Assembly: GCF_000144645.1 (NCBI RefSeq)
Contig: NC_014377.1
Location: 186,001 to 250,000 of the forward strand
DNA: 64,000 nt
DNA from: Thermosediminibacter oceani DSM 16646
GTDB lineage: Bacteria; Bacillota; Thermosediminibacteria; Thermosediminibacterales; Thermosediminibacteraceae
Direction: 5' to 3'
The notes below the pieces were generated by a model that saw only the letters and a list, made by a program, of their open reading frames with translations, had not been told where the DNA came from and searched no databases. Both the position numbers and the translations under genes were made by a program. Of this stretch, positions 1 to 64,000 are shown piece by piece. Within the stretch, counting starts at the first letter, position 1. Every line of letters starts with the position of its first letter.

Positions 1-2
1 AA

Positions 3-692
3 ATTACAAAGATAGATGGGGTAGAAAATCTATATGCTGTAAAAATCGATCAAAGAAAAGCAACCGAAGAATATAAAAACGCGATATTAGAAGATGCCAG
101 AAAAAAGTTTGACATAAACACGGTAAAAGCCATGGAAGAAGAACTCAACTCACCCTGCACCGAGGAAATGGCAGCCTTTCAAAAGTTTATCGATTATGCC
201 TGTGAAGAAAATTTTGATGTGATTGTATTTGATACCGCACCCACCGGACATACATTAAGACTCCTGGAACTTCCTTTAGATTGGAGCAAACAGATACAGT
301 TGAAGGCTGGGTTAACTGCAGAAATAAGTGAAGCCGACAAGGCCCAAAAGGAAAGATTCGATAAAGTCATAGAAATGATGAAAGATAAAGAAACAACTAC
401 TTTTAGTTTCGTCATGTATCCTGAAAAAACACCCATCATTGAAGCCTATAGAGCTTCAAAAGAGCTGGAGACAATAGGGATAAAGACCCAGCTTGTTGTA
501 GTCAATATGATAATACCGGAAGAACAGGCTATTACGCCTTTCTTTAAAAATAGAAGAAATATGCAGATGAAGTATATCGAAGAAATAAAAGAAAGGTTTA
601 AAGAAGCGGAAATTTTACAGGTACCGCTTTTTGAAAAGGAAATTAAGGGTTTAAAAATGTTAACGCAAATATCCAAAATTTTATTTAGCTAG
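3..692 (+). CDS. arsA: Arsenical pump-driving ATPase ArsA, 5' end outside the window
   Basis: This is the C-terminal 229 residues of an ArsA/GET3-type ATPase. The frame is open from base 3, so the start lies upstream of the window. The motif DTAPTGHTLRLLELP near base 231 is the family's signal-transducing DTAP box, which links metalloid binding to ATP hydrolysis. The Walker A P-loop would lie in the missing part. ArsA energises an ArsB or Acr3 arsenite exporter from the cytoplasmic face. The next gene begins 12 bases after the stop and looks like its metallochaperone, so this is the tail of an ars operon. The family call is secure; whether the full protein has one or two ATPase halves cannot be seen. 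Confidence 0.9.
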   Translation: MTKIDGVENLYAVKIDQRKATEEYKNAILEDARKKFDINTVKAMEEELNSPCTEEMAAFQKFIDYACEENFDVIVFDTAPTGHTLRLLELPLDWSKQIQLKAGLTAEISEADKAQKERFDKVIEMMKDKETTTFSFVMYPEKTPIIEAYRASKELETIGIKTQLVVVNMIIPEEQAITPFFKNRRNMQMKYIEEIKERFKEAEILQVPLFEKEIKGLKMLTQISKILFS

Positions 693-703
693 GAGGATAC
701 AAA

Positions 704-1039
704 ATGAATGAAAAAGTAAAAGTGGAAATATTCGGAATAAGAGATATGGCTGCAGCAAGCGGCTGAGGGTGCAGCAGCAGCGGGGGCTGTAGCCCTGCAA
801 AAACAATGGGAGAAATGTATGATGAGTTTGTAGAATTCATTCAAAATAGTGATGTAAAAGACAAGGTTGATATTAAGTTTATAGATGTAATGGAAGATAG
901 CTTGGATGGATACGATGCGGTTAAAACCATGCTGGAAAAAGGCTATGGTATGCCGCTAACAGCAGTCAATGGGAGATTAAGGTTTTACGGTGGGATATCC
1001 AACGAAATGTTTTATGAAGAGATAAAAAAACACCTTTGA
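704..1039 (+). CDS. Predicted ArsD-like selenoprotein with in-frame UGA at codon 21
   Basis: An ATG at 704 sits behind AGGAGG (691-696). The frame runs 20 codons, meets TGA at 764-766, and continues in the same frame to the stop at 1039, giving 111 residues if UGA is read as selenocysteine. The segment is Gly-Sec-Gly-Cys-Ser-Ser-Ser-Gly-Gly-Cys, a metal or redox thiol cluster near the N-terminus. After it comes a thioredoxin-like pattern: helix, strand VDIKFIDV, then MPLTAVNG with the cis-Pro-like MP and RFYGG. A stable hairpin starts at the UGA. The small size, Cys-rich N-terminus and position behind arsA suggest an ArsD-type arsenite metallochaperone or thiol reductase. A gene starting only at ATG 806 would lose the cluster and has no good ribosome site. 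Function is inferred; the Sec reading is strongly suggested. Confidence 0.8.
766..796 (+). promoter_or_regulatory. Bacterial SECIS-like hairpin just after the UGA
   Basis: Bases 766-775 pair with 786-796: A-U, three G-C, then U-A, G-U, C-G, A-U, G-C and C-G, with one bulged G at 792. The apical loop is the 10 bases 776-785 and has G at its second position. The GC-rich stem stands out in an AT-rich gene. Location directly after UGA and a G early in the loop fit the known bacterial SECIS pattern for SelB recruitment. Confidence 0.75.
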
Positions 1040-1172
1040 TGTCACCCTGCCATAAGCTATTGCGCTTTTTCTTTTTGGAAACACTGGTGGCCGGATGTGG
1101 TTAAAGAAAAATTCCCCAGGCACCGTGAACTGCCCCCTGTCAAGTAGACAGTGGAAATAATATAAAATCTAT

Positions 1173-1204
1173 TCAAAGCACCAATCAAAAATGGTTGGTG
1201 CTTT
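1173..1204 (-). terminator. Hairpin at the 3' end of the IS3 transposase gene
   Basis: AAAGCACCAATC (1175-1186) pairs with GGTTGGTGCTTT (1193-1204) over 12 bp with one wobble and a six-base loop. On the minus strand it contains the original stop codon of orfB (complement of TCA at 1185-1187), so it probably ended the transposase transcript before the IS21 insertion cut it off. Confidence 0.5.
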
Positions 1205-1225
1205 CTTTATGCTGCATACCGGCAA

Positions 1226-1230
1226 GATAG
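1226..1230. repeat. Target-site duplication GATAG of the IS21 insertion
   Basis: GATAG lies directly before the left IS21 end at 1231 and is repeated at 3402-3406, directly after the right end. Five bases fits the short duplications made by IS21-family elements. Removing the element and one copy restores an open orfB reading frame. Confidence 0.85.
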
Positions 1231-1334
1231 TGTCACCGCCGGTGTATAATTGACCCAGGAGCAACGAAAAGGAATTGACCCACCCCCTGGCGAAATATCC
1301 CTCTGATACCAGCCAAAAGATCGGAGGGAAATAA

Positions 1335-2564
1335 GTGCTAGGGAGTGGATCTATTATCATGTTACACGAATTAAGAGCAATGGGCAAGAGCATCCGTGCA
1401 ATTGCACGAGAAACAGGCCGTTCAAGGAATACGGTAAGAAAATACTTAAGGGCAGAGGGCATTCCCGAAAGGAAGCCGCATCCCAAAAGAGGATCAAAGC
1501 TCGATCCATACAAAGATACCATTCAAGAGCTCATAAATCTTGGTATATTCAATTGCGAAGTTATCTACGAAAGAATCAAAGAAGAAGGCTATACCGGCGG
1601 CCGCACTATCTTAAGGGACTATGTAAGACAATTTAGACCCCCAAAACAGGTTCCTGCCGTATGCCGCTACGAAACCAAGCCCGGCCAGCAGGCCCAGGTC
1701 GACTGGGGCGAATACACCTACATTGACGAGGAAACCGGCGAAATACGTAAGCTTTACGTCTTCGTCATGGTACTGGGTTACTCCAGAGCCATATACGTAG
1801 AATTCACAAACCGCTGCGACATACATACCTTCATCCGCTGCCTGATCCGCGGGTTTGAATACTTCGGCGGAGTGACCGACATAGTCCTTACCGACAGAAT
1901 GAAGACCGTAATACTTGGCACCGGAGAAAACAGAAAGCCCATATGGAACTCCATCTTTGAAGACCTGGCTGTAACCCTTGGATTTACCCCTAAAGTGTGC
2001 AGAGCACGACGTCCACAGACCAAAGGCAAAGTAGAAAGCGGAATAGACTTTGTCAAAAGCAACTTCCTGCCGGGTAGGAAGTTCATAAACTACGGTGACT
2101 TAAACCACCAGGCAATAGTGTGGTGCGAAAAGAAAAACAGGAGGATTCACGGCACCACCGGGGAAAAGCCTATTGACCGCCTGAAGGAAGAAAACCTCAA
2201 ACCACTCCCTGCCTCTGACAGATACCAAAAATTCCTTGAAGAAGTAAGGAAAGTCCACAAAGACGGCCTCTTGAGCTTTAACGGCGTAAGATACGGCGTT
2301 CCCTGGCAATATAGCGGAAAAGAGGTGGTTGTAAGGGACAAAAACGGCAAAATCGAAATCCTCTATGATGGGAAGGTGATAGCAACCCACGAAAAACATT
2401 ATCGCTCAAGGACCATCGTTTTCCTCAAAGGTCAGTATAAGGGTCTAAAAGAAGCCGAAGGCATGTTCTATCCTAGACCGAGGGCTATCAAGTTATCTTC
2501 CCTGGAAGTTGAGAAGCGTTCTCTGGGGGTTTACGAAAGCCTCCTGGAGGTGGGCACAGTATGA
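1335..2564 (+). CDS. istA: IS21-family transposase IstA
   Basis: The 409-residue DDE transposase starts at GTG behind GGAGGG. An N-terminal helix-turn-helix (MGKSIRAIARETGRSRNTVRKYL, about residues 15-37, quoted here only as the region) precedes the integrase-like core. Candidate catalytic residues are the Asp in QVDWGEY, the Asp in LTDRMK and the Glu in KGKVESG. A C-terminal beta-rich domain follows. IstA cuts and joins the element ends. Its last four bases overlap istB (ATGA), which implies translational coupling, standard for this family. Length and motifs are normal, with no frameshift seen. Confidence 0.93.
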   Translation: MLGSGSIIMLHELRAMGKSIRAIARETGRSRNTVRKYLRAEGIPERKPHPKRGSKLDPYKDTIQELINLGIFNCEVIYERIKEEGYTGGRTILRDYVRQFRPPKQVPAVCRYETKPGQQAQVDWGEYTYIDEETGEIRKLYVFVMVLGYSRAIYVEFTNRCDIHTFIRCLIRGFEYFGGVTDIVLTDRMKTVILGTGENRKPIWNSIFEDLAVTLGFTPKVCRARRPQTKGKVESGIDFVKSNFLPGRKFINYGDLNHQAIVWCEKKNRRIHGTTGEKPIDRLKEENLKPLPASDRYQKFLEEVRKVHKDGLLSFNGVRYGVPWQYSGKEVVVRDKNGKIEILYDGKVIATHEKHYRSRTIVFLKGQYKGLKEAEGMFYPRPRAIKLSSLEVEKRSLGVYESLLEVGTV

Positions 2565-3331
2565 TAGACCTTGAAAAAGCTCGGTCCCACCTTGAAGAAC
2601 TGGGGCTTTTAAACGCAGCATCTTTCCTTGACGCCCTCCTTGAAAGAGCTCAACGCCAAAATAGCACGTATCTTGATTTCTTAAATAACCTGCTCGAGGC
2701 TGAACTTGCTGAAAGGCAAAGGCGGAATATCGAGGTAAGGTCAAAACTTGCCCGGCTTCCATACCGCAAGACTCTAACCGAATTTGACTTTGCCTTCCAG
2801 CCCAGCATCGATGAAAAACTGATAAAAGAGCTTGCCACAATGGCCTTTGTCCACCGGGTAGAAAACGTAATATTTCTTGGCCCGCCTGGAGTAGGGAAGA
2901 CGCACCTTGCCGTGGCTCTTGCTATAGAAGCCCTATCTTGTGGTATATCAGTCTACTTCACGAGTCTTTCTAGGCTCATTGAGGACCTCAAAAAGGCATA
3001 TAAAGAAAGCCGGTTAGAAAGGCGAATGAGGATCTACACTAGGCCCAAGCTCCTTGTAATCGATGAAGTAGGCTATCTTCCATTAGATGGCCTTGGCTCG
3101 AACCTCTTTTTCCAGCTAATAAGTGCCCGATATGAAAAGGGGAGCATAATACTTACCAGCAACAAAGGCTTTGGAGAATGGGGGGAGCTCATGGGAGACC
3201 CTGTACTTGCTACTGCAGTGTTGGATAGACTATTACACCATGCCCACATAATCAACATAAGGGGCAACAGCTACCGCCTAAAGGACAGGCTAAAGACCGG
3301 GTTGTATGGTAACCAACATAATAATGCTTAA
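2561..3331 (+). CDS. istB: IS21-family helper ATPase IstB
   Basis: The 256-residue protein is a DnaC-like AAA+ ATPase. It has Walker A GPPGVGKTHLA, Walker B LLVIDEVGYLP and a sensor-like ILTSNKGFGEW. In the IS21 family IstB assembles on target DNA and activates IstA for insertion. The start is the ATG in the ATGA overlap with istA. The protein is full length for the family. The right terminal repeats of the element begin about 20 bases after the stop. Confidence 0.93.
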   Translation: MIDLEKARSHLEELGLLNAASFLDALLERAQRQNSTYLDFLNNLLEAELAERQRRNIEVRSKLARLPYRKTLTEFDFAFQPSIDEKLIKELATMAFVHRVENVIFLGPPGVGKTHLAVALAIEALSCGISVYFTSLSRLIEDLKKAYKESRLERRMRIYTRPKLLVIDEVGYLPLDGLGSNLFFQLISARYEKGSIILTSNKGFGEWGELMGDPVLATAVLDRLLHHAHIINIRGNSYRLKDRLKTGLYGNQHNNA

Positions 3332-3378
3332 ATTTAAAAAAAGCCAGGGTGGGTCAATTTAAAATCGCTGAAAATGGG

Positions 3379-4233
3379 TCAATTTAAATCCGCTATTGAC
3401 AGATAGTTGCGATACTCAATTGGCGTCATGCATTTTAAACGTTTCTGATATCTCCTTGTATTGTAGTAATCTATGTATTCCTCAATCGCTTTTTTCAAGC
3501 TATCATAGTCATCAAACTTATGTAAGTAATACATCTCCGATTTCAGAATTCCCCAGAATCCCTCCATAGGGCCATTATCTATGCAGCGGCCTACCCTAGA
3601 CATACTCTGGGTCATTCCTGCCTTATCCAGTTTTGACTTAAAGGTTTTATTGGTATATTGGAAGCCACGGTCACTATGGAAGATGGGTTTTGCATCAGGA
3701 TGGCTAGCAACTGCCAAATCAAAAGTCTCAAACACAAGTGCATTGTTGTTTGAATGGCCAATAACGTAAGATACTATGCTTCTATCTGCAAGGTCAAGAA
3801 TTGCGCTAAGATATGCTTTCTGGCCATTACCATATTTGAATTCCGTTACATCCGTAAGCCATTTCTCACATGTATGTTCTGCCTTGAAATCCCGATTTAG
3901 TACATTCTCTGCGATAACTTCTGGAGTTGACTTTATGTAGTTATATTTCTTTTTCCTGCATACTGATTTTAAACCCATTACTTTCATCAGTCGATAAATT
4001 CGTTTATGATTAACCTTAAGTTGATGTTCACGGCGAAGCTTGATTGTCATTTGCCTGTAACCTAGTATACCATCTCTTTCCTCGTATGCTTCCCTGATAA
4101 GAACAAGCAGCTTCTCATTTTGAAGTTCATTTTGGCTTTTTTCCCTATGTCTCCACTTGTAGTAGGCAGATCTGCTGATTCCTGTGATTTTACATAGAGC
4201 TGAAACAGGGTAGTGTTTTTGTTCTAAAAGCAT
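3379..4233 (-). CDS. IS3-family transposase OrfB, 3' end replaced by IS21 sequence
   Basis: The 284-residue integrase-core protein has an N-terminal HTH_21-type region (GYRQMTIKLRR) and the DDE core: Asp in WLTDVTEF, Asp in IFHSDRGFQY, Glu in GPMEGFWG. It is normally made as an OrfAB fusion by -1 slippage from orfA. The frame is open upstream of ATG 4233 into the orfA end, as expected. The last residues SIADLN are encoded by the IS21 right end. Joining base 3402 to 1225 restores the presumed native tail of about 12 residues ending HKESTNHF. The catalytic core is intact, so activity may survive. Confidence 0.85.
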   Translation of the reverse strand: MLLEQKHYPVSALCKITGISRSAYYKWRHREKSQNELQNEKLLVLIREAYEERDGILGYRQMTIKLRREHQLKVNHKRIYRLMKVMGLKSVCRKKKYNYIKSTPEVIAENVLNRDFKAEHTCEKWLTDVTEFKYGNGQKAYLSAILDLADRSIVSYVIGHSNNNALVFETFDLAVASHPDAKPIFHSDRGFQYTNKTFKSKLDKAGMTQSMSRVGRCIDNGPMEGFWGILKSEMYYLHKFDDYDSLKKAIEEYIDYYNTRRYQKRLKCMTPIEYRNYLSIADLN

Positions 4234-4271
4234 CTGGATAACCAGGTATATTTCTTCATGCTTAACCAGGC

Positions 4272-4955
4272 TTAATACCGCCCCCCTTCTATTTCTTGGA
4301 GTTTTTTTAGGACTTCGTTCTCCATTTCAAGCCACCTATTCCTTGCTTCCAGAAGCTTGTTCTGGGCTTTTAACCTATCCATCTCTGTAAATTCATCTTC
4401 AGATTTGCGTTTGCCCCTTCTATCAATTAGGGCGTCTACACCGGATTTATCGTATTTTATTACCCAACTGCGAACCTGTTGATAGGAAACCTGATATTTC
4501 TCGGCGGTTTCAATGTAGTTTCTGTTATGCTCTAAACAGTATTTTACGATTTGTATACGTTCTTCCAATGTGGTATTACGTCCTTTGGTCATGATTGGTT
4601 TTCCTCCTGATCCCGAAGATTTTAGCCTCTCATGACCATTATACTTCAAAACCCAATCGGATAGTTGCTTTGTTGAGCGAATTTTATATTTCTTGCATAT
4701 ATCTAGTTTTGAAGCATTACCTGAAAGATATTCCTTAACGGCTGTATATTTCAGTTCTTGGGAATAGCTTGTATTTTTTGAGGAAGTAATTAATCCCGAT
4801 TCTCCCATTGCTTGATAGTTAGAAATCCATCGCCGTACTGAAGAATGGTCAACATTATATTCTTTTGCTATCTGCCTTTGGGTTTTCCTGCCTTTTAGAT
4901 AATCTTTTACAGCAGATAATTTTTGCTCAAAAGAAACTTTTGGTTTTCGACTCAT
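4272..4955 (-). CDS. IS3-family (IS150-like) OrfA, DNA-binding subunit
   Basis: The 227-residue protein carries three repeated helix-turn-helix units (about residues 5-45, 65-105 and 125-170) and a C-terminal coiled coil (LKAQNKLLEARNRWLEMENE), typical of IS150-type OrfA. It recognises the element ends and dimerises with OrfAB. A run of seven A on the coding strand (plus-strand T7 at 4302-4308) within CTAAAAAAAC lies 11 codons before the stop; slippage by -1 there enters the open orfB frame. Three HTH units is at the long end for OrfA but known for this subgroup. Confidence 0.87.
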   Translation of the reverse strand: MSRKPKVSFEQKLSAVKDYLKGRKTQRQIAKEYNVDHSSVRRWISNYQAMGESGLITSSKNTSYSQELKYTAVKEYLSGNASKLDICKKYKIRSTKQLSDWVLKYNGHERLKSSGSGGKPIMTKGRNTTLEERIQIVKYCLEHNRNYIETAEKYQVSYQQVRSWVIKYDKSGVDALIDRRGKRKSEDEFTEMDRLKAQNKLLEARNRWLEMENEVLKKLQEIEGGRY

Positions 4956-5172
4956 AAACTAAGCCCCCCTTGAAGTAACAGTTTTTATTATTTCAATTGT
5001 CTACTACAAGGGGAGCATATCAAAAAGTGGGGATTTTATTTTGCAACTCTGTCCATTTTAATTATGCAATAAACATTCAAGGTGCAAATGAAACATGAAA
5101 GAACATATAAGCCCGTCTATGAAAAGACCCTGGTGGTTTATTAATAAACACAAAGTAGTCCGGTAAAAAATA

Positions 5173-5200
5173 TAAACCCTCCGAGTTTTCGGAGGGTTTA
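5173..5200 (-). terminator. Intrinsic terminator of the glycosyltransferase gene
   Basis: TAAACCCTCCGA (5173-5184) pairs perfectly with TCGGAGGGTTTA (5189-5200) around a GTTT loop. The next gene ends at 5205 on the minus strand. The minus-strand product is followed by an AT-rich tract. The short region 5018-5172 between the IS3 end and this hairpin shows no gene. Confidence 0.75.
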
Positions 5201-5204
5201 TGTA

Positions 5205-6623
5205 TTACTGACTATGCATTGTTGGCGCTATATCCGTTGCCTCACGGGTTCGCGGGGTCTTGCACCATGCTTTCGGCTGCCGGTTTAGGGATCTGAGGAC
5301 TATTGCGCATGAATATGGTAGCGGCAAAAGGAAGGCCGCCACCGGCAATATGAGTAGTTCAATCAATGCCAGCAGTTTTTTAGTAAGCCCCCTGCTCTTC
5401 ATATACCCGGAGTATCTGAAGTAGATGTAGTATGTAAATCCAAAATAGATGAATACGAAGGATTTTAAAATGTACTGTAAAAATTCCGGGAGCATTACAG
5501 GCTTAATCAGGCCTTGCAGTGATAAAAGCAGTATAGTAGGCGGTACCAGCACCGCTAGCTGGTATAGGACCCACTCCACCTCGCCCTTCAAAAGCAGTGT
5601 TCTTATAATCCGGTTCCTCTTTGCATTGTCGTAGCCTGAGGCATCCTTAAATTTTTCCACTACCTGTATATGTCCCGAAGCCCATCTCAGGCGCTGGCGG
5701 AAAAAGGCCCGGTAGCTTTGCGGCGTCTGCTCGGTGCTGACATAGGGAAAGTATTCGGGCCACGCGTTCCGCTCCAGGAAGGCCCGCACGCCGATTTCCA
5801 GGTCTTCGGTGAGGGCATTGAAATCAAAACCGCCTATTTCCTTCAGGAGCTTCGACTCTATAAAAAGGTTTGTTCCCCCGACGAAGGGCAGCTGCCTCAT
5901 CAAAACCGGCAGGTACCACTCGTGGGCCAGAGCCTGGTATAAGGAAGCTATCTTGGTTATGGGGCTTAGGAAGAAGAAGTTCCGCACCTGAAATACCGGC
6001 CCCTGCCAGATGAGGTCTTTTTTGTCCGAAATGAGCCACCGGTAGGCTATGTAAAGCAGCACGTCCAGCTCGGGGTGGCTTTCGGCATCGTAAAAACCGC
6101 AGATATCCGAATTTTTGTCGATAAAGGAAAGCCCGTAGTTTAGCGCCCTACCTTTTGTGGACGGGACGGCACTTCCCGTGCAGGTACCTCCAAAATATCC
6201 GTCAAAGTCGTAGGGTACTATGACGTGCTTCAGGATAGGGGCGCTTTTCCTTTTCCTGAATTCCCGGATCTTTGCTTCTACTACCTGCTGGGTTGTAACG
6301 GGTTCTCCCTTTTGGAGTTCCTTCTCGTCGGTAATTACTATTATCTCCAGCAGGTGGTGGGGGTAGTTCAACCGGGCCAGGTGTTCTATCGTCTGCCCTA
6401 TTACTTCCGCTTCCTCCCGGGCGGGGACAAGTATGGAGAACATCGGCAGTTTCTTTTGCTTTTCCCTGGCCAGTTTTTTCAATTCGAAAAGCGTTATGAG
6501 TCTTCTGCGGGACCAGTAATGCTTTTTAGCATAATGCTGCCACAGGAAGTATCTTAAGAATAATAGAAAGAAAAAGATGTAAAGCCCGACACTAAAAAGG
6601 TATATCTTTTCCGGGAGTGTCAT
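5205..6623 (-). CDS. Membrane glycosyltransferase, family 2 (BcsA-like)
   Basis: A processive GT2 enzyme of 472 residues that transfers sugars from a nucleotide donor to a growing surface polysaccharide or glycolipid. An N-terminal membrane helix is followed by a GT-A domain starting FSILVPAREE, with a DxD-like FYDAESHPE, the catalytic-base TED in NALTEDLEIG, and the acceptor/processivity motif RQRLRW. Three C-terminal membrane segments follow. I chose ATG 6623 (not the ATG at 6671) because GGGGGG lies seven bases upstream of it. It stands alone between the IS3 element and the divergent tup operon. The sugar made is unknown. Confidence 0.85.
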   Translation of the reverse strand: MTLPEKIYLFSVGLYIFFFLLFLRYFLWQHYAKKHYWSRRRLITLFELKKLAREKQKKLPMFSILVPAREEAEVIGQTIEHLARLNYPHHLLEIIVITDEKELQKGEPVTTQQVVEAKIREFRKRKSAPILKHVIVPYDFDGYFGGTCTGSAVPSTKGRALNYGLSFIDKNSDICGFYDAESHPELDVLLYIAYRWLISDKKDLIWQGPVFQVRNFFFLSPITKIASLYQALAHEWYLPVLMRQLPFVGGTNLFIESKLLKEIGGFDFNALTEDLEIGVRAFLERNAWPEYFPYVSTEQTPQSYRAFFRQRLRWASGHIQVVEKFKDASGYDNAKRNRIIRTLLLKGEVEWVLYQLAVLVPPTILLLSLQGLIKPVMLPEFLQYILKSFVFIYFGFTYYIYFRYSGYMKSRGLTKKLLALIELLILPVAAFLLPLPYSCAIVLRSLNRQPKAWCKTPRTREATDIAPTMHSQ

Positions 6624-6845
6624 TATATCCCCCCTGTTATGTTCACTTTTCGTATTTAAAAGACATGCCAAAATACATTATATACTTAAAAAAACGCAAA
6701 AGAAAGTTACTTATAGAACAAAAACCTGATGACAGTTATAATATTATGCTATATTTAATCTTAAATGCCTTTTAACACAAGTTTCTTTGTGAAATTCACC
6801 TATTTTCTTTCGTTTTCTGCGTTTAAAGAAAAATAAGGAAGGATA

Positions 6846-6874
6846 TTGAAATTTTTTATAGAATTAAAATATTA
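6846..6874 (+). promoter_or_regulatory. Possible promoter of tupABC
   Basis: TTGAAA (6846-6851) and ATATTA (6869-6874) are 17 bases apart, about 40 bases before the tupA ribosome site. The -10 match is modest. The 6624-6916 spacer is AT-rich. I found no clear Moco/tungsten riboswitch fold there; a regulator site is possible but not evident. Confidence 0.35.
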
Positions 6875-6916
6875 GCTATATGTATAACTAAGCATAACGG
6901 TCAAAGGAGGTAAATC

Positions 6917-7834
6917 ATGTACAGGATAAGAATCTGTAAAATTGTTTTTTTACTCGTTCTTTCTCTGACCCTAGGTGTATTTTTGGCAGCTTGCGGGCAA
7001 AAGGCACCGTCGGAGGGGAATTTAGGAAAGAATTCAGAGAGCGGTGAGGTTATCCTTGCTACCACCACCAGCACTCAGGACAGCGGACTCCTGGATGTAC
7101 TTATACCTATCTTTGAACAGAAGACTGGGTATAAAGTGAAAATCATTCCGGTTGGTACCGGTCAGGCACTTGCCATGGGAGAAAAAGGTAACGCCGATGT
7201 GATGCTGGTACATGCTCCGGAGGATGAGATTGAGCTGGTAGAAAAGGGTGCAGCCATAAACAGGCGGCTCGTTATGCATAATGATTTCGTGATCGTGGGG
7301 CCGGCAGAAGACCCTGCGGGGATTAAAAATGCTAAAGATGCTGCGGAAGCTTTTAAACTAATTGCAGAAAAAGAAGCCCTCTTCATCTCCCGGGGAGATA
7401 ATTCCGGCACCCATAAAAAAGAACTGGATATCTGGAAAAAGGCCGGAATAGAAAACCCATCGGGCAAGTGGTATCAGTCTACAGGCCAGGGGATGGGTGC
7501 AACCCTTGACGTAGCCTCCGAAAAAAGCGGATATACCCTGACCGACAGGGCTACATATCTTGCCAAAAAGGATAAGCTCCACCTTGTCATACTGAAGGAA
7601 AAGGACGGGTCGTTGATCAACATCTATCACGTGATGCAGGCTAACCCCGATTATGTAAAACAATCCAATCCCGATGCGGCCGGGATGATAAATGTAGAGG
7701 GAGCGAGGGCTTTTGTGGAATTCATGGTAGCCCCTGAGACGCAGAAGATAATAGGTGAATTCGGGAAGGATAAATTCGGTCAGCCGCTTTTTATCCCCGA
7801 TGCCGGCAAAAGCGAAGATAATATTCTCGAATAG
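6917..7834 (+). CDS. tupA: Tungstate ABC transporter, substrate-binding lipoprotein TupA
   Basis: The 305-residue protein begins with a lipoprotein signal peptide ending LAAC, with the lipidated Cys at residue 26. The mature part opens with ILATTTSTQDSGLLD, the oxyanion-binding TTTST motif typical of TupA, and later has the SRGDNSGTH segment. TupA binds tungstate (and more weakly molybdate) outside the membrane and passes it to TupBC. The start has AAAGGAGG at good spacing. tupB and tupC follow directly. Tungstate uptake fits an anaerobe with tungstopterin enzymes such as formate dehydrogenase or aldehyde oxidoreductase, none of which is proven in this window. Confidence 0.92.
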   Translation: MYRIRICKIVFLLVLSLTLGVFLAACGQKAPSEGNLGKNSESGEVILATTTSTQDSGLLDVLIPIFEQKTGYKVKIIPVGTGQALAMGEKGNADVMLVHAPEDEIELVEKGAAINRRLVMHNDFVIVGPAEDPAGIKNAKDAAEAFKLIAEKEALFISRGDNSGTHKKELDIWKKAGIENPSGKWYQSTGQGMGATLDVASEKSGYTLTDRATYLAKKDKLHLVILKEKDGSLINIYHVMQANPDYVKQSNPDAAGMINVEGARAFVEFMVAPETQKIIGEFGKDKFGQPLFIPDAGKSEDNILE

Positions 7835-7852
7835 CGAGCGAGGGGACTTTAT

Positions 7853-8560
7853 TTGGAAGCTGTAATGGATGGCGTCAAAAGGGCACTGATCCTGCTTTTT
7901 ACTCTAGACAAAGAGGTATACCAGATAACACTTTTTACGTTAAAGGTGACCGGGACCGCAACTCTCATCAGTGTCGTCCTGTCTTTACCGCTGGCCTTTT
8001 TAATCGCTTTAAAGGATTTTCCCGGCAAAAGGTTAATCATAAGCCTTGCTAACCTGGGAATGGGGCTCCCGCCGACGGTGGTGGGGCTCTGGGTCAGTCT
8101 CATGCTGTGGAGGAGCGGCCCTTTCGGCCGGCTTCGCCTTATATACACACCTAAAGCTATGATTATAGCCCAGGCCGTTATTGCGGCTCCGGTGATACTC
8201 GCTCTTTCTACAGCCGCCCTTCAGCAGTTGGATAAAAAATTAAGATGGCAGATCATGGCGCTGGGAGCTACCCCCATCCAGATGCTGTTTTTGATGATAA
8301 GGGAAGCCAGATACTCCCTGCTGGCAGCGGTGATGGCCGGGTTCGGGGCTGCCGTCTCCGAAGTTGGTGCTTCGATGATGGTAGGCGGCAATATAGCCGG
8401 TTACACCAGGGTGCTGACCACAGCTATAGTGCTGGAGACTGGAAAGGGCAATTTCGACGAAGCCCTGGCCCTCAGCTTTATCTTATTGCTGGTATCTTAC
8501 CTGGGGACACTCTGGCTTACCCTTTTGCAGCAGCGGAGGCATAAAGATGTATATAATTGA
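7853..8560 (+). CDS. tupB: Tungstate ABC transporter, permease TupB
   Basis: The 235-residue integral membrane protein has about five to six hydrophobic helices and the ABC permease coupling loop EAA-type segment (ALGATPIQMLFLMIREARY) that docks on TupC. The start is TTG at 7853 behind GAGGGG; an ATG four codons later is possible but less well placed. It lies 18 bases after tupA and overlaps tupC by 14 bases, so the three genes form one translationally coupled operon. The length is normal for TupB. Confidence 0.9.
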   Translation: MEAVMDGVKRALILLFTLDKEVYQITLFTLKVTGTATLISVVLSLPLAFLIALKDFPGKRLIISLANLGMGLPPTVVGLWVSLMLWRSGPFGRLRLIYTPKAMIIAQAVIAAPVILALSTAALQQLDKKLRWQIMALGATPIQMLFLMIREARYSLLAAVMAGFGAAVSEVGASMMVGGNIAGYTRVLTTAIVLETGKGNFDEALALSFILLLVSYLGTLWLTLLQQRRHKDVYN

Positions 8561-9287
8561 GGGTTTCGATATCCAGGTGAGATTAAAAGATAAAGTGCTG
8601 CTGGACGTAAACCGGGTCCGGTTGAAGCGGGGAGAAGTCTTTGCGGTTATCGGCCCCAACGGTGCAGGAAAGAGCACTCTCCTGAGAGTGCTGGCCCTGC
8701 TTCAGTCCCCACATAAAGGAGAAATCTATTTTGCGGGGGAGAAAGTCAAACCCCGGGACGGAATAAGGCTCCGCCGCCGGATGGCAGTCGTTTTTCAGGA
8801 ACCGCTGCTCCTTGATACTACTGTGATTGATAACGTAGCCGTGGGATTGAGGATACGGGGGATGCCGGCTAAAGCAGCGAGGGAAAAGGCCGAATATTGG
8901 CTTGAAAAATTTAAGGTGGGCAAGCTTTCGAACCGTTGGGTCGGGTCCCTTTCCGGGGGTGAGGCTAAACGGGTGAGCCTTGCCAGGGCCTTTGCCCTGG
9001 AGCCCGAGGTGCTTTTCCTGGATGAGCCTTTTGAGAACCTTGACGCCCCTCTTAGAGAAGCGCTGCTGGCCGACTTCTCCGAGGTGCTGAGAACCACCGG
9101 GATCACCACCTTTTTTGTGAGCCACAACCTGAGGGAAGTCGTATTGCTGGCCGACAGGGTTATGGCATTGATGGAGGGGAGAACCGTGCAGGAAGGTGCT
9201 CCGAGGGAATTGATAGATAATCCGGCCAATGAGGAACTCGCCCGTTTCGTAGGCGTCTGGAAAAGAATTATGCCGGGGTTCTTTTAA
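8547..9287 (+). CDS. tupC: Tungstate ABC transporter, ATP-binding protein TupC
   Basis: The 246-residue ATPase has Walker A GPNGAGKST (residues 36-44), Q-loop FQEPLLLD, signature SLSGGEAKR, Walker B VLFLDEPF and the switch His in VSHNLRE. It drives tungstate import by TupB. The start overlaps the 3' end of tupB. Its stop codon lies in the loop of the downstream terminator. There is no C-terminal TOBE/Mop extension of the ModC kind, which supports tungstate over molybdate specificity. Confidence 0.9.
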   Translation: MYIIEGFDIQVRLKDKVLLDVNRVRLKRGEVFAVIGPNGAGKSTLLRVLALLQSPHKGEIYFAGEKVKPRDGIRLRRRMAVVFQEPLLLDTTVIDNVAVGLRIRGMPAKAAREKAEYWLEKFKVGKLSNRWVGSLSGGEAKRVSLARAFALEPEVLFLDEPFENLDAPLREALLADFSEVLRTTGITTFFVSHNLREVVLLADRVMALMEGRTVQEGAPRELIDNPANEELARFVGVWKRIMPGFF

Positions 9288-9300
9288 GACCCCGGCTTTT
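9272..9300 (+). terminator. Intrinsic terminator of tupABC
   Basis: GCCGGGG (9272-9278) pairs with CCCCGGC (9290-9296), extended by an A-U and a G-U pair, followed by TTTTTCTTGTTT. The hairpin overlaps the last codons of tupC. Confidence 0.85.
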
Positions 9301-9394
9301 TCTTGTTTATAATTCCGGCATTTTTTGATAGTATACATATTAGGATGCCTACGGGCAAGAGCGGTATTGAGGGAAAGAGGTGACTCTTGTTTTT

Positions 9395-9964
9395 ATGGGC
9401 GAACTTATGGATTTCTTTTTCAGAAACGGTCCGCTGGGGCTTTTCATAATCGCCTTTACTGAAGCTACTTTTTTTCCAATCCCTCCCGATGTGGTGCTGG
9501 TGTATATGGCCATGGTGCTTCCCTCGAAGGCCTATTATTATGCTTTAATTACCAGTATCGGCTCCACATTGGGCGGAGTCTTCGGTTATTTCCTGGGCGT
9601 TCGTTTCGGCAGGCCTTTACTGATGAGGTTTGTGAAGGACAGCAATTTCGACAGGATGGAGGACATGTTCCAGCGCTACGGCGCATGGGCGGTGGCTATA
9701 GCGGGATTTTCGGTGCTTCCCTATAAGGTTTTCACTATTGCAGCCGGAGTTTTTCGATTAGACCTGATGGCCTTTATCATAGCCTCCCTGCTGAGCAGGA
9801 GTGCCCTCTATTTCCTGGAAGCAGCGCTGGTTGTAATCATGGGTGAGAAAGCGCCCGGGTTAATCGATATGATCCTGGGTCCAGGATCCTTCGTGGTTAT
9901 CGCCGCAACTGTCTTGGTTTACCTAGCCTATAAGAAATGGAGAAATAAAAAACATAAAGTATAA
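9395..9964 (+). CDS. DedA/YqaA-family membrane protein
   Basis: This membrane protein of about 189 residues belongs to the SNARE-associated/DedA superfamily, which handles lipid-carrier flipping and envelope homeostasis. It shows the family's re-entrant-type motif FTEATFFPIPPDVVLVY near the N-terminus, a GSTLGGVFGYFLG glycine-rich stretch, and the FSVLPYKVFTIAAG segment that matches the second half of the DedA core. I prefer ATG 9395 because AGAGGTGA (9376-9383) is well placed for it; GTG 9380 overlaps that ribosome site. It stands alone, with its own spacer on both sides. The exact substrate is unknown. Confidence 0.8.
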   Translation: MGELMDFFFRNGPLGLFIIAFTEATFFPIPPDVVLVYMAMVLPSKAYYYALITSIGSTLGGVFGYFLGVRFGRPLLMRFVKDSNFDRMEDMFQRYGAWAVAIAGFSVLPYKVFTIAAGVFRLDLMAFIIASLLSRSALYFLEAALVVIMGEKAPGLIDMILGPGSFVVIAATVLVYLAYKKWRNKKHKV

Positions 9965-10057
9965 TTTGCCAACTAGGGGATTGTAGTCGGTGAGTAATTG
10001 TTACAGCCAGTTTACAAGAATATTACATAATTATTACATTTATATTTTTACCCTAAG

Positions 10058-10105
10058 TTTACGAGCCTCCCTTCGTATTTATATACTGGAAAAACAATAC
10101 CAGTA
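10058..10105 (+). promoter_or_regulatory. Promoter and short inverted repeat upstream of the SLH gene
   Basis: TTTACG (10058-10063) and TATACT (10082-10087) are 18 bases apart. Overlapping the -10 and the likely start, TACTGG (10084-10089) is inverted as CCAGTA at 10100-10105, which could be an operator or an mRNA 5' hairpin that stabilises an abundant S-layer-type transcript. Confidence 0.4.
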
Positions 10106-10124
10106 AAGGAAGGAGGCGTGTATT

Positions 10125-11456
10125 ATGAAAAAACTAATTGCTGGGCTGCTCATGATAATGCTCGTGGTATCTTTGGCAGCTCCGGTGGCGCAAGCCAAAC
10201 CCAAGCCCTGCTTTAAGGATGTGGACGAGAGGTTTGAGTGGGCCAGGTTTTCTATTGAAAAAATGTATGCAAAGGGGATCATAAAAGGTTTTCCCGGAGG
10301 TTGGTTCAAGCCGCAAGATAAGGTCACCCATCTTCAGGCCATAATAATGGCACTGAGGATAATGGGCTGGGAAGACGAAGTTAAGAAGATCAAGGTTCTG
10401 CCCAAAGATGTCAAAAATATTAAGATCTCCGGGAAAGATGGGTATTACTATGTAGCACTGGCTATAGAGAAAGGCCTTGTAAAGCCGGAAGAACTGAAAA
10501 ACTTCCGTCCCAACGAACCTGCCAAGAGGTACGAGGTTGCAAAGTATATCGTCAGGGCCATAGGTAAGGAAGAAGAGGCAAAGCAACATATGACGGAAAA
10601 GCTCCCCTTCAAGGATGCCAAAGCGATCCCCAAAGATGCAGTAGGATACGTTTACGTCATGACCGAACTAGGGCTTATGAAGGGTTACCCGGGAAATGTA
10701 TTCCAGCCCAATAAACCCGTTACCAGAGCCGAAATGGCGGTAATAATCAACAAGCTCAACGATCTGCTGGATGAAGATGATGACAAAAAAGAGATCCGCA
10801 GCTTAGTAGTTTCCATCGACGTTGAAGCACTGACCATAACCGTAAAAGAAGGGGATAAGACAGCTACTTACAATGTAAAGGAGGATGTTCCGGTTTACAT
10901 CAATTATAAGTACGGCAGCCTCAGCTCGCTCGAGCCCGGCGATGAAGTAAAGCTGATATTCAACGACAAGCGGGAAGTTGTGTTCATCCAGGTGGTGAAC
11001 AAAAAGGTGACTGCCACGGCGAAAGGCATATTAGTAGATGTGGATAAAAGTAAAAACACGGTGTCTTTATTCACCTACAGTGGTGAAGAGACAGGTTATG
11101 TGGGCATACTGAGAGAGAGCGATATAGAGGGGCGGCACCTGGAACTTGAGACCATAGATGATCGGTTCGTGCTGGTCGGAGAAACCGACGGTTTGAAAGA
11201 CTATATTGGCAAAAAGATAGTGGTCTTAGGGGAAATTAATGACGGAGTATCCATATACATGAGAGGCCAGGTCCTCGATGTGGACGAATGGTTTGCGGTA
11301 ACCGAAAAAAATACCATAACCTTTGACGTGACCGGTGGTACCTTGGTAGAAGTCGAAGGAAAACCGGCAAGCCTCTCGGACCTGGAAGAAGGGGTATATG
11401 CTGAAGTTAAAGCTCAGGGCGATACGGCGTTAAGTATAAAAGTAATAAAAGAATAG
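10125..11456 (+). CDS. S-layer homology (SLH) domain protein
   Basis: The 443-residue exported protein has a Sec signal peptide (about residues 1-24, ending AQA) and three SLH units: roughly 28-85 (FKDVDERFEWARFSIEKMY), 95-150 (YYYVALAIEKGLVK) and 155-220 (VYVMTELGLMKGYP). SLH units bind pyruvylated secondary wall polymer and anchor the protein to the wall. The remainder (about 225-443) is beta-rich and contains two or three similar repeats with a YNVKEDVPVYI-like strand. The start has AAGGAGG. A decayed relative follows immediately, so the locus held a tandem pair. The C-terminal function is unknown. Confidence 0.88.
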   Translation: MKKLIAGLLMIMLVVSLAAPVAQAKPKPCFKDVDERFEWARFSIEKMYAKGIIKGFPGGWFKPQDKVTHLQAIIMALRIMGWEDEVKKIKVLPKDVKNIKISGKDGYYYVALAIEKGLVKPEELKNFRPNEPAKRYEVAKYIVRAIGKEEEAKQHMTEKLPFKDAKAIPKDAVGYVYVMTELGLMKGYPGNVFQPNKPVTRAEMAVIINKLNDLLDEDDDKKEIRSLVVSIDVEALTITVKEGDKTATYNVKEDVPVYINYKYGSLSSLEPGDEVKLIFNDKREVVFIQVVNKKVTATAKGILVDVDKSKNTVSLFTYSGEETGYVGILRESDIEGRHLELETIDDRFVLVGETDGLKDYIGKKIVVLGEINDGVSIYMRGQVLDVDEWFAVTEKNTITFDVTGGTLVEVEGKPASLSDLEEGVYAEVKAQGDTALSIKVIKE

Positions 11457-11495
11457 TATTCAGAAAAAGGAGATAAAAAGGGGTAAACAGGGGAA

Positions 11496-11525
11496 AGGGC
11501 GATCTATCGCCCTCTTTTTTTTTAA
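11496..11525 (+). terminator. Intrinsic terminator after the SLH gene
   Basis: AGGGCGAT (11496-11503) pairs with ATCGCCCT (11506-11513), followed by CTTTTTTTTT. Confidence 0.85.
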
Positions 11526-11589
11526 AAGCAGGAATCATTATATTTTTGTAGAATATAGAATATATAGAACAGGAAAAAAATGAAAGGAG

Positions 11590-12295
11590 CTGGAACCTGT
11601 GGGACCGGCTTTCCGAGCAAAAAACGCTCTGAACATTACCAGAGCCTTTGCCGCTCCGACGAAATTCACTGTATCCCAACGAAAATACGACTGGGTGTGG
11701 CCTTACATAGAGAAGATGGCGCTGATGGGGGTAATCGCGGGGAAAGGCAAGAATACCTTCGGCACCCGATGACCCGGTAAACGCGTCGAGTTTTCATTTA
11801 TGATCACCGACTTCCCGAAGCCCCGTCGATAACGGTGTGGGCACATGGTAATATAGCCGTGGCAATAGATAAGCATCATATCCGGGGATGATTACATCGG
11901 TTTAAGGTCCGAAGACTTTAGCCTAAAAATAATAGGCTGCTATCTTCGCTATAAAAGGCCGCCAAGGTGCTTAACCAAAAACCTATAACGTGGGAAGCGA
12001 TGTCCGGATATACAGGAAAGATCGGCTGGACACAATGGCCAAGAACGCGGTGTTTTCCAAACTGATGGGCGGTGATATGGTGACGCTGGTCATCACAGGA
12101 AGCGGGATTACCAAAATTGAATCCGAGGGCTCCGAACAGAAAGTCACTTGACTGTAAAGCATAAAGGAAATTCATTACAACGAACGATACGACGATTGTG
12201 AATGTGAAAGGTAGTGAAAAGGTAAGTACGAGCGGGATAATCGGTTTACAAAAAAGAGGGCGATGAGATCACCGCGGTCTTTTCTTTGCGGATGT
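11590..12295 (+). pseudogene. Decayed second copy of the SLH protein gene
   Basis: No long frame is open here, but fragments in shifting frames match the gene before it. At 11680-11772 the plus strand reads KYDWVWPYIEKMALMGVIAG, which matches the start of an SLH unit (EWARFSIEKMYAKGIIKG). At 11985-12150 it reads TYNVGSDVRIYRK and later GGDMVTLVITGSGITKIE, matching TYNVKEDVPVYI and PGDEVKLIFNDKREVVFIQ. At 12180-12290 TIVNVKGSEKVS then, after a shift, DEITAVFSL match the C-terminus. Several stops and shifts and large deletions make it non-functional. It is a relic of a tandem duplication. Confidence 0.7.
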
Positions 12296-12350
12296 AGTGA
12301 TGGACCTGGTGGTTTTCTCTTGACCCGGGTCGCCGTAAAGGAGGGACTTT

Positions 12351-12719
12351 ATGGGCTATAAAAGAAAGATCCTCGTAGTGGACGATCAGGAATGGGTTAG
12401 GAAGATGCTGTTGGAAGCCCTAGCAGTCTTGGGATACGAAGCTTTCGGTGCGTCCTCCGGCCCCGAAGCATTACAGCTGGCGGTGGAAAAGGAACCGGAT
12501 CTGGCGGTTATAGACGTGTCGATCCCGGGCATGGATGGGCTTACCCTGCTTTCAAAATTCAGAGAGAAAGATTTAAAAATACCCGGAATACTGATTTCGG
12601 GTAACGGTGAAAAAAATTGTATCGAGAAAGCCTTGAAAGAAGGTGCTTTTGCTTACCTGGTAAAACCATTCGACATAGGAGACCTCGAAGGTTTAATAAA
12701 GCAGGCTCTGACATCTTAA
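12351..12719 (+). CDS. Single-domain response regulator (CheY-like receiver)
   Basis: The 122-residue protein is a bare receiver domain. It has the acidic pair Asp11-Asp12, phospho-acceptor Asp55 in AVIDVSIPG, the Ser of LISG and the Lys of YLVKPF. It has no output domain, so it acts through protein contacts, for example in a phosphorelay or in motility or sporulation control. The start has AAAGGAGG. The histidine kinase gene begins 25 bases after its stop, so the two are probably a cognate pair. A Spo0F-like role is possible but not shown. Confidence 0.88.
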   Translation: MGYKRKILVVDDQEWVRKMLLEALAVLGYEAFGASSGPEALQLAVEKEPDLAVIDVSIPGMDGLTLLSKFREKDLKIPGILISGNGEKNCIEKALKEGAFAYLVKPFDIGDLEGLIKQALTS

Positions 12720-12744
12720 GAATTGCACCGAGAGGAGAATCAGC

Positions 12745-13710
12745 ATGTATTACGGTCAGAGTGAGCCAAATTCTGAACTGATAAGGGGTCAAAAGATATA
12801 CGAGGATCTTTTCACCAACAAAGACTACAGTATTCCGGGGTATCCGGAACTCTTCATGAAGGAGGGGAATCACAGGATCGTGATAAAAATCCAAAACGAG
12901 GAGGACGAGGAGAATCACCACTCTTTCAATATTAATACCACCCTGGTTAAAAACGCGGACGGAACGGTCAGTGTTGTCATAACCTGTGAAGATGAAGACA
13001 ATAGCGAGGGCGTCAGGGAAGATCTAAAAAGGAGACTGTCCTACCTGGAGAACCTTTCGGTAATAGGAGAGCTTGCCGCCAGTGCCGTCCACGAGATAAA
13101 AAACCCGCTGTTTTCCATAAGGGGTTTCCTACAGATAATCGACAACAGCTTTTCGGATGACGACAAGCGCAAGGAATATATAAGGATAATGATTTCTGAA
13201 ATTGATAGGCTGGAAGGGCTGGTCAGGGATTTCCTGATGCTTGCCAAAACCCGGGCCAGGTCCAAAGGAAGTGTAATTGTGTGCGAACTTATTAGGGACA
13301 TTGCCGAACTTTATAAAAACAGGATGGAAATGCAGAACATCAAATTCAGCCTCATGGCGGAAGACGAGTCGGTTTGCATACCCGGTAATCGAGAACAGCT
13401 GGAGCAGGTGTTTATAAATCTGATACAGAACGCTCTAGAAGCCATGGAAAACGGCGGCAATATTGAGGTCGTAGTCTACAGGAAAAACGAAAAACTGGTC
13501 ATTGAAGTAAGGGATGAAGGAAAGGGAATAAGCCCCGAAATAGAGAAAAAGATATTCACTCCCTTTTTCACGAACAAGAAAAACGGGACGGGACTCGGTC
13601 TTTTCCTGTCCAAGAAGATCGTTGAAGAACACATGGGAAGGATTTACTTCAGGTCAACCGAAGGAAAAGGCACGGTATTTTTCCTGGAGTTTCCGCTGGT
13701 AAAAACCTAA
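12745..13710 (+). CDS. Soluble sensor histidine kinase
   Basis: The 321-residue kinase has no membrane helix. About 95 N-terminal residues form an acidic, PAS-sized sensor region of unknown ligand. They are followed by the dimerisation/phospho-acceptor helix with His116 in SAVHEIKNPLFSIRGFL, and an HATPase_c domain with the N-box NLIQNALEAM, DEGKGIS and GTGLGLF motifs. The kinase region resembles sporulation kinases (KinA/ResE-like HisKA). The paired receiver gene lies just upstream. It is likely a cytosolic input into a phosphorelay; the signal is unknown. Confidence 0.86.
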   Translation: MYYGQSEPNSELIRGQKIYEDLFTNKDYSIPGYPELFMKEGNHRIVIKIQNEEDEENHHSFNINTTLVKNADGTVSVVITCEDEDNSEGVREDLKRRLSYLENLSVIGELAASAVHEIKNPLFSIRGFLQIIDNSFSDDDKRKEYIRIMISEIDRLEGLVRDFLMLAKTRARSKGSVIVCELIRDIAELYKNRMEMQNIKFSLMAEDESVCIPGNREQLEQVFINLIQNALEAMENGGNIEVVVYRKNEKLVIEVRDEGKGISPEIEKKIFTPFFTNKKNGTGLGLFLSKKIVEEHMGRIYFRSTEGKGTVFFLEFPLVKT

Positions 13711-13723
13711 AGATTAATCCCTG

Positions 13724-13753
13724 TTGATGCCTCGATACTGCTTGTGCTATAAT
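13724..13753 (+). promoter_or_regulatory. Promoter of rho
   Basis: TTGATG (13724-13729) and TATAAT (13748-13753) are separated by 18 bases. The transcript would have a leader of about 160 bases before the rho start. Confidence 0.6.
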
Positions 13754-13832
13754 ATATTAAGTTAAACTTCTAAAATTTACCGCCCGGGTGAATAATTTTG
13801 CACTGCCTGTATATAATTGATGTATAGGAACT

Positions 13833-13881
13833 CATCGGAAATTATACCTTTTTTTCGGTTATTTTATCTAATTCCCCGATG
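13833..13881 (+). promoter_or_regulatory. Hairpin in the rho leader
   Basis: CATCGG followed by AAATTA (13833-13844) can pair with TAATT and CCGATG (13869-13881), leaving a small bulge and a T-rich loop. A U-rich tract follows before the rho ribosome site. It could be a site of autoregulation, since rho controls its own leader in other bacteria, but no known motif is recognised. Confidence 0.3.
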
Positions 13882-13918
13882 TGCGGTGAATTTTTTTATT
13901 TTATGAGGAGGCGATAAG

Positions 13919-15184
13919 TTGCTAGCATCGGAACTGGAAAAAAAGACTATTGCCCAGCTTCACGAGATAGCTAGGGAAAAAAAGATCCCGGGCTATTATA
14001 AGTACAGGAAGAAGGAACTCATTATTAAAATAATGGAAGCCATGGCCGCCGAGTCGGGAGACAGTATAGCCGAAGGGGTTCTTGAGGTGCTGCCCGATGG
14101 CTACGGCTTTTTGAGGATAGAAAACTACCTGCCCTCCGATGAGGATATATACATCTCGCCCTCTCAGATCCGCCGCTTTCATCTGCGCACGGGGGACCTG
14201 ATTTCGGGAAGGATAAGGCAGCCGAAAGAAGGAGAGAAGTACAGAGCCCTCCTGCAGGTCCACGCGGTAAACGGTCTCGATCCGGAACACGCCGTCAAGA
14301 GGTTTCACTTCGACTCACTGACGCCCATTTTCCCCCAGCCGAAACTCACTTTAGAGCACGATCCCGAGGAGCTTTCCACAAGGATAATCGACATCATTTC
14401 GCCTATCGGTAAAGGACAAAGAGCCCTCATAGTTTCCCCGCCCAAAGCCGGAAAGACGATGATGCTAAAAAAAATCGCCAACGCGCTAAGCAAAAACCAC
14501 CCCGACCTGGAACTTATAGTGCTTCTCATAGACGAGCGTCCGGAGGAAGTAACCGATATGAGGCGTTCGGTGGATGGTGAGGTGGTGAGCTCCACTTTCG
14601 ACGAACCGCCGGAAAATCACCTGCGCGTCGCCGATATGGTGCTTGAGCGCGCCCAGCGACTGGTGGAGAGCAAGAAAGACGTGGTGATATTGTTAGACAG
14701 CATCACGCGCCTTGCGAGGGCCAACAACCTGGTGGTGCCGCCGACCGGCAGGACGCTGTCCGGAGGTTTGGACCCCAGCGCGCTTCACAAGCCCAAGAGG
14801 TTCTTCGGCGCAGCGCGAAACATAGAAGAAGGCGGCAGCCTTACCATAATTGCCACCGCCCTCGTGGAAACGGGCAGCCGTATGGACGACGTGATTTACG
14901 AGGAGTTTAAAGGCACCGGTAACATGGAAATTCACCTTGACAGAAAACTGGCGGAGCGCCGGATTTACCCGGCCATAGACATAAAAAAATCGGGCACCCG
15001 CCGGGAGGAACTGCTGCTCTCAAAGGAAGAACTGGAGGCCGTGTGGGTGCTCAGAAAGGCCCTTGCTCCGCTGGATACCGTCGAGGCGGCCAGCACACTC
15101 ATCAGCAGGTTGAAAAGGACAAAAACTAACCGGGAATTTCTTGAAAACCTGGCTGCCACATTAAACGAGTTACAGCTAACTTAG
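13919..15184 (+). CDS. rho: Transcription termination factor Rho
   Basis: The 421-residue protein is a full-length, compact Rho. It has the N-terminal Rho_N helices (about residues 3-45), a cold-shock-like primary RNA site (about 50-125), and a RecA-type ATPase with Walker [11 protein letters not shown], Walker [14 protein letters not shown] and the [24 protein letters not shown] region with R- and Q-loops (named here only in part). It forms the hexameric RNA translocase that ends transcription. The start is TTG at 13919 with AGGAGG eight bases upstream. Its stop is six bases from the convergent MazG-like gene, with no terminator between them. Confidence 0.95.
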
Positions 15185-15189
15185 GGTAT

Positions 15190-15516
15190 TCACTTCAAAT
15201 AACCCTTTGCCTTCAGTTTTTCTATGTGCTGTCTTATCTTTTCATCCAGGTCTATCTGGTAATTCTCCTCAAGTACGAACATCATGGAAACCGCCACCTG
15301 AGCCACATCAAGGAGCTCTCTGGCCATCATGTCCACGACTTCCTTCTCGTCCATCTTTATGTTCTCACCGCTGCTTGCGCGGAATTTTCCAATGGCCTGG
15401 GCCAGCTCGCCGGCCTCCTCCATAAGCTTTAAGGCTGTCGATTCCAGCGTAGGGGTCAGCCCGTTGAGTCTGGGCAGGCTTATTACTTTAAAGTTGCTCT
15501 GTTTTTCGCAGGTCAT
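15190..15516 (-). CDS. MazG-like nucleotide pyrophosphohydrolase
   Basis: The 108-residue all-alpha protein has the MazG metal-binding pattern: EEAGELAQAIGKF around residues 33-45 (the EExxE motif) and ELLDVAQVAVSM around 66-77 (ExxD). Such enzymes hydrolyse NTPs or dNTPs to the monophosphate and pyrophosphate, cleaning altered nucleotides. It is the short single-domain form. Its start overlaps the end of the upstream membrane gene by four bases, so it is translated from the same transcript as the two nucleoside-recognition-domain proteins, a common pairing in Clostridia. Confidence 0.75.
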   Translation of the reverse strand: MTCEKQSNFKVISLPRLNGLTPTLESTALKLMEEAGELAQAIGKFRASSGENIKMDEKEVVDMMARELLDVAQVAVSMMFVLEENYQIDLDEKIRQHIEKLKAKGYLK

Positions 15517-15968
15517 AAGTTCACCTCTTCTTCAAGTTCTTGCCTCATCAGTTTTGAAGCCAGGAAGGTAAATAGTGCGGCGACCAGGAGGCGCGTTGTA
15601 AGAAGCAGGGCACCGTTTACACCGAGAGCTACAAAAATTGCTGTATCTTCAAAAACCGCATGGGCCGCCACGAGAAAGTAAGTAATCAGGTAAAGGTCTC
15701 TCCTGGGGAGCTGGTATTCTTTAGCCGACCGGAATATTACTCCCGCCCCGTAGGACAAACCTATTATAATTCCAATTATCAGAGGAAAGCCCGATTCCTT
15801 TCGCATACCAAACACCCGGACCAAAGGCGAAAAGAAATTGGCGATGCGGTCCAGCGCACCCAGGTCCTTTAGAAATTCCATGGCCACCATGATCGGTATA
15901 ACTATGACGGCGATCTGTTTTATCGAGAGCAGAGAGCCCACTGTTGCTTCTTTAAGCACTTCGAACAA
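15513..15968 (-). CDS. Nucleoside-recognition-domain membrane protein, SpmB-like half
   Basis: The 151-residue membrane protein has four to five hydrophobic helices and a Gate/nucleoside-recognition domain pattern (IVIPIMVAMEFLKDLG, IIGIIIGLSYGAGVI, DLYLITYFLVAAHAVFEDTAI, cited as segments). The start is TTG at 15968 behind AGGGTGACC. With the 145-residue gene upstream it makes the two halves of a transporter-like Gate protein, comparable to SpmA/SpmB or YjiH, which are linked to spore maturation and nucleoside or ion movement. The substrate is unknown. It is 14 bases downstream of its partner. Confidence 0.72.
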   Translation of the reverse strand: MFEVLKEATVGSLLSIKQIAVIVIPIMVAMEFLKDLGALDRIANFFSPLVRVFGMRKESGFPLIIGIIIGLSYGAGVIFRSAKEYQLPRRDLYLITYFLVAAHAVFEDTAIFVALGVNGALLLTTRLLVAALFTFLASKLMRQELEEEVNL

Positions 15969-15982
15969 AAAAGGTCACCCTT

Positions 15983-16420
15983 TCAGAATATAAAGTTATA
16001 AGCTATTCCCGATAAGACCGCAAGACCTACCCTTACAGCAATTACGTTTACGGCCGAAAGGCCTATATTTTTTGCCAGAGCCGTTTCCACGGGTAGACTG
16101 TGACAAAAGGAAAGCATAATGGCAAGTACAGTGATTTCCTTTAGTGAAAGAGAAAGGGATAACATGGCGCCGATGGCCGCATACAGGTTGACCAAATTGC
16201 CTATAACCAGGACCAAAGCAGCTTCCCCGGGAAGGCCGAATATCCCCATGAGCGGGGCGAACAGTCGGGTAACGACTCCCAGAATAGGCGTATGTTTTAA
16301 AAAGGTCACGATAAAATATACCGGAATTAAAATTCTGGCAAGCTGCCAGGTCACTTCAATACCGGACTGCAAGCCGCGCCTCAGCGTATCGAGAGAAATG
16401 GAGCTCGATGGAGAACCCAA
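15983..16420 (-). CDS. Nucleoside-recognition-domain membrane protein, SpmA-like half
   Basis: The 145-residue membrane protein has a Gate domain: VTWQLARILIPVYFIVTFL, LVLVIGNLVNLYAAIGAM and the conserved SFCHSLPVETAL segment. I chose TTG 16420 because AGGAGG lies seven bases before it; a longer frame back to 16522 has no ribosome site and an uncharacteristic N-terminus. It is the first gene of a three-gene minus-strand operon ending in the MazG-like protein. The conserved His/Pro-Val-Glu loop is shared by the family; the transported species is not established. Confidence 0.72.
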   Translation of the reverse strand: MGSPSSSISLDTLRRGLQSGIEVTWQLARILIPVYFIVTFLKHTPILGVVTRLFAPLMGIFGLPGEAALVLVIGNLVNLYAAIGAMLSLSLSLKEITVLAIMLSFCHSLPVETALAKNIGLSAVNVIAVRVGLAVLSGIAYNFIF

Positions 16421-16764
16421 AATGATACCTCCTATCTCTTTGATTTTATAAAGATTATAACATACAAACGGAAGAAAACTCCATACTAAACGTTTCGCCG
16501 GTAACCCCGGATTTTGAACCACACGGACCCCATTTTCAACCGGTGAGAGAAAAGAATGGTACGAAAGGCCGCATTAAGATGTATAATAATATTTGAAAAA
16601 TAAAAAATATAATTCCTCCCCGAAAAACATAAATATTAATTAAGGGATACCGACGTAAAAATCCTACATCCCTCCAGCGAACACTTTACAGTAAGGGGAG
16701 GTGATGGCGGGATCAAATTCGTTATTTTTACTTAATTTAATTTAAACAAACGGGAGGCGGACTC
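16421..16764. other. Divergent intergenic region upstream of cstA
   Basis: This 344-base spacer separates the minus-strand Gate operon from cstA. It is AT-rich with a TATAAT at about 16580. CCTCC near 16674 can pair with GGAGG near 16699 (AGGGGAGGTGAT) across an 18-base loop, a possible leader hairpin. It would be the place for a LytTR-type regulator to act; I see no convincing pair of direct repeats, so no operator is called. Confidence 0.35.
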
Positions 16765-18384
16765 ATGAATTCGCTGGTGCTTCTTATACTCGGCGCTGTG
16801 CTCTTTCTGATAGCTTACGCGACTTACGGCGCCTACCTTGCTAGGCAGTGGGGACTCGATCCCTCAAGGAAAACCCCTGCCCACGAGCTCTACGACGGAG
16901 TGGACTACGTGCCCGCAAACCGCTATGTGCTGCTGGGACACCACTTCGCGTCCATAGCCGGTGCAGGTCCCATAGCCGGGCCGATACAGGCTGCGATCTT
17001 CGGGTGGCTGCCGGTGTACCTGTGGATCGTACTGGGCAGCATATTTGTGGGAGGGGTTCACGACTTCGGCTCCCTGCTGGCTTCCATTAGGCACAGGGGT
17101 AAATCGATCGGTGAAATCATAGAGGCCAACATTGGAACCAGCGGGAAAAAACTCTTTAACATATTTGCGTGGCTGACTCTCATACTGGTAGTGGCCGCCT
17201 TCGCCAGCATAACAGCAGAGGCTTTCGCAGCCACGCCGGCGGCGGGAACCGCTTCGGTTCTATTTATATTTATAGCCATGCTTTTCGGCCAGCTGGTATA
17301 CAGGAGAAACGCCGGACTTGCGGTATCCACCATAATAGGCGTGGCGCTCATCTTCCTGTCGGTGTGGATAGGCTATAGATACCCCTTTATGCAATTTGAT
17401 AAAACTAGCTGGCAGTATATACTGCTGGTGTACATTTTCTTCGCCTCGGTACTTCCTGTCTGGCTCCTGCTTCAGCCCAGGGATTATCTGAATTCCTTCC
17501 TGCTTTACGCCATGCTGATAGGAGGCGCCATAGGAATAATCCTCATGCACCCCACCCTGCAGCTCAGTCCTTTCAAAGGATTTACAGTTTTAACCGGTGC
17601 CGGTGCCCAGTACCTTTTCCCGATGGTCTTTGTAACCGTAGCCTGCGGTGCCTGTTCCGGATTCCACTCACTGGTGGGTTCCGGGACTACGTCCAAGCAG
17701 CTCTCCAGTGAAAACGACGCCAGGTTCGTCGGATACGGCGCCATGCTCATAGAGGGCTTTCTGGCAATAGTAGCACTGATTTCTGTGGCCTACGTTTCCA
17801 AAGCCGAGGGCAGCCCGGCGGAAGTTTTCGCCAACGGCGTCGCCGAATTCATGACCTCTTTCGGCGTTCCGGCGGATTTCGGCAAAGTGTTCATAACCCT
17901 GGCTTTTACGGCCTTCGCGCTTACAAGCCTTGACACTGCCACAAGGCTCGCCAGGTATATATTCCAGGAATATTTTGAGACCGAAGACGGCAAGAGAAGT
18001 TTGCTCACCGATAAGTACGTGGCGACACTGATTACCATATTCGTAGCCTACCTGCTCGTGACATACGGATACCAGAAAATATGGCCCATATTCGGTTCGG
18101 CTAACCAGCTACTATCGGCGCTGGCGCTGCTTGCACTAACCGCCTGGTTTGTCAGGACCCGCAGGAATCCGGTTATGACCTTCATACCCATGATCTGGAT
18201 GTTTGCCGTGACGCTGTCGGCTACCGTGCTCCTGATGAAGAATTTTTATGTTGCCCGAAATTACGTCCTGGTCGTCCTGGCGGCAGCCCTGTTCGTGCTC
18301 GCCATTATCCTCATGGCGGTAACATACACCACCCTTAAAGGGGCGAAAAAATCTGAGAAAGGCACCACTTTTAAAGCGGGATAA
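16765..18384 (+). CDS. cstA: CstA-family transporter (pyruvate or peptide uptake)
   Basis: The 539-residue membrane protein has about 15 hydrophobic helices and the CstA signatures: HFASIAGAGPIAGPIQAA near residue 60, VGGVHDFGSLLASIRHRG near 95, and CGACSGFHSLVGSGTTSKQL near 295. It is the shorter CstA form without the long C-terminal extension. CstA and BtsT import peptides or pyruvate. A LytS/LytTR-type system lies just downstream, and in Escherichia coli the related BtsS/BtsR senses pyruvate and drives btsT, so a pyruvate-uptake role is inferred. The start has GGGAGGCGG. Confidence 0.9.
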   Translation: MNSLVLLILGAVLFLIAYATYGAYLARQWGLDPSRKTPAHELYDGVDYVPANRYVLLGHHFASIAGAGPIAGPIQAAIFGWLPVYLWIVLGSIFVGGVHDFGSLLASIRHRGKSIGEIIEANIGTSGKKLFNIFAWLTLILVVAAFASITAEAFAATPAAGTASVLFIFIAMLFGQLVYRRNAGLAVSTIIGVALIFLSVWIGYRYPFMQFDKTSWQYILLVYIFFASVLPVWLLLQPRDYLNSFLLYAMLIGGAIGIILMHPTLQLSPFKGFTVLTGAGAQYLFPMVFVTVACGACSGFHSLVGSGTTSKQLSSENDARFVGYGAMLIEGFLAIVALISVAYVSKAEGSPAEVFANGVAEFMTSFGVPADFGKVFITLAFTAFALTSLDTATRLARYIFQEYFETEDGKRSLLTDKYVATLITIFVAYLLVTYGYQKIWPIFGSANQLLSALALLALTAWFVRTRRNPVMTFIPMIWMFAVTLSATVLLMKNFYVARNYVLVVLAAALFVLAIILMAVTYTTLKGAKKSEKGTTFKAG

Positions 18385-18401
18385 ATCGTTCTTCAGCTGA
18401 A

Positions 18402-18434
18402 GAGGTGGATTTTGATCCACCTCCTTCTGTTTTT
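18402..18434 (+). terminator. Intrinsic terminator of cstA
   Basis: GAGGTGGAT (18402-18410) pairs with ATCCACCTC (18415-18423) around a TTTG loop, followed by CTTCTGTTTTT. Confidence 0.8.
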
Positions 18435-18461
18435 AAAAGATAGGAGGTGAATGTATTTTTT

Positions 18462-18962
18462 ATGGATTCTGGGAAGTACCTGGAGATGTTGAGCAAGCGG
18501 CTGAAACCCTACTTCGACTTAGAGAAGAAACGAATAATTTCCGGCGAGAGAGCGGACCTCTTTGCGAGATGCCACGTGAAACACGTCAGGACTTTTTTGA
18601 CGCCGAAGGACGTGATCGACTCCTACGAGACCAATGAATACTTTGTGGTTAAGATCTTTGAGGGGAAGTTAAAGGAAGAGGCATTATTTTTATTTGATAC
18701 ATTTTTGAAAGATATAATGAAAATATACGTTACGCCCGGGGACGGGCATATGTGCAGCATAATAAACGGGGTTATGGTGCTGGAGGAAGGGCTGGACGGA
18801 GAGGTTGAGAAAAAGATCCGAGGCTACTCCTATGAGAAGAGCTACCTTTTTTCGCTGAAAGGGTGGAGCCGCATCAATCTTGCAGCAGTGGACCTGAAAA
18901 GCGGCCGGATAATACCGAGCCGCGGCGCCAAAAAGCTCGAGAAGCTTTTAATGCCGGGATAA
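18462..18962 (+). CDS. Unrecognised protein between cstA and its presumed regulators
   Basis: A soluble protein of 166 residues that I do not recognise. It is mixed alpha/beta with a central acidic stretch (FEGKLKEEALFLFDTFLKDI) and a basic C-terminus, without signal peptide or membrane helix. Two Cys residues, in FARCHVKH and HMCSIING, could bind metal. ATG 18462 is used; AGGAGG (18442-18447) is 14 bases away, while GTG 18447 overlaps that site. It lies between cstA and the LytS-like kinase in the same direction, so it may belong to the same sensing system. No function is proposed. Confidence 0.65.
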   Translation: MDSGKYLEMLSKRLKPYFDLEKKRIISGERADLFARCHVKHVRTFLTPKDVIDSYETNEYFVVKIFEGKLKEEALFLFDTFLKDIMKIYVTPGDGHMCSIINGVMVLEEGLDGEVEKKIRGYSYEKSYLFSLKGWSRINLAAVDLKSGRIIPSRGAKKLEKLLMPG

Positions 18963-19043
18963 AGTATTAAATTGTAATTTTTGAAAAAATATGCCTTATA
19001 TGATATATTTATATTGGACGGGCTTTTCGGGAGTTGAAGATCG

Positions 19044-20774
19044 ATGGTCTATTCGATTCTGGCGGGACTCGCCGACAGGCTGGGGCTTTTTATCGTCATA
19101 GCCTACCTTCTTTCGAAAAACAGAGCTTTCAAAAATCTGATATTGAAGCACCGGGTATCGCTGCTGGATAAAATCCTGCTCTCAGCTGTATTCGGTGCTT
19201 TTGGCATACTGGGAACTTATATGGGAATCCCGGTCTACGGGGCTCTTGCCAACTCAAGAGCTGTGGGAGTTATAATTGGAGGGCTTCTCGGCGGTCCCCT
19301 TGTGGGAGTTTTGTCCGGGTTTGTAGCGGGCTTTCACCGGTGGGCCATAGATGTAGGCGGTTTTACGGCGCTGGCCTGCGGCCTCTCTACTTTCACCGAA
19401 GGAACCATAGCGGGGCTGCTGCACAGAAAATTGAACCACGGTAAAATATGCTGGAAGACGGCGTTATTCATCGGCATGGCCCTGGAGCTTTTACAGATGG
19501 TCATAATTCTGCTGGTGGCAAAGCCCTTTTCGGCGGCGCTGGCCCTGGTGAAGGTTATAGGGTTTCCGATGACCTCCGTCAACGCCATCGGCATCGCAAT
19601 ATTCATAATAATAGTTGAAAACATATTCCGGGAACAGGAAAGGGTAGGAGCTTACCAGGCTCAGCTGGCTCTCGATATAGCTTCGGAAACGCTGCCCTAT
19701 TTAAGGCAGGGGCTGAGTGAGTTTTCGGCTTACAGGACCGCCAAGATCATATATGAGAAGGCGGACTACGATGCCGTTGCTATAACCGATAACAGGCAAA
19801 TCCTAGCGCATATCGGTGTGGGCGAGGACCACCACAGGAACGGTCTGAAGGTGTTGACCCGGGCCACCCGAAGGGCGCTGGAAACCGGTGAATGCCAGAT
19901 AGCCTCGAATAAAGAAGAGATAGAGTGTTCTAACGGTGAATGTCCTCTGAAGTCGGCTGTGATCGTGCCGCTCGTGGAAAAGGACCGGGTGATAGGCTGT
20001 CTGAAGCTGTACAGGACCAGGGACAACAGCATTACCAGCATCGATATCAGGCTGGCCCAGGGTCTTGCCCAGCTCTTCTCAACTCAGCTGGAACTTTCCA
20101 GGATGGAACACCAGGCCAGGCTGCTGGCAAAGGCGGAACTCAGAGCGCTGCAGTCCCAGATAAACCCCCATTTTCTTTTTAACGCTTTAAATACAATTGT
20201 TTCAATCTGCCGCAAGGATCCCGAACAGGCCAGGGCTCTCCTGATATATCTGGGCGAATTTTTCCGAAAGAACCTGAGTTCGGGCAGAGAACTGGTTCCT
20301 CTTGAGCAGGAGATAGAGCACGTCAAGGCGTACCTGGCTATCGAACAGGCTAGGTTCGGTGAGCGCTTGAAAGTGGTCTTTGAAATAGACCCGGTCACCG
20401 GCGTGATGGTGCCCCCGCTCATCCTGCAGCCTCTGGTTGAAAACGCCGTTAAACACGGCCTGCTTCCCAAAAAGGAAGGCGGCACGGTGATCATTAAGGC
20501 AAAAAACGTCACCGGTGGTATGGAGATAACCGTAGCCGATGACGGGATGGGTATGGACGAGGATACGTTGAAAGGCATACTTTTGCATAGAGTGTCATCA
20601 GACAGGATTGGCCTGTGCAACGTCAACGAGCGGCTGGAGAGCCTTTACGGCGAGGAGAGCCGGTTAAAGGTCTCGTCGAAGCCCATGCTGGGCACCGTGG
20701 TGAAATTCTTCATCCCGGCCGCCGCAGAGAACTGGAGGGAGGCTGATGGAGCTTACGGTGCTACTGGTAGATGA
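19044..20774 (+). CDS. LytS/BtsS-type sensor histidine kinase
   Basis: The 576-residue protein has an N-terminal 5TMR-LYT membrane sensor (about residues 1-200, with GGLLGGPLVGVLSGFVAGFHR in part), a GAF-like domain (about 215-345), then a His_kinase domain with the phospho-acceptor in QINPHFLFNALN and an HATPase (NAVKHGLL, ADDGMGMD). This is the architecture of LytS, YpdA and BtsS, which sense small carboxylates or membrane state. The response regulator gene overlaps its 3' end by 29 bases. Proximity to cstA suggests that pyruvate or a similar acid is the signal. Confidence 0.88.
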   Translation: MVYSILAGLADRLGLFIVIAYLLSKNRAFKNLILKHRVSLLDKILLSAVFGAFGILGTYMGIPVYGALANSRAVGVIIGGLLGGPLVGVLSGFVAGFHRWAIDVGGFTALACGLSTFTEGTIAGLLHRKLNHGKICWKTALFIGMALELLQMVIILLVAKPFSAALALVKVIGFPMTSVNAIGIAIFIIIVENIFREQERVGAYQAQLALDIASETLPYLRQGLSEFSAYRTAKIIYEKADYDAVAITDNRQILAHIGVGEDHHRNGLKVLTRATRRALETGECQIASNKEEIECSNGECPLKSAVIVPLVEKDRVIGCLKLYRTRDNSITSIDIRLAQGLAQLFSTQLELSRMEHQARLLAKAELRALQSQINPHFLFNALNTIVSICRKDPEQARALLIYLGEFFRKNLSSGRELVPLEQEIEHVKAYLAIEQARFGERLKVVFEIDPVTGVMVPPLILQPLVENAVKHGLLPKKEGGTVIIKAKNVTGGMEITVADDGMGMDEDTLKGILLHRVSSDRIGLCNVNERLESLYGEESRLKVSSKPMLGTVVKFFIPAAAENWREADGAYGATGR

Positions 20775-21510
20775 CGAAAGCCCCGCCCGCGACGAACTCC
20801 GCTACCTTCTGGAAGCTTACCCGGAGATAAACGTGGTGGGCGAGGCCTCTTCGGGGCAGGAGGCCATCGACAAGATTATCGAGCTCAACCCCGATGTGGT
20901 CTTCCTTGATATAAAGCTCTGGGATATGGACGGCTTTGAGGTGGCCAGGCGGGTTTTTGAAAAGGGGAGAACTCCGTTTATAATATTCGCTACCGCTCAC
21001 GACGAGTACGCGGTAAAGGCCTTCGAGGTAAACGCTCTGGATTACATACTGAAGCCCTTTTCCGCCGGCAGGCTGGAAAAGACAGTGCAGAAAATCATAG
21101 ATATATTCAAAAACCAGAGAAAGAGAGAAGGAGTCCTGAGGATTTCCGAGTATCTCGGGATGAGAGAAAAGCCTTCGTGCAACAAGTTATCCTTTTGGAA
21201 GAACGAAAGGATATACCTTATATGCCCTGAAGATATATGCTACTGCGTAGCCGTTGAAAAGGGAAGCATAGTAAAGGCAAAACAGGGCGAATTCAACACC
21301 ACCTCTACCCTTTCCGAACTGGAGAAAAAAATAAACAGCCCGAATTTTTTCAGGACCCACAAGAGTTATCTCGTGAACCTGGACAGGGTCAAGGAGATAA
21401 TACCCTGGTTTAACGGTACGTTTATCCTTTCCATTCAGGGATATGAAAAAGATGAAGTGCCTGTAAGCCGCCGCCAGGCCAGGATACTCAGAAGACTGTT
21501 TGATATATAG
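20746..21510 (+). CDS. LytTR-family response regulator
   Basis: The 254-residue protein has a receiver domain with Asp9-Asp10, phospho-acceptor Asp55 (VFLDIKLWD) and the Lys in YILKPFSAG, then a short linker and a C-terminal LytTR DNA-binding domain (about 150-252, with FFRTHKSYLVNLDRVKEI). It starts within the end of the kinase gene, so the two are coupled. LytTR regulators bind pairs of direct repeats; the likely target is the upstream cstA. The start ATG 20746 follows GGAGG. Confidence 0.9.
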   Translation: MELTVLLVDDESPARDELRYLLEAYPEINVVGEASSGQEAIDKIIELNPDVVFLDIKLWDMDGFEVARRVFEKGRTPFIIFATAHDEYAVKAFEVNALDYILKPFSAGRLEKTVQKIIDIFKNQRKREGVLRISEYLGMREKPSCNKLSFWKNERIYLICPEDICYCVAVEKGSIVKAKQGEFNTTSTLSELEKKINSPNFFRTHKSYLVNLDRVKEIIPWFNGTFILSIQGYEKDEVPVSRRQARILRRLFDI

Positions 21511-21609
21511 CCGGGAACGCTGTTGGATGCGCGACGCTGCCTTGCGGTTACTTTTTCCTCGAAGCGCTGTCGGCAGAGAACGTTATCAGCAAAAAATTTT
21601 AAAAACCCT

Positions 21610-21639
21610 TTGCATAACCCCCACCCGATGTGGTAAAAT
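21610..21639 (+). promoter_or_regulatory. Promoter of the ferredoxin gene
   Basis: TTGCAT (21610-21615) and TAAAAT (21634-21639) are separated by 18 bases, about 30 bases before the start codon. Confidence 0.6.
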
Positions 21640-21672
21640 ATACAAAGAAATTTAGTAGAGGAGGTATTTTCC

Positions 21673-21861
21673 TTGAAGCTCTATGTTGATCAAGACCTCT
21701 GTATAAGCTGCGGACTCTGCATTGATGCTTGTCCGTCCGTTTTCAGCTGGAATGATGAAGGAAAATCTGTGGCCATCGATGGCGAAGTTCCAGCCGATGC
21801 TGAAAACGAGGCGAGAGAAGCTTTAGAAAACTGCCCAACAGAAGCTATCAAAGAGGCGTAA
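21673..21861 (+). CDS. Single-cluster [4Fe-4S] ferredoxin
   Basis: The 62-residue protein has the cluster ligands Cys in CISCGLC (CxxCxxC) plus CP at the end of that helix (DACP), and a distant NCPTEAI at the C-terminus. The acidic middle insert and single cluster match the small Thermotoga/Clostridium-type ferredoxins with one [4Fe-4S], low-potential centre. It is a cytosolic electron carrier. The start is TTG 21673 with GAGGAGG upstream. It has its own promoter and terminator, so it is monocistronic. Confidence 0.9.
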   Translation: MKLYVDQDLCISCGLCIDACPSVFSWNDEGKSVAIDGEVPADAENEAREALENCPTEAIKEA

Positions 21862-21870
21862 TAGATAATA

Positions 21871-21905
21871 AAAAAACCAGGCCCAAGCGGGTCTGGTTTT
21901 TTTAT
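21871..21905 (+). terminator. Intrinsic terminator of the ferredoxin gene
   Basis: AAAAAACCAGGCCC (21871-21884) pairs with GGGTCTGGTTTTTT (21889-21902) over 14 bp with one G-U wobble and an AAGC loop, followed by T and ATT. Confidence 0.88.
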
Positions 21906-21931
21906 TGGGAAAACTTTTGTAAATCGAGGTT

Positions 21932-21947
21932 GAAACTATATAGTTTC
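21932..21947. repeat. Perfect 16-bp palindrome GAAACTATATAGTTTC
   Basis: A perfect palindrome in the 227-base spacer between the ferredoxin terminator and the end of ddl. With one mismatch it extends to GTTGAAACTA / TAGTTTCGAC. It follows a terminator and is not near a recognised promoter. The rest of the spacer (21948-22132) shows no gene I trust; a GACCA/TGGTC pair around a T-rich loop at about 22081-22107 may help end ddl transcription. Confidence 0.4.
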
Positions 21948-22132
21948 GACATAAGGGATAGCCTATTCGATTATCGCAATCTTACTGATGAGCCGGTACG
22001 ACAAAGGGGGATAAATAGTAATAACATGCCGAAAGGTTATAACACATTCTTACATATTTCCCGGGTAATATTAGATAATTCGACCAAATATTTTTCTTTT
22101 TGTGGTCAAACGTGAAACAAAAATTTTTTAAA

Positions 22133-23227
22133 TTATAAAGTTAGCTTTAATGCATGTTTTTGGTGGTGTCTTTCAATAGCCAGCTCAATCAACCTGTCGA
22201 TGAGCTCTTTATACGGCAGTCCCGATGCCTCCCACAGCTTGGGATACATGCTTATCTTTGTAAAACCCGGAATAGTGTTGAGCTCGTTTATATAGGCTAC
22301 GCCCGTAATCTTGCTGATAAGGAAATCCACCCTGGCCATAACGGTGCAGTCCAGAGCTTTATACGCCCTCACCGCAAGGTTGCGGATCTTTTCGGTTTCT
22401 TCCGCGGCAAGCGGGGCGGGTATTAAAAGTTTGGACTTGCCGCCGTCGAAGTACTTAGCGGTATAGCTGTAAAATTCCTCGCTGGGGATGATTTCTCCCG
22501 GCACGGAAGCCACGGGGTCATCGTTGCCGAGAACGGAACACTCGATTTCCCTCGCCGGGATAAACCTTTCGACCAGCAGTTTCCTGTCGAATTCCGCGGC
22601 ATGCATGATGGCGTTTTTGAGTTCTTCTCTGTCATGGGCTTTGGTGATTCCCACGCTGGAGCCCAGGTTGGCCGGCTTTACAAAGCATGGATATCCAAAG
22701 GATTTTTCGACTTCCTCCACCATTTCCGTGAGCTTGTGCGGCAGGTCCTTCTTGTAAAAAACTTTGAAGTCCACTACCGGGAGGCCTTCCTGTTTCAACA
22801 GCTTTTTTGTATATACCTTATCCATGCAGACCGCCGATGGACCCACACCGCTGCTCACGTAAGGGATGTTCATGAGTTCGAAAACGCCCTGGACCGTGCC
22901 GTCTTCGCCGTGCGGGCCGTGCAGCACGGGGAAAATAACGTCGAGGTGATACCTGGTCTCAATGCCGTCTTTTAGGGTAATTGCGCATTTGTAACCCGTA
23001 TCCGGGGGGAGAAAGGCAGGTATGGCCTCATCGACCCAGGTGCCGTCCTGTATTTTTGAAACATCTCCTAAAAACACATGCCATCTGCCGTCCTTGGTTA
23101 TGCCTATAGGTACAATGTCGTATTTTGATTTATCCATGGCATTTATTATGGATGTGGCCGACATCAGTGATACTTCATACTCACCCGATTGCCCTCCAAA
23201 GACAACGCCTACCTTTAATTTTTCCAT
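22133..23227 (-). CDS. ddl: D-alanine--D-alanine ligase
   Basis: The 364-residue ATP-grasp enzyme joins two D-Ala for peptidoglycan. It has the family start [19 protein letters not shown], the [16 protein letters not shown] segment, the ATP-binding Lys in [14 protein letters not shown], and the metal-binding ARVDFL and [12 protein letters not shown] near the C-terminus. The omega-loop region has [10 protein letters not shown], the Tyr-containing form of true D-Ala--D-Ala ligases and not the His form of D-lactate VanA types. It is monocistronic on the minus strand. Length is normal. Confidence 0.93.
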
Positions 23228-23483
23228 CAGAAAGCACTTCCTTTCTCGTAATCTCGAATAAAAATTGACCGCAAGTTAAATTTCAATAAATTTCAATTAT
23301 TATTTTATTCATCTAATCGGTACAAAAAAACATCTTACAACATTATAGCAGAATTTAATATTGCTAAGTTCTTGGGCTCATAAAAAATTAACGATTTAAT
23401 AATCTTTATTTAACGTATTGCGCTTATACTAAATATAATAAAAATGAAAAGTATTATCGAAAAATGGAGGGAGTGATATAAAT

Positions 23484-23630
23484 ATGGAGAAAAACCGCAT
23501 ACGCGTTCTGGAAGAAGAGAGGGATAGGCTGCTGACCCAGTGGATGAAGAACAAGGAGAATAGGATTAAACTTCTGGTGCGAATAATGGAACTGGAAGAA
23601 CAAATAGAGGCTCTCAAAAACTCGGCATAA
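23484..23630 (+). CDS. 48-residue basic/acidic coiled-coil protein
   Basis: ATG 23484 follows GGAGGGAGTG, and the frame gives 48 residues: MEKNRIRVLEEERDRLL at the start, a linker with WMKNKENR, then IMELEEQIEALK. Heptad spacing of Leu/Ile/Met suggests an alpha-helical hairpin or coiled coil. There is no Cys and no membrane segment. A terminator follows nine bases after the stop, so it is a discrete gene. It resembles Spo0E-like two-helix phosphatases in size, but the SQELDxxI signature is not present, so that name is not given. Function unknown. Confidence 0.6.
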   Translation: MEKNRIRVLEEERDRLLTQWMKNKENRIKLLVRIMELEEQIEALKNSA

Positions 23631-23638
23631 AAATTTTA

Positions 23639-23660
23639 AACCCCATTCGGGGTTATTTAT
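23639..23660. terminator. Bidirectional terminator between the small coiled-coil gene and the HEPN gene
   Basis: AACCCC (23639-23644) pairs with GGGGTT (23649-23654) around ATTC, with T-rich sequence on the right (ATTTATTTTT) and A-rich sequence on the left. Confidence 0.7.
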
Positions 23661-24072
23661 TTTTGGGGAGAATGACCTTTTCAGCTGCCTCTATAACCGT
23701 TTTTAGGTCGCCGTAAGCTTTTTCCGCATCTTCCCGCGTGTACTCCAGCGTGGGAATAAAGTCAACGTCACCGTAAAAAGAAAATTCTCTTTCTTTCCTG
23801 AGCCATTTTGAAATGGAAGCTAGTTTATCAACCCGTTCTGCGACTTCAGCGGGCAGTTTATCCCGGTATTCAAATAAAAGGTAGCCTACATCGTGCTGTT
23901 TGGGCGGTTCTACGCCGATTTTTCTCAATATTCCTTTTAACGCGAGTTCTACTGCTTCCTGGGCTTCCCTTATAATATCAGAGTAGGCTTCTTCCTCCAG
24001 CAGGAATTTTATCATTTTCAGACGAACTCTAGCCTTTTGCAGATAGCTTTCCGCCAGTGTGACATTGGTCAT
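23653..24072 (-). CDS. HEPN-domain protein (toxin partner of the MNT protein)
   Basis: The 139-residue helical protein is of the HEPN type (PF05168-like): VELALKGILRKIG followed by KQHDVGYLLFEYRDKL, and a second half with WLRKEREFSFYG. Many HEPN proteins are RNases paired with an MNT nucleotidyltransferase antitoxin. The canonical RxxxxxH catalytic motif is not clear, so it may be a binding variant. The start overlaps the stop of the MNT gene by four bases (ATGA), which means coupled translation. Its 3' end lies in the bidirectional terminator. Confidence 0.82.
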   Translation of the reverse strand: MTNVTLAESYLQKARVRLKMIKFLLEEEAYSDIIREAQEAVELALKGILRKIGVEPPKQHDVGYLLFEYRDKLPAEVAERVDKLASISKWLRKEREFSFYGDVDFIPTLEYTREDAEKAYGDLKTVIEAAEKVILPKNK

Positions 24073-24560
24073 ATATCAAACACCTCGCCGTGCTTATAGT
24101 CGGGTTTCAGCACCCAGTGCCATCGCTCTCCGGTTACGACCTTTTTTGCACCCAATCGCTTGAGCTTTGAAGAAAATTCCTGTAAAAACCGGGTAAAGAA
24201 ATTTTCCCTGTCGTAAAGTATTAATGCATCGTCGATCATATCTAGAAAAAGAAGGCTTCCGGCAAATACCTCTTCCGGAGTTTTTATGACCGGAGAAAGG
24301 TAGGTGTTGATCCCGATCTTTCTGAGGCTGTCCATCCACGGAATTAGGAGTTCTTCAACTTTTGCGAACTGTTCCATGCGCTTGAGCCGTCCGGAGGGGA
24401 GATTCCGGGCTACAATCAAAAGGTCTATATCGGAATCCGGGTTAGGTGTCCCCCTCGCCACGGAACCGAAAACGGCTAGCGTTATCAAGTCTTCGCCGTA
24501 AATCTTACGGCAGGCTTCCAGCACTCTATTCAGGGTGTTGCTAAAACTTTCCAAGAGCAC
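24069..24560 (-). CDS. MNT-type nucleotidyltransferase (antitoxin partner)
   Basis: The 163-residue protein carries a minimal nucleotidyltransferase domain: VFGSVARGTPNPDSDIDLLIV has the GS and the two Asp (DxD) that bind metal and NTP. In HEPN/MNT modules this enzyme neutralises the HEPN toxin by adding AMP to it. It has about 60 more C-terminal residues than the smallest MNT proteins, ending in a basic region (KLKRLGAKKVVTGERWHW). It is the first gene of the two-gene minus-strand operon. Confidence 0.85.
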   Translation of the reverse strand: MLLESFSNTLNRVLEACRKIYGEDLITLAVFGSVARGTPNPDSDIDLLIVARNLPSGRLKRMEQFAKVEELLIPWMDSLRKIGINTYLSPVIKTPEEVFAGSLLFLDMIDDALILYDRENFFTRFLQEFSSKLKRLGAKKVVTGERWHWVLKPDYKHGEVFDI

Positions 24561-24881
24561 GGTTCAAACACCCTTTCCGCATACGGATTTCGCTCCAATC
24601 AACTTCGATCGAAGAGCCTCTTTTTTGTCTAATGTAAAAATATTATATCATATAAAAAGTGCAACAACAATTTAACCGGTTTGTGGTATAATCATAAGAA
24701 ATGAATGACGAATAGGGCATTTTCCTCGAACATTACAGCGTTAGTTGGGTCTGGCCGATAAGCTTTTTTATCGCTTTTGGGGCAACGAGCATGTTCGTTT
24801 TGAACATGGTTGATAAAGGGCGGGTTTCTCCGGCACAGAGCAAAGCTTACTTTGGAAGAAAACTAAAATTAAACGGGAGTG
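24561..24881 (+). promoter_or_regulatory. Spacer with an extended -10 promoter upstream of the alcohol dehydrogenase
   Basis: TGGTATAAT (24684-24692) is an extended -10; no good -35 is present, as allowed for that class. A leader of about 180 bases would follow. Inside it, one frame reads a hydrophobic stretch (WPISFFIAFGATSMFVLNMV) from about 24740, but with no start site, so no gene is called. Confidence 0.4.
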
Positions 24882-26039
24882 ATGAAATTGGATTTTCAAT
24901 TTTTTGTTCCGACCCGAATATTGTTCGGCAGGGGGAGGGTGCGTGAAGCAGGCAATTACGGAAAAGGTCTTGGCAAGAAAGCCCTGGTGGTTACCGGAAA
25001 GTCCAGTGCCAGGAAATCGGGCAGCCTGGATAAACTCACGAAAAGCCTTGAGGAAAACGGCGTGGAGTGGGTGCTGTTCGACGGTGTTGAACCCAACCCC
25101 TTGACCACTACTATTGACAGGGGCGCTGTTTTTGCCAGGGAAAACAAAGTGGACCTGGTGATAGGCCTCGGCGGCGGCAGCGCTATGGATACCGCCAAGG
25201 GCATAGCCTTCGCAGCCGCCAATGATGGGCCGATAGTCGATTACATGGAAGGCAGGACCGGAGAAAAGGCACTGCCGCTGATCCTCATACCGACCACCTC
25301 AGGCACCGGCAGCGAGGCCAACAACATAGCCGTTATGACAAACCCGGTGACGATGGTCAAGAAAGGCTTCAGAAATCCGTCGATTTTCGCTGTAGTCTCC
25401 ATTGTGGACCCAGACCTGACGGCCACAATGCCCCGAAAAGTGACGGCTTCGACGGGTATCGACGCCTTTTTCCACGCTGTGGAATCGATTCTGAGCCTCA
25501 GGTGCCAGCCCTTTACGGAAATTCTGTCCCTGAAGGCGATAGAGCTCATATACAATAATATAATGAAAGCGTGTGCGGACGGGAAAGATTCGGACAGCCG
25601 CGAGGCTATGGCTCTAGCCAGTACCATGGCTGGTATGGCTTTAGGGCAATCCGGTGTGTGCTTGCTTCACGGGATGGAACACCCCCTGAGCAGCTACTAC
25701 GGGGCATCCCACGGCGAGGGACTGGCGCCGCTGGCCGGGGCGTTTTTGAGATTCGTGAAACCCTTTGCATCGGAAAGGTTGGCGAAGGTGGCAAAGGCCA
25801 TGGGACTTGACGTCGAGGGACTTTCGGCCGACGAAGCCGCACAGAAAGCTGTAGAGGCTGTGGAGCAAATGCTGAAAGAACTCGGCCTGCCGGACAGCAT
25901 TTCCCAGTTCGGAGTTAAAGAAGAAGACATAGAAAAACTGGCACAGCACGTATATAAATACATGGGACACAACCTTGAAACTACTCCGGGTAGTCCGGGA
26001 TACGAAGATATAAAGCGGATGTATCTAGAGTCGCTGTAG
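24882..26039 (+). CDS. Iron-containing alcohol dehydrogenase
   Basis: The 385-residue enzyme reduces aldehydes to alcohols with NAD(P)H. It has the nucleotide-binding GLGGGSAMDTAKG segment, the TTSGTGSE motif, and iron ligands Asp and His in GIDAFFHAVES, then His in LLHGMEHPLS and in YGASHGEGLAPL. This pattern matches butanol / 1,3-propanediol-type dehydrogenases. Start ATG 24882 is used with GGGAG upstream; GTG 24879 is three bases earlier. It is a single gene ending in a strong terminator. The physiological substrate cannot be read from the sequence. Confidence 0.9.
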   Translation: MKLDFQFFVPTRILFGRGRVREAGNYGKGLGKKALVVTGKSSARKSGSLDKLTKSLEENGVEWVLFDGVEPNPLTTTIDRGAVFARENKVDLVIGLGGGSAMDTAKGIAFAAANDGPIVDYMEGRTGEKALPLILIPTTSGTGSEANNIAVMTNPVTMVKKGFRNPSIFAVVSIVDPDLTATMPRKVTASTGIDAFFHAVESILSLRCQPFTEILSLKAIELIYNNIMKACADGKDSDSREAMALASTMAGMALGQSGVCLLHGMEHPLSSYYGASHGEGLAPLAGAFLRFVKPFASERLAKVAKAMGLDVEGLSADEAAQKAVEAVEQMLKELGLPDSISQFGVKEEDIEKLAQHVYKYMGHNLETTPGSPGYEDIKRMYLESL

Positions 26040-26040
26040 A

Positions 26041-26077
26041 AAAAACGGGAGGGCGGAATATGCCCTCCCGTTTTTTA
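26041..26077. terminator. Strong bidirectional terminator
   Basis: AAAAACGGGAGGGC (26041-26054) pairs perfectly with GCCCTCCCGTTTTT (26062-26075), loop of seven bases. It serves the alcohol dehydrogenase on the plus strand and the flavodiiron gene on the minus strand. Confidence 0.92.
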
Positions 26078-27250
26078 TTCCAGGGCTGCCGCTATGGTCT
26101 TACCCTTTTCTATGAGCAGCAGGCAGTCTTCAGGGGTTGGCGTCAAGTAGAGCAGCAAGGGATCCTCTACCATCCGGACGCCCATTTTCTCCATCATCTC
26201 GTGGGTGATTTTGCCGGCATTGCCGTTCCAGCCGAAGGTCCCGAACACCATTCCTTTCTTGTTCCCGGGTTTTATCATTTCTAAAAAGACTAAGAAGGCC
26301 GAAATCAGCGGGTGTATCCCCTTCACGAGGGTGGGGCTTCCCACGGCTAAAAACTTGGCTTCCAGAGCTTCTGAGATGACCTCGCTCATGGGGGTGGAGG
26401 TAAGATTCATGACCTTCACCGGTACTCCGGCAAGTTCGACGCCTTCGGCTATAAGCTCGGCCATTCTACCGGTGCCGCCCCAGAGGGAAACGTAGGGTAT
26501 GACCACCTTTCTGGTCTCCGGGGAGGTAGACCAAATTTCGTATTTTTTGAGTATCTGCTCTACCGCAGTCCCCTTCAGCACCGGTCCGTGGGAAGGGGCC
26601 ACAATTTGCGGTGAAAGCTCCCTGACTTTGTGCACCCCTTTTAAGACCTGTTCGTTAAACGGCCTCATGATGAACGTGTAGTACGCGCGGGAATCGGCGG
26701 TAAAATCGGAAGTATCTTCGACTAACAGGGGGCTGGCCGCCATTTGGGTGCCCAGGAAATCGCAGGGGAAGAGCACCTTTTCCTCCATCAGGTAGGTGAA
26801 CATAGTTTCCGGCCAGTGCACCATCGGCTGTTCAATAAATTGCAGGGTAAAATTGCCCAGTGATAGCTTGTCCCCGTTTTTTACCGGAAAGAACCTGTTG
26901 GAAGGAATTCCGAAAAGGCGCTGCAGCATCGCCTGGCATTTTTTGTTGGTGACGACTTTGGCTCGAGGAGCTGCTTTTAGTACCTCGGGCAGGGAAGAGG
27001 AATGGTCGACTTCCGAGTGGTTGGCGACGACGTAATCAATTTCTTCCAGCGGGGTGACCTCGGAAATTTTTCTTATAAAGTCTCCGGTAAATCTTTTGTA
27101 AACTGTGTCTATCAGGGCCTTTTTCTCGCCGAGTATAAGATAAGAATTGTAAGATCCCCCGCGGGGCACGTATAGCCCGTGGAAATCTTTTAATGCCCAG
27201 TCGTTTACGCCGACCCAGTAAACATTTTCCGATACTTTAAAAGCTGCCAC
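26075..27250 (-). CDS. fprA: Flavodiiron protein (oxygen or NO reductase, FprA type)
   Basis: The 391-residue protein joins a metallo-beta-lactamase-like diiron domain (about 1-250) with the ligand set NHSEVDHS (HxExDH) and APSHGPVL, to a C-terminal flavodoxin domain (about 255-391) with the FMN loop LWGGTGRMAE. It reduces O2 to water (or NO to N2O) with electrons from rubredoxin. It is the last gene of a minus-strand operon that also codes for rubredoxin, an NADH-dependent reductase and a ferritin-like protein, giving the full electron path. Confidence 0.94.
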   Translation of the reverse strand: MAAFKVSENVYWVGVNDWALKDFHGLYVPRGGSYNSYLILGEKKALIDTVYKRFTGDFIRKISEVTPLEEIDYVVANHSEVDHSSSLPEVLKAAPRAKVVTNKKCQAMLQRLFGIPSNRFFPVKNGDKLSLGNFTLQFIEQPMVHWPETMFTYLMEEKVLFPCDFLGTQMAASPLLVEDTSDFTADSRAYYTFIMRPFNEQVLKGVHKVRELSPQIVAPSHGPVLKGTAVEQILKKYEIWSTSPETRKVVIPYVSLWGGTGRMAELIAEGVELAGVPVKVMNLTSTPMSEVISEALEAKFLAVGSPTLVKGIHPLISAFLVFLEMIKPGNKKGMVFGTFGWNGNAGKITHEMMEKMGVRMVEDPLLLYLTPTPEDCLLLIEKGKTIAAALE

Positions 27251-27261
27251 GGTTGCTCACC

Positions 27262-27765
27262 TCATACCATCCAATTCCATACACGGCTTTCCTCTTCGGA
27301 ATACCAGGTAGGAGTATCGGTAAGGAACCTGTACACGTTATCCAGGGAATTAAGGTGTTCTTTCTCCTCCTGCATGAGAGCCTCGAAAAACTTCTTCTCG
27401 CTTTCCGATGCCGCCGTTTGAGTGAATTCTCTGTACATATTGTATCCCTTTTTCTCCATTTCCATAGCGAGTTTGTAGCCTTCCAGGTGATCCAGGGGCA
27501 TTTTTCGCCTGGATTCTTCCAGTTCAAAAAAGATTTTCTTCAATTCTTCTTCTATACCCGCCGCTGTTGCAGGCTGATTTGAGCTGGCCGCAAAGTCCAG
27601 GGATTCGTATATTTCCTTTATCTTCTTCATATGCTCTTTTTCCTGCTCCGCCAGTGATTCGAAAAGCCTTTTTGCCAGAGGATTTTGCATTTCAGCTGCG
27701 ATTTTCTTGTAAAACTCAAAACCTTCTTTTTCGAAATTCAGAGCTTTTTCAAGGGCTTCCTTCAT
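27262..27765 (-). CDS. Ferritin-like/rubrerythrin-type diiron protein
   Basis: The 167-residue four-helix protein has two diiron half-sites: FEKEGFEFYKKIA with FESLAEQEKEHMKKI, and YKLAMEMEKKGYNMYREF with FEALMQEEKEHLNSL, i.e. the E...ExxH pattern twice. It lacks the C-terminal rubredoxin domain of a full rubrerythrin. It is probably a peroxide-reducing partner, taking electrons from the separate rubredoxin. It lies between the oxidoreductase and the flavodiiron gene with gaps of 2 and 11 bases. Confidence 0.85.
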   Translation of the reverse strand: MKEALEKALNFEKEGFEFYKKIAAEMQNPLAKRLFESLAEQEKEHMKKIKEIYESLDFAASSNQPATAAGIEEELKKIFFELEESRRKMPLDHLEGYKLAMEMEKKGYNMYREFTQTAASESEKKFFEALMQEEKEHLNSLDNVYRFLTDTPTWYSEEESRVWNWMV

Positions 27766-27767
27766 TA

Positions 27768-28979
27768 TTATTCCTCCATTTTTTCGATAATTTCGTCAAA
27801 GGTGGTGTTTTTCAATAGGGAGTCCGGAAGATGACGCCCGGACTTAATGCCCCGGGCCATCCTAGTACCGGCTTTTACGTCTCCCAGCAGGATGACCCCC
27901 ACGGCACGGTTGCCTTTAAAGAATATTTTTCTGTATATGTTTTCTTCCGGGCTGAAATCCAGTATCTCGGCTTCAGCATCGCCGGCCTTGCAAAGGTCCC
28001 CCGCAGAAAATATTTCGGTTTCAAATACCTTAATATAATTGGAAGGTACGACCTCATTATATTGAGTCTTTATTCCCGCCAGATTCAGGCCTGCCGTCTT
28101 GCCCTGTTCCCTAGCCATGGGCCATATACCGTGAACCTGCCCGCGGTATTCAGCTACGTCGCCGGCGGCGTATACACCTTCCAGGTTTGTCCTCATGAAT
28201 TCATCAACAATTATCCCCCGGGCTACGGCAATCCCGCTACCCTCTAGCAGCCCGGTATTGGGCTTGACTCCGGTGGACAGAATCACGAAATCCACTTTCA
28301 ATTCCCGGCCGTCCCTTAGTACTATGCCTCTGGCTTCGGTGTCGCCCAGGACCCTTTCCAGCCGGTTTGATAGTAAAAATTCTATGCCCGCCTTTTCACC
28401 CAGGGATTTTAAAATCTCTGAAGCCTGCTCGTCTAACTGTTTGGAAAGGATATACGGATTTCCCTCGACCACGTAGATCTTTTTACCTTTTTTGGCAAGG
28501 GACCAGGCTGCTTCAAGACCCAGGACGCCTCCGCCGATAACTACGCCCGTATTCCTCTCTTTCGAGTACTTGTACAGATTCTTTACGTCGTCCAGGGTGC
28601 GGATAGAGAAAACGCCTTTCAATTCGCAACCCGGGACCGGTGGTTTAAAGGGACTGCTTCCGGTTGCGATCAGCAAGGAGGAGTACCCTATATCGCTCCC
28701 GTCGTCAAGGGTTACTTTGCACCTGACCGTGTCGATGGATACAGCCTTACGATCCAGCAGGACTTCAATACCGTTTTCAGCATACCAACCGGGCTGATGG
28801 ATCAGCATATCTTCTTCGCTGGGGTTTTCACCCAGATACTTTGAAAGGCGGAGTCTGTAATAGGCGTAATGGGGTTCCTCGCTGACAATGGTTATGGGTG
28901 TGCTGGAGTCGTGCTGGCGGAAGGCTTCCGCAGCAGATACAGCTGCTATTCCGTTTCCCAGTATGAGAAGTCTTGCCAT
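27768..28979 (-). CDS. NADH:rubredoxin-type FAD oxidoreductase
   Basis: The flavoprotein of about 403 residues passes electrons from NAD(P)H to rubredoxin. It has the FAD-binding ILGNGIAAVSAAEA at the N-terminus, the NAD-binding VVIGGGVLGLEAAW at about residue 145, and YAAGDVAEYRG for the flavin. The C-terminal 80 residues resemble nitrite-reductase-type reductases. ATG 28979 is chosen over the one at 29012 because GGGGTG sits at correct spacing and the Rossmann fold starts there. In the operon it is between rubredoxin and the diiron proteins. Confidence 0.9.
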   Translation of the reverse strand: MARLLILGNGIAAVSAAEAFRQHDSSTPITIVSEEPHYAYYRLRLSKYLGENPSEEDMLIHQPGWYAENGIEVLLDRKAVSIDTVRCKVTLDDGSDIGYSSLLIATGSSPFKPPVPGCELKGVFSIRTLDDVKNLYKYSKERNTGVVIGGGVLGLEAAWSLAKKGKKIYVVEGNPYILSKQLDEQASEILKSLGEKAGIEFLLSNRLERVLGDTEARGIVLRDGRELKVDFVILSTGVKPNTGLLEGSGIAVARGIIVDEFMRTNLEGVYAAGDVAEYRGQVHGIWPMAREQGKTAGLNLAGIKTQYNEVVPSNYIKVFETEIFSAGDLCKAGDAEAEILDFSPEENIYRKIFFKGNRAVGVILLGDVKAGTRMARGIKSGRHLPDSLLKNTTFDEIIEKMEE

Positions 28980-29026
28980 TTTTTCACCCCGTATATAGAA
29001 ATAGAGGCCCATTTAGGGCCTTTAAG

Positions 29027-29185
29027 TTATTCTTCTTCAAACATATCTTTTCCAACTCCGCATTCGGGGCATACCCAGTCGTCGGGCAAGTCTTCGAAAG
29101 CCGTGCCCGGCTCAATCCCGTTTTCCGGGTCTCCTATCGCGGGGTCGTAAACATACCCGCATACGGAGCAAACCCATTTTTTCAT
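29027..29185 (-). CDS. Rubredoxin
   Basis: A 52-residue protein with iron ligands Cys6, Cys9, Cys39 and Cys42 in [12 protein letters not shown] and [13 protein letters not shown]. This is a complete rubredoxin, one FeS4 site, moving single electrons from the NADH oxidoreductase to the flavodiiron and rubrerythrin-like proteins. The start ATG follows GAGGAGGAG. It is the first gene of the oxygen-defence operon; the oxidoreductase begins 47 bases downstream. Confidence 0.95.
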
Positions 29186-29218
29186 TTAAACTCCTCCTCG
29201 TATAATATGTTTTAGAAA

Positions 29219-29249
29219 TTATCAAGAAGTCTTTTTTGCTTCTTGATAA
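29219..29249. promoter_or_regulatory. Perfect inverted repeat upstream of the rubredoxin operon
   Basis: TTATCAAGAAG (29219-29229) is inverted exactly as CTTCTTGATAA (29239-29249), with a nine-base spacer. It lies 34 bases before the rubredoxin start on the minus strand, over the likely promoter. It could be the operator of an oxygen or peroxide regulator; it is not a PerR box. Confidence 0.5.
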
Positions 29250-29287
29250 TAAGGTGTGCCTTTGCGAAAATTAATTTGGGTTGGTCT

Positions 29288-29491
29288 GGGGTCACTCTTG
29301 CCTCCTCCTGTAGCCCACAAATGTAGACTACTTGAAAAAGAGTGAGACCCCTGCGGTGCAGTACTAGTTTCTTACTCGTGAGCCGAGCCAGCAGGCCTTC
29401 CGGCCCATGGGGTCAGCAGGCCAGGGGTGCACCCCCGGTTGTCCTGTCAAGCTCTCATCGCCCGCGAGGCTGTTAGGTACTGCACCCGCAG
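29288..29491 (+). ncRNA. Candidate structured RNA upstream of an IS110-derived gene
   Basis: Two long-range helices can form. GGGGTCACTCTT (29288-29299) pairs with AAGAGTGAGACCCC (29338-29351) with a two-base bulge. CTGCGGTGCAGTAC (29351-29364) pairs with GTACTGCACCCGCAG (29477-29491) with one bulge, closing a GC-rich region that contains GGCC-TTCC-GGCC and GGGGTGCACCCC. IS110-family elements encode a bridge RNA in the left end before the recombinase gene; this position and size would fit. The identity is inference and no database match was possible. Confidence 0.45.
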
Positions 29492-29532
29492 GGCACGCCC
29501 CTATTCCTGGCCAACTCAAGGAGGGATACCCG

Positions 29533-30054
29533 TTGGCTCAGGTTATATTTGCAGGCATCGCCTGCGAGATAGCTCTATCTTTAACCCTTCAAAACATTGA
29601 GCATCTCAAAAGGCAGATTAAAAGCCTTGATAAGGTCATTTCTCGAGAGCTTAAGGCTATTCCCCAAACCCTCAATACAGTTAAGGGTTTAGGCGATGTG
29701 TCGGCTGCAGGCATAATTGCCGAAATAGGTAATATTAAGCGTTTTAAGAACGAAGCCTCCCTTGCCCAATATGCCGGCCTCACCTGGACCCGTTATCAGT
29801 CGGGCGATTTTGATGCTGAAGAGCGTCGTTTGACCAAGAGCGGGGACAAATACCTCCGCTATTACTTGGTCAAGGCTGCCAACTCGTTGCGGGTGCACAA
29901 CGAGGAGTATAAAGCCTATTATAAGACCAAGTATCAGGAGGTGCAAAAGCACCAGCATAAGAGAGCGCTGGTATTGACTGCCCGCAAACTGGTTAGGCTG
30001 GTCTTTGCGCTGCTGAGCAAAGGCCAAATCTATAAAGGGACGGTGACAATTTAA
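29533..30054 (+). pseudogene. C-terminal part of an IS110-family recombinase (Tnp_20 domain only)
   Basis: The readable protein has 173 residues from TTG 29533, which has AAGGAGGG at seven-base spacing. It contains only the second half of an IS110 transposase: a coiled coil (LKRQIKSLDKVISRELK), then the transposase IS116/IS110/IS902 domain with VKGLGDVSAAGIIAEIGNI, ASLAQYAGLTW and SGDKYLRYYLVKAAN, including the conserved Ser-containing LTKSGDKYLR. The N-terminal RuvC-like DEDD domain is absent, so it cannot act alone. It is either a deletion relic or a small repurposed protein. The structured segment 29288-29491 lies directly upstream. Confidence 0.75.
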
Positions 30055-30190
30055 TTAGTTTTACAACTTATTTAACCCCCTTTTATGCCAATTTTTACCA
30101 TATAGATTGGCTAGCGATATTTTTGTCTTTTTTCACCTGTATAATTTTATTTTCCATTTTTAGGGTATTGACATATTACCGTGAGTCTTT

Positions 30191-30948
30191 CTATATCCTC
30201 AAATTTTTCTTTAGCGGATGAATATTTTTCGATGGCGTCAATTTCCCGGGAAAGGTCGCTTTTATCGATTGTTCGGGACCGGCATCAGATTCCAGGGGGC
30301 TGTGAATCAGCTGCGGCTGGAATCCTTTTTCCGCCAGGGTTTCTGCAAACCAGCCCATGTGCTTCATTTCATCTATGGCAAAATCCTCAAGTTCATCGCC
30401 GGTGTTTATGGTAAAATGATGGTACAGGTACTGAAGAATGGAAGTGTATTCGTGTTCGAGGGCTCGCTGAAGTATAGCAGCCTGGGATTCGGTTAGTTTT
30501 GAGGTGGTATTTTCCGGTTCCTGGTTTTCTGGGGGTTTGGCGGTGGAGGGTTCAGCATTCAGTTCCTCGAGCATTTTTAAGAATTCTTCTCGATGGGATT
30601 TTTCGTCAGCGATAATCCTGTCTAGGAGGGTCAGCAGCTCATCATCACCGGTGAGGGTTTTATGGTATGTATACTCCTGATTGCTTCTTCTTCGGACCTC
30701 ACGTCAGCTCGATGAGCTGTTTAAGGTCGCCTTTGTTTATTACTTAGGATCTTTTAATGGTAGGCTTATGACCTGACTTTACAAGCCATTCGGAAAGCCA
30801 CTTAAAATCCGCATCTTGTCGAGGCTATCGATTCCAACTTACCCCTCAATTCCTCATCCGGAGAGGTGTAAGCATGGGAAAGGTACTGGATGATGGCGGC
30901 ATGTTCGTCTTCTATATCCTTTTTGACCGCTTCTATGATATCCGCCAA
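30191..30948 (-). pseudogene. Frameshifted gene for a two-domain ferritin-like protein
   Basis: On the minus strand a TTG at 30948 behind AGAGGAGG starts ADIIEAVKKDIEDEHAAIIQ and runs to an early stop near 30826. Other frames continue the protein: FKWLSEWLVKSGHKP, then LTGDDELLTLLDRIIADEK and SHREEFLKMLEEL, which joins the open frame 30574-30191. That open part has a second ferritin-like domain (ALEHEYTSILQYLYHH, DFAIDEMKHMGWFAE). At least three shifts or stops separate the parts. Function was probably iron storage or peroxide defence, like the nearby intact ferritin-like genes. Confidence 0.75.
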
Positions 30949-31056
30949 AAGCCTCCTCTTTTCTGAGAATTTTTTTATTTTATATACTTATTATATTATG
31001 AGAGGCTCTTAACAGTCAATCGGAATTCAAATTATAGTAAAAAAGGAGGGTCCAAC

Positions 31057-31581
31057 ATGGTTTATTTCAGGAAAATCAATACTGCCATTGGAGTCATTAT
31101 GGTAGCTTCCACCGAAAGGGGCGTCTGTCGCATCGCTCTGCCGGGGGAAAATATGGAAAGTTTTATTAACGACCTTAAGAAAATGTACGGCGGGGCGGAA
31201 CTGGTGGACGAGTCGGTTCGTGGAAAATCAAGTGAAATAAATTTCCTGGCGGAACAGGAGCTCACAGCCTATTTCAACCGGGAATTAAAAAATTTTACCG
31301 TGCCCTTAGACCTTAAGGGGACTGAATTTCAAAAAAAGGTATGGAAAGAGGTCATGAAGATACCCTACGGCGAAGTCAGGAGCTACGGTTACATTGCCAG
31401 GGCTATCGGAAAACCAAAAGCCTGCCGCGCCGTCGGTGGTGCTAACAACAGAAATCCGGTGCCTATCATAGTGCCGTGCCACAGGGTTGTCGGGAACGAC
31501 GGTTCCCTGGTGGGCTACGGCGGCGGCTTGGAGATGAAGAGCTTCCTGCTGAAATTGGAGGGAATAAAAAGGGAATTTTAA
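31057..31581 (+). CDS. ogt: Methylated-DNA--[protein]-cysteine S-methyltransferase
   Basis: The 174-residue repair protein removes methyl groups from O6-methylguanine onto its own Cys. The C-terminal domain has the winged-helix RSYGYIARAIGKPKACRAVG region, the Asn hinge GGANNRNPVPI and the active site VPCHRVVG. The N-terminal 80 residues form the Ogt/AGT-type methyltransferase_1N domain. The start ATG has AAAGGAGGG. It is a single gene; the following GH130 fragment is unrelated. Confidence 0.95.
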   Translation: MVYFRKINTAIGVIMVASTERGVCRIALPGENMESFINDLKKMYGGAELVDESVRGKSSEINFLAEQELTAYFNRELKNFTVPLDLKGTEFQKKVWKEVMKIPYGEVRSYGYIARAIGKPKACRAVGGANNRNPVPIIVPCHRVVGNDGSLVGYGGGLEMKSFLLKLEGIKREF

Positions 31582-31604
31582 CCTGGGAGGACATAAGGAT
31601 ATGC

Positions 31605-31733
31605 ATGGTAAGGTCAAAAGACCTGATGAACTGGACCGGGCAAGAAGTTGTACTGGATGAACACGTATATTACGGTGCGGCAGACACCTGTATAGGTGTT
31701 GCTGCGGTAGAAAAAGAAAAAGTTAAATTTTAA
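31605..31733 (+). pseudogene. Relic of a GH130-type glycoside phosphorylase gene
   Basis: A 42-residue frame reads RSKDLMNWTGQEVVLD then HVYYGAADTCIGVAAVE and stops at 31733. SKDL..W and the YYGAADT..G.A signature are both found near the C-terminal half of GH130 mannoside phosphorylases, but there they are far apart, so the middle has been deleted and the first part is gone. ATG 31605 follows GGGAGG (31586-31591) by chance or as a leftover. It is not expected to be active. Confidence 0.55.
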
Positions 31734-31747
31734 ATGCGTGACAAGCT

Positions 31748-31773
31748 TCCACGTTTAACGTGGACTTTTTTAT
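31748..31773 (+). terminator. Terminator after the ogt region
   Basis: TCCACGT (31748-31754) pairs with ACGTGGA (31758-31764), followed by CTTTTTTATT. Confidence 0.75.
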
Positions 31774-31865
31774 TCCGGTTTCGGTAATACAACATTGTTT
31801 TTCGCTGACAAAAGGTCTTTTGTTTTCATATATTGTATATTGATCATAAAAAGGGGGGAACAGCT

Positions 31866-32141
31866 TTGTCCGAAGAAAAAGTCATGCATTATGAGGAAAA
31901 TTGTCAAATGACATTACCTGAAATGCTACGGGAAGGCATAATAGGCGAACTTCAGGCCATAAACCAGTATGAACGGTATGCGAGGATGACCTGTTACGAA
32001 CCGGCCCGGCAGCTTTTCCAGGAAATTGCTGATGATGAAAAACATCATGTAGCCGAGCTGATGAAAATGCTAGCACAATGTGATAAAAGACAGGCTGAGG
32101 AGTTGAGAAGAGCTTTTATGCATCATCCAGGGAAATATTAA
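31866..32141 (+). CDS. Small ferritin-like protein
   Basis: A protein of 91 residues from TTG 31866, chosen because GGGGGG lies seven to twelve bases upstream; an ATG 33 bases earlier lacks a site. It is a two-helix half of a ferritin fold: GIIGELQAINQYERYAR and QEIADDEKHHVAELMKML, the first with a lone Glu, the second with ExxH, so a dimer would build a diiron site. It resembles the short ferritin-like or encapsulin-cargo-like proteins, but no encapsulin gene is in the window. A likely iron or peroxide function is inferred. Confidence 0.75.
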   Translation: MSEEKVMHYEENCQMTLPEMLREGIIGELQAINQYERYARMTCYEPARQLFQEIADDEKHHVAELMKMLAQCDKRQAEELRRAFMHHPGKY

Positions 32142-32152
32142 TAGTCCTTACC

Positions 32153-32187
32153 AAACCCCGCAGTTTTAAAATACTGCGGGGTTTTTT
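32153..32187 (+). terminator. Terminator of the small ferritin-like gene
   Basis: AAACCCCGCAGT (32153-32164) pairs with ACTGCGGGGTTT (32173-32184), followed by TTT. Confidence 0.9.
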
Positions 32188-32211
32188 AAATGGCCTCAAA
32201 AACCTAAAAAC

Positions 32212-32265
32212 TTGACAGACCAAGGATATTTCCTTATACTTATGTAAACTATTTTATGTAAACTA
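32212..32265 (+). promoter_or_regulatory. Consensus promoter with a tandem direct repeat for the opuC-type operon
   Basis: TTGACA (32212-32217), 17 bases, TATACT (32235-32240). Immediately downstream TTATGTAAACTA occurs twice (32240-32251 and 32254-32265), spaced 14 bases apart, so on different faces of the helix by about a third of a turn. The position over the transcription start suggests a repressor operator. The leader to the TTG start is about 150 bases. Confidence 0.7.
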
Positions 32266-32404
32266 GTCTAATCAACGCAACAATATTGGGAAGACTATTA
32301 CTGTAATGATCCAGGTTATTTTGCTAAGATCCGCCTCAAATAGTATATCTATAGCAGCTTTGACGAAAGAATTTTCATCACTACCATGTAAAGGAGGGAT
32401 TCCA

Positions 32405-33307
32405 TTGCGAAAATGCGTTCTGCTATTTATTTCGGTTTTATTGATTTTCTCCCTAACTGCTTGCAGCTTGGGAGGCAGAGCAGAGAAAGGGAAAATTGTT
32501 GTCGCGGGTAAAAAATTTACCGAACAAGTCATTTTGACGCATTTACTTGCGGAATATTTGAAAGCAAAGATGGATTTGGATGTTCAGGTGAAGGAAGGTT
32601 TGGGAAGCACGTTTATACTCCACCAAGCCTTGGTAAGAGGGGATGTTGATTTATACGTGGAATATACTGGCACAGGTTACTTAAACATCTTGAAAAATAA
32701 ATACAATCCGTCGCAGACGCCGGATGAAATATATGAAGCAACGAAAAAAGGATATAAAGAAAAGTATAATATTGCCTGGCTAAAACCGCTTGGATTTAAC
32801 AACACATATGCCCTTGCCTTGCGGAAAGAACTAGCAGATCAGCTCAATGTTAAAACGTGCTCCGATTTAGTGAAGCATTCCAACAAACTCGTTTTTGGAG
32901 CCGATGCAGAATTCTTCGAACGAAGTGACGGGTACGATGCGCTGGTAGACACGTATGGTTTTAACTTTAAGAGGGCGATGAACATCGACCCCGATTTGCA
33001 ATACGAAGCGGCCCAAAAAGGTGATATTGATGTCATTACCGCCTTTACCACAGATGCGCGCATTAAACAGTTTGGATTGACCGTATTGAAAGATGACAAA
33101 AACTTTTTCCCGCCGTACTATGCGGTACCGATTGTCCGCCAAGAAGTATTGGATGCAAATCCCGGATTGGAAGAAGCGTTGAATAAGCTGGAAGGAATTT
33201 TAACGGATGAAAAAATGATGGAACTTAACGCGCAGGTCAACATCGAAGGAAAAAGCCCAAAACAAGTCGCCATTGACTTCCTTAAATCGGAGGGGTTGAT
33301 CGATTAA
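32405..33307 (+). CDS. opuCC: OpuCC-like osmoprotectant-binding lipoprotein
   Basis: The 300-residue lipoprotein (signal peptide ending LTAC) belongs to the glycine betaine/choline/carnitine-binding OpuAC-type family: VAGKKFTEQVILTHLLAEY, DLYVEYTGTGY, ALRKELADQLNVKTCSDL and the C-terminal EALNKLEGILTDEKMMELN are typical OpuCC/ProX-like segments. It binds quaternary amines outside and feeds OpuCA/OpuCB. I use TTG 32405 with AAAGGAGGG upstream; the frame further up has no signal peptide. Codon use (Ile ATT/ATC, Arg CGN) differs from the neighbouring genes, which prefer ATA and AGG. Confidence 0.88.
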   Translation: MRKCVLLFISVLLIFSLTACSLGGRAEKGKIVVAGKKFTEQVILTHLLAEYLKAKMDLDVQVKEGLGSTFILHQALVRGDVDLYVEYTGTGYLNILKNKYNPSQTPDEIYEATKKGYKEKYNIAWLKPLGFNNTYALALRKELADQLNVKTCSDLVKHSNKLVFGADAEFFERSDGYDALVDTYGFNFKRAMNIDPDLQYEAAQKGDIDVITAFTTDARIKQFGLTVLKDDKNFFPPYYAVPIVRQEVLDANPGLEEALNKLEGILTDEKMMELNAQVNIEGKSPKQVAIDFLKSEGLID

Positions 33308-33332
33308 TCGTTTATAAGAAGGTGAAGCCAAT

Positions 33333-34460
33333 ATGATTTGCTTTGAAAATGTGTATAAAGAATATGACGATGGTTTTGTCGCACTGAAAAATATTAATTT
33401 AGAAATTAAAAAAGGAGAACTGGTCACCTTAATCGGCCCGAGCGGATGCGGAAAAACGACAACGTTGCGGATGATTAACCGACTCACAGAACCTACGTCA
33501 GGTACGGTGTATATTGACGGACAAGATATTTCTAAAATAGACCCCGTAGAACTGCGGCGCAATATCGGGTACGTCGTCCAACAAATCGGCTTGTTTCCGC
33601 ATATGACGATTGCGGAAAATATCGCGCTCGTTCCGAAGTTGAAAAAATGGAAACCATCCGCTTACGAAAAAAGGGTCGATGAGTTGCTTGACCTAGTCGG
33701 ATTGGACCCTGCAACATTTAAACACCGCTATCCGGCTGAACTAAGCGGCGGCCAGCAGCAGCGGGTCGGTGTCATCCGCGCCCTCGCGGCGGAACCGGAT
33801 ATTATTTTAATGGATGAACCGTTCAGCGCTCTCGACCCGATTAGCCGTGAACAATTGCAGGATGATATCGTCAAACTGCAGGAAGAAATCCACAAAACCA
33901 TTGTGTTTGTGACACATGACATGGATGAGGCTATTAAAATCGCAAACCGTATCGCAATTATGAAAGACGGGGAAATCGTCCAATTCGATACGCCCGATAA
34001 AATTTTGCGCCACCCCGCTAATTCGTTCGTCCGTGATTTTATTGGTGAAAATCGACTCGTCCAAGATCACACCATCGTGCCAAAGGCAAAAGATTTAATG
34101 TATACATCCGTTGTAACGACGTCACCAAAACGCGGGCTGGCCGAAGCGTTTCGTCTAATGAAAGAAAAAAAAGTGGATAGCCTGGTGGTCACCGATAAAA
34201 ATAAGTCCTTTCTCGGTGTTGTGACATTAAAAGAATTAGAGGAACACTATCAAAATGAAAATCTATTAGTTGCCGATATTGCTGATAGAGATGTGCCGAC
34301 ACTAACGATAGATGCCGATGTGACCAATGTTGCGGAGATTTTTCGAAACAAAGACGTGAGCGCAATTCCCGTATTGGACGGTAACCGGCTCGTCGGGATT
34401 ATCACTCGATCCAGCATGATGCGCGGGCTGGCGGAATGGGAATTTCGTAAAAAACAGTAA
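33333..34460 (+). CDS. opuCA: OpuCA-like osmoprotectant ABC ATPase with CBS domains
   Basis: The 375-residue ATPase has Walker A GPSGCGKTTTLRM, Q-loop VVQQIGLFP, signature ELSGGQQQR, Walker B IILMDEPFSALD and the switch His in FVTHDMDEA, then two CBS domains (about 255-370: MYTSVVTTSPKRGLAEA and ADIADRDVPTLTIDADVTN as segments). In OpuA/OpuC the CBS pair senses ionic strength or, in some Firmicutes, c-di-AMP. It lies between the binding protein and the permease, spacing 25 and 13 bases. The gene order (binding protein first) is unlike Bacillus opuC. Confidence 0.92.
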   Translation: MICFENVYKEYDDGFVALKNINLEIKKGELVTLIGPSGCGKTTTLRMINRLTEPTSGTVYIDGQDISKIDPVELRRNIGYVVQQIGLFPHMTIAENIALVPKLKKWKPSAYEKRVDELLDLVGLDPATFKHRYPAELSGGQQQRVGVIRALAAEPDIILMDEPFSALDPISREQLQDDIVKLQEEIHKTIVFVTHDMDEAIKIANRIAIMKDGEIVQFDTPDKILRHPANSFVRDFIGENRLVQDHTIVPKAKDLMYTSVVTTSPKRGLAEAFRLMKEKKVDSLVVTDKNKSFLGVVTLKELEEHYQNENLLVADIADRDVPTLTIDADVTNVAEIFRNKDVSAIPVLDGNRLVGIITRSSMMRGLAEWEFRKKQ

Positions 34461-34473
34461 GGAGCAGATATCA

Positions 34474-35115
34474 ATGGACTTACTCAATACATTTATCGAA
34501 CGGAAGCAAGATATTTTGATTGCCTTTCAAGAACATGTCTTCCTTTCAGGAATCGCTATGGCCATTGCGATCGCAGTCGCGGTTCCGTTGGGAATTGCAC
34601 TGACGAGGTATAAAAAGCTGGCAGAGCCGATTATTGGAATTGCGGCGATTATCCAAACGATTCCGAGCCTCGCCTTGTTAGGGTTTATGCTTCCGATTTT
34701 CGGAATCGGGAAACTGCCTGCGATTATTGCGTTAACGCTGTACGCTTTGCTTCCTATTTTGCGCAATACCTATACAGGAATACTCGGGGTAGATCCTGCG
34801 CTTATCGATGTGGGAAAAGGAATGGGAATGACATCGCGTCAAATTTTATGGATGGTGGAGCTTCCGCTTTCCTTGCCGGTCATTATGGCGGGGGTTCGGA
34901 CGGCGACCGTCTTAACGATTGGAGTTGCTGCGCTGGCGACATTTATCGGTGCCGGCGGATTAGGCGACCTTATTGACCGCGGTCTACGGGTAGCCGATAG
35001 AAATTTAATTTTGGCCGGCGCCATCCCCGCAGCAATTTTGGCGATTTTATTCGATCTTATACTGCGGAAGGTAGAAGATAAAGTAACCCCGAAAGGCTTG
35101 AAAAAACAAAAGTAA
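34474..35115 (+). CDS. opuCB: OpuCB/OpuCD-like osmoprotectant permease
   Basis: The 213-residue permease has about five membrane helices and the coupling-loop segment GMGMTSRQILWMVELPLSLPVIMAG (longer than quoted words imply; positions about 112-135). It forms the channel for the OpuC-type importer, probably as a homodimer because only one permease gene is present. The stop is followed by a terminator. The codon use matches the two upstream genes and not the rest of the window, so the operon came in as a unit. Confidence 0.9.
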   Translation: MDLLNTFIERKQDILIAFQEHVFLSGIAMAIAIAVAVPLGIALTRYKKLAEPIIGIAAIIQTIPSLALLGFMLPIFGIGKLPAIIALTLYALLPILRNTYTGILGVDPALIDVGKGMGMTSRQILWMVELPLSLPVIMAGVRTATVLTIGVAALATFIGAGGLGDLIDRGLRVADRNLILAGAIPAAILAILFDLILRKVEDKVTPKGLKKQK

Positions 35116-35125
35116 GATAAAATAA

Positions 35126-35160
35126 AAGCTGGCTGGAAATCCCAGTCAGCTTATTTTTTG
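35126..35160 (+). terminator. Terminator of the opuC-type operon
   Basis: AAGCTGGCTGG (35126-35136) pairs with CCAGTCAGCTT (35142-35152), one wobble, followed by ATTTTTT. Confidence 0.88.
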
Positions 35161-35272
35161 TGGTGCGTAACCGAAACAAAAACGAAAAGCGCTGGAGGAT
35201 TTATCAAAGTAAATAAAGAATATAATAATACTTCATCAAATAGAGAAATCGCATATAGGAGCGTGGTTAAAT

Positions 35273-35614
35273 ATGGAACAAAAGTGGGTCCAAAAGCTCC
35301 CTGTGGCAATCACCGTATGTGATGCAGAGGGGAAAATACTCTACATGAATGAGAAGGCCTGCAAGACGTTCGAAAAAAGCGGCGGCGCTGATCTCATCGG
35401 CAAGAACGTTCTGGATTGCCACCCCGAGCCGGCCAGGAGTAAATTAAAAAATATGCTTGAAACCCAAACCAAAAACTGCTATACGATCGAAAAAAATGGC
35501 GTAAAAAAATTAATCTATCAAACGCCATGGTACGATGAAAATAACAATTATGAAGGATTCATTGAATTTTCCATCGAGATTCCCTTTGAAATTCCGCATT
35601 ATATAAGAAAGTAA
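35273..35614 (+). CDS. Stand-alone PAS-domain protein
   Basis: The 113-residue protein is almost one PAS domain: LPVAITVCDAEGKILYMNEKA at the start, GKNVLDCHPEPARSKLKNML in the middle, and KKLIYQTPWYDENNNYEGFIEF at the end, the pattern of the PAS sensor proteins in Clostridia (DUF438/PAS_4-like). It has two Cys (CDAEG and NVLDCHP). No kinase or output domain is fused. The ATG follows AGGAGCGTGG. The upstream gene is opuCB; the next gene seems to be a joined fragment, so this one may also have lost a neighbour. Confidence 0.78.
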   Translation: MEQKWVQKLPVAITVCDAEGKILYMNEKACKTFEKSGGADLIGKNVLDCHPEPARSKLKNMLETQTKNCYTIEKNGVKKLIYQTPWYDENNNYEGFIEFSIEIPFEIPHYIRK

Positions 35615-35706
35615 ATGCAGCCTTAAGCGAGGGGCTAGACGTTACTCCGGATGAAAAGTCCGGCTTAACTCGGATCTCTGAAAAAGCTGTTTCTAAAACA
35701 AAAGAA

Positions 35707-36732
35707 ATGCCTAAAGTAAAAGAGGGGTTTGTCAATCATGACAAATGTATTAATTGCGGCTTGTGTGAAAAAGTCTGTCCGGTTTTGAATAATACACCGG
35801 TAAATAATGAACCAAAGGCATATGCTTGTATTAATAAGGATGAAAAGATCCGCATGGACAGTTCTTCCGGCGGTACATTTACGTTGATTGCAGAACAGGT
35901 GATTAATTCTGGTGGTGTTGTTTTTGGGGCAGGTTTCGATGAAGATTTTACAGTAGTACATAGTTATGCGGAATCGCGGGAATCTCTGAGCAATTTTCAT
36001 GGTTCTAAATATGTCCAGAGTAAAATTGGAGATATGTACAAACAGGCGGAGAAATTTTTAAAACAAAGAAGGCAAGTCTTGTTTACAGGGACACCATGCC
36101 AAATTGCTGGATTAAAAAGTTATTTAAGAAAGCTTTATGATAACTTATTATGCGTAGATTTTATTTGCTTTGGAGTACCGTCCACTAAAGTATGGAAAAA
36201 ATATATTTCTTATCATGAAAATAATATTGGTGCACCAGTGAGAAGAGTTTCTTTCAGAAATAAAAAACAAGGTTGGAAACGATTCTCTATGTTTTTATCG
36301 TTTGATAATGGCATGAAGCATATAGAATCTTTCGATAAAGATTTTTTTATGCAAGCATTTTTGAAGAAAATTTGTTTACGCCCTTCGTGTCATGCATGTA
36401 ATTTTAAAACTTTACATAGGCAAAGTGATATTACTCTTGCAGATTTTTGGGGAGTACAAAATTTGTTGCCCGAAATGGATGATGACAAAGGAACTTCTCT
36501 TGTTTTTATTAATAGTCATCGTGGCGAATTGATATTTGAACAAATAAAAGATAAGTTATTATATAATATGGTCGATTTAAATGAAGCTGTAAGATATAAT
36601 TTGTCAGCTGTAAAATCTGTTAAACAACATCCTAATCGAGAAAACTTTTTTAAAGAATTAGATCTTATTTCTTTTGATGCATTGGTGAAGAAGTATATTC
36701 AATTTAACGTCAGTAAAATAAAAGAAAATTGA
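35707..36732 (+). CDS. FrhB-type Fe-S protein of the coenzyme F420 hydrogenase/dehydrogenase beta family, 5'-truncated
   Basis: The 341-residue protein has one [4Fe-4S] ferredoxin motif (CINCGLCEKVCP) then the FrhB_FdhB fold: SSSGGTFTLIAEQVI, LFTGTPCQIAGLKSYL and the CHACNFKTLHRQSDITLADFWG C-terminal part (each quoted in pieces). Such proteins usually begin with two ferredoxin motifs; here the first, about 40 residues, is missing. There is no ribosome site before ATG 35707, and the frame stays open back to 35590 with unrelated sequence. It therefore looks like a truncated copy. The gene is far more AT-rich than its surroundings. It commonly goes with polysaccharide clusters. Confidence 0.72.
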   Translation: MPKVKEGFVNHDKCINCGLCEKVCPVLNNTPVNNEPKAYACINKDEKIRMDSSSGGTFTLIAEQVINSGGVVFGAGFDEDFTVVHSYAESRESLSNFHGSKYVQSKIGDMYKQAEKFLKQRRQVLFTGTPCQIAGLKSYLRKLYDNLLCVDFICFGVPSTKVWKKYISYHENNIGAPVRRVSFRNKKQGWKRFSMFLSFDNGMKHIESFDKDFFMQAFLKKICLRPSCHACNFKTLHRQSDITLADFWGVQNLLPEMDDDKGTSLVFINSHRGELIFEQIKDKLLYNMVDLNEAVRYNLSAVKSVKQHPNRENFFKELDLISFDALVKKYIQFNVSKIKEN

Positions 36733-36756
36733 AAGCTACGGAAGCTACCGTGTTTG

Positions 36757-36800
36757 CTGCCACATCATGGAGCTTTTTCCACTAATGTGGCAGTTTTTTT
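36757..36800 (+). terminator. Terminator after the FrhB-type gene
   Basis: CTGCCACAT (36757-36765) pairs with ATGTGGCAG (36785-36793), 19-base loop, followed by TTTTTTTAT. Confidence 0.8.
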
Positions 36801-36868
36801 ATATAGATGTACGAATGCACGGGATCCTCCCGCATGGCGGGCCCCTTCCCATTTATTCAGCATAGCTT

Positions 36869-36955
36869 TTCTACTCGCACACCTATTATACTGCTAATGA
36901 ATATATTAATAGTTGCCCAGGGTAGAATGGAAGGCTGGTTTTCTTTTTGAATGAC
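36869..36955 (+). repeat. Structured repeat, copy 1
   Basis: TTCTACTC (36869-36876) pairs with GGGTAGAA (36920-36927); inside, CTATTA (36883-36888) pairs with TAATAG. The 3' part (AGTTGCCCAGGG through GAATGACCTTGAACT, 36911-36963) is about 90 percent identical to copy 2 at 39051-39103. Differences in the outer stem are compensatory between the copies. It is not in a gene. The two copies flank the IS1182-type element. Confidence 0.65.
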
Positions 36956-37051
36956 CTTGAACTGCTTGTATAGAAAGATACTGGTTTATATTATCAAATA
37001 TAATAAAAAGTGGGAAATACCTCTTGCAAAAAAGAAGAGTAAATGATATAA

Positions 37052-37282
37052 CAATGACACTAATTAATTCGCGAAGGCGTAACTTTAATGGAGAAAGGCA
37101 AGAGGTATTTGCTATTTCTTAAGGCAACCGACTCGCCGGGTGTTTATTCTATCGTTTCTCTAAATCAAGGTAAATTCAATATAGACAATCTCGATACAAA
37201 GGAAAAAGAACTGGAACAAAAAGATGGGCAATTCAAGACATTGAAACAAGATGTATTGAACAAATTTAACAGTAGAATATAA
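37052..37282 (+). pseudogene. C-terminal fragment of a conserved protein of unknown function
   Basis: The frame is open from about 37052 and reads EGVTLMEKGKRYLLFLKA then PGVYSIVSLNQGKF before a Lys/Glu-rich tail ending at 37282. YLLFLK...G.Y.I....QGKF is a segment common to secreted proteins of unknown function in Firmicutes, normally near their C-terminus. The N-terminal part is absent and no ribosome site fits ATG 37088. It is a fragment at an IS1182 boundary (37314). Confidence 0.5.
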
Positions 37283-37313
37283 AAATTAAAGGGAAACTTA
37301 TGGTAGGTTTTGG

Positions 37314-38969
37314 ACAGAAAAGAGGATGCTTTTGCATCCTCTTCAGCTTGTAGACAAAGCCGCTTTTAGGATGCATAACCTAAAAGCGGCTTTTTGTTGA
37401 AGGCGAAGAAAATTTTTAAGAAAAACGAATGTAAAGCGGGGACTGTTGGCGGAAACGTTCCCCGTCTTTTCTTCCATAAAGCCAGCTTTTTTAAATTCAT
37501 GCATGCGAAAAGAAGCGTGAGGTAATGTCCAACTTTCCTCAAGCCTCGTAGATTTGTATAGCGCATGCCATGCTTTTCCTTCGCATCGGCAAATACCCGC
37601 TCGATGGTCTGGCCGCGCATTTTGTATAGTTCTTTACCCCATTGGGTGTGTCTTATATCTTCCGCTATTTCTATGTAATGCTCCCATATATGCCGAGTTA
37701 TGATTTTTGTGTAATTTTTACTTTTGGTGCACTGTAGGCGCATGGGACATTTACAGCATATTTGGGGGTTGCTCCTATATTCCCGGTATCCCGCCCGGTT
37801 GGTGGTGCTGTATTCTAATATTTGGTTGTTGGGGCATATGTAACAATCATAATATTCGTCATAGACGTATTCGCGTTTTTTAAAGTAGCCATCTTTGGTC
37901 ATCGGCCTCTTGTAGGGCATAACGGGAAGCGCTCCTGCCTCAATGATTTCTCTGCATATCCCGGGGGTTTTGTAGCCTGCATCAACCACTACCGCCTCTA
38001 TTTTAGAAAATTTATCGTTTACTTCTTGAAATAAATCGGAGAATACCTGGCTGTCATGAACATTTCCAGGTGCTATTTTGACACCAAGGACAAAAGTTGT
38101 TCCGGTCACAGGCTACAGAAGCTGTGTAGGCAAAGCAGCGCTCTTTTTCCCCTTTTTGAAACATCCCACTTTCAGGATCTGTGGTGCTTACCCTGACTTT
38201 TTTAGAGCTATTTTCTCCTTTGTTGTTATCGTCATCATCATCTTCTTCTTCAAAGGGCTTTTTACCGTTTGCTTCCCGTTCGGCGTTGATTTCTTTTAAA
38301 AGTTCTTCCTTATATTTTTGAGTCCGTTGCTTAGCGACTTTCTCGATATATTTATTCTTATTGGCACTGGCTTTTATGTGAGTAGCATCGATAAATACTG
38401 CATCTGTTTTAACAAACCCGCATTCTATTGCTTCCATCAACACCCGCTCGAATATCTTTTCAAATAGATCACTTTCCTTAAACCGCCGTTCATAGTTTTT
38501 TCCAAAAGTTGAAAAGTGAGGTATTTTTTCTTGTAATCCATAGCCTAAAAACCAACGGTAAGCTACATTGACTTCTACTTCTCTGATGGTTTGGCGCATG
38601 GAGCGGATTCCATACAATGCTTGGAGCATGAGTAGCTTAATTAACACTACCGGGTCAATACTAGGTCTTCCTGTATTTTCGCTATATAGGTCTTTTACTT
38701 CATCATAAATGAAATTAAAGTCGATGCTTTCTTCTACTGCCCTAAGGAGATGGTCTTGAGGTACTAAGCTATCGATGCTTACTAATTCTACCTGCTCTAT
38801 TATTTCTCGATTTTTCTTCGTTAACATTTCATCGCCCCACAATATTTTTGTATCTTCTTTAATTTTACTAAAAAGCTGATGATTTTTGTACTAGCTTTTG
38901 CAAAAAAAGACTGTCGACAGTTACTTTGTCGACAGTCTGAAGAGGATGCTTTTGCATCCTCTTTTCTGT
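37314..38969 (-). mobile_element. IS1182-family insertion sequence with hairpin ends
   Basis: The left end (37314 on) starts ACAGAAAAGAGGATGC; the right end read inward from 38969 starts ACAGAAAAGAGGATGC as well. Each end contains its own hairpin AAGAGGATGC/GCATCCTCTT around a TTTT loop, and the inner part of both ends shares GACAAAG. A perfect 11-bp hairpin GACTGTCGACA/TGTCGACAGTC lies just inside the right end (38911-38939). Length 1656 bp. The transposase is frameshifted. No target duplication is clear. The transposase 3' end has a strong stem (AAAGCCGCTTTTAGG paired, 37358-37394). Confidence 0.85.
37366..38827 (-). pseudogene. IS1182-family transposase, frameshifted
   Basis: Two overlapping frames make one DDE transposase. 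The first (from ATG 38827) has the DUF772-type N-terminus (YSENTGRPSIDPVVLIKLLM, QTIREVEVNVAYRWFLG) and FIDATHIKASANKNK; the second ends with GYKTPGICREI, CPMRLQC and GQTIERVFADAKEKHGMRY. They should join as CDRNNF then VLGVKIAPGNVHDSQ, but the run of four T on the coding strand (plus-strand A4 at 38092-38095) has one base too many, so translation leaves frame. It is probably inactive, unless slippage at T4 rescues it. Confidence 0.85.
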
Positions 38970-39010
38970 AAAGGCTAACAAATGGTACGGTTTCATATAT
39001 TTTCCGTTGT

Positions 39011-39103
39011 ATTCCACCCGCACAACTGTTATATTACTATTGAAAACGTTTATAGTTGCCCGGGGTGGAATGGAAGGCTGGTTCTCTTTTTGAATGGCCT
39101 AGA
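39011..39103 (+). repeat. Structured repeat, copy 2
   Basis: ATTCCACCC (39011-39019) pairs exactly with GGGTGGAAT (39063-39071); AACT and AGTT form an inner pair. The right half (39051-39103) matches copy 1 with five differences in about 53 bases. The stem changes TTCTAC to TTCCAC and GTAGAA to GTGGAA preserve pairing. It lies between the IS1182 right end (38969) and the riboswitch promoter. Confidence 0.65.
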
Positions 39104-39190
39104 ACTCATTGCCATAAAAGGGAAAAATAGTCATAAAATGACATTATCATAAAATAAAATATATTGCTAAAAATATTTTGAGTAACCCGG

Positions 39191-39219
39191 TTGACACAGA
39201 AATCTAATTTTGATATAAT
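39191..39219 (+). promoter_or_regulatory. Consensus promoter of the riboswitch operon
   Basis: TTGACA (39191-39196), 17 bases, TATAAT (39214-39219). Both hexamers are perfect. It reads into the c-di-AMP riboswitch. Confidence 0.9.
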
Positions 39220-39252
39220 TTTCCTTACAATAAAAAAGAATGCTATAATCTT

Positions 39253-39408
39253 GAACGCTGAGTTCTTTCTATGGCCTACCCCATAGAAAGAAGCGGGGGA
39301 CCCAACACTTGGGGTGAATCTCCTTCATAATAGGGAATGAGACCCTATTATGAGGAGTAGGGTTACCTCTTCAACCCGAACCCGTCAGCTAACCTCGTAA
39401 GCGTGGAA
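39253..39408 (+). promoter_or_regulatory. Cyclic-di-AMP (ydaO/yuaA-type) riboswitch aptamer
   Basis: The conserved ydaO elements are present in order: the outer pair ACGCT (39255-39259) / AGCGT (39400-39404), a hairpin TTCTTTCTATGG/CCATAGAAAGAA, GGGGGACCC and GGGGTGAATC (39295-39320), GTAGGG (39357-39362), and the long invariant 3' block CCCGAACCC then GTCAGCTAACCTCGTAAGCG (39375-39403). These motifs bind two c-di-AMP molecules. A terminator follows at 39446, so ligand binding should shut the operon off, as for other ydaO switches. Confidence 0.88.
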
Positions 39409-39445
39409 AGAGGAGGTTTGTAGCATGAGGGTAGTATTAGCCCGA

Positions 39446-39478
39446 TTAAAGCTATGGTCCTCCATAGCTTTTAATTTT
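39446..39478 (+). terminator. Riboswitch-controlled terminator
   Basis: TTAAAGCTATGG (39446-39457) pairs with CCATAGCTTTTAA (39462-39474) around TCCT, followed by TTTT. It lies 32 bases before the first gene, as the expression platform of the c-di-AMP riboswitch. Confidence 0.8.
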
Positions 39479-39509
39479 GCCTTAAAACCGGAAGAAAGGG
39501 GGAATATCG

Positions 39510-40643
39510 ATGATTAAGAGGCCGGAAGAGGTGCGTTATACTGTAATAGGGGCGGGTAACGGCGGCCTTGCCATGGCAGGGTATTTGGGGTTGATGGGCT
39601 TTACGGTTAACCTTTACAACAGGTCCGAAGAAAAGATAAGGGAATTGATAAAAGACCCAAAAATACATTTGACCGGCGCCGTGGAAGGCGAGGGCAGGCT
39701 TTCCGTGGTCACCACCGACATAAGAGAAGCGATAGATGGTTCGGATATCATAATGGTCACCACTCCCGCCACTGCCCATAGGGAGCTGGCGGAGCAGATG
39801 GCGCCTTACATTAAGGACGATCAGATCATCGTGTTGAACCCCGGCCGTACCTGCGGAGCGCTGGAAGTTTACGAGACCCTGCGAAAGTCCGGGTGCACGA
39901 AAAATGTGATAGTTGCCGAGGCGCAGACTTTCATATACGCCTGCAGGGCTACGGGGCCCAGCAGTGCCAAGATATTCAGCGTGAAGAACGAAGTCAAGCT
40001 GTCCGCTATTCCGGCGAAGAAGACGTGGATGGTGATACGTCTTTTATCCGCAGCCTATCCGCAGTTCAAACCCGCCAGAGACGTTATGGAAACCAGCCTC
40101 AACAATTTCGGTGCGATATTCCACCCTGCTCCTACGCTCTTAAACAGCGGCCATATAGAAAGGGGCCAGACATTTGAATATTACCTGGAGGGAATAACCC
40201 CGAGTATAGGTCAGATGCTGGAAAAGCTCGATGCCGAAAGAATGAAAGTAGCAAGAGCCCTGGGCGTAAAGGCGATATCGGCGATGCAGTGGTTGGAGGA
40301 TTCCTACGGCGCCCGCGGGAACTCCATATACGAAGCCATACAGAACAATCCGGCGTACAAGGGCCTCACGGCGCCGAAGGATCTTAAGACCCGGTACATT
40401 TACGAAGACGTGCCTTTTAGTCTCGTTCCCATTTCATCACTGGCCAAAAATCTGGGCATCGAGACCCCGGCAATAGATACGATAATCCGCCTTGCCAATA
40501 TGATGACCGGAGTGAATTTCTGGGAACAGGGCAGGACCGTCGACAAGCTCGGGCTGGCGGGCTTGAGCCCGGCGGAAATCCACGAATTTGCCCAAAACGG
40601 TTACCTCGAGATTAAACGTACCGAAGAGGAGGTGGTGGCGTGA
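39510..40643 (+). CDS. NAD/NADP octopine/nopaline dehydrogenase-family protein
   Basis: The 377-residue protein has an N-terminal Rossmann domain (VIGAGNGGLAMAGYLG, residues about 11-26) and a C-terminal opine dehydrogenase domain (about 180-365, with ETSLNNFGAIFHPAPTLLN, the conserved His of HPAP). Family members reductively join an amino acid to a keto acid, or run the reverse. It is the first gene behind a c-di-AMP riboswitch and its ATG follows AAAGGGGG. It overlaps the B12-protein gene by one base, so the two work together. Substrate unknown; opine-type compatible solute synthesis is an inference. Confidence 0.85.
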   Translation: MIKRPEEVRYTVIGAGNGGLAMAGYLGLMGFTVNLYNRSEEKIRELIKDPKIHLTGAVEGEGRLSVVTTDIREAIDGSDIIMVTTPATAHRELAEQMAPYIKDDQIIVLNPGRTCGALEVYETLRKSGCTKNVIVAEAQTFIYACRATGPSSAKIFSVKNEVKLSAIPAKKTWMVIRLLSAAYPQFKPARDVMETSLNNFGAIFHPAPTLLNSGHIERGQTFEYYLEGITPSIGQMLEKLDAERMKVARALGVKAISAMQWLEDSYGARGNSIYEAIQNNPAYKGLTAPKDLKTRYIYEDVPFSLVPISSLAKNLGIETPAIDTIIRLANMMTGVNFWEQGRTVDKLGLAGLSPAEIHEFAQNGYLEIKRTEEEVVA

Positions 40644-42289
40644 TGAAAAGGATTCTTGGGGCGACCATCGGCAGCTGCGTGCACGTAGCGGGTGTTATGA
40701 ACTTTCTCTCACTGGCCGAACGGGAAGGATATGAGGTCGAGTTTTTGGGTGCGGCCGTTTCCATAGACGAATTGATCGCTGCGGTTAAGGAAAGAATGCC
40801 CGATTACGTGGGTGTAGGTTACCGGCTTACTCCGGAGCCGCTGAGGGAAGTGCTGAAGGAACTGAAGGAAAAAATTAAAGCCCATGGTCTTGACTCGGGG
40901 ATTAAGTGGATTTTCGGAGGCACTGAACCCACAGCGAAGGTTGCGGAAGAAAGTGGCATTTTTACGAAGATTTTCAACGGCCTGGAGGATATAGACGAGG
41001 TTATCGGATTCCTTAAAGGCTATAGGCGTTCCACCGAGGAGACTTACCCCGAAGACCTGATATCGCGCATCGAATCCAAGTACCCTTACCCCATCCTGAG
41101 ACACCACCTGGGCCTACCTTCTCTTGAGGCTACGATAGAGGCCATCGAAAAGGTCGCGGAGGCAAAGGTACTTGACGTGATTTCCATTGCACCGGATCAG
41201 AACGCCCAGGAGTACTTCTTCGAGCAGGACAAAATGGACCGGAGGCTCGATGGAGCCGGGGGTGTGCCGGTCCGTTCTAGGGAGGACTTCCTGGCCCTTT
41301 ACCGGGCTTCCCGCCGCGGAAATTACCCGCTGCTTCGCTGCTACAGCGGTACCAGCCATTTGATAGAGTTTGCGGAACTATTAAATGAGACAATTAAAAA
41401 TGCCTGGTGTGCCGTGCCGCTGTGCTGGTACAACGTGCTGGATAAGCGGGGGCCGAGGTTACTTAGGGATTCCATAAGGGAAAACCAGCAGGTGATGAAG
41501 TGGCACGGAGAAAGGGGAATTCCGGTGGAAGTTAACGAATCCCACCACTGGAGCCTCAGGGACGCCCACGATACCGTAGGCGTCGCGACCGCCTTCCTGG
41601 CGGCTTACAATGCCAAGAAGATGGGTGTAAAGCACTACATTGCCCAGTACATGTTTAACGTGCCGCCGTCCCTTTCTCCGCGGATGGACCTGGCAAAGAT
41701 GCTGGCCAAGATCGAGCTGATAGAATCGCTGCAGGATGAAAACTTTAGGGTTTACCGCCAGGCAAGGGCCGGCCTTGCCAGCTTCCCGGGTGACCTGGCC
41801 CAGGCGAAGGGGCAGCTGGCGTCGTCGGCGTATCTTGCTATGGCGATAAAGCCTCACATATACCACGTGGTTGGTTTCTGCGAGGCCCATCACGCAGCCA
41901 CCGCCGAAGACATAATCGAGAGCTGCAAGATAGTGCGAGGCGTTATACGCAACGCCTTCCTGGGCCTTCCGGATTTGGTAAACGACCCGGTGGTACAGGA
42001 GCGGAAAAAACAGCTCGTAGATGAGGCCATGATTACGCTGGAAGCCATAAAACGGCTTAACCCGGGGGCGGAAGATCCCTGGACCGACCCGGATACAATC
42101 GCAAGAGCAGTCGAATTGGGTATCCTGGATGCGCCGCATCTTAAGGGCAACCCGGCGGCCTGCGGAAAACTGGTTACCAGGCTCGTTGACGGAGCCCTTT
42201 ACGCCTACGACCCCGAGGAAAACCGGGTGCTTACCGAAACGGAAAGGATAGAGAAAATTTTTAAAAGGGCAGAGATAACCGTAAGCTGA
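40643..42289 (+). CDS. Cobalamin-binding mutase-like protein
   Basis: The 548-residue protein begins with a B12-binding Rossmann domain (about 1-135). ATIGSCVHVAGVMNFL holds the His and Gly of the DxHxxG cobalamin motif, with Cys in the Asp position; GVGYRLT and IFGGTEP follow. The rest (about 150-545) is a TIM-barrel-like region faintly like glutamate mutase E (GVATAFLAAYNAKKMGVKHY). The domain order, B12 at the N-terminus, is reversed compared with many mutases. ATG 40643 is used with GAGGAGGTGG upstream. It may carry out a carbon-skeleton rearrangement of an amino acid. The reaction is not established. Confidence 0.75.
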   Translation: MKRILGATIGSCVHVAGVMNFLSLAEREGYEVEFLGAAVSIDELIAAVKERMPDYVGVGYRLTPEPLREVLKELKEKIKAHGLDSGIKWIFGGTEPTAKVAEESGIFTKIFNGLEDIDEVIGFLKGYRRSTEETYPEDLISRIESKYPYPILRHHLGLPSLEATIEAIEKVAEAKVLDVISIAPDQNAQEYFFEQDKMDRRLDGAGGVPVRSREDFLALYRASRRGNYPLLRCYSGTSHLIEFAELLNETIKNAWCAVPLCWYNVLDKRGPRLLRDSIRENQQVMKWHGERGIPVEVNESHHWSLRDAHDTVGVATAFLAAYNAKKMGVKHYIAQYMFNVPPSLSPRMDLAKMLAKIELIESLQDENFRVYRQARAGLASFPGDLAQAKGQLASSAYLAMAIKPHIYHVVGFCEAHHAATAEDIIESCKIVRGVIRNAFLGLPDLVNDPVVQERKKQLVDEAMITLEAIKRLNPGAEDPWTDPDTIARAVELGILDAPHLKGNPAACGKLVTRLVDGALYAYDPEENRVLTETERIEKIFKRAEITVS

Positions 42290-42290
42290 A

Positions 42291-42330
42291 TTAAAAAGCC
42301 GACCTTTGAGGGGGTCGGCTTTTTAATTTT
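42291..42330. terminator. Bidirectional terminator after the B12 operon
   Basis: TTAAAAAGCCGACC (42291-42304) pairs with GGTCGGCTTTTTAA (42313-42326), followed by TTTT. It also serves the minus-strand gene ending at 42332. Confidence 0.92.
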
Positions 42331-42331
42331 A

Positions 42332-42571
42332 TTATTCCTGGGAGTTTGAAATGGTGACCACCATAGACAGCTCTTTTGACCTGGCGGATGCTGCATCGTA
42401 GAGGGTGCGTATGCACTCCCATACCTTCTCGGGCGGGCCGGATATATATGTGCTTATGGTTCCCACCTGGCAGGTGACGCCCTTGTCTTTAATGGACGCG
42501 AGGGCCTGATTTATGACCTGATCGGAATTCTGTGTCTCCATGGGGTAAATGGATACCTCGCAGCTGATCAA
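42332..42571 (-). CDS. YkoF/MTH1187-type thiamine-binding family protein
   Basis: The 79-residue protein is a ferredoxin-like alpha/beta domain of the YkoF-related/thiamine-binding family (PF01910-like): CEVSIYPMET at the start, the GVTCQVGTISTYISGPPEKVWECI middle in pieces, and a C-terminal MVVTIS strand. Members bind thiamine or hydroxymethylpyrimidine, or have unknown small-ligand roles. The start ATG has GGGAGGTGAT. It is 18 bases downstream of the sspH-like gene; both are on the minus strand, possibly one transcript. Confidence 0.75.
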   Translation of the reverse strand: MISCEVSIYPMETQNSDQVINQALASIKDKGVTCQVGTISTYISGPPEKVWECIRTLYDAASARSKELSMVVTISNSQE

Positions 42572-42589
42572 GCTATCACCTCCCGTAAA

Positions 42590-42778
42590 TTAATAAAAAC
42601 TTCCGCCTTCCACCAGCTCGTTTACCGGAACTTTGGTGTGGATTTTCTCACCGAGAATTTCCACATCGGCGGTGTTGTCGTCAGGATTAAGCCCTTTTAT
42701 CCAGACCAGTTTTCCCTGATAAAAAACCTCGTAAGTATCGGATGAATTCAGGATTTCCTGCGCCCGTTGAAAATCCAT
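42590..42778 (-). CDS. sspH: Small acid-soluble spore protein, H type
   Basis: A 62-residue protein with the H-type SASP signature DFQRAQEILNSSDTYEV then YQGKLVWIKGLNPDDNTADV and VPVNELVE at the end. H-type SASP are packed into the spore core. ATG 42778 with AAAGGAG ten bases upstream is the start; a longer frame to 42820 has no site. This is the best single sign in the window that the organism forms endospores. A sigma-G type promoter is expected upstream but I cannot define it. Confidence 0.85.
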   Translation of the reverse strand: MDFQRAQEILNSSDTYEVFYQGKLVWIKGLNPDDNTADVEILGEKIHTKVPVNELVEGGSFY

Positions 42779-42915
42779 AGGAAAGCTCCTTTCTTCTTGT
42801 CCTAAAAATAGGATTTGCACCGGCTTCGATTTATATACAGAAGACGGTTTTGGTGATAAAATAAAAGTAAACTTTATCGGCGCAAGAAAAATAAACGAGG
42901 AGGATAATTGAAATT

Positions 42916-43695
42916 ATGTTGATCGACGTAAGCCCGTATGCTTTTAAAATAGGACCTATTGCGGTTCACTGGTACGGAATATTCATGGCCATTTCGTTCC
43001 TGGTAGGTTCATATTACCTTTACACCATGGGCAGGAAGTTGCGCCTCGACGAGGATTTCCTGCTGAACCTGGCAATGATCGTCATAATATCGGGAGTCAT
43101 AGGAGCTCGCCTGATGTTCGTGCTCACCAATTATCCCGAATGGTTTTTAAAGGACCCGGTTCAGGTGCTTAAGATATGGGAAGGGGGGCTTTCCTGGCAC
43201 GGTGCGCTTCTCGGCGGGTTTCTCGCAGGATGGCCCTACTGCCGAAGGCACGGCGTCAATCCCAACATGATAGCCGACTGGACGGTGCTGGGGCTTTCCT
43301 TCGGGTATATAATAGTCAGGATAGGGAATATCTTCAACCAGGAAGTTCTGGGCCGCATGACCGAATTTTCCTTCGGCCGGTGGCCGGCCCAGCTCATCGG
43401 CTCGTTTATCGGCCTGATACTTTTAATAAGATTTTTGTACCTGCAGACCAAAAAGCTGCCGCCGGGATACCAGTTCTGGTCTTTTATTTGGTACCACCAG
43501 ATACTCAGAGCCCTTATTGAGGAGACGGTGAGGGATAATCCGCTTTTCCTAATTCATTACGTGAACGACCATTGGGGTATAGGTTTTTTAACGCTGACAC
43601 AGCTCATTACCCCCTTCGTAGTGGCTTTCGCCTATTACATGTATAAATCCACCGGCGGTTACGGCTACGGCGGATACAGGAGGAATTGGTATTAA
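42916..43695 (+). CDS. lgt: Prolipoprotein diacylglyceryl transferase Lgt
   Basis: The 259-residue membrane enzyme adds diacylglycerol to the lipobox Cys of prolipoproteins such as TupA and the OpuCC-like protein. It has about seven membrane helices, the GAR in VIGARLMFVLT, the HGALLGG His segment (GGLSWHGALLGGFLAG in part), and the Lgt signature VRIGNIFNQEVLG around residue 135. The start has GAGGAGG. It is followed by a terminator and stands alone. Confidence 0.95.
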   Translation: MLIDVSPYAFKIGPIAVHWYGIFMAISFLVGSYYLYTMGRKLRLDEDFLLNLAMIVIISGVIGARLMFVLTNYPEWFLKDPVQVLKIWEGGLSWHGALLGGFLAGWPYCRRHGVNPNMIADWTVLGLSFGYIIVRIGNIFNQEVLGRMTEFSFGRWPAQLIGSFIGLILLIRFLYLQTKKLPPGYQFWSFIWYHQILRALIEETVRDNPLFLIHYVNDHWGIGFLTLTQLITPFVVAFAYYMYKSTGGYGYGGYRRNWY

Positions 43696-43705
43696 GGGCG
43701 AATTT

Positions 43706-43740
43706 CAAAACCACCTTGGCTCACCAAGGTGGTTTTGTAT
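43706..43740 (+). terminator. Terminator of lgt
   Basis: CAAAACCACCTTGG (43706-43719) pairs perfectly with CCAAGGTGGTTTTG (43724-43737), loop CTCA. Confidence 0.85.
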
Positions 43741-43816
43741 ATCTGTCTTGATAAGCAGGAGTATTCAATGCGGTGAAGAATATAAATTTATCAAAAACCT
43801 TTTTAGGAGGGCAGAT

Positions 43817-45031
43817 ATGACTTTAATTAAGCCTGACGACGCTTGGTCTCTATGGGCGGTACTTATTGGATGGGCTGCTGTAAGTATCTTATTGGAACAA
43901 AAGTACGATTGGGCTGCGAAAATAAGCGGTGCGGTGATAGCACTTTTTGGGGCACTGATACTTGCAAACTTGAACATTATTCCCACTGAAAGTCCTGTCT
44001 ACGATGCTGTATGGAGCTATGTAGTCCCCGTAGCCATTCCGTTGCTTTTATTTAAGGCCAATATCAGGAAGATTTGGACTGAAAGCGGGAGAATGATATT
44101 AGCTTTCTGGCCGGCTGCTCTAGGCACGTGCGTTGGAGCTTTTGTGGCCACGGTGCTCTTAAAGAATGTAATACCGGAACTCGGCAAGATCGGCGGTATA
44201 ATGACGGCCAGCTATATCGGTGGCGGTGTAAACTTTGTGGCTATGACGGCCGTCTTCAAACCCCAGGAAAGCCTTTTAAACGCCACCATAGTCTCAGACA
44301 ACCTTGTAATGGCAGCTTTCTTTCTGCTTTACATGTATATCCCTACCCTAAAGTATTTCCAAAAAAATTTCAAAATTTTATACCCCGATGGTGGCATAGC
44401 TACCATCAATACCGAAGCTGAAACGAAGGCGGCCGCTTACTGGGGGAGAAAGGAAATATCCCTGAAAGATATTGCCACCGCCATGGCTGTCGGCGTTGCC
44501 GTGGCAGCGATAAGCAAGAAACTTTCCATCCTGTTAGGTGCAGTTATGCCCGGCGGCAACTTTCTTTTTGACATGCTCAAAATTATGGTAAGCAACCAAT
44601 ATTTTTTGATAACTACCATCACCGTGACTCTGGTAACCATATTCTCCGACTTTTTCGAGAATATTAACGGAGCTCAGGAACTCGGCACATTCCTGATATA
44701 CATTTTCTTTGTGGTAATAGGCGTTCCGGCATCGATTAAAGAGATCATACTGAAAAGCCCCGCTTTATTGCTGTTTTGCGTGATAATGGCGTTTTTCAAC
44801 CTCATATTTTCCCTTTACGGAAACAAATTTCTCAACATTTCTTTGGAGGAATCCCTCCTGGCTTCCAACGCCACTATTGGAGGTCCTACGACGGCGGCGG
44901 CCATGGCCATTTCCAGAGGTTGGTCCAATCACATCATTCCCGCCCTTTTGTGCGGCATATGGGGATATGTGACCGGCAACTATTTCGGCCTATTCATGGG
45001 CAACTGGCTGATTAGGATTCTTGGACAGTGA
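43817..45031 (+). CDS. DUF819 (YjcL-type) membrane protein
   Basis: A membrane protein of 404 residues with about 11 hydrophobic helices. It has the DUF819 pattern: VVPVAIPLLLFKANIRKIW, TASYIGGGVNFVAM and the C-terminal SNATIGGPTTAAAMA with a repeated helix-break Gly-Gly-Pro, which is reminiscent of secondary transporters. The substrate is not known. ATG 43817 is used with TAGGAGGGC upstream; the open frame 69 bases earlier has no ribosome site. It is a single gene with a terminator after it. Confidence 0.85.
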   Translation: MTLIKPDDAWSLWAVLIGWAAVSILLEQKYDWAAKISGAVIALFGALILANLNIIPTESPVYDAVWSYVVPVAIPLLLFKANIRKIWTESGRMILAFWPAALGTCVGAFVATVLLKNVIPELGKIGGIMTASYIGGGVNFVAMTAVFKPQESLLNATIVSDNLVMAAFFLLYMYIPTLKYFQKNFKILYPDGGIATINTEAETKAAAYWGRKEISLKDIATAMAVGVAVAAISKKLSILLGAVMPGGNFLFDMLKIMVSNQYFLITTITVTLVTIFSDFFENINGAQELGTFLIYIFFVVIGVPASIKEIILKSPALLLFCVIMAFFNLIFSLYGNKFLNISLEESLLASNATIGGPTTAAAMAISRGWSNHIIPALLCGIWGYVTGNYFGLFMGNWLIRILGQ

Positions 45032-45045
45032 TGCTAAACGTAAAA

Positions 45046-45092
45046 AAAGCAGCCTCCGGTCGTTGATACGAACGGGGCTGCTTTAATTTTAA
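45046..45092. terminator. Bidirectional terminator between the DUF819 and LUD genes
   Basis: AAAGCAGCC (45046-45054) pairs with GGCTGCTTT (45076-45084), and CCG with CGG further in, followed by AATTTT. Confidence 0.8.
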
Positions 45093-45739
45093 AATCCCAG
45101 GTCTTCGTTTATTACCAGCACGTGGATGTCGGTGAGCCTTGGCTTGCGCTCCAGGATGGTGGTGATGCGGCAGATGCGGTCCGGGGAATCGCAGTCCGCA
45201 CAAAAGCCGGTCTTGGCACACGGGGTCTGGTAGTTTAAACGTTTTGCATTGGGCGGGGCAGCATACATCTTGATGCGCTTCAATGCTTCTTCCGTATCGC
45301 TGACCAGTTTGTTGCGGCCGGCAACGACGATAACCTTTTTGGGGCCGAAAAACATAGAAGCGGCACGGTTGCCGGTGCCATCGATGTTGACGAGACATCC
45401 CGTCATGGTCAGAGCATTGGTACTGGTCAAAAAGAGGTCACAGGTAAGCTGCCTACGCATCACAGACAGTCTTTCTTCGGGGGAAAGGCCGGGTGCTCCG
45501 TGAATGAGCAATTCTTTTCCCATTTCCCTTAAGGTATCGGCTATTTTTAAGTCAGCTATCGACATGGAACCGCCGAAACCTATAGTGGAGGCTTCTTTCG
45601 CTTCTCTGATGATATAATCCACGGCTTCCTGTCCTGTCTTGCAGTAGACGGCGGTAAACCCCCTCTTTTTCAGGGATTCCACTGCTTTTTGGCACTTTTG
45701 TTCATAAGACCAGCTCACAAGTTCCTGTGTAAAACCCAT
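45089..45739 (-). CDS. LUD-domain protein (lactate utilisation LutC-like)
   Basis: The 216-residue protein belongs to the LUD/DUF162 family: QEAVDYIIREAKEASTIGFGGSMS, DLFLTSTNALTMTG and VVAGRNKLVSDTEEAL, cited in parts. A C-terminal Cys cluster (CAKTGFCADCDSPDRIC) could hold a Fe-S centre or zinc. LutC-like proteins take part in lactate oxidation, but the LutA and LutB partners are not in the window. ATG 45739 has GGGGGG upstream; the longer frame to 45835 does not. It is a single gene. Confidence 0.82.
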   Translation of the reverse strand: MGFTQELVSWSYEQKCQKAVESLKKRGFTAVYCKTGQEAVDYIIREAKEASTIGFGGSMSIADLKIADTLREMGKELLIHGAPGLSPEERLSVMRRQLTCDLFLTSTNALTMTGCLVNIDGTGNRAASMFFGPKKVIVVAGRNKLVSDTEEALKRIKMYAAPPNAKRLNYQTPCAKTGFCADCDSPDRICRITTILERKPRLTDIHVLVINEDLGF

Positions 45740-45883
45740 ATTTTGACCCCCCAGCTTTATCTTTAAATTAAAAAGGAGCGGTAAAGGGCCGCGCCTTTTG
45801 AGCCCCCTGTTTAACCGAAAAATAAGTTTGGTCATTACCGGCCTATCGCCGGTCTCGATAGCTTTTTAGGTAAAATAAAATAA

Positions 45884-45961
45884 TGGTGCGCCTAGGAGGA
45901 TTCGAACCCCCGCAAAACCCGGCTCCGGAGGCCGGTGCTCTATCCCCTGAGCTATAGGCGC
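45884..45961 (-). tRNA. tRNA-Arg (anticodon CCG)
   Basis: On the minus strand GCGCCTA (acceptor) pairs with TAGGCGC, followed by discriminator A and an encoded CCA. The D-stem is GCTC/GAGC, the anticodon arm CCGGC-CTCCGGA-GCCGG gives anticodon CCG (codon CGG), and the T-arm is GGGGG-TTCGAAT-CCTCC. The variable loop reads GTTTTGC (seven bases), slightly long for this class. It reads CGG, a codon that is rare in most of the window's genes. Confidence 0.93.
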
Positions 45962-46143
45962 ACGCTGAAAATTTGTTTTGTTTTTTAGGTCACCTCCACG
46001 AAAGGTGACTTTGCACGTTTAATTATAACATACAGGGGCGCATAAAACAATAACTTATATTACATTTTTGTAACATTGTAGACTGCGGGTGACTTGTCTG
46101 GTATTATTTAAGGTAAAAAAGGTGTATCCTCGCGAGGTGGACT

Positions 46144-46716
46144 ATGGATCTTTTGACAAAATTCAAGGATGCCGAAAAACTCCTGGAGTTTGCCCTGGGC
46201 TGCGAGGGCGTCACTGAAGCAAAACTTATTGCCGTCCGCGATGTGGTGGTGGACGAGCGGGTGAGGTTCCAGTGCAGTCATTCGGGCTGCAGGGAATACG
46301 GAAAGAGGTTTATGTGCCCTCCTCATGTACCCGGGGTCGACGAATTTCGAAAGGTACTTTCGAATTACATAATGGCTTTGCTCATCCAGGTGCAGGGTTC
46401 TGCGAAAGGGGAAGGTGCCGACGAAGAAGCAACAAGGCTTGCTCTGCTTTTACACGATGCCGTGTACCGGACGGAAAAGCGAGCTTTTTCGTTAGGTTTT
46501 TCCTTTGCGGCGGGCCTGACGGGAGGGCCCTGCAGGCTGTGTGAGGAATGTCCCGTAACGAAAGATTCCGGTGCCTTCTGCGTGAAAAGAGATAGGGTAA
46601 GGCCACCAATGGAAGCCATGGGGATAGACGTTTTTAAGACCTGCAAAAACGCCGGCATGGAGATGGCCTTTACTCCGGGAAAGGTGATCTGGACGGGGAT
46701 GGTGCTGTTAGACTGA
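46144..46716 (+). CDS. DUF2284 metal-binding protein
   Basis: The 190-residue protein has the family Cys pattern: FQCSHSGCREYGKRFMCPPHVPG (in parts: C...C..YG....CPP) near residue 45, and a second cluster GPCRLCEECPVTKDSGAFC around 135-155. Together the Cys residues may hold [4Fe-4S] or zinc. The DUF2284 family is found in anaerobes and archaea; its function is not known. The start ATG has GAGGTGG. It is 24 bases from the GH18 gene, which may share its transcript. Confidence 0.8.
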   Translation: MDLLTKFKDAEKLLEFALGCEGVTEAKLIAVRDVVVDERVRFQCSHSGCREYGKRFMCPPHVPGVDEFRKVLSNYIMALLIQVQGSAKGEGADEEATRLALLLHDAVYRTEKRAFSLGFSFAAGLTGGPCRLCEECPVTKDSGAFCVKRDRVRPPMEAMGIDVFKTCKNAGMEMAFTPGKVIWTGMVLLD

Positions 46717-46740
46717 AAAAAAGGGGGTCTAAATAAAGAA

Positions 46741-48153
46741 ATGTTGAAACGCAGGTTTGCCGTATTCTTTTTGACAGTTACGATCATGTTAACGGTTATC
46801 ACACCCTTCACTGCAAGTGCGGCGGCTTTCGTCAGGGTTATGCTGAACGGCGACGAGTTGAAATTCGATGTTGCGCCCGTCTTGAAGAACAACCGCCTTC
46901 TGGTCCCTTTCAGGCTTTTAAGTGAAAATCTGGGCGCCGGCGTTCGGTGGGACGGCAGGACAAAAATGGTCACCGCTTACAAGAGCGAGACCCAGGTGGT
47001 CCTCAGGGTGGGGAGTTCGACCGCTTACGTAAACGGGAAACCCGTCAAGCTGGATGTGCCGGCTATGCTGATCCAGGGGCGCACCCTGGTACCGCTCCGG
47101 TTTTACAGCGAGGCTTTCGGTGCAGCGGTGGACTGGGATGGTAGGGAGAATACGGTGTTTATAAAGACGGCTGACAAGCTGAGCAAATACATAATGGGGT
47201 ATTATTATTCACAGTCCTACGACGACTTCATAAACAATGTGGACAAGCTGTCTTCCATAGCTACCAAATGGTACACCCTTAACAGCGATTGTAACCTGAC
47301 AAGCTATGACGGTTCCCGCTGGATAATGAAGCCGGAAGGGTACGACTCCGTACTCCGGACCGCCAGAGAAAGGGGAGTAAAGGTCCACGCTCTGGTGTTC
47401 GAAAGCGACCGGGCCCGGCTGCAGCAGGCTCTGGCCACGGCAGAAAAAAGGAACGCACTGGTCGGCCAGATCCTTGCGGAAGTGGACAAGGAAAATTACG
47501 ATGGGGTGAACATTGACTTCGAGTACCTCGGGCCTGAGGATAAAGAGAACTTCAATGCTTTCATTAAAGATCTTTACGCCGCCCTCAAATCCAGAAATAA
47601 AACCCTGAGCTTGTCGCTGCCGGCAAAAACCGAAAAGCAGGACTGGTGGCCGGGCTACGATTACGGGACCCTGGGCAAATACAGCGATTTCGTGGTGCTG
47701 ATGGCCTACGATAAAAGCCCGAGCACTCCGGGACCCCAGGCCGGGGTGGAATGGGTGGAAGAGATCGTGAACTACGCTCTTGCCAGGATCCCCGCCGAAA
47801 AGATAGTGCTGGGGATAGGTTACTACGGTTATGCCTGGTCGGGGAATGAAAAATACACCGTGCTGGAAGCCAGAAACGGTATGACTTACAGCAAAATTTG
47901 GTTCCTGGATGAGCTTGCTCAGAAGTACGGCCTGAAAATGACCATAGACAGCACTTCTCTGATGGATTACGGCAGCTTTACCGATGAAAAAGGCAACATC
48001 TATCAAATATGGATGGAAAGCCCAAAATCCGTAGATGCTAAGTCCAAGCTGGCTATTAAAAAAGGGCTTAAGGGTATAGCCGTATGGAGACTCGGGTATA
48101 CTACGCCTTCCTTCTGGCAGGCGGTGAACGATAATTTCATAGCAGCCAAATAA
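46741..48153 (+). CDS. Exported GH18-family protein with copper-amine-oxidase-like wall domains
   Basis: A 470-residue secreted protein: signal peptide (about 1-28, ending ASA), two stalk/copper-amine-oxidase N-terminal-like repeats (LKNNRLLVPFRLLSENLGAGVRWD and MLIQGRTLVPLRFYSEAFGAAVDWD, in pieces), then a GH18 barrel (about 155-468). The active-site strand is DGVNIDFEYL, with the catalytic Glu, as in spore cortex-lytic YaaH/SleL and CotE proteins. It may hydrolyse peptidoglycan N-acetylglucosamine bonds during germination or growth. Asn replaces the middle Asp of DxxDxDxE, as in YaaH. A terminator follows. Confidence 0.86.
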   Translation: MLKRRFAVFFLTVTIMLTVITPFTASAAAFVRVMLNGDELKFDVAPVLKNNRLLVPFRLLSENLGAGVRWDGRTKMVTAYKSETQVVLRVGSSTAYVNGKPVKLDVPAMLIQGRTLVPLRFYSEAFGAAVDWDGRENTVFIKTADKLSKYIMGYYYSQSYDDFINNVDKLSSIATKWYTLNSDCNLTSYDGSRWIMKPEGYDSVLRTARERGVKVHALVFESDRARLQQALATAEKRNALVGQILAEVDKENYDGVNIDFEYLGPEDKENFNAFIKDLYAALKSRNKTLSLSLPAKTEKQDWWPGYDYGTLGKYSDFVVLMAYDKSPSTPGPQAGVEWVEEIVNYALARIPAEKIVLGIGYYGYAWSGNEKYTVLEARNGMTYSKIWFLDELAQKYGLKMTIDSTSLMDYGSFTDEKGNIYQIWMESPKSVDAKSKLAIKKGLKGIAVWRLGYTTPSFWQAVNDNFIAAK

Positions 48154-48165
48154 TTTCCGGAATTG

Positions 48166-48200
48166 CCCCCTGTGAGTTATTGCTCACAGGGGGTTTTTAT
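48166..48200 (+). terminator. Terminator of the GH18 gene
   Basis: CCCCCTGTGAG (48166-48176) pairs perfectly with CTCACAGGGGG (48183-48193), followed by TTTTTAT. Confidence 0.9.
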
Positions 48201-48306
48201 AAATAACCAAACTTTGTAAACCGAAGAAAACTTATGTGTCTTTATAGTCCCGTATTATTATGGTAGTATAGAATTATGAGCATTATTACTTTCAGGAGTT
48301 GATAGT

Positions 48307-49131
48307 TTGAAAGTAATCGCTCTTGTGGGTAAAAGCGGCACCGGCAAAAGCCATAAGGCCCACATAGTAGCAAGACACTACGGTGCAGAGCTTATAATCG
48401 ACGACGGGCTTTTGATACACGGCAACCGGGTGGTGGCCGGTTTTTCGGCCAAGAGGGAAGAGACCATGATCGGCGCAATTCGGCGAGCTATCTTCCAGGA
48501 TCCAGACCATGCCGGGGAAGTGAAAAAGAAGCTGGCCGAGATCAACGCCGGTAAGGTCCTGATAATAGGCACTTCAGAAAAAATGATCCGAGCTATATGC
48601 AGGGCTCTGGAACTGCCCGCGCCGGAAGCGGTAGTGCGCATAGAGGATGTGTCCACCCCTGAGGAGATAGAGAAAGCGCGGCTGATAAGGAAATACGAGG
48701 GCAAACACGTGATCCCCGTGCCAACGCTGGAAATAAAAAAATATTTTTCTGGCTACCTGTTGGATCCACTTAAGATCTTCTACCGGCGCGGAAAACAGGA
48801 GATCGTAACGGAAAAATCGGTAGTAAGGCCCACTTACAGCTATCTGGGACGGTACACCATAGCCGACACGGTCGTCAGCCAGATAGCCCTTCATGCCGCC
48901 CTAAGCGTCAAAGGTGTAGGCCCCGGTGGAAGGGCCATAATCGAAAACTACGGGACGGGGGTGGCGATCGTGCTGGAGCTTTCGGTGGAGTACGGGGTGC
49001 CGCTCATTCCGCTGCTGGAAAAGGTACAATCGGAAGTGGCAAAGCAGGTGGAACACATGACGGCCCTGAACGTTTTAAGGGTCGATGTTACCGCGAGAAG
49101 GCTTTACTTCAAGAAGGAAAATTCGATTTGA
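48307..49131 (+). CDS. P-loop ATPase fused to an Asp23/Gls24-like domain
   Basis: A 274-residue two-part protein. The N-terminal half has a kinase-type Walker A, VGKSGTGKSHKAHIV (residues about 7-21), an IIDDGLLIHG acidic strand that may be Walker B-like, and a basic region (IGAIRRAIFQD). The C-terminal half (about 180-270) is Asp23-like: RPTYSYLGRYTIADTVVSQIALHAA and GVAIVLELSVEYGVPLIPLLEKVQSEVAKQVEHMT, cited in pieces. Asp23 proteins act near the cell envelope. The start is TTG 48307. It is alone; the next gene begins a separate operon. The pairing suggests an ATP-driven envelope or RNA-related task; no function is known. Confidence 0.78.
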   Translation: MKVIALVGKSGTGKSHKAHIVARHYGAELIIDDGLLIHGNRVVAGFSAKREETMIGAIRRAIFQDPDHAGEVKKKLAEINAGKVLIIGTSEKMIRAICRALELPAPEAVVRIEDVSTPEEIEKARLIRKYEGKHVIPVPTLEIKKYFSGYLLDPLKIFYRRGKQEIVTEKSVVRPTYSYLGRYTIADTVVSQIALHAALSVKGVGPGGRAIIENYGTGVAIVLELSVEYGVPLIPLLEKVQSEVAKQVEHMTALNVLRVDVTARRLYFKKENSI

Positions 49132-49208
49132 TGTAGAATATTTTAATTTGTCGAATATTGTATTACAATTCACATTGGTCAGTAATTACAAAGAAGGGGT
49201 GAAAAACG

Positions 49209-49736
49209 GTGTTTTGCTGTGCTGGTGAAGAACACGGAATAGAAAAAAAGTTTCCCGACGACGAGGTGGATCTTTCGGCTCTGGAGCAGGTTTTGAAGGA
49301 GTACCGCGGGGTTCCCGGCAGTCTTATTACAGTACTTCAGAAGGTTCAGGATATATACGGGTATCTTCCCAGAAAGGCCCTATACCATATAGCTCGGGAG
49401 ATAGGTGTAAAGCCCGCCAAAGTCTTCGGAGTGGCCACCTTTTATGCCCAGTTCAGGTTAAAGCCCATAGGCAAACACCTCATAATGGTCTGCCATGGCA
49501 CGGCCTGCCACGTAAACGGGGCGGAACTAATAACCAGCGCCCTGTGCGATGAGCTGAAAATAAAGGACGGAGAGACTACCGCCGACGGGCTTTTTACCCT
49601 TCAAAACGTAGCGTGTCTGGGTTGCTGCAGTCTGGCACCGGTCATGATGATCGACGGGGAAGCTTACGGCAAACTTACGCCCGATAAGGCCAGGGACGTA
49701 ATAAGGGATATCTATAAGCGCGAGACCGGGAAATAA
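49209..49736 (+). CDS. NuoE/HndA-type [2Fe-2S] subunit
   Basis: The 175-residue thioredoxin-like protein has the [2Fe-2S] ligands of the 24-kDa complex I subunit: VCHGTACHVNGA and LQNVACLGCCSLAPVMMI (four Cys in two pairs). It is the small subunit of NADH-linked flavin/Fe-S complexes such as HndABCD, HydABC and bifurcating formate dehydrogenases. The start is GTG 49209 with GAAGGGGTG upstream. The NuoF-like gene follows after 18 bases, then the large subunit. Confidence 0.9.
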   Translation: MFCCAGEEHGIEKKFPDDEVDLSALEQVLKEYRGVPGSLITVLQKVQDIYGYLPRKALYHIAREIGVKPAKVFGVATFYAQFRLKPIGKHLIMVCHGTACHVNGAELITSALCDELKIKDGETTADGLFTLQNVACLGCCSLAPVMMIDGEAYGKLTPDKARDVIRDIYKRETGK

Positions 49737-49754
49737 AAACTGGAGGTGTAGAAA

Positions 49755-51506
49755 GTGAAAGTAGTCGTTGGCCTCGGAAGCTGCGGAATTGCCGCAGGGG
49801 GTAACAGGGTACTGGAGGCTATCCAGGAGGAAGTGGAAAGTAGGAAAATTGATGTAGATGTAAAAAAGGCCGGATGCATTGGAATGTGCTACCTGGAGCC
49901 CATTGTCGACGTGATAGATGACGATGGAAACAAGACTACCTACGTCAGGGTAACGCCGGAGATTGTAAAGGAGATTTTCGAAAAACACATCGAAAAAGGC
50001 GAGGTTCTGAGCGAGCATGCTATCGGAGAGGACGACCGCTCCTATATCGACGGCCAGGTGAGGATCGCTTTGAGAAACTGCGGCGCGATCGACCCGGAGT
50101 CGATAGAGGAATATATCGAAAAGGGCGGCTACAAAGCCCTGGAAAAAGTGCTTAAAGAGATGACTCCGGAGCAGGTCATAGAAGAAATGAAGGTATCGGG
50201 CCTGCGGGGCAGGGGCGGCGCCGGCTTTCCCACCTGGTTCAAGTGGAACGCCACAAGGAGCGCCCAGGGATCTCCCAAGTACGTCGTGTGCAACGCCGAC
50301 GAAGGGGACCCGGGAGCCTTCATGGACAGGAGCGTGCTGGAGGGCGATCCCCACTCGGTACTGGAAGGCATGGCCATTGCCGGCTATGCTATCGGAGCCG
50401 AGCATGGATATATCTATGTGAGAGCCGAGTATCCGCTGGCCATAAAGAGGCTGGAAATAGCCATTGAGCAGGCGCGGGAAAAAGGTTTCCTCGGCAGCAA
50501 TATATTTGGTACCGGCTTTAGCTTCGACGTAAAAATAAAGGCCGGTGCGGGGGCCTTCGTGTGCGGCGAGGAAACCGCCCTCATCGCGTCGCTGGAAGGA
50601 GAAAGGGGGATGCCCAGGCTTAAACCGCCGTTCCCCGCTCAGAAAGGGTATATGGGCAAGCCCACCAATATCAACAACGTGGAGACCTTTGCCAACGTGC
50701 CGTGGATCATACTCAACGGCGGCAAAGCCTTTGCGGCAATAGGCACCGAAAAGAGCAAGGGCACGAAGGTGTTCGCCCTGGCGGGCAAGGTAAAAAAGGG
50801 CGGCCTTGTGGAAGTGCCTATGGGTATACCGCTGAGGGATGTCATCTTCAGGATAGGCGGCGGGATAAAGAACGACAGGAAGATAAAAGCCGTCCAGCTG
50901 GGCGGGCCGTCGGGCGGCTGCGTACCCGAGTCCCTGCTGGATACCCCGGTGGACTACGAGTCTATCGTAAAGACCGGCGCCATCATGGGCTCGGGCGGTA
51001 TGATAGTTATGGACGAGACCACCTGCATGGTGGATATGGCAAGATTTTTCCTGGATTTCACCCGGAAGGAGTCCTGCGGAAAGTGCACCCACTGCCGCCT
51101 CGGCACCAAGAGGATGCTGGAGATCCTGGAAAGGATCTGCGAGGGCAGGGGTGAGGAGTCGGATCTGGAGCTGTTGGAGGAACTGGCCGTAAACGTAAAA
51201 GGAGGTTCTTTATGCGGCCTCGGCCAGACGGCACCCAACCCCGTTCTCACCACCCTCAGATACTTCAGAGACGAATACGAGGCGCATATAAAGGATAAAA
51301 AGTGCCCGGCGAAACAGTGCAAGGCCCTCATCGCCTACAGGATAGATGCGGAAAAATGCAAGAGCTGCGGCCTCTGCGCGCGCAAGTGTCCGGTAAACGC
51401 AATAAAGGGCTCGAAGGGGCAGCCTTACGAGATCGTATTAGAAAAATGCACCAAGTGCGGCACTTGTATGCAAGTCTGCCGCTTCGGCGCGGTCTTTGTA
51501 GAATAG
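49755..51506 (+). CDS. NuoF/HydB-type NADH- and FMN-binding subunit
   Basis: The 583-residue protein has an N-terminal [2Fe-2S] thioredoxin-like domain (GSCGIAAGG and AGCIGMCYLEP), then the NuoF core with FMN/NADH loops GLRGRGGAGFPTW and VCNADEGDPGAFMDR, the SLBB-type turn, the [4Fe-4S] CGKCTHCRLG...C, and two C-terminal [4Fe-4S] motifs (CKSCGLCARKCP and CTKCGTCMQVCR). This is the HydB/HndC architecture: it oxidises NADH at FMN and, in bifurcating enzymes, splits electrons. It is the second gene of the three-gene complex. Confidence 0.92.
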   Translation: MKVVVGLGSCGIAAGGNRVLEAIQEEVESRKIDVDVKKAGCIGMCYLEPIVDVIDDDGNKTTYVRVTPEIVKEIFEKHIEKGEVLSEHAIGEDDRSYIDGQVRIALRNCGAIDPESIEEYIEKGGYKALEKVLKEMTPEQVIEEMKVSGLRGRGGAGFPTWFKWNATRSAQGSPKYVVCNADEGDPGAFMDRSVLEGDPHSVLEGMAIAGYAIGAEHGYIYVRAEYPLAIKRLEIAIEQAREKGFLGSNIFGTGFSFDVKIKAGAGAFVCGEETALIASLEGERGMPRLKPPFPAQKGYMGKPTNINNVETFANVPWIILNGGKAFAAIGTEKSKGTKVFALAGKVKKGGLVEVPMGIPLRDVIFRIGGGIKNDRKIKAVQLGGPSGGCVPESLLDTPVDYESIVKTGAIMGSGGMIVMDETTCMVDMARFFLDFTRKESCGKCTHCRLGTKRMLEILERICEGRGEESDLELLEELAVNVKGGSLCGLGQTAPNPVLTTLRYFRDEYEAHIKDKKCPAKQCKALIAYRIDAEKCKSCGLCARKCPVNAIKGSKGQPYEIVLEKCTKCGTCMQVCRFGAVFVE

Positions 51507-51525
51507 CTTAAATGGAGGGGGAAAC

Positions 51526-54500
51526 ATGGAGGAAATAAGGCTGAATATAAACGGACGCGAAGTCAGAGGGTTAAAAGGGCAGACCATCCTCGAAGTTGCC
51601 AGGGAAAACGGGATAGACATCCCTACCCTGTGCTACGACGAGAGGGTTAAGATATACGGTTCCTGCGGACTGTGCCTTGTGGAGGTAGAGGGCGCTCCCA
51701 AGCTGCTCCGGGCCTGCGCCACCGAGATTTCCAACGGTATGGTGGTCTACACCGATACGAAAAAGGTTCGGGCATCGAGGAAGGTAGCTTTGGAACTCCT
51801 GCTGTCCAACCATACCGGTGACTGCCGGCCGCCCTGCCGTCAGGCATGCCCCGCCCGTACCGACTGTCAGGGATACGTTGGCCTCATAGCCAACGGCCAG
51901 TACCGCGAGGCCGTGAAACTGATTAAGGAACAGCTGCCCCTCCCTGCAAGCATCGGGAGAATTTGTCCGCATCCCTGCGAAGACGCCTGCAGAAGGCAGC
52001 TGGTTGAGGAGCCCATCGCCATCGCCTGGCTCAAGAGCTTCGTGGGCGATGTGGACCTGGCGTCGGAGTATCCCTATATGCCTGAAATAAAGCCCCCCAC
52101 CGGCAAATCCGTCAGCGTGATCGGCAGCGGACCGGCGGGGTTGAGCGCCGCGTACTATCTTGCGAAAGAAGGCCACAGGGTTGTGGTCTACGAAGCTATG
52201 GAAAAACCCGGCGGAATGCTGAGATACGGTATACCCCAGTACCGCCTCCCCAAAGAGGTGCTGGACAGGGAAATAGACCTGATCAGGAAAATGGGCGTTG
52301 AGTTTATAACCGGCTGCAGAGTCGGCAGGGACGTGACTTTGGACTACCTGAGGTCAAGCTATGATGCGGTATTTGTTGCCATAGGCGCCTGGAAAAGCGC
52401 AAAAGTAGGTTGTCCCGGCGAGGACCTGGACGGCGTGCTGGGAGGCATCGACTTTTTAAGGGCCGTGGCAAAGGGCGAGCCGGTGAATATGGGCCGCAGG
52501 GTCGCGGTGGTGGGCGGCGGCAACACCGCTATGGACGCATGCCGCACTGCGATTCGCCTGGGGGCCGAAGAAGTGTACGTGCTGTACAGGCGCACCAGGA
52601 ATGAGATGCCCGCCAACGAGGTTGAAATAAAAGAAGCCGAGGAAGAGGGCGTGAAGTTTGTCTTCCTCGTATCGCCGATAGAGATCATGGGCAGGGACGG
52701 CAGAGTTGCTGCCGTAAGGCTGCAGAAGATGAGGCTTGGAGAGCCCGACTCCACCGGCAGGAGAAAACCCGAACCCATCCCCGGAGAGGAAATGATACTG
52801 GAGGTCGATACGGTTATCGCAGCCATAGGGCAGGAGGTAAACCCCGAAGGCCTGGAAGGCCTAAACCTCACCAGGAAGAGGACCATTTCCGCCGACGAAG
52901 GCACTTTTGCCACCAGTATACCGGGGGTATTCGCCGGCGGCGACGCTATCAACGAGGGCCCCGGCATAGCCATCGAGGCTGTAGCCGATGGCAAGAAGGC
53001 GGCGGAAGTGATAATGAGTTATCTGGAAGGGAACACCATCCCGTTCAGGGAACCCTATGTGGTGAGACGCAGCGATTTGACCCAAGCCGACTTCGCTGAC
53101 AGGGAAAGGATTCCCCGTGTTCCCATGCCCCACTTATCTCCCGAAGAGAGGAAGACCAACTTCAGGGAATTCGTCCTGGGCTACAGCGAAGAAGAAGCAA
53201 AGAAAGAAGCCATGCGCTGCTTGGAGTGCGGCTGCAAGGACTTCTTCGAGTGCAAGCTCATAAAATACGCCAACGAGTACGGCGTAAACCCCGAAAAGCT
53301 CGCCGGTGAGGTCAGCAGGTACGAATACCGGGATGATCATCCGTTTATCGTAAGAGATCCTAATAAGTGTATCCTGTGCGGACTGTGCGTCAGGGTGTGC
53401 GACGAGGTCATGGGTATTACCGCCCTGGGATTTGTGAACAGGGGGTTCGACACGGTTATAAAACCTGAATTCGAGCTGCCCTTAAGGGACACTTCCTGCA
53501 TATCCTGCGGTCAGTGCGTGGCCGTATGTCCCACAGGGGCGCTGCAGGAAAAACCGCCGGTGGCAAAGCCCGTTCCGGTGGCAACGGAGAAAAAGCATAC
53601 GGTGTGTTCCTTCTGCGGTGTCGGCTGCAATATGAAGCTGGATATAAGGGGAGATATGATTCTGAGGGCCCTTCCCGACAAAGAGAGCCCTGTGGACGCC
53701 GGACACCTGTGCGTGAAGGGGCGCTTCGGGTTCAGCGCGTTGAAAGCCGGAGAAAGGCTGACAACGCCGCTGGTCAGGGAGAACGGCAAATTGGCTGAAA
53801 CTTCCTGGGAAGAAGCCCTGCTCTACGCCGGCAGGAAGGTCCAGGGGATCAGGGCTATGAACGGCGGAGAAAGTCTGGCGGTATTCGTATCGCCCAGGCT
53901 CACCAATGAAGAAATTTTCATGGCGGTGGAGTTTGCGAAAAAGGGTTTAGGCACACCTCATGTGGCTTCCTTCAGCAATACCACCAGCGGCCTGAAGGAC
54001 GTTCTGGGATTCGATGCGTCCACCAATTCGCTGGAAGAGCTGACTTCCACCGACATGATACTGCTCATCGGATGCCGGGTGATGGAGGATTACGCCGTAG
54101 CGGGGTTGAAGATAAGAGAGGCGTTGAAGGAAGGGGCTAAGCTTGTCGTCATAAACCCCGAACCTTCCATCGCCGACGAGTGGGCCCACAAAGTGGTAAG
54201 GCCGGAAAACAGCGTGGACTTCCTAAAGGCTCTGCTGAAGGGTCTTATCGAGGAAGGCTTTACTTCCGGTGCGGCAAGAGCCGAGGGGTTCGAGGAACTG
54301 AAGGCCAGCCTTGCCGATACTGCGGTGTCCGATGACATCAGGGAAATAGCGCGCCTTTACGGCAAGGCCGGGAACGCCATGGTTGTTTTCGACCACGAGA
54401 GACTTACCCGCGATGCCGAAAGGCTAATAGCATCCATAGCCGTCGTATCGGGCCACATCGGAAGGCCCCGTAACGGCATCGTCATGCTTAAAGCCAAGGG

Positions 54501-55146
54501 TAACGCCCAGGGTCTCGTGGACATGGGCGTGACGGCGGACGCCGCAGAAATATTAAAGCTCATCGAACAGGGCAGGATAAAGGGAGCGTTTATTTTCGGA
54601 GAAGATCCGGCCGGCGCTGACGCAGCCGTAACCGGTATCCTGAAAAAGCTCGAATTCCTGGCGGTCCAGGACCTTTTCCTGACCGATACCGCCCGCCTGG
54701 CGGATGTAGTGCTGCCAGCAGCGGCCTTTTCCGAGTCCCGGGGCTCCTACACCAGCGCCGAGCGCAGAGTGCAGTGGTTTGAGAGGGCTCTCCCGGCCTC
54801 CACGGGCCGCGAGAACTGGCAGGTGATACGGGACCTGGCCGGCGCCACCGGATGTGCCTTTAACTTCGGTTCGGCGGAAGAGGTGCTGGATGCGATCTCA
54901 CGGCAGATACCCGAGTACAGGGGGGTAAAAAAGACGGCCCTGACGGGCGGTGGCATATTCTGGCCGGCGGGGACGAAGGACGCCTTCGGAATGCCGGTGC
55001 TGTACAGGGAAGGATTTAATTTCGAAAGCGGTAAGGCGAGATTGGCCGTATCCGCCGGGGGACCTGCGTTCAGGTGCATGGGTCCGGCCGATGCCGTGGA
55101 GAGAGCCTTTGCCCGCAAAATGGAGGAGACCGGCATAGCAAGATAA
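51526..55146 (+). CDS. Large fused subunit: NuoG-type Fe-S, GltD-type flavin and Mo-bisPGD-like domains
   Basis: The 1206-residue protein has, in order, a [2Fe-2S] ferredoxin domain (Cys36, 47, 50, 64), a Cys-rich linker (Cys100-114) and GltD-type Fe-S motifs (Cys147-155), a GltD/NfnB-like FAD/NAD(P) domain (about 195-520, VIGSGPAGLSAAYYLAKEG; VVGGGNTAMDACRTA), two ferredoxin [4Fe-4S] motifs (about 614-670), then a molybdopterin oxidoreductase-like part from about 690 (CSFCGVGCNMKL, AGHLCVKGRFGF). The position that holds Sec or Cys in formate dehydrogenases (near 812) reads VASFSNT, so no metal ligand is seen. The role is likely NAD(P)/ferredoxin electron transfer. Catalysis at Mo or W is not supported. 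Confidence 0.85.
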   Translation: MEEIRLNINGREVRGLKGQTILEVARENGIDIPTLCYDERVKIYGSCGLCLVEVEGAPKLLRACATEISNGMVVYTDTKKVRASRKVALELLLSNHTGDCRPPCRQACPARTDCQGYVGLIANGQYREAVKLIKEQLPLPASIGRICPHPCEDACRRQLVEEPIAIAWLKSFVGDVDLASEYPYMPEIKPPTGKSVSVIGSGPAGLSAAYYLAKEGHRVVVYEAMEKPGGMLRYGIPQYRLPKEVLDREIDLIRKMGVEFITGCRVGRDVTLDYLRSSYDAVFVAIGAWKSAKVGCPGEDLDGVLGGIDFLRAVAKGEPVNMGRRVAVVGGGNTAMDACRTAIRLGAEEVYVLYRRTRNEMPANEVEIKEAEEEGVKFVFLVSPIEIMGRDGRVAAVRLQKMRLGEPDSTGRRKPEPIPGEEMILEVDTVIAAIGQEVNPEGLEGLNLTRKRTISADEGTFATSIPGVFAGGDAINEGPGIAIEAVADGKKAAEVIMSYLEGNTIPFREPYVVRRSDLTQADFADRERIPRVPMPHLSPEERKTNFREFVLGYSEEEAKKEAMRCLECGCKDFFECKLIKYANEYGVNPEKLAGEVSRYEYRDDHPFIVRDPNKCILCGLCVRVCDEVMGITALGFVNRGFDTVIKPEFELPLRDTSCISCGQCVAVCPTGALQEKPPVAKPVPVATEKKHTVCSFCGVGCNMKLDIRGDMILRALPDKESPVDAGHLCVKGRFGFSALKAGERLTTPLVRENGKLAETSWEEALLYAGRKVQGIRAMNGGESLAVFVSPRLTNEEIFMAVEFAKKGLGTPHVASFSNTTSGLKDVLGFDASTNSLEELTSTDMILLIGCRVMEDYAVAGLKIREALKEGAKLVVINPEPSIADEWAHKVVRPENSVDFLKALLKGLIEEGFTSGAARAEGFEELKASLADTAVSDDIREIARLYGKAGNAMVVFDHERLTRDAERLIASIAVVSGHIGRPRNGIVMLKAKGNAQGLVDMGVTADAAEILKLIEQGRIKGAFIFGEDPAGADAAVTGILKKLEFLAVQDLFLTDTARLADVVLPAAAFSESRGSYTSAERRVQWFERALPASTGRENWQVIRDLAGATGCAFNFGSAEEVLDAISRQIPEYRGVKKTALTGGGIFWPAGTKDAFGMPVLYREGFNFESGKARLAVSAGGPAFRCMGPADAVERAFARKMEETGIAR

Positions 55147-55159
55147 TAGCAAGTATAGA

Positions 55160-55196
55160 GAGCCTGCATCTTCAAGATGCGGGCTCTTAATTTGAA
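55160..55196 (+). terminator. Terminator after the flavin/Fe-S complex genes
   Basis: GAGCCTGCATC (55160-55170) pairs with GATGCGGGCTC (55176-55186), one wobble, followed by TTAATTTG. The T-run is weak. Confidence 0.65.
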
Positions 55197-55373
55197 TACG
55201 TGTGCATACCTTTCCCCTCCGGTTAATATTCTATGAACGGCGGTATAACAGTTTGTGGAAACACTTTATCCAATCATCAATAATTAACAATTGTCGGTGA
55301 TATATAAGGAAGGATTTTTTTGCTTATCGTTGAATTATATATTATTCGACATTTTTACGAGGAGAGACCTAGA

Positions 55374-56333
55374 TTGAAAATCGGTATACCGAGAACCCTG
55401 GCCTACTATGCATACTATCCTTTCATAAATACATTTTTTGAAAAACTGGGCCTTGAAGTGGCAGTATCGGATCCAACGTCGAAGGAGATAGTGGATGCCG
55501 GCGTGGAAGATGCCGTGGCGGACGCCTGCGTGCCCATTAAACTTTTTCACGGACACGTCAAAAATCTGATAAACCGTGTGGATTACGTCTTCGTACCGAG
55601 GCTGGTGAGTGTAAACCGGGAAGCTACTTTCTGCCCTAAATTTCTGGGACTGCCCGATATGCTCGCCTGTTCGATACCAAACCTGAACAACATGCTGGAG
55701 GTCAGAATAGACATCAGAGGGAAAAAAAGGGAGCTTTTTTTAACCTGTCTCAGGGTTGCAGGGAAATTCAAAAAGGGGTTCTTTACGGCTTACAACGCCT
55801 ATAGAAAAGCCCTCATAAGCTTTAAAGACTACACCAACCAGTTCCTGCAGGGGGGTATTCCGCCCCTGGGTATAATGGCCCAGAAAAAAAGTGCCGATAT
55901 CAAACTGGGGGTCGTCGGCTACCCGTATATGCTTTACGACCCTTACGTCAGCCTGGACCTTATAAAAAAGCTGATAGGCATGGGAACTTATGTGGTTACT
56001 CCCGAGATGGTACCGGAAGAGGTGAAGCAGAAATACGCGGGGAAGCTTAGAAAGACGCTCTTCTGGACCTTCAGCAACAGCGTCCTGCGGACCGCTTTTC
56101 ATTTTCTGGAGACCGGCTGCGTCGACGGCATCATTCACGTGACCGCTTTCGGCTGCGGTCCTGATTTTATCGTGGATAAAATAATGGAACTGGAGGCCAG
56201 GGAGAGGAACATGGCTTACTTAACAATCGCCCTCGACGAGCACACCGGGCAGGAAGGCCTTAACACCAGGCTGGAAGCCTTTGTAGATATGCTGAGGAGA
56301 AAAAGAAAGGTAAAAGAGGCGGCTATGTTATGA
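55374..56333 (+). CDS. 2-hydroxyacyl-CoA dehydratase/activase-related protein (DUF2229 type), first subunit
   Basis: A protein of 319 residues from TTG 55374, which has GAGGAGAG at seven-base spacing; the frame 54 bases earlier has no site. The family start KIGIPRTLAYYAYYPFINTFF and the later DACVPIKLFHGHVKNL, FGCGPDFIVDKIMELE and LTIALDEHTGQEGLNTRLEAF match the acyl-CoA dehydratase activase-related (DUF2229) proteins. Cys residues in ADACVP, TFCPK and FGCGPD could bind a Fe-S cluster. It is translationally coupled to the next gene. The substrate is unknown. Confidence 0.8.
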   Translation: MKIGIPRTLAYYAYYPFINTFFEKLGLEVAVSDPTSKEIVDAGVEDAVADACVPIKLFHGHVKNLINRVDYVFVPRLVSVNREATFCPKFLGLPDMLACSIPNLNNMLEVRIDIRGKKRELFLTCLRVAGKFKKGFFTAYNAYRKALISFKDYTNQFLQGGIPPLGIMAQKKSADIKLGVVGYPYMLYDPYVSLDLIKKLIGMGTYVVTPEMVPEEVKQKYAGKLRKTLFWTFSNSVLRTAFHFLETGCVDGIIHVTAFGCGPDFIVDKIMELEARERNMAYLTIALDEHTGQEGLNTRLEAFVDMLRRKRKVKEAAML

Positions 56334-57466
56334 GGAAAGTATCCTATCCTTACTTAGGGAATGCTACTATAACCTTTCAAAAACTCATGAAAGCGCTGGG
56401 CAACGATGTGGTGCTGCCCAAACGGCCCACCGAGGAAACTCTGAGCCTGGGCACCAAATATGCTCCGGAGTTCGCGTGCCTGCCCTTCAAGATAGTGCTG
56501 GGAACCTACATCGAGGCTTTGGAAGCTGGAGCCGACACGCTTGTTTCCACCGGAGGTGTGGGGCCCTGCAGGGCCGGACTCTATACTACGTTGCACGAAA
56601 AGATTTTGAAGAGCCTGGGCTACGACTTCGAGATGATAACCCTGGAACCTCCCGGCAGGCATCTGAGGGACCTGATAGCCAGTATAAAAAAACTGGTGAG
56701 TAAAAAGCTTTCCATCGCCGATTACTTCAGAATCGGGCGTTTTGTATGGAAGGAGCTTCAGCTGCTGGATAAGGCGGAAAAGCTCTCTCATAAGATAAGG
56801 CCCCTGGAAGTTAAAAAGGGTGAAACTACCAGGACGTATAAAAAGTGCGCTGAACTGATAGCACAGGCGCAGAGTTACCGCGACCTTGTGGAAATCGAAA
56901 GGGAAATCGAGCTTTTATATGAAAAAATCGAAAAAAAAGATATCGATCCCATAAAAATAGGCATCGTCGGGGAAATATACGTGGTCATTGAACCGGCGGC
57001 CAACCTGGAAATAGAGGAAATGCTGGGGGATCTGGGGGTTTATGCGGAAAGGTCCATGTTCCTGGCATCTTACACTTTCTACAACGCCGTTATGGACCTC
57101 TTCAGAATGCCCGGTGAAAGGGATGTGAAAAAACTGGCTTCTCCGTATTTCAAGGAGATGTGCGGCGGCCACGGGCGGGAATCAGTGGGCAACGCCATAC
57201 TCTTCGCAAAAAGGGGATTTGACGGGGTGATACAACTTTCGCCATTTACCTGCATCCCCGAGATTGTGGCAAAGAGCATACTGCCCAAGGTCTGCGCTGA
57301 ATACGGTATAGGCTTTCTGCCGGTAACGCTTGACGAGCAGACGGGCAAGGAAGGATTGAGGACCCGCGTGGAGGCCTTCGTAGACCTCCTGGCAGCCAAG
57401 CGTAAGAAGAAAAAAATGAACCTTGGAAAAGGAGATGTAGTATATGGCACACTATCTGGGTATTGA
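56330..57466 (+). CDS. 2-hydroxyacyl-CoA dehydratase/activase-related protein (DUF2229 type), second subunit
   Basis: The 378-residue paralogue of the previous gene starts in the ATGA overlap. It shows APEFACLPFKIVLGTYIEALEAGADTLVSTGGVGPCRAG (in pieces), EMCGGHGRESVGNAILFA and SPFTCIPEIVAKSILPK, and ends in PVTLDEQTGKEGLRTRVEAF, the same C-terminal signature as its partner. Cys residues in FACLP, GPCRAG, MCGGHG and FTCIPE suit a [4Fe-4S] or double-cubane-type site. With the activase gene it makes a complete ATP-driven low-potential reductase system. The reaction is not known. Confidence 0.8.
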   Translation: MRKVSYPYLGNATITFQKLMKALGNDVVLPKRPTEETLSLGTKYAPEFACLPFKIVLGTYIEALEAGADTLVSTGGVGPCRAGLYTTLHEKILKSLGYDFEMITLEPPGRHLRDLIASIKKLVSKKLSIADYFRIGRFVWKELQLLDKAEKLSHKIRPLEVKKGETTRTYKKCAELIAQAQSYRDLVEIEREIELLYEKIEKKDIDPIKIGIVGEIYVVIEPAANLEIEEMLGDLGVYAERSMFLASYTFYNAVMDLFRMPGERDVKKLASPYFKEMCGGHGRESVGNAILFAKRGFDGVIQLSPFTCIPEIVAKSILPKVCAEYGIGFLPVTLDEQTGKEGLRTRVEAFVDLLAAKRKKKKMNLGKGDVVYGTLSGY

Positions 57467-58409
57467 CGTGGGTTCCGTCAGCACGAACCTGATCATCATG
57501 GATGAAAGCGGCGAGGTGGAGGAAGCGGTTTACATCCGCACCCAGGGCCAGCCCATAAAGGCGGTCCAGGAAGGGCTGCGGCTACTTAATTCGAGAGGTC
57601 ATGGAAAGTGGGATATCAGGGGTGTTGGCACCACCGGCAGCGGCCGCCAACTGGCAGCGGTGATTGCGGGTGCCGACATTGTAAAAAACGAGATAACCGC
57701 CCATGCAGTCGCCGCCCAGAAGGAAGTCCCCGACGTGCGAACGGTTATAGAGATAGGCGGACAGGATTCGAAAATAATAATACTGAGGGACGGCGTCGTA
57801 ACCGACTTTGCCATGAACACCGTCTGCGCTGCCGGTACCGGGTCGTTCCTGGACCAACAGGCCAACAGGCTGGGTATACCCATAGAAGAGTTTGGTTCAT
57901 ACGCCCTCAGGTCGAAGAACCCGGTGCGCATTGCGGGGAGATGTGCGGTATTTGCGGAATCGGACATGATACATAAGCAGCAGCTGGGTTACAAAATAGA
58001 GGATATAATAAGGGGCCTGTGTCAGGCCCTGGTCAGGAACTATCTGAACAACGTGGGCAAAGGCAAGGAAATACTGCCCCGGGTGGTATTCCAGGGCGGC
58101 GTGGCGGCAAATGTAGGGATGAAGGCCGCCTTCGAGGAAGCGCTTGGAATGGAAGTATACGTCCCAAAATACCACCACGTCATGGGAGCCCTCGGCGCTG
58201 CCTTGCTGGCCAGAGACGCTGGAGTGGAAAAAACAAAATTCAGGGGCTTTCAGGCCAGCGATATAGAGTTTGCGGCGGACAGTTTCGAGTGTCAGGGCTG
58301 TTCCAACCACTGCGAGGTGGTAAACATAAAAATGGAGGGAAAGGTAATCGCACGCTGGGGAGACAGGTGCAACAAGTGGAAGGTTATTGAGGATTCCGGT
58401 GCGGCTTAA
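57444..58409 (+). CDS. BadF/HgdC-type ATP-dependent activase
   Basis: The 321-residue ASKHA-fold ATPase has phosphate loops GIDVGSVSTNLII and EIGGQDSKIIILRDG, and bridging [4Fe-4S] ligands in NTVCAAGTGSFLDQQ and AGRCAVFAESDMIH. A C-terminal CQGCSNHCEV segment holds three more Cys, an added feature beyond the minimal HgdC type. The activase injects one electron, with ATP hydrolysis, into a partner reductase or dehydratase, here probably the two upstream proteins. It overlaps the upstream gene by 23 bases and the convergent MtnX-like gene by four. Confidence 0.88.
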   Translation: MAHYLGIDVGSVSTNLIIMDESGEVEEAVYIRTQGQPIKAVQEGLRLLNSRGHGKWDIRGVGTTGSGRQLAAVIAGADIVKNEITAHAVAAQKEVPDVRTVIEIGGQDSKIIILRDGVVTDFAMNTVCAAGTGSFLDQQANRLGIPIEEFGSYALRSKNPVRIAGRCAVFAESDMIHKQQLGYKIEDIIRGLCQALVRNYLNNVGKGKEILPRVVFQGGVAANVGMKAAFEEALGMEVYVPKYHHVMGALGAALLARDAGVEKTKFRGFQASDIEFAADSFECQGCSNHCEVVNIKMEGKVIARWGDRCNKWKVIEDSGAA

Positions 58410-59053
58410 CGGATGTTGGCGGAGCGGGCCCAGTCTATTATATCGGAAAAATCTTTATAAGCGATGGCGGGGATGTCATTTCTGCGGCAGTGGGAAAGAA
58501 GAACCCCTTTCGCAAAAATGACATCCGCTTTTTTTATCGCACAAATATCCGAATGGCCGTCGCCTACGTAAACCGCTAATCCATTTTTTGGCTTCAATTT
58601 GTCGATGAGTTCGGCTTTGCAGGTGCCGCACTGCGGGCACGACCAGGAAGAGTGCGGGCTTTCGATATCGAATTTCCGGCCGTCGATTATAAGCATATTG
58701 GAAAAATAGGGTATATCCTTTATCCCGTATTTTTTAAAAACTGTTTCTATATTAAAATCGTACCCGTCGCTCAGTATGTAAATTTCATATCCCCTTTCCC
58801 GGCAGAATTCCACAAAGGGCATGAAATAGTCGTCAATCTCCATGTTTTCAATTAAAAAATTCCTGAGATCTTCTTCGCCGGCGTCAAAGAGCTTAAACGT
58901 TTCCCTGGCGCTCTCTTCGGTGGAAATTTCCCCCCTCTGCCACCTTAGCTCTATCTCTTCCCAGTCACCCCGGGCGAAATTCCGGGTCATCGCTACGCAT
59001 GTGTCCTCTTTGGTTATCGTCCCGTCGAAGTCTATAAAAAAAGCGATCTTCAT
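58406..59053 (-). CDS. MtnX-like HAD-IB phosphatase
   Basis: The 215-residue protein has HAD motifs I (FIDFDGTITKEDTCVAM, nucleophile Asp), II (YILSDGYD) and III/IV (YVGDGHSD), and a CPQCGTC insert with three Cys in the cap, a feature of MtnX-type 2-hydroxy-3-keto-5-methylthiopentenyl-1-phosphate phosphatases of methionine salvage. No other mtn genes are in the window, so a different phosphate ester is possible. ATG 59053 is preferred over 59059 because AAAGGAG is at proper distance. Its end overlaps the convergent activase gene. Confidence 0.8.
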   Translation of the reverse strand: MKIAFFIDFDGTITKEDTCVAMTRNFARGDWEEIELRWQRGEISTEESARETFKLFDAGEEDLRNFLIENMEIDDYFMPFVEFCRERGYEIYILSDGYDFNIETVFKKYGIKDIPYFSNMLIIDGRKFDIESPHSSWSCPQCGTCKAELIDKLKPKNGLAVYVGDGHSDICAIKKADVIFAKGVLLSHCRRNDIPAIAYKDFSDIIDWARSANIR

Positions 59054-59138
59054 TGGCATTCTCCTTTTTATAAAAGTAACGTCCGGGCGTCAAAAATCGA
59101 TCATCAGAATTATATCATATACCTAAAATCAAAAAAAG

Positions 59139-59210
59139 CCTGCCGATGGCTAACTATCGATACCCATTGGGATACGGTACCTCGCTAACCATCGGCAGGT
59201 ATTTTTATTT
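59139..59210. other. Long hairpin in the spacer between divergent MtnX-like and ku genes
   Basis: CCTGCCGATGG (59139-59149) pairs perfectly with CCATCGGCAGG (59189-59199); CCC/GGG forms an inner stem. T-rich runs lie on both sides, so it can act as a terminator in either direction. But it is upstream of both neighbouring genes, not at the end of one. It may mark the end of a small RNA or a leader. No promoter was defined. Confidence 0.5.
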
Positions 59211-59303
59211 TTTCCCGAAAAACATGCGATATTACTATATGTTACTGGAAGTATTTCCAGGGATAATCAATTTATAAATGAGAGATATTAGTACCGGAGG
59301 TGA

Positions 59304-60134
59304 TTGCCGGTGCGAGCTCTGTGGAGGGGCTCTATAAGCTTCGGCCTGGTAAACGTGCCGGTAAAGATGTACGCCGCAACCGAACGAAAGAGCGTGAGCT
59401 TCCGGCAGATCCATAGGGAATGCGGCACTCCCATACGCTACGAAAAGGTATGCCCGGCGTGCAACCGGAAAGTCGAGGATGATGAGATAGCCCGGGGGTA
59501 CGAATACGAAAAGGGAAAGTTCGTTATAATCGAAGACAAAGACCTGGAGAGCATACCGGACGAGACAACCCGTACCATCGATATCATAGATTTTGTAAAC
59601 CTGGCGGAAATAGATCCCATTTATTTTGACCACTCCTACTTTCTTGGGCCCGAAGAGACAGGGCAGAAGGCTTACCTGTTGCTCTTAAAAGCCCTGAAGG
59701 AAACCGGAAAAATCGCCATAGCAAAAGTGATGATAAGGGCGAAACAGAGCCTGGCGTGCCTCAGACCTTACGGTGAAAACCGCCTGGTGATGGAGACTAT
59801 GTTCTATCCCGATGAGGTGAGGGATGCCGGTGAAATCCCGGTTTCGCCGGAGGTAAAAATCCACGAGAACGAGATCAAGATGGCGGTGCAGCTCATAAAC
59901 TCCCTGGCTACCGACTTTAAACCCGAGAAATACACCGACGAGTACAGGAAAGCTCTGCTGGACATAATAAGGGCCAAGGTCGAAGGTCAGGATATCAGGA
60001 TACCCGCTCCCAGGGAGGAGAAGGTGGTAGACCTCATGGAAGCCCTCAAGGCGAGCCTGGCCATGGTAGAAAAGGAAAAGGAGAGCAAAAAAGAGGCCGC
60101 AGGCCGCGGCAGGAGGAAGAGGGCCACCTCATGA
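59304..60134 (+). CDS. ku: Ku, bacterial NHEJ DNA-end-binding protein
   Basis: The 276-residue Ku protein begins RALWRGSISFGLVNVPVKMY, the family start, and has a Cys-rich zinc-like insert (CGTPIRYEKVCPAC), the central KAYLLLLKALKETGKIAIAKV segment in parts and a Lys/Arg-rich C-terminal tail. It forms a homodimer ring on broken DNA ends and recruits the ligase. Start TTG 59304 with GGAGGTG. The convergent ligase gene overlaps its 3' end by six bases. With a spore-former, repair of spore DNA breaks is the expected use. Confidence 0.95.
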   Translation: MPVRALWRGSISFGLVNVPVKMYAATERKSVSFRQIHRECGTPIRYEKVCPACNRKVEDDEIARGYEYEKGKFVIIEDKDLESIPDETTRTIDIIDFVNLAEIDPIYFDHSYFLGPEETGQKAYLLLLKALKETGKIAIAKVMIRAKQSLACLRPYGENRLVMETMFYPDEVRDAGEIPVSPEVKIHENEIKMAVQLINSLATDFKPEKYTDEYRKALLDIIRAKVEGQDIRIPAPREEKVVDLMEALKASLAMVEKEKESKKEAAGRGRRKRATS

Positions 60135-61055
60135 CCCGAATTCCACCCGCCTTATTACCGGATGCCTGAGATAACCTTCGTCGGTATAATCGAGAAATTC
60201 CACTTCAACAGCGACCGAAGGGCTGACCCATACGGGCTTTTCCCTCCTTTCGATTTGCGGCGGGTTGGCAAAAGGGCATGACTCCTTTGCGGATTTTGAA
60301 AGCAAATCGTATAGGACCCTGCTCGTTTCGGCACCAAGTCCGCTGGACGCCCTGCCGATATAAATGAGTTCACCCTCGACGAGCTGCCCCAGAAACAGGG
60401 AGCGCACGCTTTTTCCTTCGGCCAGAAAGCCGCCCACCAGGGCGGTTACCTCGCGGCGGTTTTTGATTTTGAGCCATTTGTCGCTCTTTTTCCCGATCTG
60501 GTAAACGCTGTCCAGCCTTTTGGCTACTATGCCTTCAAGTCCCCTCTCCCTGGCGATCTCATAAAGGGCGATTCCCCGGCCCGGGAAGGTATCGGTCACC
60601 ACCACCGGGTCCGAGGACCTCAGGGTGGACTTTAATATGTGGTACCGCCGGGAAAATGGCAGGTCGATGAGGCTCTTTCCATTCAAGTAAAGGATGTCGA
60701 AAACCACGTAGGTTACAGGTATCCTTGAGGCCAGATAGTTTATGGTGCCCGGGTCGGTGGCCCAGTCCCGCCTCATCAACTGCTGGAAGCTGGGCTTTCC
60801 GCCGATCAAAGTTATCATCTCTCCATCCAGTACCGCGTCGGAGTCCCCGAGGACATCCGAAAGCGTTCCTGCCACCTCCGGGTACTGGGCGGTGCGCCTT
60901 TTCATTTTCCGGTTGAAAAGCTCCACGCCGCCGCTCAAGTGGGCTACTATCCTGGTGCCGTCCCACTTTATCTGGAAGCCGTATTTTTCGTCGTCGAAGG
61001 GCTTCGGGTGAGGCAGCGGCTCCATGGGTATGAAGGGTATCCCGGGCTTTATCAT
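60129..61055 (-). CDS. ligD: ATP-dependent DNA ligase (stand-alone LigD ligase domain)
   Basis: The 308-residue ligase has motif I with the adenylated Lys30 (QIKWDGTRIV), the DGEMITL and VFDILYLNG motifs, EGIVAKR motif IV and KWLKIKNRREV motif V, then an OB-fold. It is the ligase module of LigD as a separate protein, without polymerase or phosphoesterase domains. It seals breaks held by Ku. Transcribed towards ku, overlapping its end, and divergent from the polymerase gene with a 98-base spacer. Confidence 0.92.
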   Translation of the reverse strand: MIKPGIPFIPMEPLPHPKPFDDEKYGFQIKWDGTRIVAHLSGGVELFNRKMKRRTAQYPEVAGTLSDVLGDSDAVLDGEMITLIGGKPSFQQLMRRDWATDPGTINYLASRIPVTYVVFDILYLNGKSLIDLPFSRRYHILKSTLRSSDPVVVTDTFPGRGIALYEIARERGLEGIVAKRLDSVYQIGKKSDKWLKIKNRREVTALVGGFLAEGKSVRSLFLGQLVEGELIYIGRASSGLGAETSRVLYDLLSKSAKESCPFANPPQIERREKPVWVSPSVAVEVEFLDYTDEGYLRHPVIRRVEFGS

Positions 61056-61153
61056 TTTACATCACCGTACATATTCTTCCCGTTTAAAAAATATTTTTGC
61101 ATTAAAGGAAATTTAAGGATTAAAGCTAAATATAATAATATAATCGGGTAGGT

Positions 61154-62056
61154 GTGGTATTATTGCCTGTCGTCATAGTAGAAGACGAAAAACTTGAGCT
61201 GACCAACCTTTCCAAAGTGATGTGGCCTGAGGACAACATAACAAAGGCTGATTTCATAGACTACTACGTCCGCGTAGCTCCTTATGTACTGCCCCACCTA
61301 AAGGACCGCCCCATGGTTTTCACCCGGTACCCCGACGGCATATACGGCAAGGCTTTTTACCAGAAAAACATTCCCGATTACGCTCCCGAGTGGCTCAGGA
61401 CCTACGACGAGGAGAGTTTCACCGGAGGCAAGAGGAAGGTTGTGCGCTACGCCCTTATCGACGATATGAAAAGCTTGCTCTGGGCCGCGAATCAGGCAAG
61501 CCTTGAGATGCACCCCTGGCTTTCCAGAGTGGGGACCATAGAATACCCGGACTTCGTCGTGTTCGACCTGGACCCTATGGAAAATACCGATTTCGAGGAC
61601 GCCCGGCAGCTGGCGCTGGCGCTGAAAAAACTGCTTGATATGGAGGGACTCGTGGGATTTCCGAAGACTTCCGGTGCCACCGGCATTCAGGTATACGTGC
61701 CGATAGAGCCCAGGTACACCTACCGGGAGGTCAGGGTTTTTGCAAAAATTTTCTGCAGGGTTCTGGAAAGGACCTTTCCCGAAAAAGCAACTACCGAAAG
61801 AAGCATAAAAAAACGCAGGGGCAAGGTGTACCTCGACTACCTGCAAAACATAAAGGGCAAAACGCTGATCGCACCTTACAGCCCCAGGCCTATAGCGGGA
61901 GCGCCGGTATCGGCTCCGGTTACATGGGATGAACTTGAAGAGGGGGTCAGGCCCTCTATGTTCACCATCAGGAACATGCCCGAAAGGCTTCAAAAGGTGG
62001 GAGACCTGTTCAAAGGCGTCCTGGAAGTGAAACAGCGTATTGACAGGTGGCTGTAG
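61154..62056 (+). CDS. LigD-type polymerase/primase domain protein
   Basis: The 300-residue protein is the AEP-type polymerase domain of LigD: LTNLSKVMWPEDNITKADF at the start, the PMVFTRYPDGIYGKAFYQKN segment in parts, metal-binding VVFDLDPME and a C-terminal SPRPIAGAPVSAPVTWDEL. It fills gaps at ends during NHEJ. The likely start is GTG 61154 or TTG 61163, after TAGGTG. No ligase or nuclease domain is fused, so the NHEJ enzyme is split into separate genes. Confidence 0.92.
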   Translation: MVLLPVVIVEDEKLELTNLSKVMWPEDNITKADFIDYYVRVAPYVLPHLKDRPMVFTRYPDGIYGKAFYQKNIPDYAPEWLRTYDEESFTGGKRKVVRYALIDDMKSLLWAANQASLEMHPWLSRVGTIEYPDFVVFDLDPMENTDFEDARQLALALKKLLDMEGLVGFPKTSGATGIQVYVPIEPRYTYREVRVFAKIFCRVLERTFPEKATTERSIKKRRGKVYLDYLQNIKGKTLIAPYSPRPIAGAPVSAPVTWDELEEGVRPSMFTIRNMPERLQKVGDLFKGVLEVKQRIDRWL

Positions 62057-62067
62057 GAGGGACTTTT

Positions 62068-62190
62068 GTGAACATTACCCTGGGGTGGTTTGTGGATTTC
62101 TGCATATTTCTTATCGCTGCGTCCCTCACCATGGGCTTTTTTAGTCTGGTCAGGGGGATATTGAGGTTCATACAAAGGAGGTTGGGATAG
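62068..62190 (+). CDS. 40-residue single-pass membrane protein
   Basis: GTG 62068 lies 6 bases after AGGAGGGA, and the frame codes for 40 residues: a hydrophobic segment FVDFCIFLIAASLTMGFFSL and a basic end (VRGILRFIQRRLG). It ends two bases before the TTG start of the flavoprotein gene, whose ribosome site AAAGGAGG is in its last codons, so the two are co-translated. It may be a membrane anchor or helper for the flavoprotein. No family is recognised. Confidence 0.65.
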   Translation: MNITLGWFVDFCIFLIAASLTMGFFSLVRGILRFIQRRLG

Positions 62191-62192
62191 CG

Positions 62193-63260
62193 TTGGCAAG
62201 GGTTCTGGTGATAGGAGGGGGCCCCGGCGGCCTTACAGCAGCAGCTTCGGCTGCATCCATGGGCCATGAGGTAAGGCTCCTGGAAAAGGGCCGGATAGGC
62301 GAAAATATCCGGTGCGCCGAAGGTTTCTTCGATGTGCTGAAAAAGCTGGGAAAGCCCGGCGCGGGCGTGAGATTCAAGGTAGAAAAGCTGATCGCGAAAG
62401 CTTTAGCCACCTACGAAATAGACGTGTCAGATCTGAATCTCTGGATGATCGACAGAAGGGAATGGCAGGAAGACCTCGCCCGCATTGCCCGGGATAAGGG
62501 TGCGGTCATTGAGGAAAACAGCCCGGTTTCTCCGAAAGACCTGGAGGGACTGATGAGGGATTACGACTACATAATAGACGCCAGCGGTGCACCTCCGGTT
62601 ACTGCCAGGGCTTACGGATTTGCTGACTTTTACAAGCAAAACTGCGCCAGGACCGTGCAGTACGTCATGGAGGGGGATTTTTCTTACCTGGGGAATAACC
62701 TGAAAGTAGGGCTGTTGCCGGGACTTTACGGCTACTACTGGATATTTCCCAAAGACGGACACACGGCTAACGTCGGGGTCGGAAGCTTCGGTGGAGAGCC
62801 GTTGCCGCTGTGGAACCGGCTTCGCGATGTGCTGGAAATGGAAGGACTTGCGGGATACGCTATAAAAAGAAAGCTGGGGGGCATCTGCCCGATCAGGATG
62901 GCCCCGCGTCTGGTTTACGACAACATACTGCTGGTGGGTGACGCCGCCGGGCTCACATCCCCTCTTCACGGCGGCGGTATCGACATGGCGGTGCTCAGCG
63001 GCATGGAAGCGGTAAGAAGCCTTTCTTCCGGTGGAACGGACTACGAGAAAAACCTCCGCAAGCTGCTTTCTCCGAGGCTCACGATTGAAGCCATGGCGGC
63101 GGGTGTATGGAAAAAGAAAGGTTTCGAAGAGATGGACGAACTAATAGGTAAACTGGTAAAAACGGGGCTTTACAGGCCGTTTCTTAACCCGAACCAATTC
63201 AATAGCTTTACGGCCGGGCTGATTGCCAAAATCCTCAGGGTGGAAAATCCTGCGGTGTAA
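62193..63260 (+). CDS. Geranylgeranyl-reductase-family FAD oxidoreductase
   Basis: The 355-residue flavoprotein has VLVIGGGPGGLTAAASAASMG (FAD Rossmann, first 25 residues, cited in part), IGENIRCAEGFF with a Cys near the flavin, YIIDASGAPP, and ILLVGDAAGLTSPLHGGGIDMAV, the GD and PLHGGG motifs of geranylgeranyl reductase/FixC-type enzymes. These saturate isoprenoid chains or pass electrons to quinones or ferredoxin. It follows the 40-residue membrane gene. Substrate unknown. The stop codon lies in the terminator. Confidence 0.85.
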   Translation: MARVLVIGGGPGGLTAAASAASMGHEVRLLEKGRIGENIRCAEGFFDVLKKLGKPGAGVRFKVEKLIAKALATYEIDVSDLNLWMIDRREWQEDLARIARDKGAVIEENSPVSPKDLEGLMRDYDYIIDASGAPPVTARAYGFADFYKQNCARTVQYVMEGDFSYLGNNLKVGLLPGLYGYYWIFPKDGHTANVGVGSFGGEPLPLWNRLRDVLEMEGLAGYAIKRKLGGICPIRMAPRLVYDNILLVGDAAGLTSPLHGGGIDMAVLSGMEAVRSLSSGGTDYEKNLRKLLSPRLTIEAMAAGVWKKKGFEEMDELIGKLVKTGLYRPFLNPNQFNSFTAGLIAKILRVENPAV

Positions 63261-63275
63261 CCGCGGGTTTTTTTA
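63249..63275 (+). terminator. Terminator of the flavoprotein gene
   Basis: CCTGCGGT (63249-63256) pairs with ACCGCGGG (63260-63267), loop GTA, followed by TTTTTTTAT. Confidence 0.85.
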
Positions 63276-63346
63276 TGCTGTTATTTTTATCCATATGAGA
63301 TTGCCCGCTTTTCAATTGTGTTATAATATACTAGAGGTGGTTTTGG

Positions 63347-63781
63347 GTGTATGAACTCCTGGCTCAAATTTTGAAATTTCTATTAATCGGGCTAATATAT
63401 TATTTTTTATATAATTTTTTAAAGTTGATGGTGCTAGACCTGAGTGAAGAAAAAAATACGTCAGTGGATACCGGTTATTACCTCAGGAGCGACGATGGCA
63501 GGGAATACCCCCTCCGGCCTGTAACTACAATAGGTCGTGCCGGGGATTCCGATATAGTGATAAACGACCCTTATCTTTCCAGCAAGCACGCCATGATCTT
63601 TAAAAAGGGCAGAAGGATGGTCATACAGGATCTTAAAAGCACCAACGGCACATTTTTAAACGGAAAGCGCATAAAAAAGGCGGTGGCTTTAAAGGAAAAG
63701 GACGTCATAACGATGGGCAGCAGGAAATTCACCTTTTTGAGGAGGGAGGCCCGTGGACTCGAAAGTGGAAGCGACGTATAA
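63347..63781 (+). CDS. Membrane-anchored FHA-domain protein
   Basis: The 144-residue protein has an N-terminal membrane helix (ILKFLLIGLIYYFLYNFL) and a FHA domain (about 55-135) with TTIGRAGDSDIVINDPYLSSKHA and STNGTFLNGKRI, which hold the phosphothreonine-binding Gly-Arg, Ser, His and Asn-Gly. Such proteins sit next to ftsW/rodA and pbpA genes and link Ser/Thr kinase signals to wall synthesis. Start GTG 63347 with AGAGGTGG. It overlaps the next gene by 29 bases. Confidence 0.9.
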   Translation: MYELLAQILKFLLIGLIYYFLYNFLKLMVLDLSEEKNTSVDTGYYLRSDDGREYPLRPVTTIGRAGDSDIVINDPYLSSKHAMIFKKGRRMVIQDLKSTNGTFLNGKRIKKAVALKEKDVITMGSRKFTFLRREARGLESGSDV

Positions 63782-64000
63782 CAGGGCACTGAGCGCGATG
63801 GCACTGACGGGTTTAATTTCCTTTTTACTCCTAACCATCTTCAGAAAGCCCGTAACGCTGGTGCCCTTTTACGGTGCCGTGATATTTTTGAGCATAGTAT
63901 TCATCGGCTATTTTTTTACGGGGTGGATCTTCCCCAGCTCGGACAAATTTCTGTTTATACTGGCGGGGTTTCTGACGGAATTGGGCCTCATAATGCTCTG
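63753..64000 (+). CDS. FtsW/RodA/SpoVE-family protein, 3' end outside the window
   Basis: Start GTG 63753 behind GGAGGGAGG. The 82 residues seen have a short cytosolic N-terminus (MDSKVEATYNRALSAM) and three hydrophobic segments, ending LTELGLIML at the window edge, typical of an extended FtsW/RodA-like SEDS protein next to an FHA gene. SEDS proteins polymerise glycan strands of peptidoglycan. The call relies mainly on neighbours and membrane pattern. Confidence 0.6.
   Translation, partial: MDSKVEATYNRALSAMALTGLISFLLLTIFRKPVTLVPFYGAVIFLSIVFIGYFFTGWIFPSSDKFLFILAGFLTELGLIML

Follow-up and report, generated by a model that had tools for sequence, protein, structure and literature searches.

The window analysed here is a stretch of 64,000 nucleotides (C1:186001-250000) of the Thermosediminibacter oceani genome, which consists of one contig of 2,280,035 bases. 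Its positions 1-692, on the forward strand, hold the 3' part of a second half-size arsA gene, the full gene of which starts upstream of the window (about 13766-14692 of locus L009, from which window positions are obtained by subtracting 14000). Behind it lies a forward-strand frame at 704-1039 (L009 14704-15039), which runs from ATG 704 to a terminal TGA at 1037-1039 and, translated with TGA as a residue, contains a single internal stop, the TGA at 764-766. Read through, this frame, hereafter the UGA gene, would encode a predicted selenoprotein of 111 aa with a thioredoxin fold and ArsD/YuzD-like character (MNEKVKVEIFGIRDMAAASGUGCSSSGGCSPAKTMGEMYDEFV...YGMPLTAVNGRLRFYGGISNEMFYEEIKKHL), in which residue 21 is the predicted selenocysteine (Sec) in a Gly-UGA-Gly-Cys context. 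An AGGAGG ribosome-binding site (691-696, forward strand) precedes ATG 704, and no AGGAGG-like site lies in front of ATG 806, from which bare ORF calling yields 806-1039 only. An earlier note on the same DNA had described the lone TGA, its Gly-UGA-Gly-Cys context, the ribosome site present for 704 and missing for 806, and the adjoining arsA, all of which were borne out.

The DNA upstream of the window completes the operon with arsR (L009 12147-12485), a canonical arsD (L009 12599-12919, the product of which begins MKIEFYEPPMCCPTGLCG) and the first half-size arsA (L009 12919-13806), so that the UGA gene is the last in the order arsR-arsD-arsA-arsA-UGA gene. The operon itself contains no acr3/arsB. 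Just downstream and outside the operon lies an IS21 element (1335-3331, forward strand; istA 1335-2564, istB 2561-3331); together with an IS3-like pair on the reverse strand (3379-4955, named by eye) it makes two insertion sequences back to back right after the operon (1335-4955). Further along, genes resembling a tungstate-type ABC transporter were recognized by eye at 6917-8560 (binding protein 6917-7834, permease 7853-8560), and this transporter may possibly feed W/Se enzymes.

The ars operon context given in the earlier note not only held but could be extended to other genomes. Thermosediminibacter litoriperuensis, a 99% match, shares all five genes but lacks the IS21 element behind them, and a genome of another family (G161) holds the whole set of arsR, acr3, arsD, arsA, arsA and the UGA gene, with an arsM-like gene, named from the sequence by eye, near the ars set. 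A form with cysteine in place of Sec follows arsR, arsD, arsA and arsA in G320, and two arsA genes immediately precede the Cys form in G362. The gene therefore belongs regularly to operons of this kind, and gene order supports its belonging to the arsenic response. The pair arsA-arsA also lies directly upstream of the relative at L011, L014, L015, L016, L017 and L019. The acr3 gene of T. oceani sits elsewhere in the genome, away from the arsR-arsD-arsA-arsA operon, and a search of two close relatives detected no acr3. In G320 (G320:C1:2933666-2934030), 6 kb from the Cys-form operon, two short fragments match separate parts of the acr3 model; they are probably a decayed acr3, so that arsDAA and the Cys form would persist there as a set with no intact acr3 close by. 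T. oceani also carries a second ars-type cluster (L094 11558-14794 and 17573-18661; C1:1988057-1995160), in which arsR-acr3 lie on one strand and arsR with a SaoE-like permease on the other; it lies about 3 kb from the Sec-containing selD gene, with a transposase-like gene in between.

The genome encodes the machinery for Sec insertion outside the window, where the earlier note had suggested looking for it: selA (762006-763379, 625 bits), selB (763400-765268, 379 bits), tRNA-Sec, the selC product (765398-765488, 81 bits, over the cut-off), and selD (1994174-1995097, 392 bits), the last with its own in-frame UGA in the motif CSSGUASKL. Relatives of the UGA gene were searched in 398 sampled genomes of the phylum at E<=0.001 and were found in 58, with about half having TGA at a loop-Cys position and half Cys. 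Homologues with Cys at codon 21 are present, with TGC or TGT in the C21 column (29 of 62 aligned relatives). The TGA column corresponds to C21 in the branch of the window protein and to C29 in another large branch, characterized by C-x5-GUGP; in a few other relatives TGA falls at a neighbouring loop Cys. TGA forms were counted in 30 genomes, all 30 of which have selB over the cut-off, compared with 262 of 398 (66%) overall. On a tree of 62 members built from 118 columns, the forks of which are individually weak because of this shortness, 13 changes between Sec and Cys were counted, at least 7 of them forced by well-supported branches.

These comparisons bear directly on two explanations that would do away with a selenoprotein. 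If TGA 764-766 were a true stop, the product would be a leader peptide of 20 aa, or the gene would be truncated and in decay, and translation might restart at ATG 806; this would agree with the stub left by ORF calling and with the insertion element after the operon. However, the relatives are intact through the site, which also settles the earlier concern that homologues might all end at the UGA: Cys or TGA stands there, and TAA or TAG never occurs as an internal stop among the matches in the 58 genomes. In addition, comparison with G320 gave 25, 15 and 57 changes at codon positions 1, 2 and 3 and silent changes both before and after the TGA, which indicates coding constraint on both halves of 704-1039 rather than decay. 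With selB in every TGA genome and no ribosome site at ATG 806, a true stop is very improbable. A sequencing error for TGC or TGT, which could be imagined since half of the relatives have Cys at this place, has a negligible probability, because the same TGA recurs in three assemblies (the complete T. oceani genome, the isolate genome of another species, T. litoriperuensis, and a MAG) and TGA occurs at loop-Cys positions in 27 further genomes.

In the bacterial SECIS model, the apical loop lies 16-37 nt after the UGA (PMC13188914), and candidate hairpins were accordingly sought at this spacing with a G in the loop. A candidate at 780-798 (forward strand, GCGGGG-GCUGUAG-CCCUGC, loop 786-792, -9.7 kcal/mol) has its loop 19 nt after the UGA and fits the model; its z-score against synonymous recoding is -1.0, which is not significant alone. 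The hairpin proposed in the earlier note (767-795, forward strand, 767-775 paired with 786-795) does exist, with -15 kcal/mol, but is not a likely SECIS: its z-score of -0.62 is no better than that of shuffled sequence, and its loop opens about 9 nt after the UGA, outside the SECIS spacing. The two structures are mutually exclusive. In the MAG copy a 3-nt deletion puts the hairpin loop at 16 nt, and Cys relatives retain a similar GC-rich hairpin; together with the z-score of -1.0, this makes 780-798 weak evidence for this one gene. Across the family, the enrichment of SECIS-like hairpins in Sec forms is good evidence, with z-scores measured against synonymous recoding averaging -1.55 over the 33 Sec forms, against 0.00 over the 29 Cys forms (p 1.9e-6 by the Mann-Whitney test; p 4e-4 and 1.5e-4 after thinning to <60% and <45% identity). 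A looser first scoring (p 0.05) was judged to be confounded by GC content and was replaced by these z-scores. The strongest hairpins occur in the C-x5-GUGP branch. Near the UGA gene, Rfam models gave nothing beyond chance scores. The Cys homologues at the codon, the UGA homologues in 30 genomes, the Sec machinery, the interchange of Sec and Cys and the SECIS enrichment bear out the selenoprotein call of the earlier note, and UGA 764-766 is, on this comparative evidence, very probably decoded as Sec21.

The relatives lie only in part beside arsenic genes. When ArsR, ArsA, Acr3, the SaoE/SO_0444-type permease and the ArsE-type thioredoxin TIGR00412 were counted as ars-type, 23 of the 62 aligned loci, and 9 of the 33 Sec forms, were within about 2 kb of such a gene, and many Sec members lie away from ars genes. 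ArsR-family repressors regulate other metals as well, so ArsR alone is weak evidence of an ars link. At least three Cys/Sec residues occur in the loop in 20 of the 23 ars-linked members and in 22 of the other 39 (p 0.02 without correction for kinship). Across the wider family, just two Cys/Sec positions come close to being universal. The C-x5-GUGP relatives in six genomes of family f15 (L055, L062, L067, L068, L076 and L081), mostly with very strong SECIS-type hairpins, lie directly behind queD- and queC-like genes, named by eye, and not behind ars genes; they are a second Sec branch in a different context. Another Sec branch (L063, L064 and L071, the last being the clearest) lies about 0.6 kb downstream of a thioredoxin reductase-like gene, again named by eye.

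Pfam yields nothing for the window protein and NCBIfam nothing above noise, and no selenoprotein model of NCBIfam release 20.0 matches it; membership in SaoT (NF040730) was rejected on the same ground. Among its 62 aligned relatives, 25 match DUF1462 (PF07315) at E<=0.01 (best 1.4e-6, the window protein not among them), four match the Pfam ArsD model, three the NCBIfam ArsD model and five the MJ0307 thioredoxin model (all of these weakly), and the NCBIfam scan of these 62 members gave one weak HUIPC selenoprotein match. The family profile matches 1xg8, the DUF1462 protein of Staphylococcus aureus, at E 1.7e-8. An AlphaFold2 model of the window protein has a thioredoxin fold (pLDDT 82, pTM 0.73), in which loop 19-30 has a pLDDT below 50 and the geometry of the loop site is therefore not given. 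The closest structure to the model is 1xg8 (Z 9.9, 99 residues, 2.7 A); the ArsD structures 3mwh and 3kgk follow with Z 9.0 and 8.9 (third and fifth in rank) and ordinary thioredoxins with 8-9, differences below 1 that amount to ties, so that the fold alone cannot separate ArsD from thioredoxin. Foldseek placed 1xg8 first and ArsD second. In a profile comparison by hhalign, the family matched the ArsD of the operon with 94.7%, with C29 opposite the third Cys of ArsD and U21 close to its first Cys pair. DUF1462 and ArsD have been placed together in the thioredoxin clan (PMC3091736). The window protein, as modelled, is thus a thioredoxin-fold protein nearest to YuzD/DUF1462 and ArsD. The relation to ArsD suggested in the earlier note accordingly holds remotely, at the level of fold and profile, but identity as ArsD was rejected, since the canonical arsD lies three genes upstream and the ArsD models do not match the window protein. 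No relatives were found in plasmid and phage collections, and PADLOC returned nothing.

Based on the operon order, the loop residues and the profile alignment, the UGA gene product was proposed, with a probability of roughly 0.55, to be a selenoprotein that, encoded as the last gene of arsR-arsD-arsA-arsA, acts as a partner of the split ArsA ATPase and binds As(III) through selenol and thiol groups. In this scheme, a flexible loop of the thioredoxin-fold protein would carry U21, C23 and C29, the selenolate and two thiolates of which may bind As(III) or Sb(III) in an ArsD-like manner. The As(III) site of Escherichia coli ArsD is formed by Cys12, Cys13 and Cys18, and U21/C23/C29 could form a comparable three-coordinate As(III)/Sb(III) site. 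The vicinal CC..C As(III) motif of ArsD is absent, and U-G-C-x5-C occupies the loop that is equivalent by profile alignment. The bound As(III) could then be passed to the adjacent half-ArsA or be kept away from the thiols of the cell. The order arsD-arsA1-arsA2-UGA gene, which sets one small thioredoxin-fold protein beside each half-ArsA, is suggestive only, and the canonical ArsD already present in the operon leaves no obvious need for another chaperone. That the loop binds As(III) and hands it over to ArsA, as argued by analogy, is put at slightly below even odds. The more specific idea of an uncatalogued ArsD-like metallochaperone family, in which As(III) is coordinated directly by the selenolate and delivered to one half of the split ArsA pump ATPase, is offered tentatively; if true, selenium would serve there as a metalloid ligand and not as a redox centre.

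A redox role is nearly as likely as As(III) binding and is itself a tentative but serious candidate. The selenoprotein would then be a selenol oxidoreductase of the thioredoxin/glutaredoxin type, in which U21 makes the attack on a disulfide or As-S bond and C23 or C29 acts as the resolving residue, and which could keep the thiols of ArsA, ArsD and ArsR reduced or supply electrons for arsenate reduction. The thioredoxin fold with its invariant cis-Pro (P84), the occurrence of Sec opposite Cys, the weak MJ0307 thioredoxin matches and the location of relatives beside TIGR00412 ArsE-type thioredoxins, CcdA-like proteins or thioredoxin reductase all agree with such an activity, and most thioredoxin-fold selenoproteins are regarded as redox enzymes (PMC13188914). 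In contrast, neither CxxC nor UxxC stands at the helix start, the U-x-C-x5-C loop is more ArsD-like than thioredoxin-like, and the operon in the window lacks arsC. The preferred reading remains a protein that binds As(III) in partnership with the split ArsA.

None of the 119 prokaryotic selenoprotein families inventoried in 2026 is DUF1462/YuzD-like, ArsD-like or tied to an ArsA operon (PMC13188914). Searches of the literature on YuzD/DUF1462 and on ArsA/ArsD together with selenoproteins likewise brought up no account of the family, and NCBIfam 20.0, without a matching selenoprotein model, should include the models of Haft 2023 and 2025. The locus is therefore predicted to represent an uncatalogued selenoprotein family of the thioredoxin fold with an arsenic link. 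Because standard gene calling leaves a stub (806-1039) or nothing, a Sec/Cys family that occurs in about 15% of the phylum's sampled genomes could go unseen. Its prediction connects the decoding of selenium with the arsenic detoxification operon that has been studied best, and the natural Sec/Cys pairs of T. oceani and G320/G362 (65% identical, in the same operon) offer a way to learn what selenium contributes to the handling of arsenic.

Among known systems, YuzD/DUF1462 (PF07315; SA0789/SA0798, 1xg8) shares with the window protein the thioredoxin fold, a Cys before helix 1 and a P-L-x-x-x-N region ahead of the last strand; in contrast to the short C-ASC loop of 1xg8, the window protein carries Sec, and its loop is extended and holds three chalcogen residues. 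ArsD (PF06953 / NF033727; 3kgk, 3mwh) resembles it in fold (Z 9), in sharing an operon with ArsA, in a loop of three Cys/Sec residues after strand 1, in an LPxxxxNG-type motif and in the profile comparison, whereas its CC(P/S)TGLCG motif is missing from the window protein. SaoT, the HUIPC-motif proteins and other thioredoxin-like selenoproteins of NCBIfam (NF040730, NF047660) are likewise small thioredoxin-fold proteins, some in metal(loid) contexts, but their models do not match the window protein, the Sec motif of which is U-x-C-x5-C. The Brachyspira proteins Sec.1 and Sec.2 (PF13192, redox-active disulfide protein 2) are also thioredoxin-like with a Cys/Sec pair, and their Sec lies in an extension N-terminal to a CXXC thioredoxin domain (PMC5330540); PF13192 matches one of the 62 relatives, weakly. 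The remark of the earlier note that known selenoproteins are redox enzymes and that one for arsenic would be unusual was too strong, because a Sec-containing arsenite methyltransferase (ArsM) and a Sec-containing arsenate reductase have already been catalogued (PMC13188914). These also place selenium in arsenic metabolism, but as enzymes of other families that, as far as catalogued, lie outside ArsA operons.
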